IMG/VR virus record: IMGVR_UViG_3300012944_000503
Span: 1 to 21,101 of that record
Reading direction: 5' to 3' (one strand)
Length of the DNA: 21,101 nucleotides
DNA from: a virus
Shown here: positions 1-21,101 of the stretch, one piece after another
Position numbering within the stretch: the first letter of the stretch is position 1
Layout of the letters: every line of letters begins with the position of its first letter
Position numbers and translations under genes: made by a program
The notes under the pieces: generated by a model
What the model was told of the DNA's origin: nothing
What the model saw: the letters and a program-made list of their open reading frames with translations, nothing else
Database searches by the model: none

Positions 1-397
1 AGCCCTGGGGCCCGCCATAGCCCTGCTGGGCCATCATGGCTCGGCGGCGCGACTGCTCATCCTGCTCTTGGTTGCGTCGGTGCCACATGTACAATCCGCC
101 ACCGGCGAGCGTCGGTGCGAGCTTGCCCACGTTTCCGAGAGCCTGCTGTCGGTGAGTCGCTCGCGCGAGGTCCATGCTCTGCGGCGGCACGGCCCCCGTG
201 ACCAGGGCGGAGTTCATCTGTCCGCCCAGGCCGCCGCGCAGGTTGTGGAACAAATCCTTCGCGGCCCCGACCTGGCCCGACCCGAACGTCTTGAGCTTGT
301 CGAGGATCCCTGCTGGCGCGACGTCCGCGATCTTGAACCTTGCCAGGGCGCGCTGGACGCCCGCATGAGCAAACGAGGTGACGCGAGCCGACAGCAT
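1..397 (-). CDS. Partial CDS, small Ala/Gly-rich putative virion-associated protein (C-terminus off the left edge)
   Basis: Reading leftwards from ATG at 397-395, the frame stays open to the window edge for 132 codons, so the C-terminus is missing. The start overlaps the stop of the upstream gene (TGA 399-397 shares one base with ATG), which suggests translational coupling. The N-terminal part contains an amphipathic stretch, AGVQRALARFKI (about residues 12-23), that resembles GVLAALERFGLK in the neighbouring gene. A Gly/Ala/Leu stretch around residues 95-104 (APTLAGGGLYMW) could be a short hydrophobic segment. It is followed by a highly charged run (HRRNQEQDEQSRRR) and a Gln/Gly-rich tail. 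I recognise no catalytic motif or family. Its place downstream of portal and RNA polymerase genes suggests a late or virion-associated protein, which is inference only. Confidence 0.6.
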   Translation of the reverse strand, partial: MLSARVTSFAHAGVQRALARFKIADVAPAGILDKLKTFGSGQVGAAKDLFHNLRGGLGGQMNSALVTGAVPPQSMDLARATHRQQALGNVGKLAPTLAGGGLYMWHRRNQEQDEQSRRRAMMAQQGYGGPQG

Positions 398-864
398 CAG
401 ACGCCTCCAAACGCAGATGGACCAACACCAGATCGGCCGCCGACATCACCGGCGGCCATGTTGCTCGGCGGACCCCAGTTGGTCGAGCGATCGAGCGGGT
501 TCTTGGACGCCACGAGCCCGCCCGGCTGTGGTGGCTCGTCGAGCGCTTGAAGCATGCGCGCCAGGTCCTCCGACGACCGTCGGTCGCCGTAGGTGTTCGC
601 CTTCTTGGCGTGGCCCTTCGCCGCCACTGTCCTGCCTGCCGCGTCGAATCCGTGGAAGGTCCGATCCGGAATCTTGAGCCGAAGTTCCTCCCCGGCGTGC
701 TTGAGGCCGAAGCGCTCCAGCGCGGCAAGCACGCCCGACGCGCTCGCGCGCTTGACGTGCTCCGGGAGCATCTCGCCCTTGGGCGTGTGGTCCGCGAACT
801 CCCGTGCGACCTCGGGGTGGTTGGCCCATAGGTACTTTCGCTGCGCTTCGGATCGAAAGGGCAC
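397..864 (-). CDS. Phage protein with N-terminal 'FRSEAQRKYLW' motif, 155 aa, function unknown
   Basis: The start is GTG at 864-862 with AGGG just upstream; the next gene begins inside its stop codon. The first 30 residues (PFRSEAQRKYLWANHPEVA, then DHTPKGEMLPEHV) match a short motif I know from many small proteins of tailed phages, often near structural genes, whose role is not established. Residues 43-60 form a predicted helix (GVLAALERFGLKHAGEEL) that has a partial counterpart in the next gene. The last 45 residues are rich in Gly, Pro and Ser and look disordered. The gene follows the RNA polymerase chain after 20 bases, so it is probably in the same transcript. It does not resemble the missing C-terminal half of beta'. 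Confidence that it is coding is high, but no function can be given. Confidence 0.75.
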   Translation of the reverse strand: MPFRSEAQRKYLWANHPEVAREFADHTPKGEMLPEHVKRASASGVLAALERFGLKHAGEELRLKIPDRTFHGFDAAGRTVAAKGHAKKANTYGDRRSSEDLARMLQALDEPPQPGGLVASKNPLDRSTNWGPPSNMAAGDVGGRSGVGPSAFGGV

Positions 865-884
865 GGCACCCTAAGTATAGGCCG

Positions 885-3800
885 TCACTCGCCGACGTGG
901 ATATGGTCGTTCAGGGCGACCTCGCCGCGATGGTACGCCGCACGGGCATCCTGCAGCGACGCGAACCTCTTCGCGGCTCGATCGGAGGCCGGCTGGGTTG
1001 CTCGGTGGAGACCGAGCACGGCTTCCATGTCGGGTGCGACGTTGAGCATGCCCGGCCTCCGATCCGCGAAGATCTGGTGCGAGAGCGTCATTCGTTTGAC
1101 GTCCTCCACGCCCGCAGGCGTCACCGGAGCGTGGATCTGCATCGCGTCGCCGTCATAGTCCGCGTTGGTTCCACGCTCGGCGAACGGGTTGAGCGTGATC
1201 GTTTTGCCTTCAGTCATCCTCGGATAGGCGCCGATGATGTTGTGGCGGGTCAGCGAGGGTGCGCGGTTCACCATGACCGGGCGTTCCCTGGTCTCGTTGA
1301 TCAACTCGTCTTTGGCGATCGGCGCCTTGTCCTCCACTAACTTCTGTGCATCGATAGCCGAATAGCCTCGACGCACGAGTCGCCCGATTACGAACTTGGA
1401 ATACATGCCCCAAAGCATGTCAGTGGGCACCCCGATCTCGTCCATGGACAGCGTCGGGTCCGGCGCGATGGTCGCGCGCCCGCTGACGTCCTGCTGGCGC
1501 TTCATCAATTTGGACTGGAAGAACCCCGAGCCCGGTCGGCTTCCCGTGATCGTCGCGATGTACCCCTTGGCGCCGCGACGCTGCACCCCCGGGCTGACCG
1601 GATCGCCGACGCCGAACAACGCGCTGACCGCGTCGTACAGGTGCCTACGCGGCGCGTGAAGCTCGGGCCCGGGCAGAACGCCCACCGAGTCCTTCAACTG
1701 GTCGTTCGCCAGAAACGCGTCGCGGTAGAGCAGGTTCGCGTCGCCGACTTGGAGCCTGCCGTCCTTGAGGGGAAGGATCGGTCGAATGACCGGCGGCGTG
1801 ACCGGCACCTTGCTGATCACGTAGGCGTCGGCGGGCTTCAGCCCGTGCGCCTGGAGAGCCGCCAGGTACTTGGCCTGCTTGACGGCATCGTCGAGCGCCG
1901 CGCCGCGCAGGCGTCTCGATCGATCGCGCAGCTCCTCGAGTCGGGACGGCACGTCGATTCGACCCAGCGCCGCGCGGAACCACTCGCCACCGTGGCCGGT
2001 TTTCTCCGTGAACTCCTTTTGCGTCAGGCCCAGGAGCCGGCGCACGGGCTCCTCGAATACGGGGTTGACAATCGGCTCGGACAGCTCGACGTGCGACCAC
2101 TTCGTCCCGGCCATTCCGCCGGTTCTCGCGGGGTCGAACATCCCGCCGGTCTCGGGACGCAGGTCCTTGGCCCTGACCATCTTGCTCGGCTCCGGGAGCA
2201 CGCCCGAGGACATTTTCAGGATGTCCGCGTCGGTGAGCGGTCCCAGCGCCTGCCTCGAGCCGGCCTTGGAGATCTTGACGCCCGCACCCGAGAGCATCGC
2301 GTGCAGCTTGTCGTACGCGAACGGCGTGCGCGGCGCGGGTGCGGGGGTGCCGAGCTGCACCGAGCGCCAGAACTCGTCGTTGCGCTGGCTCTTGATCGCC
2401 GCGGACTCGCGAAGCACGGCGCGGGCGTTGTGCGCGACGAGACCGTCGAACTCCATCTTGCCGATGCCCTTGGCTCCGTCATCGCCGCCGCGGGCCGGCT
2501 GCTGGTTGTAGTCGTAGCGCTCGGCGCCGTGCGCCGCCCAGTTGCTGTCGGTCGTCTTGAACAGCTTGAGGAAGTACGACTTGCCGACGAACACGCCTGG
2601 CACGCTCTTGCCCGTCATCGGGTCGACCACCGTCTCCTTGTCTGACAGGCCGTTGGCCTTGAGCAGGTCCTTGGCGTAGGCGACGGCGTCCCGCGCGGCG
2701 AACTGCGGGACGAGGATGGGCTCGCCTCGATGATCGGCGACCTTGCCGAGCGACGCCTCGACCAGCTGGGCCGGGTTGATGCGCGTGATGATGCCGGCGC
2801 TGGTGAGGATGACGTCGACCGGGCGACCCTTCTCGTCCTGGATCATCTGGGCGTCGGGCACGACCTTGGCGACCACCCCCTTGGCGCCGTAGCGGTTTGA
2901 GATCTTGTCGCCGACCTGCAGGGTCTCCTGCGTCTTGACCGTCGCGCTGTGGCGCTCGCCGGTCTTCGAGACATCGGTCACGATCCCCGGGTGGTCGTGC
3001 GTCCATGTCTCGACGACCTCGGCGTAGGGGCGAACGAGCGACTTGGAGAGCTTCCCTAGCAGCGCGGCGTCGCCCGTCGCGGTCTCTGGCCTCACACCGA
3101 TGATGATCGGGTCGCCCTTCTGCAGGACGGTCCCCGGCCGGGCGACGCCGCTCTCGTCGAGCGCGTCGTACTGCCGAGCCGAGTACCGCCCACCGAAGTA
3201 CGCGCGGTGCTTCTCCCTGTTGGTCTCGACATCGCCGGCCTTGCTCAGCACGTGATGGAACATGTGCTCGGACGTGAGCTTGTCCGCCGCGCCCTGGCTG
3301 ACCACGATCCCGTCGTTAGTGTTCAGGCCGCGATACGGCATGTACGCCACGCGCAGATTGGTTCCCAGCGCGAGCACGCCGTCCCTGGTGAAGTTGGACT
3401 CGGCGAGCGGCTGGCCTTCGCGCACGAGGTCTCCCTCCTTCACCGTCAGCTTGTTGTCGAGGTAGGTCTTGGCCGCGAGCGGGAGGTCGTGATCGTAGTG
3501 CAGGCGGATGGGCCCGTCGGCAGCTCGCTTCTCGCCGCTCGGAACGAAGTGGATGTAGTCTGCGTCGATCTTGTCGATGCGGCCGGCTGTCGGCGCGGTT
3601 GGCACGATCAGCCGCACCATCTCCCGCTCGACCGACATGCCCGGATTCCAAGACTCGACCTGCACCAGGGGCGCCTCGCGGTGCAGCAAGGGAAGCGCCT
3701 GCCCCTGGTGCTTCGACGCCATCAGTGCGCGGTTGCCCTGCATGCCGTTGAGCAAGGGGAGAAGGTTGGTCGTCGCGCCATACATGTCCGAGGCGTGCCG

Positions 3801-5261
3801 TATCTGGTAGGTCACCTCCGACGACGCCACGCGCTGCACGGATCCGTCCTTCATCACGTCGACGATCTTCCCCGCGCCGAGATCCCCTCCGGGGAACGCG
3901 ACCACCGCCTTGGCCATGTCGGCAGCCTTGAGGTACTCGTCCTTGCCGGTCCGGACGTTCCGCACGGGCGCGTACAGGTTGCCATGGTCGTCTCTCCGCG
4001 TGCCGATCCCGACGCGCAGGTCGACGCCGACCTTGAAGGACTCGGGCACGCGCGTGGGATCAATGATGCCGAGGTGCGTGGAATGGACGTCTCGGGCCTC
4101 GAGCGGAATCGCGCGCTCCGAAGCGATCGCGCCCTCGCCCAGCAAGGTGACGCGTGACGCCTCGTCGACAAGCTCCATCGGGTTTATCTGCATCGGGACC
4201 GCGGACAACGAGCTGGTCGTCAGGAATCCCGTGACGGCTCGCGTGAGCGGCGCGGCGGGCAGGGCTTCCTTGATTGAGCCCCGGTTGGCGTCGAGCTTCC
4301 AACCCAGCTTGTTGCGCATGGCGCGCGCGTCCAGCTGCAAGCGCTCCCTGACGAAGTCGTCCACCGAGTGGAACGTCTTGAACGCAAGGCTGTCGCGGTC
4401 GTCGACGTCGGCGGACTTGCGATGAACCTCGAGGATCTTGTTCGACGCGGCGAGCATGGCTTGTCCCGACGCCTTGTCGAACGGGCTTCCGAGCGTTACG
4501 CGGTTAACCTCCGGGTCCATCGACGTGGCCTCGAGGTACTCTCGGATGGCCCCGACGCGGGCCTCGGGCGTGGCGTGATTCCGCTTGGCCGGATGGATCA
4601 GGGCCTCGTAGAGACGCCCGACATGGGCGTCGGGAGATCGAAAAGCGTCGCGGTTGATGGCCGCGACCTGCGGTCCCCAGCTTCGAACGATGTCGTGGTG
4701 CGGGACGTCGAGCGCTCGAAGGACGGGATAGAGCGCGACGCGGGCGGTCGTGTGCCCCGGCTGCATGTACAGAAGACCCTTCTCGGGCTCCATCATGACC
4801 TTGAAGTTCGCACCCTTTGACAGGTTGAACGCCGCCTCCAGCTCCTCGTTGCCTCGCCGACGAACGTAGACGCCCGGCTTGGTCCGGAGCTGGTTGGACA
4901 CGGAGTACTCCGTGCCGTCGAGTATGAACGTGTGGCGCGGCGTGAAGTAGGGGAGATGGAGCAACGTGAATCCCTGGGCGCGGCTAGCCACCGCGCCCTG
5001 CGCGTCGCGGACGGTCAGATCGCCGCGGACGCGCTCCGACAGCGTCTTTCCCTCGAGAATGGCCATTTTCTGCTCGCGCGACGAGAACTCGCGCGGCTCG
5101 ATGCGGGCGTCGGCAAGCTCGACCGTCCACTTGCCCGCCTTCATGGGGAAGGCCTTGCCGAGACCCTGGATGGCCGCCTGCCGAATCTTCTCCCTGCGCG
5201 TGGTGCTGTCTTCGAGGACGGGCCTTAGAACCGGCTGTGTTTTGGTAGAAGCATCCGTCAT
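885..5261 (-). CDS. Phage DNA-dependent RNA polymerase, beta subunit fused to N-terminal part of beta' (1458 aa)
   Basis: The beta part spans about residues 1-995. It shows YFTPRHTFILDGTEY, a fork/rifampicin region (SSLSAVPMQINP, about 351-361), THLGIIDPTRVPE, YMPYRGLNTNDGIVVS, GDKISNRYGAKG with both active-site lysines (K786, K794), and a C-terminal GEME-like segment (GKMEFDGLVAHNARAVLRE). The beta' part starts within a few residues: GGMFDP, HVELSEPI, clamp helices, PVTPPVIRPILPL, QQDVSGRATI, VNRAPSLTRHNI and the metal-binding NADYDGD (1366-1372). The chain ends about 86 residues later, at a point matching roughly residue 540 of E. coli beta', so the bridge helix and trigger loop are absent. 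The start is ATG 5261 with AGGA nine bases upstream; ATGA overlaps the previous stop. An extension to 5444 would run through the preceding gene in another frame and shows no homology. Host-type rpoB and rpoC are longer and separate. Single-subunit T7-type polymerase is excluded. Confidence 0.93.
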   Translation of the reverse strand: MTDASTKTQPVLRPVLEDSTTRREKIRQAAIQGLGKAFPMKAGKWTVELADARIEPREFSSREQKMAILEGKTLSERVRGDLTVRDAQGAVASRAQGFTLLHLPYFTPRHTFILDGTEYSVSNQLRTKPGVYVRRRGNEELEAAFNLSKGANFKVMMEPEKGLLYMQPGHTTARVALYPVLRALDVPHHDIVRSWGPQVAAINRDAFRSPDAHVGRLYEALIHPAKRNHATPEARVGAIREYLEATSMDPEVNRVTLGSPFDKASGQAMLAASNKILEVHRKSADVDDRDSLAFKTFHSVDDFVRERLQLDARAMRNKLGWKLDANRGSIKEALPAAPLTRAVTGFLTTSSLSAVPMQINPMELVDEASRVTLLGEGAIASERAIPLEARDVHSTHLGIIDPTRVPESFKVGVDLRVGIGTRRDDHGNLYAPVRNVRTGKDEYLKAADMAKAVVAFPGGDLGAGKIVDVMKDGSVQRVASSEVTYQIRHASDMYGATTNLLPLLNGMQGNRALMASKHQGQALPLLHREAPLVQVESWNPGMSVEREMVRLIVPTAPTAGRIDKIDADYIHFVPSGEKRAADGPIRLHYDHDLPLAAKTYLDNKLTVKEGDLVREGQPLAESNFTRDGVLALGTNLRVAYMPYRGLNTNDGIVVSQGAADKLTSEHMFHHVLSKAGDVETNREKHRAYFGGRYSARQYDALDESGVARPGTVLQKGDPIIIGVRPETATGDAALLGKLSKSLVRPYAEVVETWTHDHPGIVTDVSKTGERHSATVKTQETLQVGDKISNRYGAKGVVAKVVPDAQMIQDEKGRPVDVILTSAGIITRINPAQLVEASLGKVADHRGEPILVPQFAARDAVAYAKDLLKANGLSDKETVVDPMTGKSVPGVFVGKSYFLKLFKTTDSNWAAHGAERYDYNQQPARGGDDGAKGIGKMEFDGLVAHNARAVLRESAAIKSQRNDEFWRSVQLGTPAPAPRTPFAYDKLHAMLSGAGVKISKAGSRQALGPLTDADILKMSSGVLPEPSKMVRAKDLRPETGGMFDPARTGGMAGTKWSHVELSEPIVNPVFEEPVRRLLGLTQKEFTEKTGHGGEWFRAALGRIDVPSRLEELRDRSRRLRGAALDDAVKQAKYLAALQAHGLKPADAYVISKVPVTPPVIRPILPLKDGRLQVGDANLLYRDAFLANDQLKDSVGVLPGPELHAPRRHLYDAVSALFGVGDPVSPGVQRRGAKGYIATITGSRPGSGFFQSKLMKRQQDVSGRATIAPDPTLSMDEIGVPTDMLWGMYSKFVIGRLVRRGYSAIDAQKLVEDKAPIAKDELINETRERPVMVNRAPSLTRHNIIGAYPRMTEGKTITLNPFAERGTNADYDGDAMQIHAPVTPAGVEDVKRMTLSHQIFADRRPGMLNVAPDMEAVLGLHRATQPASDRAAKRFASLQDARAAYHRGEVALNDHIHVGE

Positions 5262-5629
5262 GGGATCCTGTATGGCACTACGGCAGCTTCTTCCCCGCCA
5301 CCCGCGCCGCCAACCACTGCCGGCTGTGGGCGCTGCGCGGGCGCGTCGGTGAAGTAGGACAGGATGATCACGACCTCGCCTTCCTTGGTGAAGGTTCTGT
5401 CCTCGAATCGAATCTTGCCCCGTCCGGCCCACAGCTCGTTGCACAGCTCGTCGTAGGCGGCGATGTTCCGCGGCAGGTTGAACACCTGGGTCGTCTGCCG
5501 GATCGGCAGACGCGGTCCCTGCGCCAACGCCTGCTGTGGGATGCCGAATGGGCTCGCGATCGGGCCCTGCGTCATCTGGTTCGCCTGGTCAATCACGTCC
5601 TGAAAGCCGCCCACGTTTGGCTTGTTCAT
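5258..5629 (-). CDS. Hypothetical protein, 123 aa, between portal and RNA polymerase
   Basis: ATG at 5629-5627 lies four bases after the portal stop, with an AGGAT Shine-Dalgarno inside the portal 3' end; its stop overlaps the polymerase start (ATGA). The first 45 residues are Gln/Pro/Gly-rich and probably flexible. The central part (about 48-93) looks like a compact alpha/beta domain, with NIAAYDELCNELWAG, then GKIRFEDRTFTKEGEVVIIL, a helix followed by two or three strands. The tail is rich in Ala, Gly and Pro. I do not recognise the family. The tight packing means it is made together with the portal and polymerase, so a virion role or a polymerase-associated role are both possible, but neither is shown by the sequence. 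Confidence 0.8.
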   Translation of the reverse strand: MNKPNVGGFQDVIDQANQMTQGPIASPFGIPQQALAQGPRLPIRQTTQVFNLPRNIAAYDELCNELWAGRGKIRFEDRTFTKEGEVVIILSYFTDAPAQRPQPAVVGGAGGGEEAAVVPYRIP

Positions 5630-5633
5630 GGCG

Positions 5634-7430
5634 CTATCCTATCTGATCCGAGGCGCCAACGCCGTCCACGTCCGCGCCGCCCGCGGTCGGGTCCTGCCCG
5701 GTGCGCGCCACGCTGATCGCGGCCCTGTTCTGCTGGTGGACCGCGTTCTCCATCCGCTCCTTGACCAGCGCGTACATCGGCAGGTCGGTGGTCTGGAGTT
5801 GGTGCATCTGCGACTGGCGCGTGCCCTGGTCGAGCGGCATCAGCTGCTCCACGACGCTGTCGGCCTGGTCGATCATCTGCTGGGGGTCGTAGGCGGCGCC
5901 CTGCTGACCGAGCTGCGCCTGCGCGCGGACCCGGGCGCCAAGCTCGGTCTGGCGCTTCTGCAGCTCGACCTGCGTCTCTGCGTTCATGCGGGCGTCGTCG
6001 AGCATCTCCTGCTTCCGCTTCTTGCGCTCCTCGATCGGGTCGACGTCGAACGGCTTGCCCATCGTGGTCTTGGAGATCCAGGGACCGTTCTGGGGATCAG
6101 CCATGTTGAGCTGCATCAGCAGCGCCTTTTGCTGGACATCGTCGATGAACCTGAACGGCGCAAGCTCCGTCGGCATCGGTCCCCAGCCGAGCTTGCGGCC
6201 GGCGTTGTCGGTGATCCACTGCAGGAAGTCGTTGAGATCGCCGGTCTGGTGAACGAGCTGGTTTTCTAGGACGCGAAGCTGGATCCCCGAGCCCATCGCG
6301 GAGAACCCGCCGTAGATGAACTCTTTCGGCAGGCCCATGGCCGCGATGATGTTGTCCTCCGCCGCTTGGACTTCGCCGAGCGTCATGAGCGCACGGGCCT
6401 GCCCGCCGAGATGCGTGACCTCGGCGGGGACAGGGGACCACATGATGTGCAGCGGGTCGCGGCGCCAGCGCTTGACCGAGTGCTTCATTTCGTTGGTCCA
6501 GGTCGCCAGGTTCATCGACAGGAGCGGATCCGCGTTCCCGGTCGACTGCTTCGGACTGACGATGCGGAGCGGCACGATGTAGTCCAGCGCGATCGCCTCG
6601 TTGGCCTTGCGGAGGACGGCCGCGTAGAAGAAGAGCTTGATGGTGGATGCCAGCGGCGGGAAGCCCCACTGGGCCTCGATGCCGGCGGGCGCGTCCATCT
6701 TCATGTGGAAGACCTGGTTCTCGGCGAACTTGAAGATCTTGTCGTCCCTCATGGCCTTGAGGAACTCCATGGGCAGGCTGTCGATGAGGTGCTTGTTGTT
6801 CTTGGCGACGCGCTCCTTCATCTCCTTCGGGATCGTCCAGAAGTACTCGCTGTGCCCGGTGATGGGGTTGTAGTCGATGTCGACCAGCTTGGGGTCCCAT
6901 CGGATGATCGCGATCTTGTCGGGGCGCGTGATGGGCTTGTCGACGACCGCCTCGGGTCCAACGTCGACCTTGGCCCGGCACGAGGCGCACGTGTAGCTGA
7001 ACGAGAGCTTCTTGAGGCGGAACTTGTAGCTGACCGATCCGGCGTTGGACAGCTGGCTGCACGCCGGGCACCGCAGGAACCGCACAAACGGCGAGTACAT
7101 CGAGTAGAAGGCGTTGCCGTACACGAACTTATCGATGGCCGCCTTGATCAGCCAGCGCTTGGTCTTGAGTTTCTTGTTGTGCAGGTCCTCGTACTTGGAC
7201 TTGAGCCCCTCGTTGGTCGTGTCGTACACGATGTCCGTGATCGGGTACGTGCAGAACTTTTGAAGCGCGGCGAAGATCTGGCTGCAGTTGAAGTAGAGGT
7301 ACTCGCACAGCCGGAAGAGGTCCTTCAGCTTCCTCGGCGCGAACGCGGTGAGGAAGTCGAACAACGGCGAGCCGTGGCTCGACACGTTGTGGAAGGAGAG
7401 ATCTGCGCCACCAGGATCGTTGTCCAACAT
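5634..7430 (-). CDS. Phage portal protein with internal zinc ribbon, 598 aa
   Basis: The portal forms the dodecameric ring at one capsid vertex through which DNA is packaged and to which the tail attaches. Portal-like features are the length, the YGNAFYSMY segment (about 100-115), RWDPKLVDIDYNPITGHSEYF, a middle region with TLGEVQAAEDNIIAAMGLPKEFIYGG, and a long Gln/Glu-rich C-terminal helix and tail. Unusually, residues 121-151 hold CPAC and CASC (C121, C124, C148, C151), a four-cysteine zinc ribbon placed between two strand-rich segments. The start is ATG 7430 with AGGATAA upstream. The open frame continues further upstream but crosses the divergent regulatory region. The assignment rests on overall pattern rather than one diagnostic motif, so it is likely but not certain. 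It is the first gene of the minus-strand operon. Confidence 0.78.
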   Translation of the reverse strand: MLDNDPGGADLSFHNVSSHGSPLFDFLTAFAPRKLKDLFRLCEYLYFNCSQIFAALQKFCTYPITDIVYDTTNEGLKSKYEDLHNKKLKTKRWLIKAAIDKFVYGNAFYSMYSPFVRFLRCPACSQLSNAGSVSYKFRLKKLSFSYTCASCRAKVDVGPEAVVDKPITRPDKIAIIRWDPKLVDIDYNPITGHSEYFWTIPKEMKERVAKNNKHLIDSLPMEFLKAMRDDKIFKFAENQVFHMKMDAPAGIEAQWGFPPLASTIKLFFYAAVLRKANEAIALDYIVPLRIVSPKQSTGNADPLLSMNLATWTNEMKHSVKRWRRDPLHIMWSPVPAEVTHLGGQARALMTLGEVQAAEDNIIAAMGLPKEFIYGGFSAMGSGIQLRVLENQLVHQTGDLNDFLQWITDNAGRKLGWGPMPTELAPFRFIDDVQQKALLMQLNMADPQNGPWISKTTMGKPFDVDPIEERKKRKQEMLDDARMNAETQVELQKRQTELGARVRAQAQLGQQGAAYDPQQMIDQADSVVEQLMPLDQGTRQSQMHQLQTTDLPMYALVKERMENAVHQQNRAAISVARTGQDPTAGGADVDGVGASDQIG

Positions 7431-7503
7431 GGAGATGTTTATCCTATAAACTTTGTAGACATTGCTGCGCGCGTCGTGTAACGGTGCGCAGGAGGTTTTC
7501 CGC
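7431..7503. promoter_or_regulatory. Divergent intergenic region between the late (minus) and recombination (plus) arms
   Basis: These 73 bases are the only non-coding DNA between two divergent operons, so both transcripts probably start here or just inside the flanking genes. The region is locally AT-rich in a GC-rich genome. It contains an inverted repeat, TTTAT-cct-ATAAA, at 7438-7450. Reading leftwards, TTACAC and, 18 bases later, TACAAA resemble weak -35 and -10 boxes for the portal operon. For the plus strand, TATAAA lies 19 bases after a TTGTCC that is inside the portal start region. These box assignments are by eye and tentative. A phage-specific promoter class is equally possible. Confidence 0.45.
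7490..7495 (+). promoter_or_regulatory. Shine-Dalgarno site that sets the helicase start
   Basis: A perfect AGGAGG lies eight bases before GTG 7504. It fixes this GTG as the start rather than the alternative initiation codon at 7462, which has no comparable site. Confidence 0.85.
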
Positions 7504-9462
7504 GTGAACCTTGAGATTCGAGTCGGCGCCGCGGGCAACGGGACGCCCGTGTTCATGGCGACCGGAAGCCATCCGGCGCTGGGACGCCCGTTCGGGGCTG
7601 TGTACGATTCCGGTCGTCGGCTCTGGATGTACCCGGCGTTTTACCCTGCCTCGAAGAAGGTGTTGTCCGACCTGGAGGTGATGTCCAAGGACTTCCACGT
7701 CACGTTCTCCGATGTCGCCAGGCGTCACGTGGTGGATCTCGAGCACGTTGAGGAGAGTGTAGCGAATCGGGCGCTTCCCGTGGGGTTCGAGTTCGTTACG
7801 CCGCCCTACGATCACCAGGTTCTGGGGTTGTGCCACGCGTGGTGGATGCTCCGTGCCGCGATCTTCTACGCCCCGGGGCTTGGGAAGTCCAAGATCGCGG
7901 TCGACCTGATTCGGCTGATGCGTCACGTCGGCCAGCGCGGCACGGTCCTCGTCCTGGGACCTCTCGTCACCGTCACCAACTGGGGCCGGGAGATCGACCG
8001 GCACTCCGGCGGCCAGCTTCGGTGGGTGATCCTCCACGGCTCCCCGGCCGAGCGGGTCGACATCCTGTCCACGATCGTGGAACACCCCCCGGACGTCGTG
8101 CTTCTCACGTATGACGGAGCGCGCGCGATGTCCACCGACCTCGTACGCCGGGTGCCGTACGCCGCGGTCATATGCGACGAGTCTCACCTTGTGAAGTCGT
8201 GGGAGTCGGGCCGAACGGTCGCGACCTACGACATTGCGCAGAAGGCCTCCCGGCGAATCCTGATGACGGGGTCCCCGACGCAGGGAGATCCGCGCGACAC
8301 CTACGGCCAGTACAAGGTCCTCGGCGACTGCTTCATGCCGGAGGACTACTCGCAGTTCAAGCGCAAGTTCCTGGTGACGCCGAGCCCGCGGTCCCACGTG
8401 GTGACCGGGTTTAAGAATCTCGACGTGCTCAACGGGCGGGTGACGTTCCTGTCGCTGCACAAGACGAAGGAGGAGTGCCTCGACCTTCCGGAGCAGGTCA
8501 TCGTGGACGTTCCCTACGTGTTGTCCAGGACGCAGAAGGTGGTGCACAACCAGCTTGTCGAGCAGATGGAGGTCGATCCTAACATCCTCGCCATCCTCAT
8601 GTTCGGACGACAGGCGTCGCTCCCGCCAGCGTCCCGCATGCCTCATCGCGCGGCGATGTTGATCAAGCTGCTGCAGATCGCGTCGGGGTTCCTCATCACC
8701 AATCCGATCGACGACGCGTTCTGCGACCAGGCAGAGCCCCATGGCTGCCGGCATCTCGAGGCCTGCGTCGAGGCCCGGATCCGCCCGCACACCCCTCGCT
8801 GCCTGGTGGACTCGACGAAGCTCCCCGACGTGCTCACGACGTTCGATGAGAATCCCAAGCTCGACGCGACCGAGGGGCTGCTCGAGATGATCCTGGCCGA
8901 CCCCGTCAACAAGACGATCATCTGGTGCACGTTCGAGAACGAGTTGAACATCGTGTCCGCCATGCTCGATCGGCGAGGGTGGGGTCACGTCCGGGTCGAC
9001 GGGTCCAACAGCCGGGAGGCCCAGGGGCTTATCGATCAGTTCACCGCGGACGCCGGACTGCGCGTGTACCTGGCGCAGGTCTCGACGGGCGTCGGGGTGA
9101 CGATCAACGCGGCCTCCTACATGATCTACTACGCGCTTCCGTTCTCGCTGATCGTCTACGAGCAATCCAAGGACCGGAACTACCGGATCGGGCAGACACG
9201 GAAGGTTACGGTGTATAGGATGCAGGGCGAGGGGACGCCCGAGCCGGCGATCGCTCGCCTTCTCGACGTCAAGATCGACGTCGACGATGCGCTCACGCGA
9301 CGTACTGATTGCATGCGATGCGAGCACAATCCCACGTGCATCCCGGCGGGCGTTCATCCGTTTGACGCCGGGTGCTCCGTGTACAAGAGGACCATTGACA
9401 GGCCGGTCACGCGGGCTCGCTCGTTCGAGGGAGCCGACGCGCCGGACATGGAGGAACCTTGA
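7504..9462 (+). CDS. SNF2/DEAD-like superfamily 2 helicase/ATPase with two four-cysteine modules, 652 aa
   Basis: The protein carries SF2 motifs in order: Q-like PPYDHQ, Walker A APGLGKSK (K128), motif Ia-like LVLGPLVTVTNW, Walker B DESH (225-228), motif III LMTGSPTQ, motif V STGVGVTINAA, and motif VI QSKDRNYRIGQT (R561), a pattern typical of the SNF2 branch. It should use ATP to translocate on or remodel DNA. Two cysteine modules are inserted: C407, C415, C421, C433 between the RecA lobes, and C603, C606, C612, C624 near the C-terminus. Both end C-x5-C-x11-C, which suggests duplicated zinc or Fe-S sites. The gene opens the plus-strand operon and its TGA overlaps the TTG start of the next gene. 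A role in phage recombination or replication fits the nearby RecB-like nuclease. Confidence 0.88.
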   Translation: MNLEIRVGAAGNGTPVFMATGSHPALGRPFGAVYDSGRRLWMYPAFYPASKKVLSDLEVMSKDFHVTFSDVARRHVVDLEHVEESVANRALPVGFEFVTPPYDHQVLGLCHAWWMLRAAIFYAPGLGKSKIAVDLIRLMRHVGQRGTVLVLGPLVTVTNWGREIDRHSGGQLRWVILHGSPAERVDILSTIVEHPPDVVLLTYDGARAMSTDLVRRVPYAAVICDESHLVKSWESGRTVATYDIAQKASRRILMTGSPTQGDPRDTYGQYKVLGDCFMPEDYSQFKRKFLVTPSPRSHVVTGFKNLDVLNGRVTFLSLHKTKEECLDLPEQVIVDVPYVLSRTQKVVHNQLVEQMEVDPNILAILMFGRQASLPPASRMPHRAAMLIKLLQIASGFLITNPIDDAFCDQAEPHGCRHLEACVEARIRPHTPRCLVDSTKLPDVLTTFDENPKLDATEGLLEMILADPVNKTIIWCTFENELNIVSAMLDRRGWGHVRVDGSNSREAQGLIDQFTADAGLRVYLAQVSTGVGVTINAASYMIYYALPFSLIVYEQSKDRNYRIGQTRKVTVYRMQGEGTPEPAIARLLDVKIDVDDALTRRTDCMRCEHNPTCIPAGVHPFDAGCSVYKRTIDRPVTRARSFEGADAPDMEEP

Positions 9463-9911
9463 AGAACAAGACCACCTACGAGATGGACGACATCATGGGT
9501 CTCATCACGAGAGACCTCGAGGAAAAGGGGCTCGAGCCGGACTCGGCGTCGGTCGAGATCTGGGTTCGCGTTGACGGGGCGCGTATCAGCGTCAAGGAGA
9601 TCGAGATCGAGGCCAACGTGTCTTGGAGCGAGGTCCCCATGCGGTCTCGTCACCGCGAACCGGAGCTGAACGACGACGCCTTGTCGGCGCCTGCGGACCT
9701 GCTTGACGAAGCGCCATCCCCCCGCAACAGGCCCACGTTGGCGATCGGTGACATCGGGGAGCCGCCGGGCACCGTGGAAGACATCACGGCCGCCAGCACC
9801 AAGATCGCACGCGCGGGTGGTGTAGGTCCGTTCTCGCCCGACCGCGTCAAACGGCGTCTGTCCGACGACGAGTCGACCGAATATCCCAGCACTACCCCAA
9901 GGGGGCGCTGA
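9459..9911 (+). CDS. Small phage protein, 150 aa, function unknown
   Basis: It starts at TTG 9459, which overlaps the helicase TGA and has GGAGG at 9450-9454; its own TGA overlaps the next ATG. Such coupling on both sides supports it as real. The first 60 residues look folded: a helix (YEMDDIMGLITRDLEEKGL) followed by strands (SVEIWVRVDGARISVKEIEIE). From about residue 62 to the end the chain is Pro, Ser, Asp and Arg rich and probably disordered. I know no function for it. Lying between a helicase and a RecB-like nuclease, it may be an accessory factor for them, which is inference from position only. Confidence 0.78.
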   Translation: MKNKTTYEMDDIMGLITRDLEEKGLEPDSASVEIWVRVDGARISVKEIEIEANVSWSEVPMRSRHREPELNDDALSAPADLLDEAPSPRNRPTLAIGDIGEPPGTVEDITAASTKIARAGGVGPFSPDRVKRRLSDDESTEYPSTTPRGR

Positions 9912-10831
9912 TGGCGACCGGGATGGAGGACGTCGAGGACCTCATTGACCCGGCGATCAGCATGCCGTCCGACGTCGAGCCGGAGATGTCCGATCTCCTG
10001 CCGCGTGGGTATTTGTCGGTGTCGCAGGCCGCGACATTTATCAAGTGTCCGCGCCAATGGGCGCTCCTGTACGTTGAGCAGAAGGCTCGGCGCGCGTCCG
10101 CGCGGATGCTGCAGGGCGTCTTCGTGCACGCCGCGGTGGAAGTTGTGCTCAAGGAGATCCTGGCGACCGGCAAGCTTCCGCCGCTGGCGCTTGCGACCGA
10201 CTCCTTCTCCGACGCCTTCGAAGCCAACAAGAATCTGATCGACGATTGGGAGGACTCGCAGCCTGGCACCGTCAAGGACGTTGGCATTGAGTGCGCCAAG
10301 ATCTTTCACCAGAACGCGGGACCGACTTCCACGCCGGTCTCGGTCGAGACTACGTTCCACGTGGTGATCAAGTCCGAGGACGGCAAGGTTCGCCTTCCCA
10401 TCCTCGGTCGCATCGACAGCACGCAGGTCCAGGCGCACACCGACGCCGAGTACCAGCAGATCCGAGAGGACATCGCCGCGGGTCGGCCGTCGCGCAAGCC
10501 CCTCCGCATTCACGACCTGAAAGTCAGCGCCGACAAGAAGAACGAGGCTGACATCGAGAACAGTCTCCAGTTCGCCACGTACGCGCACGTCGAGGGCATT
10601 CCCGACATTCAGATCGATAACTTGGTGAAGGGGCGCGCCAAGGTCCCGAGACCCCGCTACGAGAAGATTACGGGTGTCATCACGCCGCGGCAGGCCAAGC
10701 ACGCGCTGAGGGTCCTCGAGGGCGCCGCACGCTCCATCGCGCTAGGTCACTTTCCCCCCACTGATCCAGACAACTGGTGGTGCTCCGAGAAGTGGTGTCC
10801 CGTGTGGGGACACTGCAGGGGCGCCGGCTGA
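9911..10831 (+). CDS. PD-(D/E)XK nuclease, RecB/Cas4-like, with predicted Fe-S cluster, 306 aa
   Basis: This is a RecB-type exonuclease domain with an N-terminal SVSQAATFIKCPRQW box, the GVFVHAAVE motif, GRIDS (D169), IHDLK (D202, K204) and a Q-x3-Y-like motif (NSLQFATYAH). One cysteine near the N-terminus (C46) and three near the C-terminus (C291, C296, C302; C-x4-C-x5-C) match the arrangement that holds a 4Fe-4S cluster in AddB and Cas4 nucleases. It should degrade or trim DNA ends, probably with the helicase two genes upstream. ATG 9911 overlaps the preceding TGA. No CRISPR repeat or other cas gene is nearby, so a CRISPR adaptation role is unlikely here. It is related to, but clearly different from, the second nuclease at 15612-16439. 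Confidence 0.88.
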   Translation: MATGMEDVEDLIDPAISMPSDVEPEMSDLLPRGYLSVSQAATFIKCPRQWALLYVEQKARRASARMLQGVFVHAAVEVVLKEILATGKLPPLALATDSFSDAFEANKNLIDDWEDSQPGTVKDVGIECAKIFHQNAGPTSTPVSVETTFHVVIKSEDGKVRLPILGRIDSTQVQAHTDAEYQQIREDIAAGRPSRKPLRIHDLKVSADKKNEADIENSLQFATYAHVEGIPDIQIDNLVKGRAKVPRPRYEKITGVITPRQAKHALRVLEGAARSIALGHFPPTDPDNWWCSEKWCPVWGHCRGAG

Positions 10832-10849
10832 CATCGCAAGGAAACCGAC

Positions 10850-11320
10850 ATGAATAACAACGCAAACAAGAACACCTCTGCCACCACCACCCCGCCTCCG
10901 GCCTCGTCGTCCGCGAAGCCGACGGTCACCCCCAGCGACGTCAAGGTTTCCGTGGGAAACGGGGCTCCGCCCGCGTCCACGCCCGCGTCCTCGGCGTTCT
11001 CGTCCGAAGGGGCCTCGTCGGAGGAAGGCAACGAAACGGACAAGATCCAGTACTTCATCATCGTGGGGAAAGTGGAGACGTTTCCGGACGTCTCCAAGGC
11101 GGAGAAGTTTCTGAATTCGCCCGAAGCTCCTCAGTGCACGGTGATCTACGGAAAGGTCTCCCTGGTGAACGAGTGGTTCATCACGACGGGCACCATTCAT
11201 CCGTTCAAGAGCCTCGCGAAGGCGCAGAAATTCCTCAAGGACTCTCCGCCGGCCAAGGACTACATCATGGTTCGTGGGCGAATCACGGTTCCTGAAGTAC
11301 GCGTCTCGCTGCGCGGCTAA
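10850..11320 (+). CDS. Protein with low-complexity N-terminus and internally duplicated domain, 156 aa, function unknown
   Basis: ATG 10850 follows AAGGA. Residues 1-65 are Asn, Thr, Ser, Pro and Ala rich and look like a flexible linker. The rest consists of two copies of one beta-alpha-beta unit: residues 69-103 (FIIVGKVETFPDVSKAEKFL then VIYGKVS) and 110-145 (FITTGTIHPFKSLAKAQKFL then MVRGRIT). Both copies keep F-I-x2-G, a K-A-x-K-F-L helix and a closing G-x-[VI]-[ST] strand. I do not recognise the family. The duplication suggests a pseudo-two-fold fold that might bind a symmetric partner. It sits in the recombination cluster, 18 bases after the nuclease. Confidence 0.8.
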   Translation: MNNNANKNTSATTTPPPASSSAKPTVTPSDVKVSVGNGAPPASTPASSAFSSEGASSEEGNETDKIQYFIIVGKVETFPDVSKAEKFLNSPEAPQCTVIYGKVSLVNEWFITTGTIHPFKSLAKAQKFLKDSPPAKDYIMVRGRITVPEVRVSLRG

Positions 11321-11338
11321 CCGGAGTAACCTGAAGTC

Positions 11339-11509
11339 ATGGAAAAGTACGGAGTCGATGTCACCGACACTACCAAGGTGTCCGAGGACCTAACGGTCAC
11401 CCCGCGCTGCGGGGCCTGCGGCTCCAGGCTCGAGTCGTCTTCGAACGTGCCCAAGTGCCCGCGTTGTGGGACCAAGCCGTTCGAGTCGCCAACGATCCGG
11501 AAGCCGTGA
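11339..11509 (+). CDS. Zinc-ribbon microprotein, 56 aa
   Basis: The open frame runs from ATG 11339 to TGA 11507-11509. The sequence has CGAC at residues 24-27 and CPRCG at 40-44, a two-knuckle zinc ribbon with 12 residues between the pairs, preceded by an acidic and Thr-rich N-terminus. GGAG is present upstream but rather far from the ATG. The next gene starts at a GTG that overlaps the stop (GTGA). Small zinc ribbons of this kind are common in phages and often bind proteins or nucleic acids; which one applies here cannot be told. Confidence 0.72.
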   Translation: MEKYGVDVTDTTKVSEDLTVTPRCGACGSRLESSSNVPKCPRCGTKPFESPTIRKP

Positions 11510-11754
11510 GCGGAAAGCCGCGCAAGGGGTCCAGCGGCGCAAGCCAGCGGGTGACTGGCGAGGTGGTCGGACGTCTCAAGGCGATCCGGGCGCTGTACTT
11601 CGCTGTGATGAATGACCCGACCTACTCCATGGCCGATCTGTCCGACGAGTTCTACAGCAAGGTCGGCGACGTGCTCAGCGGCATGTCGCTGGCCGACCTG
11701 ACGTATTACAGGATTTCCAAGATCCGCGTGCTCGAGCACGCGAAGGACGCCTGA
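11506..11754 (+). CDS. Small hypothetical protein, 82 aa
   Basis: I chose GTG 11506 because it overlaps the zinc-ribbon stop and has GGAAG seven bases upstream. An earlier possible initiation codon at 11455 lies inside the zinc-ribbon gene and has no such site. The N-terminus is basic (GKPRKGSSGASQR). The rest is predicted helical, with EVVGRLKAIRALYFAVM, a Tyr/Met/Asp-rich middle and a C-terminal helix, YYRISKIRVLEHAK. The stop shares a base with the next ATG. The basic, helical character would suit a DNA-binding or small regulatory protein, but no helix-turn-helix is clear. Confidence 0.65.
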   Translation: MSGKPRKGSSGASQRVTGEVVGRLKAIRALYFAVMNDPTYSMADLSDEFYSKVGDVLSGMSLADLTYYRISKIRVLEHAKDA

Positions 11755-11912
11755 TGCGACGAATCACCGCCAGCCCCCGCGTTCGGGAGGCGGGCCTGTT
11801 CCTACTACGCGTCGCCACGCTGGGCTCGGCGGTCCTGGTACTCAAGGACCCCAAGGCCCGCGCGGCTGCGATCAACCAGCTCGGTCAGATGGCGCGCCAA
11901 CTGACCGGATGA
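11754..11912 (+). CDS. One-helix small protein, 52 aa
   Basis: ATG 11754 is coupled to the previous stop (TGATG) and the frame ends at 11912. Residues 14-30 (GLFLLRVATLGSAVLVL) form one moderately hydrophobic helix with a single Arg, followed by a basic and Gln-rich helix. It may be a single-pass membrane protein or a small helical hairpin. The evidence for coding is the stop/start overlap and the gap-free packing. No function can be proposed. Confidence 0.5.
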   Translation: MRRITASPRVREAGLFLLRVATLGSAVLVLKDPKARAAAINQLGQMARQLTG

Positions 11913-11925
11913 CTCCAAGGACCTC

Positions 11926-12873
11926 ATGAGCAACGCAACCGAGGAAGATACGCAGGCGGTGAAGTTCAAGCCGCCATTCGTGGCGTTCGCCGACATCGAA
12001 ATCGGCGACAACATCAGCGATCAGAAGACGGGACGGATGAAGCTCGACCTCGAGAACTCGGTGGATCTCGAATTCACGCTCAGCATCGATCGGGAGGGGT
12101 TGATCTCGCCCCTAGCCGTTCGGGAGGGTGGGCCTGCTCGAACCACCGGCAAGCGCAAGGTCGTGCTCGACTGTGGATACCGCAGGTACGGCGCGATCGG
12201 GCTGCTTCGCGAGAACAAGGTTCCGGGGCAGAAGACGAAGGCGTCGTCCTGGAACCAGATCCCGGTTCGCTACGTGAAGGGCGATGAGGAGGACCAGGAT
12301 GTCCGAAACCTAGTGGAGAACCTCCAGCGCCTCAATCTCGATCCTTACCAGGAGGGCGCCGCGATCAAGGCGTACATGGAGAAGCATAAGACGACGCAGA
12401 CCGAGGTCGCCCGCCGGCTCGGAAAGTCCGAGCCCTGGGTGTCCCAGCGCTTGTCCATGCTCCGCAACTCCAGCGATGAGGTGAAGCAGGCATACGACGA
12501 CGGCATCATTTCCGCGACGATGGTCCGGGAGATCACGGATCTGCCCAAGGACAAGCAGCCGGGCCTGGTCCAATCCCTACGCAAGCAGGCCGCCTCGGGC
12601 AAGTATCCGACGGTAGAGGACGTCAAGGAGGACATTGCCAAGATCCCATCGCCGAAGAAGAAGACTGGGCGCAAGGCGAACACGTTCGACCAGGACAAGA
12701 TCATCCTTGCCAAGGAGACTTACGTGGACAAGAAGATCACGCTACGGCCGCGCCCGGCCCTACTGGAGGCGCTCGGCACGCTCGTCAATCGCGAGCAGCG
12801 TCACGCGACGGACAAGACCAAGTATCAGCTTCAGGCCATCGAATACGTGCTCGGCCTGCGTGACACCCTGTGA
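11926..12873 (+). CDS. ParB/Spo0J-family DNA-binding protein, 315 aa
   Basis: The N-terminal half has ParB-family features: GLISPLAVRE, the GYRR motif (84-87) equivalent to the GxRR nucleotide-binding box, and ENLQR-NLDPYQE (131-143). A helix-turn-helix follows at about 156-180 (TTQTEVARRLGKSEPWVSQR). In ParB proteins these regions bind CTP and a centromere-like site. The C-terminal part is basic (SPKKKTGRKA) and ends in a helical region that could dimerise. No ParA ATPase is in the window, so plasmid-style partition is not supported. Lone ParB-like proteins in phages may instead act as regulators or DNA organisers. ATG 11926 has AAGGA upstream. The TGA overlaps the next GTG. Confidence 0.85.
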   Translation: MSNATEEDTQAVKFKPPFVAFADIEIGDNISDQKTGRMKLDLENSVDLEFTLSIDREGLISPLAVREGGPARTTGKRKVVLDCGYRRYGAIGLLRENKVPGQKTKASSWNQIPVRYVKGDEEDQDVRNLVENLQRLNLDPYQEGAAIKAYMEKHKTTQTEVARRLGKSEPWVSQRLSMLRNSSDEVKQAYDDGIISATMVREITDLPKDKQPGLVQSLRKQAASGKYPTVEDVKEDIAKIPSPKKKTGRKANTFDQDKIILAKETYVDKKITLRPRPALLEALGTLVNREQRHATDKTKYQLQAIEYVLGLRDTL

Positions 12874-13376
12874 AGCTCGCCGAGTACGTGATGTCCCTGC
12901 GCGAGGGTGCGGATCCTCGCAGGGACGCCTCGTTGGACCCCGTGGCGCGCGAGGTCGTCATTCAGCTCCGCGATCACGCGCCGCCCACGCTTCTGGAGCG
13001 ACTCGCGAAGCTGGACCGGATCGGACTGCTCAATGGCGATGTGCTGATGTCGTTGATCGCGCAGGCGCCCATCGATCCGCTCAACTTGTTCGCCACGATC
13101 CAGCAGAACAGCCCGGGCGAGTGGGTGTTCAGCGGGATCGACTTCGGCGTGGTTCGCGTGCTCGCGCGAAACGACGCGGGCAACGTCGCGGCCGCGGTGC
13201 GGATCGACTTGATGGACTCCAGTGTCAGCACGCTGGTTCTCAACCAGGCGGGGCAGCTCACGCCGTTCCGCCGCTACGAGCCCGAGGGGCCAGAGATCCT
13301 GGAGCGGGTCCAGGCGATGTGCGACGCGGCGATCGCGGCCGCGGCTAGGGAATTTATGCGGACTCGGCCGAGCTGA
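12870..13376 (+). CDS. Hypothetical protein, 168 aa, coupled to ParB-like gene
   Basis: It starts at GTG 12870, overlapping the ParB-like stop (GTGA), and ends 23 bases inside the 3' end of the opposite-strand sigma gene. The N-terminal 80 residues look helical (REVVIQLRDHA, LLERLAKLDRIGLL). The middle looks strand-rich (EWVFSGIDFGVVRVLARND, AAAVRIDLMDSSVSTLVL), and the C-terminus is an Ala-rich helix. I do not recognise the family. Coupling to the ParB-like gene suggests the two products work together, which is inference. Confidence 0.75.
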   Translation: MKLAEYVMSLREGADPRRDASLDPVAREVVIQLRDHAPPTLLERLAKLDRIGLLNGDVLMSLIAQAPIDPLNLFATIQQNSPGEWVFSGIDFGVVRVLARNDAGNVAAAVRIDLMDSSVSTLVLNQAGQLTPFRRYEPEGPEILERVQAMCDAAIAAAAREFMRTRPS

Positions 13377-14232
13377 CTAGGCCGAAGAGCGCGGCGTCCG
13401 CCTCGAGGTCGCGGCGGAGCACGTCGGACTCGAGGTCGCGTCGAACGAGACGGAGCGCGATGACCTTGATTTGCCGGACACGCTCCGGGGTCATTGACAT
13501 GATCTTTCCGATCTGTTCGAGGCTGCGAGGCTCGTTCCGGACACCGAAGTGAAGGCGGATGATGGTCGCCTCGCGCGTGGGTAGTTTGGACAACGCTGCC
13601 TCGAGCAGATCGGAGAGCTGTTTCGCGTGGTATTCGCTCGCAATTTCGACGCCTGCGCAAAGCTCCTCGTCACACACGTCTTCGATTCGGACGACGGGGT
13701 AGGTGACGCACTCGACGGCGGACGCCGCCTCCGAGCGGGGACCGTGCTGGGCTGCCGCCATTCGCTGCGCGTGTGCCTGCTTGCGCTGCTCCTTCTGCTT
13801 GTGTGTAGGGATGTGGACCGTCGAGCTGGACGCGTAGTCCTGGTCCATCATCTCCTTGTAGACCCAAGTCCCCGCGTAAGTGAGGAACCTAATGTACGGC
13901 GTCCTCTCGGGATTGAAGTGCCCCGGCTCGATCGCGCGCAGCAGGCCGAGGTTGCCGGCGGCGATGTAGTCCTGGAGGGCGTTTCGGTCGTTGGTCTTGC
14001 GATGCGCTTGGCGGACCACGAAACGGAGGTGGCTCTGGACCACGATGTCCCGCGCCCGCACGTCCCTGTGCCGCTGCCACAGCCGGATCAGGACGCGCTC
14101 CTCGTGGGGGTCCGTCACCGGCCGGGTGTTTCCTATGCTCGCGTAGTACGAGCGGCGGCTGTCCTCTTCGTCCGCCAGGTGGCGGGCCACACGCGGACGG
14201 TCGCTTGTCCTAGGACGAAAAGACTGATCCAT
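13354..14232 (-). CDS. Sigma-70 family RNA polymerase sigma factor, 292 aa
   Basis: Region 2 spans about 44-134, with the core-binding AAGNLGLLRAIE (91-102) and the region 2.3-2.4 segment FLTYAGTWVYKEMMDQDY. Region 3 begins with STVHIPTHKQKEQRK (137-151), closely like the start of region 3 in primary sigmas. Region 4 (about 208-268) has LSKLPTREATIIRLHFGV and the helix-turn-helix RSLEQIGKIMSMTPERVRQIK. It should bind an RNA polymerase core and recognise -10 and -35 elements. The aromatic pair of region 2.3 (WW in E. coli) appears as TW here, and the positions that read the -10 box also differ, so its promoters may be non-standard. It is the only minus-strand gene in the right arm. It could serve the host core or the phage polymerase chain at 5261-885. 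Confidence 0.9.
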   Translation of the reverse strand: MDQSFRPRTSDRPRVARHLADEEDSRRSYYASIGNTRPVTDPHEERVLIRLWQRHRDVRARDIVVQSHLRFVVRQAHRKTNDRNALQDYIAAGNLGLLRAIEPGHFNPERTPYIRFLTYAGTWVYKEMMDQDYASSSTVHIPTHKQKEQRKQAHAQRMAAAQHGPRSEAASAVECVTYPVVRIEDVCDEELCAGVEIASEYHAKQLSDLLEAALSKLPTREATIIRLHFGVRNEPRSLEQIGKIMSMTPERVRQIKVIALRLVRRDLESDVLRRDLEADAALFGLVSSAESA

Positions 14233-14360
14233 GCGGCTTCGACCACACTAGCGGAGCGGGGTCGCATCTTCAAGAGACCATCGACGCGCTGAATCCCCAC
14301 GCGCGTCTCACGGCCGGGATGGACGCGCCCGGTCGGACTCTCGAACGAAACCAAGCCTGC

Positions 14361-14390
14361 TTGCTTTTACGGCACTCGGGCGCCTAGACT
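14361..14390 (+). promoter_or_regulatory. Candidate sigma-70-type promoter for the replication operon
   Basis: TTGCTT (14361-14366) and TAGACT (14385-14390) are 18 bases apart and lie about 70 bases before the ATG of the first replication gene. Each matches the bacterial consensus at four of six bases. The assignment is by eye. The true start site is unknown. Confidence 0.4.
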
Positions 14391-14409
14391 GCGAGACCGA
14401 ATCAGTCGA

Positions 14410-14429
14410 AACCATCGATTGAGATGGTT
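14410..14429 (+). promoter_or_regulatory. Perfect 7-bp inverted repeat in the leader of the replication operon
   Basis: AACCATC and GATGGTT flank a six-base loop (GATTGA). The element lies between the candidate promoter and the Shine-Dalgarno, so it would be in the 5' leader. It could be an operator for a dimeric repressor or an RNA hairpin. There is no T-run, so it is not a standard terminator. Confidence 0.45.
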
Positions 14430-14457
14430 ACAACAACGGGAATAAAGGACACGAATC

Positions 14458-15549
14458 ATGAGCGTAAAGAACAAGAACGACAAGGTCGAGACGAAGCCTG
14501 AGACCAAGACCGCCGAGAAGCCGGTCGAGACCACCGAAACCGCCATGGCGGCTCCGATCAAGCCGGCGAAGATGGTGCGGGCCCGGCGCCCCGCTAAGCC
14601 GGCTCGCGGACTCGAGCTGATGAACAAGGACCCTGTCGAGCTGGACAACGCGGTGGGCGCAGCGATGGAGGAGCTGGTGACCTTGTCCACTGATCCGAAG
14701 CTGCCCACGGAATACCAGAAGATCGTCGAAGGCCTCGTGAGTCAGGCCTCGACGGAGAAGCCGGGCATGGAGGAAGTCGTGACCGGGTGGAAGGTCCCGC
14801 GCATCACGATTAACCAGCCCACCACGACCGCGGCCGCTCGGCCGGAGGCCGCCAAGCTCGGCGAACTGTACACGAGCGAGGGCAAGATTCTCGAGAAGCC
14901 GTTCCCGTTTCTCGTCTTCAGCATCTTCTACGAGAATGTAAATTTCCCACAGGGCGCGAAGGTTCCCGCGTGCGTCGCCCCCGACGCGCACCTCGGCAAC
15001 CCGTTCGGCAAGTGCCTGGAGTGCCCGCATCTGCCCTACGGCATGCAGCCCGGTGATGAGCAGAAGGTCACCGATTGCCAGAACCAGGTGGTGGCGATCG
15101 TGGCGACCGCGGACATGAGCAAGGTCTACATGATCCAATTCGCCAAGACCTCGAGGAAGGCCGGAAGCGCCCTCCAGTCGCTCGCGGGCGCGAGCAACCG
15201 GATGTGGGACAACAGCTTTCTGCTTTCGACCGAGAAGGGTACGGGCACGCAGGGCGCGTACTTCACCATGAAGGTCGAGCCGACGGGCAAGGCCAACAAC
15301 GAGCACGTCAGCAGGATCGCCCAGGCACTCTGCAACCTGTACCGCGCGGAGCGCGATCGCGCGCTCGCTGGTCACTACGTCGCGATGGCCTCGGCACCTG
15401 CCGTGGCGGCCGCGGCGGAGGCGTCGTTCGAGGGCAGCAAGTTGGACGCAGGCCTCGCGGGGGAGACGGAGTCGTACGATCTGGGCGAGGGGGCGACGCC
15501 GCCGCCGGCGGGCGCGGGTTCGGTTCGGTCCTCTGCCAAGCCGATGTGA
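14458..15549 (+). CDS. Putative ssDNA-binding/replication accessory protein with four-cysteine site, 363 aa
   Basis: Residues 1-50 are Lys, Thr, Glu and Pro rich and disordered. A folded domain spans about 105-305, with GWKVPRITINQP, a hydrophobic strand FPFLVFSIFY and four cysteines (C172, C186, C189, C207; CLECPHLPYG is the core). After these come VVAIVATADMSKVYMIQFA and a helical end. Phage families with this pattern (strands, a C-x2-C-P core, a later C, then a hydrophobic strand) are often annotated as ssDNA-binding proteins with a zinc site, and its place as first gene of the replication operon fits. The last 60 residues are Ala, Gly and Pro rich and lack the acidic tip usual in bacterial SSB. 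ATG 14458 has AAAGGA eight bases upstream. The coding call is firm; the function is tentative. Confidence 0.7.
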   Translation: MSVKNKNDKVETKPETKTAEKPVETTETAMAAPIKPAKMVRARRPAKPARGLELMNKDPVELDNAVGAAMEELVTLSTDPKLPTEYQKIVEGLVSQASTEKPGMEEVVTGWKVPRITINQPTTTAAARPEAAKLGELYTSEGKILEKPFPFLVFSIFYENVNFPQGAKVPACVAPDAHLGNPFGKCLECPHLPYGMQPGDEQKVTDCQNQVVAIVATADMSKVYMIQFAKTSRKAGSALQSLAGASNRMWDNSFLLSTEKGTGTQGAYFTMKVEPTGKANNEHVSRIAQALCNLYRAERDRALAGHYVAMASAPAVAAAAEASFEGSKLDAGLAGETESYDLGEGATPPPAGAGSVRSSAKPM

Positions 15550-15611
15550 CGCGTCGGCCGCGCCCTCGGCGGCCTCTGATGACCCAGATCCCCTAGCAAC
15601 GAGGTGCGGCC
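15550..15611 (+). other. Short intergenic gap with GC-rich inverted repeat (15556-15574)
   Basis: GGCCGC and GCGGCC flank a seven-base loop. No T-run follows, so intrinsic termination is doubtful; an mRNA stability or processing hairpin is possible. GAGGTG before GTG 15612 provides the Shine-Dalgarno of the next gene. Confidence 0.4.
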
Positions 15612-16439
15612 GTGGCCCACGCATTGACCGTGACCCCGGCGGCGTTGAAGCACGCCGCGTGGTCGTTCTCGAAGATGGAAACAGGCGAGTCCTGCCCTGC
15701 GCAGTTCAAGCACAAGCACGTACTGCGGACCGCCGCGGGGCCGTCTGCGCCGGAGACCGTGGTCGGCACCGCTGCCCACGGCATCTTGGAGCACCGGGTC
15801 AAGGGCGCTAACGCATCTGACGCCAAGAAGGTCGCGCTGGAGAACACGCCGTTGACCTCGGACGAGCAGGACACGCTCCGCACGCTCGAGGAGCGCATGG
15901 ACTCGTTCATGCGAAAGTTCGACGGGTTCTGCAGGCGCGAGGGCGTGAAGCGTCTCCTAGTGGAGGAGGCGTGGGGGATCACCGCGGAGTTCAAGCCGGC
16001 TGGGTTCTTTGACAAGAACGTGTTCTTCCGCGGCAAGGTCGACCTCGGCGTCATCACGCGGCACGATGACCTCGTTGTCATCGACCACAAGTCCGGCGTG
16101 GCCAAGGACCTCGCGAAGGACAAGAAGAAGCAGATGCAGCTGTGGTCGTACTACATCCTTGCGATCCCGAACACGCCGGGCGTGAACGGGGTGCGGGGCG
16201 CGATCCACTTCCTGCAGGGTGATGAGGCCAAGGCGATCCAGTGGATGCCCAACTTCGACGACGCGACGCGCGTACGCGAGGTGTACGCGCCGTGGCTGTT
16301 CTCGCGCATCAACGAGATCGCCGAGACGCTCGTCGAGCCGTTCCCCGCGAAGCCCAAGCTCCGGTGGCCCTGCGAGTGGTGCTCGTACCAGGGCAGCTGC
16401 GGACCGTTCCAGGAGACCTTCGGTGGCCAAACGAGCTAA
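15612..16439 (+). CDS. PD-(D/E)XK nuclease, Cas4/RecB-like, with predicted Fe-S cluster, 275 aa
   Basis: This second RecB-type nuclease has SFSKMETGESCPAQF, GTAAHGILEH (H56), FRGKVDLG (D144), VVIDHKSG (D158, K160) and the QLWSYY motif. Cysteines C28 and C254, C257, C263 (C-x2-C-x5-C) give the one-plus-three pattern of a 4Fe-4S cluster, with spacing closer to Cas4 than the first nuclease has. The likely role is 5' or 3' end processing during replication, recombination or host DNA breakdown. GTG 15612 has GAGGTG eight bases upstream, and no other start is better placed. Its last 17 bases overlap the primase gene, so the two are probably translated together. No CRISPR array is nearby. Confidence 0.88.
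   Translation: MAHALTVTPAALKHAAWSFSKMETGESCPAQFKHKHVLRTAAGPSAPETVVGTAAHGILEHRVKGANASDAKKVALENTPLTSDEQDTLRTLEERMDSFMRKFDGFCRREGVKRLLVEEAWGITAEFKPAGFFDKNVFFRGKVDLGVITRHDDLVVIDHKSGVAKDLAKDKKKQMQLWSYYILAIPNTPGVNGVRGAIHFLQGDEAKAIQWMPNFDDATRVREVYAPWLFSRINEIAETLVEPFPAKPKLRWPCEWCSYQGSCGPFQETFGGQTS
16411..16415 (+). promoter_or_regulatory. Shine-Dalgarno site that sets the primase-helicase start
   Basis: AGGAG lies seven bases before GTG 16423, inside the 3' end of the nuclease gene. It supports this start over the open but Arg/Ser-rich, shadow-like extension reaching back to 16219. Confidence 0.8.
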
Positions 16440-19400
16440 GGGCGGCGGGGACAAGCGCGTCCTCTTCGCCAAGCTCGATCAGATTTGGAGCGAGGTGTCG
16501 GTCGCAGACTGGCTGCTGATGGCGGCCGAGCTTCGACCGGAGTCGATGTTCACCCGGCATGGTCCGCACGTGAAGGGCCGTTGCCCGTTCCACGACGACC
16601 CGGGGCCGTCGTTCTGCATCACGCCGGTCAGCCACCGCGGGACCGGGATCGCGAAGTGCTTCGGATGCAACCGGTTGTTCACCGATCCCGTGAAGCTGGT
16701 GGCGGCGCTGCGGCGCTGCAACCACGGCGATGCGATTCTGTTCCTGCGGAAGCGGTTCGGCCTGAAGTCCGTGATCCCCGAAGCGCTGTTCGAGCGCGTG
16801 CGCGATCACGAGAGGCACCAACAACTCAAGGGCGACATCGCAGATTTCATGTCGTCGCAGCTGCTCGAGGCGATTCGTCTGTGGCCCTCGGAGGAGGCCC
16901 TGGGCAAGGCCCAGCTTTACTGGGCGAAGCCGACCGTGGATTACCTGATGTCGCGGCGCCTGGGCGAGACCGCGCCGGGCGAGCTTCGCCCCGCTGGCGA
17001 GACCACACCCGCGGGACCTGACCCGTGGGGCGTGTGGCAGGCGATTTGCGGGAGCCAGCTCGTGGGCGTGCTACCTCCGTTGGCGACCGTGCAGGGTCAC
17101 TTCGGCGTCGACAGCGAGACGTTCAAGTTCTACTCGAGCTACTTCGACAAGTTCCTGGCTGAGGGCAACAAGTTCGTGGGTTGGGTCGTGTTCATGATGC
17201 ACGACGGACCTCGGTCGGTGTGCCGGATGAAGATCCGCTCCCCGAACGACCTCAAGGAGATGTTCTTCGTCGACGACGCGTATGAGGCGGAGATGGGCGG
17301 GTTCCGAGGGTTCTTCGGGCTCAACTACTACAGGACCTACCTGGGTCCGAAGTCCCCGGACGACTCGTACACGCGCACCGTTCACGCTCACGAGGGCGAG
17401 TTCGACTCGCTGTCCGCGATCGCGCAGCAGATTCGTCGCGGCACTGATGACTTCGTGGCGCTCGGCCTCGGCGGCGGCAGCGCCCAGCCGCTCGATCGCC
17501 TGGTCAACTACGGCGTGTCCCGCGCTCGGATCGTGCCGGACGACGACGCGGGCGGCGTCGACTTCACTAAGAATTGTCTTGAGCGGACGCGGACCAAGCT
17601 GATCTCGTTCCAGGTGTTCGCGTGGCCGGACGAGTACAAGACGTGGACCGACCCGACTAACCCGTCGAAGCGCATCAAGGACGCGGACGAGGCGGTCAAG
17701 ACGCTCGGGTACCCGCGATGGGCTCGCGTCGTCGACGATCCGGACTGCTACTCGTCGATGCACGAGTGGTGCTTCGACCGGGTGGTTGACGACGTTCGAC
17801 GGACGGCGGTCAACGACGTGCGCCAGCAAAGCCGGATCGCCCAGGAGTGGGGTCAATTGGTCACCGATCGCCAGGAGCTAGGCCGGTTCTGCAAGGACGT
17901 CGAGCGGACCTACGATCTCGACGCCCGCATCCTGGAGCGCGACATCTGCGCGAAGGACGAAGACGAGGAGGCGTTCATCGAGCGCCTCGGCCGCGCGCTG
18001 CTAGAGCACTTCTATCCAGTCGGCGTGCAGAACGCCGAGGGTCGCAAGCGGCTCCTGATTCTGTGGAACAAGTCTACGCGAGCCATGGACTCGGTGGTCC
18101 TCAACGACGAGCGCGGGGTGGAGACTCTGCTGTCGCGCTACTTCGGCGCGCTTTACGAGTTTGTGCGCGAGCACGTCGGCGATCCGTCATTCCTCTCCAT
18201 GGAGGGGGAGGAGGCTGCCCTGCCCATCCCGATCAAGATCAAGCGCTATCGCGAGTACCTGACCCTGGCGCTGCTCAGGATGGCGCGTGGGCTCCCGTCG
18301 CTCGACATCTCCGGCAGCAAGGGCCAGGGCATCCACCTCGCGCACGTCGACGGGCCGGCGTTGCGCTCGTACCTGGTGAACGGACGAGATGTGTTCTGCC
18401 TCGAGCACGCGTCGGACGGCGGGTTCTCCGCGTTCCTGCTCGACGGGCCGAGCCACGAGGGCGTGGTGTTCAACACGGACGGCTCGGTCGATTCGAACCG
18501 CGGCGGGGCCTGGCTCCCGGGGCTGACCCTGGACCAAGTCCTGGCCAAGGTTGACGTGGTGGACCTCTTCGTTCGGCTGCGCGAGATGATCAACGACGGA
18601 TGGTCTTGGCGGCACCAGGGACTCGACGCGACCTTCCTGGCGGCCTACGTGATGTGCCTGCCGGTCATGACGGCGTTCAAGCGGCAGACCTCGATATTCG
18701 TCACTGCCGAGTCGACGTCCGGCAAGAGCCGGTTCGTGTCGGGCTTCATCGGCGGCAGTGGGTTCTCCAGCATCAACATCGTGGCGCACGCGCTCGCGAT
18801 GAGCCAGTACACGCCGGCCTCCATTCGGCAGATGCGGAACGGAAGCTCGCTGTGCCTGTGCCTCGAGGAATTCGAGGATTACGGCAACAACGAGCGCAAG
18901 GCGGTGCAGGTCCGCGGCGTCCTGGAGATGACGCGCGATCTGATCTCGGAGAACGCGGCCAACATCTCGATCGGCACGACGTCAGGCGAGGCGAAGACCT
19001 ACCATCTTCGGTTCCCGATGGTGGCCGCGGCGATTCGCCCGCTGCGGGACGCGGCGTCGCTGTCGCGGTTCGTGACCTTCGAGCTTGTTCACGACTCGGC
19101 TCGCGTCGACCCCGCCGTGGTGCTCATCGAGCGGTACGGGGAAATTGGGATTCGATCGACGCGGCGGGACCTGGCTGTCGGGCTGCTTCGTCACATGGCC
19201 GAGCTTCGGTCGGTGCAGACGAAGGTCGAGAGCGAGTTCGCCTCGGGCGCCCTACTCCCGCCGCACGCCCAGGCCCGTTTTCGGGAGGCGCTGTATCCCG
19301 TGCTGACCATGCTGCGCTTCCTGAGCGAGGAGGCCGTGAGAACGGGCAAGAAGGCAGACCTGATACCCGACCACAAGCGATTCGCGACCGATTTCTCGAA

Positions 19401-19950
19401 CTCGAGACGTGACCAGCTGACCCGGCTCAAGGCGACCTCGGAGAACGAGCAGATCTTCGAGACGATCCTCGGATCGGTGATCCACCTGCAGAGCGACCGG
19501 AACAGCGAGAGGATCAGCAACGGCACCACGATCCGGATCATGCTGGCCAGCCTCAACGAGCTAGACGACATCAACAAGACCAAGCAGGGAGTCTATCTCG
19601 ACATCAAGATGGAGTGGCTGATTGTCAACTGGGTCGAGGCCCAGCAGGGTGTGCTCTCCAACACCCGGTACAAGCAGGACAGCCCGACGTTTCTCAAGCA
19701 GGTGTCGGAGCGCTCGCCGCACCACGTGGCTCCGGACCAGGTTCGGGACAGTCGCACGCTGGAGCGGCTGGTTGACGTGATGGGTCCGTGCCAGAAGCTC
19801 GAGCTGATCACGGCGTTCTCGATCCGGCACCTGCTGGATGCCGTACGCAAGCGACGCGATGACGCGTTCCTGCCGATCGCGACCAGTATCGCGCAACCCG
19901 ACCCCGGCGCCGGCGAGACGCCGCAGCAGTCCGAAGACTTCATCGCATAG
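16423..19950 (+). CDS. Primase-helicase: DnaG-type zinc finger, TOPRIM and P-loop ATPase, 1175 aa
   Basis: The protein begins with a CHC2-type zinc finger: CPFH (C54, H57) and CFGC (C79, C82). A TOPRIM primase core follows, with HEGEFDS (E324, E326) and IVPDDDAGG (D373-D375), the acidic sites that bind metal for primer synthesis. After some 370 residues without a motif I can name comes an ATPase with Walker A AESTSGKSRF (K768), an acidic Walker B CLEEFEDY (E815, E816) and a likely arginine-finger segment, LSRFVTFEL. The C-terminal 280 residues are mostly helical. The order primase then helicase is as in T7 gp4-type proteins, but the ATPase does not look like the DnaB/RecA-type T7 helicase; it is nearer AAA+ or SF3-type enzymes. 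It is much longer than typical fused primase-helicases. Expected role: unwinding and priming at the phage replication fork. Confidence 0.9.
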   Translation: MAKRAKGGGDKRVLFAKLDQIWSEVSVADWLLMAAELRPESMFTRHGPHVKGRCPFHDDPGPSFCITPVSHRGTGIAKCFGCNRLFTDPVKLVAALRRCNHGDAILFLRKRFGLKSVIPEALFERVRDHERHQQLKGDIADFMSSQLLEAIRLWPSEEALGKAQLYWAKPTVDYLMSRRLGETAPGELRPAGETTPAGPDPWGVWQAICGSQLVGVLPPLATVQGHFGVDSETFKFYSSYFDKFLAEGNKFVGWVVFMMHDGPRSVCRMKIRSPNDLKEMFFVDDAYEAEMGGFRGFFGLNYYRTYLGPKSPDDSYTRTVHAHEGEFDSLSAIAQQIRRGTDDFVALGLGGGSAQPLDRLVNYGVSRARIVPDDDAGGVDFTKNCLERTRTKLISFQVFAWPDEYKTWTDPTNPSKRIKDADEAVKTLGYPRWARVVDDPDCYSSMHEWCFDRVVDDVRRTAVNDVRQQSRIAQEWGQLVTDRQELGRFCKDVERTYDLDARILERDICAKDEDEEAFIERLGRALLEHFYPVGVQNAEGRKRLLILWNKSTRAMDSVVLNDERGVETLLSRYFGALYEFVREHVGDPSFLSMEGEEAALPIPIKIKRYREYLTLALLRMARGLPSLDISGSKGQGIHLAHVDGPALRSYLVNGRDVFCLEHASDGGFSAFLLDGPSHEGVVFNTDGSVDSNRGGAWLPGLTLDQVLAKVDVVDLFVRLREMINDGWSWRHQGLDATFLAAYVMCLPVMTAFKRQTSIFVTAESTSGKSRFVSGFIGGSGFSSINIVAHALAMSQYTPASIRQMRNGSSLCLCLEEFEDYGNNERKAVQVRGVLEMTRDLISENAANISIGTTSGEAKTYHLRFPMVAAAIRPLRDAASLSRFVTFELVHDSARVDPAVVLIERYGEIGIRSTRRDLAVGLLRHMAELRSVQTKVESEFASGALLPPHAQARFREALYPVLTMLRFLSEEAVRTGKKADLIPDHKRFATDFSNSRRDQLTRLKATSENEQIFETILGSVIHLQSDRNSERISNGTTIRIMLASLNELDDINKTKQGVYLDIKMEWLIVNWVEAQQGVLSNTRYKQDSPTFLKQVSERSPHHVAPDQVRDSRTLERLVDVMGPCQKLELITAFSIRHLLDAVRKRRDDAFLPIATSIAQPDPGAGETPQQSEDFIA

Positions 19951-19959
19951 GAGGTTTCC

Positions 19960-20184
19960 ATGGATGAGCCGATATGGGTTCCTGGGCGCGCGCTCGTGTA
20001 TGACGAGGCCGGTGAAGTTGAATATTTCATGGAGGCTGTCGACGTTGATGGAATTCGCTTTTTTCTCACCGCGTGCGGAGGTCAACGCGAGGCGATGAAA
20101 TGTCGCCCGCTTGAGTACGTAATGCGTGTGAATTGGAAAAATGCTCGGCATTACTACGCAAGACGCGCAAGGAACGAGCCGTAG
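19960..20184 (+). CDS. Small hypothetical protein of lower GC, 74 aa
   Basis: ATG 19960 has a perfect AGGAGG at 19949-19954, and the TAG shares a base with the GTG of the polymerase gene. The protein looks like a small beta-rich domain: VPGRALVYDEAGEVEYFMEA, then DGIRFFLTACGG, then a basic helix, WKNARHYYARRARN. Its codons end in A or T more often than those of its neighbours (GTT, GAA, TAT, AAT, TTT), which hints at a different origin or a recent insertion between replication genes. No family is recognised. Confidence 0.75.
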   Translation: MDEPIWVPGRALVYDEAGEVEYFMEAVDVDGIRFFLTACGGQREAMKCRPLEYVMRVNWKNARHYYARRARNEP

Positions 20185-21101
20185 TGGCCGTCTCCAAAAA
20201 GGTCAAGCTTCCCGTGGTCGCGGACCACGGTCCCGAGGATGTAGATCCCGAAAACCAGTCGCCGCGCAAGGGCATCGTGTGCCAGGGCTGCGACTTGGAG
20301 AACAAGAGCCGCGTGCCCGGCGCGGGCGCGCACGGCGAAGTCGACATCATGTTCGTGTCGGAGTCGCCTTCGTCGTGGTCCACGAACAATCACCAGGTGT
20401 TCTACGGGCGCGGCGGCCGGATCATTCGGCAGGCGTGGAAGGAGCTGACCGAGCTGGACAATCGCACCGGCGGCAGCCTCGGGATGCGGCGCCTCCGGAA
20501 GTGGGACACCTACGCGGTGCAGTGCCAGGTCGAGGAGGGCAGGGACCAGACCGCGAAGATTCACAAGACCACCCTCGACAGGTGCTCGCACTACCTGCGG
20601 GCGGCGATCGCACACAAGAGGCCGAAGATCATCGTGCCCCTCGGCGCCACCGCGATGAAGGCCCTGGGGTACAAGACCGAGAAGTTTGGCGAGGCCCGAG
20701 GCCGCGTGCTCCGCCATGAGATCGAAGGCCAGGAGATTCTGATCCTGCCGACGTTCGGCAGCAAGCAGCTGTTGGTCAAGACCGGCCTGTACCCGCTGTT
20801 CTACAACGACCTGATCAAGGCGGTGAAGATCGCGTCCGGGGTGGAGGAAGCCGCCGCCCAGGTGACGCTTGAGGAGCTGTCCAGGGACTACGTCATGCCC
20901 AAGACGGTCGCAGAGGTGAAGGACCTCTGCGATCACATCATCGAGTACGTCATCCCCGGCGCACCCTCGGCGTCGAGGTGCGCGCTCGCGATCGACGTCG
21001 AGACCAACACCCTGAACCCGCACAGGGCTGATGCCAAGGTTCTGTGCGTGTCGTTCGCGTGGGACAACGGGAGGGCCACCGCCATCCCACTGTGGCACCC
21101 G
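20184..21101 (+). CDS. Partial DNA polymerase: uracil-DNA-glycosylase-like domain fused to 3'-5' exonuclease (C-terminus off the right edge)
   Basis: Residues 1-225 match family 4 uracil-DNA glycosylases. CQGC (C33, C36), C114 and C134 are the four cysteines that hold their 4Fe-4S cluster, with IMFVSESP, VFYGRGGRI and RPKIIVPLGATAMKAL. At about 268-306, LAIDVETNTLNP (D271, E273) begins a DnaQ-like proofreading exonuclease, as at the front of family A polymerases. The polymerase domain itself would lie past the edge and is inferred. Phage SPO1 DNA polymerase is the known precedent for this fusion. Key catalytic residues of the glycosylase part look changed: the His of the second motif is Gly192 and the motif 1 GEGPG is SESPS. 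The start is GTG 20184, overlapping the previous TAG, with AGGA about 11 bases upstream. Confidence 0.85.
   Translation, partial: MAVSKKVKLPVVADHGPEDVDPENQSPRKGIVCQGCDLENKSRVPGAGAHGEVDIMFVSESPSSWSTNNHQVFYGRGGRIIRQAWKELTELDNRTGGSLGMRRLRKWDTYAVQCQVEEGRDQTAKIHKTTLDRCSHYLRAAIAHKRPKIIVPLGATAMKALGYKTEKFGEARGRVLRHEIEGQEILILPTFGSKQLLVKTGLYPLFYNDLIKAVKIASGVEEAAAQVTLEELSRDYVMPKTVAEVKDLCDHIIEYVIPGAPSASRCALAIDVETNTLNPHRADAKVLCVSFAWDNGRATAIPLWHP

Follow-up and report, generated by a model that had tools for sequence, protein, structure and literature searches.

This locus raises the question of what kind of RNA polymerase (RNAP) a phage makes when a single gene joins the β subunit to only the first part of β′. 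The window, i.e., the complete 21,101-nucleotide stretch of viral DNA analyzed here, carries such a gene (Table 1), and a first-pass annotation made from the letters alone had read its product as β plus N-terminal β′ in one phage chain. Our preferred reading, to which we give a probability of roughly 0.78, is that the phage encodes an RNAP of the cellular type with two catalytic chains, of which this one is the larger; the enzyme would act as a two-chain core and would probably be directed by a sigma factor.

Table 1. Features of the window, ordered by position; residue numbers refer to the fused chain, and L001 is the closest relative.
Feature	Position	Strand	Basis
Partial second small gene; its direct successor in L001 is β′C	1..398	-	alignment with L001
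Conserved small gene, lying after the fused chain and before β′C	397..864	-	weak PHROG 1375 match
Fused RNA polymerase chain β–β′N, 1458 aa	885..5261	-	ORF, Pfam, profile search
β′N part, residues 996-1458: clamp region, double-psi barrel	888..2276	-	Pfam, profile, mapping
NADYDGD, residues 1366-1372, three Mg-binding aspartates	1146..1166	-	aligned to bacterial NADFDGD
β part (residues 1-995), which reaches almost to the β C-terminus	2277..5261	-	Pfam Rpb2, profile vs PDB β, model, mapping
β active-site lysine K794 (AKGVV)	2880..2882	-	invariant in alignments A1 and A3; aligned to bacterial K
β active-site lysine K786 (GDK)	2904..2906	-	invariant in alignments A1 and A3; aligned to bacterial K
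Variable slot, residues 581-590, short in the window chain	3492..3521	-	
Small gene with a 4-nt overlap between its end and the RNAP chain start	5258..5629	-	ORF list, synteny
Portal protein (homologue of Arash gp204), encoded upstream of the RNAP as a conserved neighbor	5634..7556	-	homology, synteny
SNF2-type helicase, syntenic across much of the clade	7462..9462	+	domain and profile matches, synteny
PD-(D/E)XK (RecB/Cas4-like) nuclease, one of two in the window	9911-10831	+	
Sigma-70 family factor, regions 2 and 4	13354..14232	-	domain and profile matches
PD-(D/E)XK (RecB/Cas4-like) nuclease, the other of two in the window	15612-16439	+	

One Chain Combines β with the N-Terminal Part of β′

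The open reading frame starts with an ATG at position 5261 of the minus strand, terminates with a stop codon at 885-887 and encodes 1458 residues. Pfam detects domains of both large subunits within this one chain: Rpb2 domain 6 (3.4e-42) and Rpb2 domain 3 (1.9e-5) as well as Rpb1 domain 2, which covers the NADYDGD region (1.1e-19). The annotation had proposed profile searches of the two parts, and a profile built from ten members of the family matched both strongly: profile positions 85-1023 align with RNAP β in the PDB (3.8e-108), while positions 1007-1455 align with residues 39-563 of β′ (1.4e-74). Mapping onto the Acinetobacter RNAP places residue 995 only 8 residues short of the β C-terminus, residue 1000 at about residue 14 of β′ and residue 1456 at about residue 548 of β′; the β′N part ends ~85 residues after NADYDGD. 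By the same mapping, the linker between β and β′ comprises ~5 residues, in agreement with the near absence of a linker noted in the annotation, and the Pfam, profile and mapping results together bear out the β–β′N fusion itself. The entire 1458-residue chain contains no cysteine, and the N-terminal zinc ribbon of bacterial β′ is consequently absent.

A structural comparison, likewise proposed beforehand, supported this assignment for one half of the chain: In a model of residues 300-1458 (mean pLDDT 80.8), the β part matches bacterial β (Synechococcus) with Z up to 36.5, while the best matches listed in the structure search do not extend over the β′N half, whose assignment thus rests on sequence. 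The hallmarks of two-barrel, cellular-type RNAPs, namely the DxDGD triad and the paired barrel lysines, are present, and the aspartates D1368, D1370, and D1372 are invariant in 44 aligned members. The chain is under purifying selection: Comparison with L001 (96% identical) yields a dN of 0.024 and a dS of 0.425 (dN/dS ~0.06), and the junction region (residues 960-1060; 0.018/0.321) behaves in the same way as the whole chain.

The Remainder of β′ Is a Separate Gene

A domain search of the window found no Rpb1 domain 5. In 17 of 18 large related records, the remainder of β′ (β′C, PF04998) is encoded on the same strand shortly downstream of the fused chain, mostly as a protein of ~600 aa. Two small genes separate the fused chain from β′C in L001; the window tracks L001 up to its own edge, and the ATG of β′C lies ~19 nt past window position 1. 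The annotated layout was hence correct with respect to the fused chain, but it had to be completed by a separate downstream gene for the remaining β′, located just beyond the window edge.

The modelled β′C (mean pLDDT 86.9) corresponds to bacterial β′ from about residue 657 almost to the C-terminus (Z ~29); by sequence, β′C starts at about residue 571 of β′, so that the cut falls after the double-psi barrel at ~548/571 (Acinetobacter numbering). The PF04998 and model matches locate the bridge helix and the trigger loop in the β′C of the relatives, outside the window. H319 is invariant in the β′C alignment A4, and we take it to occupy the position expected for the trigger-loop histidine by alignment to E. 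coli. Because β′C is a separate gene, the enzyme would comprise a two-chain core, [β–β′N] plus [β′C]. In L012, L021, L022, and L025, the β′C ORF spans 975-1111 aa instead of ~600 and carries an uncharacterized C-terminal extension.

Alternatively, a split intein might rejoin β′N and β′C after translation, such that the working enzyme is a single chain, and intein-like inserts do occur in the chain of relatives. A split intein, however, needs roughly 100 + 35 residues, which the end of chain 1 and the start of chain 2 lack, and the two chains tile full-length homologues, covering the whole of β′, with a gap of ~4 residues. As there is no room at the cut, we rejected this route as highly improbable.

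The Fused Chain Recurs in a Widespread Phage Clade

A search of viral contigs retrieved the fused layout in 80 distinct ORFs on independent contigs. In Salmonella phage Arash, gp206 (1525 aa) is the same chain with 35% identity over the whole length; Vibrio phage D69 encodes the same fused chain as an annotated hypothetical protein, and in Vibrio phage D181 it is interrupted by a homing-endonuclease gene. Contigs assigned to Desulfovibrio piger and Desulfovibrio sp. An276 also carry the fused chain, which hints at hosts. In GenBank, the isolates of the clade carry no annotation beyond 'RNA polymerase subunit beta' or 'hypothetical'. The fused chain is therefore not an isolated case but marks a large and widespread phage clade. 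The window comes from a viral contig of metagenomic origin, and the annotation had named an assembly artefact as a possible source of the fusion; yet an identical fusion in that many distinct ORFs and in the complete genomes of isolates such as Arash and D69, together with the low dN/dS across the junction, rules out a chimera or mis-joined contig and leaves it practically no chance.

A Complete Fusion Most Likely Preceded the Cut

A scan begun from bacterial-type β′ revealed relatives that the annotation, right about the fusion itself, had missed: sister phages with β and all of β′ in one chain, the likely origin of the window layout. In eight viral contigs (L225, L227, L231, L233, L271, L272, L275, and L300), a single ORF of 2,154 to 3,033 aa contains β, β′N, and β′C in this order, with L271 being cut at the contig end. 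The β′N-matching region of L227 stops at 1599, and its β′C-matching region starts at 1604. As in the window, a portal gene lies upstream of the RNAP in four of these full fusions (L225, L231, L275, and L300).

We computed a maximum-likelihood tree of β + β′N from 36 sequences and 1,321 columns, rooted on bacteria; Saccharibacteria matches from the genome scan, which at ~27% identity turned out to be ordinary cellular RNAPs, served as bacterial outgroup. The window clade as well as its union with the full fusions obtained 100% UFBoot support each, and the separate-gene phage RNAPs fall on a different branch. Within this tree, the full fusions are paraphyletic to the window clade: Forcing their monophyly changes the score by -117 log-likelihood units and is rejected by the AU test (p 6e-58), while the tree is deep and support for the order in which the full-fusion lineages closest to the window clade branch is just 65%. 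Given this paraphyly, the full β–β′ fusion most likely came first in an ancestral phage, and β′C would have been separated once, at the base of the window clade. We give about even odds to the broader history in which a tailed-phage lineage possessed a complete single-chain, cellular-type β–β′ RNAP that was later cut at a new place, yielding an alpha-independent, sigma-using two-chain core, some members of which have enzyme domains inserted in β. The clade would thereby record a fuse-then-cut sequence in a molecule usually taken as fixed: Two halves joined and then recut elsewhere would show how freely the ancient RNA-making machine is rearranged.

Among the separate-gene phage contigs, several (L251 and L282, which are the same contig, L285, L286, L292, L293, and others) carry two RNAP sets, one of them with a longer β of ~1,360 aa. 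The phage records SA 1306 Kay and Efs 1-1-1 (L124, L125) were discarded as separate-gene phage RNAPs because they group with bacteria; they are probably misfiled bacterial contigs, as are L126 and MD-2021a, the latter of which carries ribosomal genes. OR844998, OR846602, and CAKLQH020000005 are labelled as phages, yet their RNAP genes are bacterial, which suggests host or contaminant contigs filed in the wrong place.

Proposed Assembly and Promoter Use

In the proposed enzyme, chain 1 would provide β, continued covalently into β′ through the double-psi barrel with NADYDGD, and chain 2 (~600 aa, encoded just off the window) would provide the rest of β′ with the bridge helix, the trigger loop and its histidine, and a C-terminal zinc site. 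Both chains would assemble to a core enzyme without a recognizable phage alpha subunit, the β–β′ fusion possibly replacing alpha as the assembly scaffold, and the phage's own sigma factor would most likely direct this core to phage promoters. Sigma-directed transcription of phage genes would then be the function of the enzyme. Homology, conserved catalytic residues, the tiling of the two chains, purifying selection, conservation across the clade, the lack of alpha matches, and the sigma gene are observed, whereas assembly, activity, sigma dependence, and the scaffold role of the fusion are what we infer.

A search with PF01000 detected no alpha in 23 large or partial, possibly incomplete records of fused and separate-gene phages; 13 of 14 control genomes were positive. 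The window's own record is a fragment, and this search would overlook an alpha that has diverged strongly or an assembly factor of another family. A sigma gene (region 4 or region 2) is present in all 12 phage records tested of the fused-and-cut clade, and sigma domains were found in none of eight full-fusion records, several of which are short. For this reason, we limit the proposed sigma dependence to the fused-and-cut clade and do not extend it to the entire enzyme family; the phage sigma could instead serve the host polymerase. The missing phage alpha would also fit a hybrid in which the phage chains are joined by alpha, omega, or sigma of the host, as would the closeness of the chains to bacterial β and β′ in sequence and fold. 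We nevertheless consider such a hybrid doubtful, since the phage has both catalytic halves complete and phiKZ-type enzymes also lack alpha (PMC7598289).

Promoter-like words were obtained from Arash (L318-L326), the Arash-related contig G018 (L337-L345), and D69 (L327-L336), while none stood out in G001, a relative with 66% GC. In Arash, GGTATAAG occurs in 31 copies versus 2.6 expected, 30 of them on the minus strand and mostly shortly before genes; G018 likewise contains 31 copies, 30 of which lie on the strand opposite the Arash RNAP and structural genes, and the corresponding motif in D69, GTTATAAG, is distributed 18 versus 1 by strand. TAAAATA is biased to the RNAP strand (plus in Arash) and occurs just upstream of the β′C gene in Arash and G018. 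The motifs are thus strand-specific, with (G/T)TATAAGTAA on minus-strand genes and TAAAATA on plus-strand genes, and two putative promoter classes are likely.

This arrangement bears on a further possibility, in which the polymerase is made late with the structural proteins, packaged into the virion, injected with the DNA and transcribes the early genes on the opposite strand. Such a virion polymerase would be a special case of the preferred two-chain reading, narrowed as to when and where the enzyme acts; it competes with the view that the enzyme is made early and reads late genes. The RNAP gene adjoins the portal gene throughout the clade, and in Arash the RNAP and structural genes with TAAAATA lie on the plus strand, opposite most copies of the first motif, both of which would suit packaging; neither the gene position nor a sigma gene demonstrates it, however, and we regard it as possible but rather unlikely.

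Comparison with Known Polymerases

How does the two-chain core relate to described enzymes? In Helicobacter and Wolbachia, rpoB and rpoC are fused at full length in a cellular enzyme that includes alpha. The window chain likewise joins the β C-terminus to the β′ N-terminus but has a second cut, inside β′; we therefore rejected membership in this type, as only β′N is fused in the window; full-length fusion occurs in sister phages, e.g., L233. The division of β′ after the NADFDGD domain is reminiscent of cyanobacterial rpoC1/rpoC2, whereas the phage cut lies ~65 residues earlier (alignment to the 624-aa gamma subunit) and the cyanobacterial β is unfused.

The RNAPs of phiKZ and AR9 have a β′ cut after the double-psi barrel and no alpha; their β is in two or three pieces unjoined to β′, there are usually two enzymes per phage, and sigma is lacking (PMC7598289, PMC7824862). 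The window enzyme resembles them in that the catalytic subunits are re-divided, β′ is cut after the barrel, and no alpha was found. In contrast, its β is in one piece (residues 1-995) and joined to β′N, and both the window and every tested member of the clade encode sigma, which rules out phiKZ-type membership. The crAss-like phage phi14:2 encodes gp66, a highly diverged single-subunit RNAP, and the crAss RNAP is not recognized by the cellular profiles used in PMC7481178 (PMC10770324, PMC7481178). Although β and β′ functions share one chain in gp66 as in the full-fusion sister phages, profiles detect both halves of the window chain strongly, and this chain stops within β′, ~85 residues past NADYDGD, with β′C separate; crAss-type membership was rejected accordingly.

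The mReC phages of PMC7481178 share with the present clade that they are tailed phages whose RNAPs are found by cellular β/β′ profiles and form a deep group of their own; the paper treats β and β′ as separate subunits and mentions fusion only for crAssphage. Judged by that description, our enzyme is set apart by the fusion of β to β′N and by the detached β′C. The criterion given there, β and β′ matches of at least 800 aa each with NADxDGD in the COG0086 match, encounters here one 1458-aa chain with NADYDGD that holds both matches and a β′C of ~600 aa. Yersinia phage YerA41, which shares the division of β′ into two genes, and Cobetia phage Carin-5 have phage β and β′, but their β is a separate gene, and they are distant in a larger tree without support values. 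The annotation had been unable to place the layout in any described group: We, too, found no description of β–β′N plus β′C in the literature searched, although the clade already includes GenBank isolates. The layout may nevertheless have been catalogued before, since multisubunit derivatives with fused barrels are mentioned, without further specification, in PMC10770324. The closeness of the clade to bacterial RNAP makes comparison with cellular enzymes easier than for the phiKZ or crAss enzymes, and Arash and D69 offer a cultivable system for asking if the union of β and β′ in one chain allows a core of the cellular type to form in the absence of alpha.

Insertions in the Chain of Relatives

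The slot at residue 581, short in the window chain, holds inserts of at least 120 aa in 14 distinct members. The loci concerned include L011, L020, L022, L025, and L017. GNAT acetyltransferase domains occupy the slot in four loci, and L017 has an inorganic pyrophosphatase domain there (PF18823, 2.5e-34); an enzyme domain within an RNAP β subunit is unusual. Intein-like inserts of 348-381 aa that start with Cys and end with GN are found in the β part of L055 (L009), L056 (L010), L102, and L117 at the equivalent of window residue 407 (about position 4041). L014-L016 contain a 352-aa intein-like insert with a LAGLIDADG match at the equivalent of window residue 787 (about position 2901), which falls inside the conserved GDK/NRxG active-site motif of β. 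Finally, L053, L068, L080, L083, and L085 carry inserts of ~495-542 aa at the end of NADYDGD, window residue 1372 (about position 1146), and these are probably inteins.

What the first reader, a model, noticed from the sequence alone, without database searches (positions are those of the whole stretch)
885..1166. Beta' stops just after the metal-binding loop; bridge helix and trigger loop must be encoded elsewhere
After D1372 only 86 residues remain, aligning up to about residue 540 of E. coli beta' (the MEAVLGL and ARAAYHRGEVAL-HIHV segments are still recognisable). The genes at 864-397 and 397-1 do not look like beta' C-terminus. The split is clean, not a frameshift, which predicts a separate beta'-C gene outside the window.
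Basis: partly seen in the sequence, partly recalled or inferred. Interest (0 to 1): 0.7.

Follow-up and report, generated by a model that had tools for sequence, protein, structure and literature searches.

The report
Phage RNA polymerase cut in two
This virus of bacteria carries its own RNA polymerase as two proteins, the whole beta subunit welded to the first half of beta', plus the second half of beta' made by a separate gene that starts about 19 bases past the end of the window, an unusual build that may show how such viral polymerases hold together without the usual alpha subunits.

Summary
The 1,458-aa beta-beta' fusion (5261-885, minus strand) ends 86 residues after the NADYDGD metal loop, at about residue 550 of enterobacterial beta'. 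The next two ORFs are not RNA polymerase. The prediction also holds, by inference from relatives. A contig 90.6% identical over the last 9.6 kb (L004) carries a 592-aa gene with bridge helix, trigger loop and second zinc site. It starts 19 bases past window base 1. In 92 non-identical IMG/VR or phage loci that hold both parts, 91 show the same cut, with beta'-C 0.5-5.7 kb downstream on the same strand. The other one, and three more found with it, encode the whole beta-beta' in one 1,975-1,998-aa ORF; these four form the sister clade of the split forms. Salmonella phage Arash is an isolated relative, and published proteomics found both pieces in its virions, with a small sigma factor that is conserved in every relative tested. 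I read this as an alpha-less virion RNA polymerase: covalent beta-beta'N, separate beta'-C, phage sigma. Split beta' and fused beta-beta' are each known; I found no description of this combination. The biochemistry is untested.

The parts
885..5261 (-). beta-beta'N fusion gene, 1,458 aa (ATG at 5261, overlapping the stop of the gene before)
2268..5261 (-). beta part (about residues 1-998), with the two active-site lysines of the beta barrel (E. coli K1065 and K1073) at about 2880-2906
   Evidence: alignment to Salmonella RpoB
885..2267 (-). beta'N part, joined directly to beta; corresponds to RpoC about 15-552, without the N-terminal zinc-binding cysteines (C70-C88)
1146..1166 (-). NADYDGD metal-binding loop
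885..1145 (-). tail after the metal loop, 86 residues and stop; homologous to RpoC up to about 552
397..864 (-). 155-aa intervening ORF, not RNA polymerase
1..397 (-). intervening ORF that runs off the window; 137 aa in L004, where the beta'-C ATG follows 1 base after its stop (19 bases past window base 1)
5258..5629 (-). small gene between portal and RNA polymerase, kept in the Vibrio relative
5634..7556 (-). portal protein (30% identical to Arash gp204, annotated portal); portal lies upstream of the RNA polymerase gene in 132 of 136 loci
13354..14232 (-). sigma-70-type factor (regions 2 and 4), related to Arash gp196; not the virion sigma gp10

Best explanation
The phage encodes a bacterial-type RNA polymerase core in two polypeptides: a beta-beta'N fusion with both catalytic barrels, and a separate beta'-C with bridge helix, trigger loop and the second zinc site. 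The break lies in the linker after the beta' barrel (about RpoC 552-572). The two chains probably meet across that linker to rebuild a normal cleft. Covalent joining of beta to beta'N probably replaces the alpha dimer that bacteria need for assembly. The enzyme is probably packaged in the virion with a small conserved phage sigma factor and injected to transcribe the first genes. Shown here: the two genes, their motifs, the conserved cut and order, the lack of detectable alpha, and the conserved gp10-type sigma. Shown by others for the relative Arash: all three proteins in purified particles. Inferred: assembly, activity, early transcription.
For: The cut is at the same place in 91 of 92 non-identical loci that hold both parts, always with beta'-C downstream on the same strand. 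beta'-C keeps C814, C888, C895 and C898 of RpoC, H936 of the trigger loop, and R780 and G794 of the bridge helix in all 15 sequences. It matches solved beta' chains (1e-40). The fusion keeps NADxDGD and both beta lysines. No alpha-type domain passes its cut-off in 13 large phage records while 13 of 14 control genomes ring. A gp10 sigma relative is present in 10 of 10 records. In Arash virions Gp206 gave 3,516 spectra, Gp216 1,210 and Gp10 467 (PMC10585845), or 2.3, 2.0 and 2.0 spectra per residue, compatible with about 1:1:1.
Against: The window's own record stops before beta'-C. Spectral counts are only a rough guide to stoichiometry, and the authors of the Arash paper note that abundant intracellular enzymes could remain in particle preparations. 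Trigger-loop R933 and M932 and several bridge-helix residues are replaced, so catalysis may differ from the bacterial enzyme. Host alpha could still bind. No activity data were found.
Confidence: 0.75

Rival explanations
1. The two halves are joined after translation by a split intein, or at RNA level by an intron, so the working enzyme is one chain.
For: Relatives carry intein-like inserts at other sites in the fusion, and Vibrio phages D181 and D148 have the fusion gene broken around a homing endonuclease gene.
Against: The fusion ends in plain beta' sequence and beta'-C begins with plain beta' sequence, with no intein motif on either side. Arash Gp206 (100% coverage) and Gp216 (89%) are reported as separate entries, which does not by itself exclude joining. 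Unrelated genes lie between the halves, and Rfam finds no intron there.
Confidence: 0.03
2. A nonfunctional remnant: the beta' gene was truncated and the phage uses host beta' or host RNA polymerase.
For: The window alone shows only the first half of beta'.
Against: Catalytic residues are invariant from the window to Arash. beta'-C is present in every split relative with enough downstream sequence except L077, where 5.3 kb of downstream room is not decisive. Both proteins are abundant in Arash particles.
Confidence: 0.03
3. The enzyme is a middle or late, non-virion polymerase; its presence in Arash particles is carry-over.
For: 116 proteins, including ribonucleotide reductases and RNA ligases, were found in the Arash preparation. 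The window also has a gp196-type sigma, and gp196 is not mentioned in the Arash paper's main text.
Against: Gp206 had the highest count of all proteins, above the capsid protein. The gene lies downstream of portal in 132 of 136 loci. The sigma detected in particles is the one conserved in all records tested.
Confidence: 0.25
4. The one-piece forms (L164 group) are refusions, so the split was the older state in this phage lineage.
For: Their junction lacks about 45 residues that bacteria and the split halves keep, as a deletion between two neighbouring genes would produce.
Against: Rooted on bacteria, the four one-piece forms are sister to all split forms in both the beta-beta'N tree and the beta'-C tree, so one splitting event after fusion is the simplest history.
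Confidence: 0.4

Closest known systems
RNA polymerase of Salmonella phage Arash (Gp206 + Gp216) and Vibrio phages D69, D148, D181
   Same: Same fusion, same cut, portal gene upstream, beta'-C downstream on the same strand
   Different: About 30-35% identical; annotated or described simply as beta and beta' (or hypothetical), the fusion and split not remarked on in the passages read
mReC phages (multi-subunit RNAP-encoding Caudovirales, PMC7481178)
   Same: Large tailed phages from IMG/VR and other metagenomes with readily recognised beta and beta' homologues that branch apart from cells
   Different: That paper treats beta and beta' as two subunits and does not use the word split; its fusion passages concern crAssphage. 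Overlap of contigs could not be tested.
phiKZ- and AR9-type jumbo-phage RNA polymerases (vRNAP and nvRNAP)
   Same: beta' split after the catalytic barrel; no alpha; a virion form exists
   Different: There beta is also split into two or three chains, beta and beta'N are separate, and no sigma gene of the usual kind is present
Cyanobacterial and plastid rpoC1/rpoC2 (gamma and beta')
   Same: beta' split in the same linker after the barrel
   Different: Exact break may differ by tens of residues; beta is not fused; alpha is present
Helicobacter and Wolbachia rpoBC fusion (own knowledge)
   Same: beta and beta' joined head to tail
   Different: There beta' is not cut; the one-piece phage group L164, L172, L174, L175 looks more like this

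Membership tests
Multisubunit (double-barrel) RNA polymerase | NADxDGD Asp triad in beta' | tested here: met
   D1366, D1368, D1370 in P0001 numbering
Multisubunit (double-barrel) RNA polymerase | two Lys of the beta barrel (E. coli K1065, K1073) | tested here: met
   K784 and K792 in P0001 numbering
Multisubunit (double-barrel) RNA polymerase | bridge helix, trigger loop and second zinc site (beta'-C) | tested here: met
   Met in the relatives' beta'-C gene, with some substitutions; outside the window
Multisubunit (double-barrel) RNA polymerase | N-terminal zinc-binding domain of beta' | tested here: not met
   C70-C88 region has no counterpart; it is also absent in the AR9 nvRNAP, so it is not essential to the wider superfamily
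Bacterial RNA polymerase (alpha2-beta-beta'-omega) | own alpha subunit for assembly | tested here: not met
   No PF01193 match over cut-off in 13 large phage records, 13 of 14 controls ring
mReC phage lineage | beta and beta' alignable to cells but in a separate clade | tested here: met
   All phage sequences form one clade apart from the four bacterial outgroups used; the paper's own mReC sequences were not in the tree
mReC phage lineage | Gp23-type capsid protein PF07068 | tested here: inconclusive
   No match in 13 records, but no control rang either
phiKZ-type jumbo-phage RNA polymerase | beta' split after the catalytic barrel | tested here: met
phiKZ-type jumbo-phage RNA polymerase | beta split into two or three chains | tested here: not met
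   beta is whole and joined to beta'N in the loci examined, apart from Vibrio D181/D148 where a homing endonuclease gene interrupts it
Virion RNA polymerase | present in mature particles and injected | not testable with these tools
   Presence in Arash particles is published; injection is not shown, and nothing is known for the window's phage

The most novel reading that the evidence does not exclude
In this phage lineage beta and beta' were first fused into one chain (still seen in the L164 group), and the chain was then cut after the beta' barrel, at the same linker that was cut independently in cyanobacteria and jumbo phages. The result is a sigma-dependent, alpha-less two-chain polymerase carried in the virion.
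Probability: 0.4. Interest if true: 0.75.

Novelty: new variant of a known kind. Interest (0 to 1): 0.58.

Why it matters
How phage multisubunit RNA polymerases hold beta and beta' parts together without alpha is stated as unknown in the review PMC7598289. A covalent beta-beta'N chain with beta'-C added is a simple answer for this lineage that can be tested by expression. The existence of one-piece and two-piece forms in one phage lineage lets the order of fusion and splitting be worked out. If the cut arose inside this lineage, it also shows that a split after the barrel need not come from cyanobacteria.

Tried and rejected
Frameshift or sequencing error at 885: rejected, the end is conserved. 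Beta'-C inside the two small ORFs: rejected. Split intein or intron at the break: no sign. Structure prediction of beta'-C and of the last 917 residues of the fusion gave poor models (pLDDT 61 and 50), probably because the alignments were shallow. Foldseek of the beta'-C model still returns bacterial beta' first, but the model's confidence is low and I give it little weight. The mReC capsid test gave no answer. Literature searches for a fused and split phage RNA polymerase found no description of this combination (one search failed on a character). IQ-TREE first failed on thread count and was rerun.

Full report
What is there. The window is a 21,101-base virus record from a tailed phage (portal, helicase, primase-like protein, sigma factor). 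On the minus strand, genes run portal (7556-5634), a small gene (5629-5258) and a 1,458-aa RNA polymerase protein (5261-885). The protein holds all of beta and the first half of beta' in one chain. Alignment to Salmonella RpoB and RpoC shows beta up to about residue 998, then beta' from about RpoC 15 to 552, with the N-terminal zinc-binding cysteines missing. NADYDGD lies at 1166-1146 and 86 residues follow.

Where the rest is. The window has no match to the beta' domain with the trigger loop. IMG/VR holds a 156-kb relative, L004, which matches the last 9,646 bases of this strand at 90.6% identity; the match ends at L004 15255, opposite window base 1. Its next gene starts with ATG at 15274 and encodes 592 residues. 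They match Pfam Rpb1_5 (9e-17) and bacterial beta' chains in the PDB (1e-40). Aligned to Salmonella RpoC it starts at about residue 572. Across 15 relatives it keeps the four cysteines of the second zinc site, His936 of the trigger loop, and Arg780 and Gly794 of the bridge helix, and it lacks the enterobacterial trigger-loop insertion. Arg933 and Met932 are replaced. So the break falls in a variable linker and about 20 residues, RpoC 552 to 572, have no counterpart.

How general it is. Scans with the fusion and with beta'-C brought the set to 166 phage loci. After removal of identical ones, 92 hold both parts; in 91 beta'-C is a separate gene on the same strand, 507 to 5,729 bases downstream (median about 1,485), and in one, L164, everything lies in one ORF. 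Loci with only the fusion mostly end within 2.5 kb after it; L077 has 5.3 kb without a match, which is not decisive. A scan with L164 found three further one-piece forms, L172, L174 and L175 (ORFs of 1,975-1,993 codons). Portal lies upstream in 132 of 136 loci.

History. Trees of beta-beta'N (FastTree and IQ-TREE) and of beta'-C (FastTree), rooted on four bacterial sequences, place the one-piece group as sister to all split forms (the IQ-TREE run held only L164 of that group). The simplest reading is that fusion came first and the cut second. Against this, the one-piece junction lacks about 45 residues that bacteria and the split halves retain, so a refusion by deletion is also possible. I leave this near even. 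Jumbo phages and cyanobacteria are cut in the same linker (PMC7598289). The cyanobacterial gamma chain matches the phage protein up to gamma residue 558 of 625, and cyanobacterial beta' residue 35 matches beta'-C residue 44, so the break points are close but not proven identical.

How it most likely works. Salmonella phage Arash has the same genes: Gp206 (fusion, annotated beta) and Gp216 (beta'-C, described as beta'). In sucrose-gradient particles Gp206 gave the most spectra of any protein (3,516), with Gp216 at 1,210 and the small sigma Gp10 at 467 (PMC10585845); per residue these are 2.3, 2.0 and 2.0. A Gp10 relative is present in 10 of 10 records tested, split and one-piece alike. No alpha-type domain passes its cut-off in 13 large records. 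I conclude that this is most likely a virion RNA polymerase with covalent beta-beta'N, added beta'-C, its own sigma and no alpha. Particle carry-over is the main alternative, and the Arash authors raise it themselves.

What is new. Splitting beta' here and fusing beta to beta' are each known, and the proteins of Arash are in public records. I found no paper that describes the fused-and-split arrangement or the one-piece sister group, though supplementary files and most subscription journals were not searched. The study of mReC phages (PMC7481178) accepted proteins of at least 800 aa with NADxDGD as beta'; the 592-aa beta'-C would fail that test and the fusion would pass, so some of its beta and beta' pairs may be single fusion proteins. 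That is an inference.

Noticed in passing
L012, L013, L017-L019, L021, L026, L027 (relatives of window 885-5261): Intein-like in-frame inserts of about 330-350 aa in the beta part, at about residue 410-420 or at residue 786; many relatives' fusion ORFs reach 1,793-2,831 aa.
   Followed up: partly
L014 9806-14758; similar insert in L028: A GNAT acetyltransferase domain (PF00583, 3.8e-7 in L014) is inserted in beta near residue 580.
   Followed up: partly
L003 6001-11494 (Vibrio phage D181; D148 alike): The fusion gene is broken into two ORFs of about 514 and 1,006 aa around a homing endonuclease gene, a possible example of how such genes become split.
   Followed up: no
L015, L024, L025, L028: beta'-C carries a 370-500-aa C-terminal extension; the L015 one matches no Pfam family.
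   Followed up: no
L164, L172, L174, L175: Whole beta-beta' in one ORF of 1,975-1,998 codons. The records of L164 and L175 have a gp10-type sigma relative, while those of L164, L174 and L175 show no Sigma70_r2 match by Pfam.
   Followed up: partly
window 4146-4193 (-): Rifampicin-pocket positions differ from enterobacterial RpoB (D516M, H526E, S531T), which predicts rifampicin resistance.
   Followed up: no
OR846602, OR849902, CAKLQH020000005 and similar records in the phage collection: Several records filed as phage carry ordinary-looking bacterial rpoB-rpoC and are probably host contigs.
   Followed up: no
G001:C1:132543-133244 (record of L004): In the closest relative the gp10-type sigma lies in an open frame of 1,219 aa, possibly fused to another protein.
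   Followed up: no

What the first reader, a model, noticed from the sequence alone, without database searches (positions are those of the whole stretch)
13354..14232. Phage-encoded sigma factor alongside a phage polymerase core
The sigma keeps regions 2, 3 and 4, and the polymerase chain keeps a charged beta' clamp-helix pair (near RLEELRDRSRRLRG) that binds sigma region 2. phiKZ-type enzymes work without a classical sigma. A phage with both could form its own holoenzyme. Alternatively the sigma redirects host polymerase early and the phage core acts late.
Basis: inference. Interest (0 to 1): 0.75.

Follow-up and report, generated by a model that had tools for sequence, protein, structure and literature searches.

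The report
Phage polymerase with its own sigma
This phage family carries both a stripped-down copy of the bacterial RNA polymerase and a true sigma factor that has stayed with it through deep evolution, so the two probably form one virus-owned transcription machine, a pairing that published reviews say phages do not have.

Summary
The sigma gene (13354-14232, minus strand) is real: Pfam finds region 4 at 1e-12 and region 2 at 8e-6, but not region 3. The polymerase gene (885-5261) is beta fused to the first third of beta'; in relatives the rest of beta' is a separate gene, here just off the window. They keep the hairpin but have lost the charged sigma contacts R275 and E295. The phage sigma has lost the partner residue E407. 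Among 80 viral sigma loci, 17 of 17 on polymerase-bearing contigs lack an acidic 407, and 39 of 39 on polymerase-free contigs of at least 50 kb keep it. All 18 polymerase-linked sigmas in the tree lie in one clade. Two contigs found later agreed; one (L028) does not. In the relative Arash, the published virion proteome lists both polymerase pieces and a second sigma-like protein, but not this sigma. Best reading: a sigma dedicated to the phage's own, virion-carried core. Binding was not tested, and the interface change may be a single event. Reviews describe phage polymerases and recognisable sigmas as mutually exclusive; this lineage breaks that rule.

The parts
13354..14232 (-). sigma factor gene (sigma-A), 292 aa, regions 2 and 4, weak region 3
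13927..13977 (-). sigma region 2.2 (LQDYIAAGNLGLLRAIE, residues 86-102), the core-binding helix; positions equivalent to sigma70 Q406/E407 are A91/A92 (DNA 13957-13962)
13441..13527 (-). sigma region 4 helix-turn-helix (residues 236-264)
885..5261 (-). RNA polymerase gene: beta fused to the N-terminal part of beta', 1458 aa (an in-frame GTG upstream would start at 5444)
1614..1742 (-). true beta' clamp helices (residues 1174-1216); R275 equivalent is A1185 (DNA 1707-1709)
1902..1943 (-).
1146..1166 (-). beta' catalytic motif NADYDGD (residues 1366-1372)
2877..2912 (-). beta motif GDKISNRYGAKG (residues 784-795) with the two lysines of the beta barrel
   Evidence: catalytic role of two basic residues from PMC7824862 passages
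5258..5629 (-). small ORF (123 aa) between portal and polymerase, conserved in the lineage, function unknown
5634..7556 (-). portal protein (homologous to the gene annotated portal in Arash, gp204)
7462..9462 (+). SNF2-type helicase, divergent from the portal-polymerase genes; recurs in this block

Best explanation
The sigma is the promoter-specificity subunit of the phage's own polymerase. The core is two polypeptides (beta fused to beta'N, plus a separate beta'C) with no detected alpha. In the relative Arash the core is packed in the virion with a second, shorter sigma-like protein (sigma-B, gp10), so it probably enters with the DNA and starts early transcription. Sigma-A, absent from the reported virion proteome, would be made in the cell and redirect the same core to a later gene class. 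Shown: both genes, the conserved block, co-inheritance, the matched change at the sigma/clamp contact, a published virion location for core and sigma-B in one relative, and promoter-like -10 motifs in two relatives. Inferred: physical binding, order of use, and which sigma reads which promoter.
For: (1) Co-occurrence: of 17 polymerase-bearing records of at least 80 kb, 14 have sigma-A, 15 have a sigma-B match, 17 have at least one (my count). (2) Gene order sigma - SNF2 helicase - portal - small ORF - polymerase - beta'C recurs in the IMG/VR relatives, and a like order in a Desulfovibrio and a Cloacimonadota contig. (3) Tree: all 18 polymerase-linked sigmas plus 6 short fragments are one side of a branch (99/94); all polymerase-free phage sigmas from contigs of at least 50 kb (23 rows) and 7 bacterial-type rows are on the other. 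(4) Interface: sigma32 E81 (E407 of sigma70 by alignment) and beta' R275 are listed among interface residues (PMC10216364); R275Q and E295K in beta' impair holoenzyme formation (PMC8321222). In the lineage R275 is lost in 20 of 20 and E295 in 20 of 20 clamp sequences, against 0 of 5 bacterial controls; 407 is non-acidic in 17 of 17 polymerase-bearing contigs and acidic in 39 of 39 polymerase-free contigs of at least 50 kb. (5) Two contigs found afterwards have N407 and Q275. (6) Arash virions: gp206 3516 spectra (top), gp216 1210, sigma-B gp10 467; gp196 (sigma-A) not in the table. (7) Arash GGTATAA 41 times against 8.8 expected, 40 on one strand; in contig G013 CCTATAAT 11 against 0.1, 10 on one strand.
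Against: No binding or transcription was tested. The 407/275 change may be one old event inherited by all, so the counts are not independent. Exception: L028 has the polymerase but its sigma keeps E407; its beta' has T275 and a shorter clamp hairpin. Three polymerase contigs of 101-156 kb show no sigma-A, only sigma-B. Sigma-B itself has E or K at the aligned position, so the contact logic does not extend to it (read by eye). Changes at the sigma 2.2 contact residues are reported only to weaken binding (PMC8321222). Arash virions also contained many metabolic enzymes, and its authors note possible carry-over. The window's own phage has no proteome.
Confidence: 0.62

Rival explanations
1. Sigma-A redirects the host core, as T4 gp55 does, while the phage core works with sigma-B or another factor.
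For: Published rule: phages with recognisable sigmas use the host core (PMC7598289 and PMC7824862 passages). Region 4 and the GN..GL core of region 2.2 are kept. Sigma-A is not in the Arash virion table while core and sigma-B are. L028 keeps E407. Some contigs have the polymerase and sigma-B but no sigma-A found.
Against: Sigmas of polymerase-free phages keep acidic 407 (39 of 39 contigs of at least 50 kb), sigma-A does not; sigmas of this clade were seen without the polymerase only on fragments of 9-33 kb.
Confidence: 0.22
2. Sigma-A works with both cores, the host's early and the phage's later.
For: The clamp hairpin keeps N266, Y269 and mostly A302; sigma region 2.2 keeps D403 and G408-N409.
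Against: The contact residues have shifted on both sides, which favours a private pair.
Confidence: 0.11
3. The co-inheritance is only genome linkage: sigma and polymerase sit in one conserved block and do not interact; the 407 change is drift.
For: Other genes (SNF2, portal) are co-inherited in the same block; one clade, so possibly one change.
Against: The change sits at a published sigma-core contact and is matched by loss of the partner residues in beta'; two later-found, diverged contigs show other residues at both sites (N and Q).
Confidence: 0.05

Closest known systems
phiKZ/AR9-type jumbo phage multisubunit RNA polymerases
   Same: beta/beta' homologues without alpha; beta' in two proteins; AR9 uses a dedicated specificity subunit (gp226) whose fold is sigma-like (PMC9209446 passages)
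   Different: Here beta is unsplit and fused to beta'N, one polymerase gene set per record by PF00623, and the sigma is recognisable by sequence. PMC7598289 and PMC7824862 passages say RNAP-bearing jumbo phages have no recognisable sigma.
Salmonella phage Arash ('Arashvirus') and Vibrio phages D69/D148/D181
   Same: Same fused polymerase at 33-35% identity; portal - small ORF - polymerase order in Arash and D69; beta'C and two sigma-like genes in Arash and D69
   Different: Region 4 of their sigma-A is not detected by Pfam; in D69 the sigma is on the opposite strand to the polymerase.
Phage sigma factors that use host core (T4 gp55 type and group 2 jumbo phages)
   Same: Phage-borne sigma with a -10 binding domain
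   Different: Those phages lack a polymerase (PMC7824862 passages); the polymerase-free phage sigmas sampled keep acidic 407.
Thermus phage P23-45 tail-tape-fused virion RNA polymerase
   Same: A virion-borne polymerase related to cellular enzymes (PMC10770324, start of abstract in search listing only)
   Different: Different architecture by that abstract; sigma status not read here.

Membership tests
sigma-70 family | region 2 (core and -10 binding) | tested here: met
   Pfam PF04542 26.0 bits, cut-off 24
sigma-70 family | region 4 helix-turn-helix | tested here: met
   Pfam PF04545 47.9 bits, cut-off 24.1
sigma-70 family | region 3 | tested here: inconclusive
   not reported by Pfam; one helix follows region 2 in the model, then low confidence
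sigma-70 family | binds an RNA polymerase core | not testable with these tools
   no co-folding of two chains or binding assay on hand
phiKZ/AR9-type phage RNA polymerase | beta and beta' homologues with both catalytic motifs | tested here: met
   NADYDGD and GDK..KG present
phiKZ/AR9-type phage RNA polymerase | no alpha subunit | tested here: met
   PF01000 in 0 of 10 related records of 156-188 kb, in 13 of 14 control genomes; the window's own record is a fragment and was not in that call
phiKZ/AR9-type phage RNA polymerase | beta split into two or more proteins | tested here: not met
   one ORF holds beta and beta'N
phiKZ/AR9-type phage RNA polymerase | two polymerases per genome, virion and non-virion | tested here: inconclusive
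   PF00623 found in one gene per related record; but it found none in phiKZ, so a diverged second copy could be missed
phiKZ/AR9-type phage RNA polymerase | no sequence-recognisable sigma | tested here: not met
   sigma in the window and in 20 of 28 records, the other 8 being 5-57 kb
T4 gp55-type host-core sigma | phage has no polymerase of its own | tested here: not met

The most novel reading that the evidence does not exclude
The lineage runs a complete virus-owned sigma cascade: a minimal alpha-less two-chain core is injected already paired with sigma-B, and sigma-A made in the cell then reprograms that same core. It would be a bacterial-style holoenzyme reduced to three polypeptides and freed from the host.
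Probability: 0.42. Interest if true: 0.9.

Novelty: new variant of a known kind. Interest (0 to 1): 0.77.

Why it matters
The reviews read here describe two strategies: phages with their own multisubunit polymerase and no recognisable sigma, or phages with a sigma that borrow the host core. This lineage has both, in isolated phages (Arash, Vibrio D69) and in contigs filed under Desulfovibrio. If the pair works together, it is the smallest sigma-dependent bacterial-type enzyme I know of (recalled), simple enough to rebuild from three chains, and a test case for how a specificity factor and its core co-evolve. It also bears on whether AR9 gp226 and phiKZ gp68 are eroded sigmas.

Tried and rejected
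Co-folding of sigma with the clamp helices could not be run (single-chain tool). AlphaFold of the polymerase fragment (residues 600-1458) gave mean pLDDT 69 and pTM 0.42; only its local helices are used. Foldseek hits of both models to sigma and beta' chains agree with the fold family but have low TM-scores (0.2-0.4), so no docking is claimed. A sigma-region-4 query as a control brought 80 sigmaA-like loci, host-type by their similarity: 77 of 77 readable ones have E407 (L089, L094, L137 lack the region). I treat these as a control for host-type sigma only. YerA41, Carin-5, Va2 and RHph_Y65 have polymerase genes, but the small proteins upstream gave no sigma hit in Pfam, and phrog_351 found none in those records, although the Carin-5 record calls one 'RNA pol sigma factor'; an A4 search gave only a weak 7e-4 hit in YerA41. 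Not pursued. The same PHROG search gave only 0.003 for T4, so diverged sigmas can be missed. Vibrio phage 1.031.O has a beta' gene and a sigma with I at 407 and S at 275 (residue 407 read by eye); it is outside the counts. Promoter search in the window itself gave nothing: GGTATAA 0, TATAAT 0; the region upstream of the sigma was read and showed no clear element. The Klebsiella phage sigma control (L084) was translated in the wrong frame and dropped before the counts. loci were left out of the counts because its pattern contains the residues tested. Desulfovibrio fragment L291 (9 kb) is too short to test for sigma. L028 was not in the list, so it is reported as an exception outside the 17 of 17.

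Full report
What is in the window. The window is a 21,101-base fragment of a virus record. It holds a polymerase gene at 885-5261 (-), a small ORF, a portal gene at 5634-7556 (-), a divergent SNF2-type helicase at 7462-9462 (+), two PD-(D/E)XK nuclease genes, a ParB-like gene, the sigma gene at 13354-14232 (-), and a gene with primase-like domains. The sigma is genuine: region 4 at 9.7e-13 and region 2 at 8e-6 in Pfam, both over cut-off, with RpoS its best PDB match. AlphaFold gives a confident region 2 and region 4 with a low-confidence stretch between them (mean pLDDT 81.7); Foldseek ranks sigma chains of transcription initiation complexes first.

The polymerase. One chain of 1458 aa carries beta and then beta' up to about 85 residues past NADYDGD. 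The zinc-binding N-terminal part of beta' is missing relative to Salmonella beta'. In the 96% relative L002 the remaining part of beta' is a separate gene 867 bases downstream (Rpb1_5 match). In the window that gene would start at or just beyond the left edge (inferred). No alpha-subunit match was found in 10 of 10 related records of 156-188 kb, against 13 of 14 control genomes with one.

RLEELRDRSRRLRG is residues 1107-1120 and aligns with roughly residues 210-225 of Salmonella beta'. The sigma-binding clamp helices are residues 1174-1216: Y269 and N266 are kept in 20 of 20 lineage sequences, while R275 and E295 are lost in 20 of 20; all 5 bacterial controls keep R275, R278 and E295. The structure model shows two adjacent helices there. 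Within the lineage this hairpin is slightly less conserved (mean majority fraction 0.65) than the beta' part as a whole (0.71), so conservation alone does not mark it as a binding site.

Relatives. 25 IMG/VR loci encode the polymerase, as do Salmonella phage Arash and Vibrio phages D69, D148 and D181 at 33-35% identity, and contigs filed under Desulfovibrio and Cloacimonadota at 42-43% over the searched fragment. Gene order sigma - SNF2 (opposite strand) - portal - small ORF - polymerase - beta'C is kept through most IMG/VR relatives with enough flank; the Desulfovibrio and Cloacimonadota contigs show a sigma, a large ORF on the opposite strand, a portal-like ORF and the polymerase in the same order (read from ORF order, the middle two not tested by search). 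PHROG sigma hits occur in 20 of 28 records, the window included; the 8 without are 5-57 kb long. Of 17 polymerase-bearing records of at least 80 kb (14 IMG/VR contigs, Arash, D69, D181), 14 have sigma-A, 15 a second sigma-like match and all 17 at least one (my count). Three of these (101,735, 101,886 and 156,269 bases) have only the second kind, also with alignment A4 as query.

The test that separates host-core from phage-core sigmas. Published interface residues are D77, E81, I84 and M87 of sigma32 against R275, R278, R281, L282, L285, I291, E295 and M298 of the clamp helix (PMC10216364, passages), and R275Q, E295K and A302D impair holoenzyme formation (PMC8321222, passages). The latter paper also reports endosymbionts in which sigma E407A occurs together with substitutions at 275 and 302. 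Sigma-A here reads D-x-I-A-A-G-N, so Q406 and E407 are both alanine. One search gathered 80 sigma loci with patterns that do not include residues 406-407. A search for the beta domain PF00562, with the contigs, labels them: polymerase-bearing 17, of which 0 have an acidic 407; polymerase-free of at least 50 kb 39, of which 39 acidic; polymerase-free under 50 kb 24, of which 16 acidic and 8 not (L175, L176, L177, L185, L188, L196, L197, L214; 9-33 kb fragments in which a polymerase could be off the end). Some polymerase-free contigs may be host DNA, for instance those with RpoS-like sigmas.

Phylogeny and its limit. In an IQ-TREE tree of 67 sigmas, all 18 polymerase-linked ones and 6 of the fragments form one side of a branch with support 99/94; all 23 polymerase-free rows from contigs of at least 50 kb and 7 bacterial-type rows are on the other. 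The tool warns of long branches, L028 and L189 among them. Sigma and polymerase have therefore travelled together, but the residue change may have happened once, and the counts above are not independent. L028 branches first with a long branch; it bears the polymerase yet keeps S-E at 406-407, and its beta' has T275 and a shorter hairpin. It is the one clear exception.

Check on sequences found later. The Desulfovibrio sp. An276 contig and the Cloacimonadota contig, found after the pattern was seen, each carry the fused polymerase and a diverged sigma on the same contig (overlap shown). Their region 2.2 reads A-L-Q-N, so 407 is N in both, and beta' has Q275 and S278. The alignment of 407 in these two was made by eye.

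Where the core acts. In the Arash paper (PMC10585845, section 16 read whole) gp206, the fused chain, has the most spectra in purified particles (3516; major capsid protein 1333), gp216 (beta'C) has 1210, and gp10, annotated sigma, has 467 spectra and 24 unique peptides. gp10 lies among virion genes at 11892-12596 and is the short sigma-like protein (Pfam Sigma70_r3 9e-9; region 2 below cut-off). gp196, the sigma-A counterpart, is not in the table. The authors themselves suggest early transcription or carry-over, and other metabolic enzymes were also detected. That section does not relate sigma to the phage core beyond listing it as a polymerase subunit.

Promoters. In 80 Arash intergenic regions a motif GGTATAAG..AA stands out (log-likelihood ratio 133 against 45-57 in six shuffles); genome-wide GGTATAA occurs 41 times against 8.8 expected, 40 on the minus strand. 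In contig G013 CCTATAAT occurs 11 times against 0.1 expected, 10 on one strand, with an ATG about a dozen bases further on in several cases. Both look like -10 elements without a clear -35, as a sigma2-type reader would want; which enzyme reads them is unknown. The GC-rich window shows neither.

Comparison with the literature. PMC7598289 and PMC7824862 (passages) state that jumbo phages with their own polymerases encode no recognisable sigma and that sigma-bearing ones lack polymerases; PMC13282480 (2026 review, passages) repeats this. AR9 gp226 and phiKZ gp68 are sigma-like only in structure (PMC9209446 passages). My searches found no paper that discusses a recognisable phage sigma working with a phage multisubunit core, going by titles, abstract starts and the passages read; the library lacks most subscription journals and all bioRxiv preprints.

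Verdict. A recognisable sigma and an alpha-less, fused two-chain polymerase form a conserved unit in a lineage of roughly 150-190 kb phages. The most likely function is a private holoenzyme (0.62), with use by host core as main rival (0.22).

Noticed in passing
L012:10022-14764 and L021:9983-14878: A GNAT acetyltransferase domain sits inside the beta part of the polymerase gene, in frame (Pfam 3.6e-7 and 1.1e-5), near window residue 581.
   Followed up: partly
L015:9995-15409 (also L016, L017) and L010, L011, L019, L024, L025: In-frame inserts of about 340-350 aa in the polymerase gene at window residues ~788 and ~408; the first has a weak LAGLIDADG match, suggesting inteins. In Vibrio phage D181 the gene is interrupted by a homing endonuclease gene.
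   Followed up: partly
L022:15086-18409, L013, L023, L026: The beta'C gene product is 975-1107 aa, with a long C-terminal extension absent elsewhere.
   Followed up: no
Salmonella phage Arash OQ632216.1, whole genome: GGTATAAG promoter-like motif, 30 of 31 copies on one strand.
   Followed up: yes
contig G013 (L281-L289): CCTATAATT motif with a start codon about a dozen bases downstream at several sites, suggesting near-leaderless transcripts.
   Followed up: partly
contig G001 start (L273:1-11200): ACTGCATG occurs 19 times, all on one strand, most of them in a longer repeated stretch GACTGCATGACNTGCCTGGT that would read DCMTCLV; unexplained.
   Followed up: no
L290 (Desulfovibrio sp. An276 contig, 64 kb) and L291 (D. 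piger, 9 kb): Polymerase-bearing phage DNA in two isolate assemblies, pointing to Desulfovibrio as a host of this lineage.
   Followed up: partly
L063:3041-3631 (Cobetia phage Carin-5): A protein annotated 'RNA pol sigma factor' about a dozen bases upstream of a polymerase gene, not confirmed by Pfam; a possible second, diverged sigma-polymerase pairing.
   Followed up: partly
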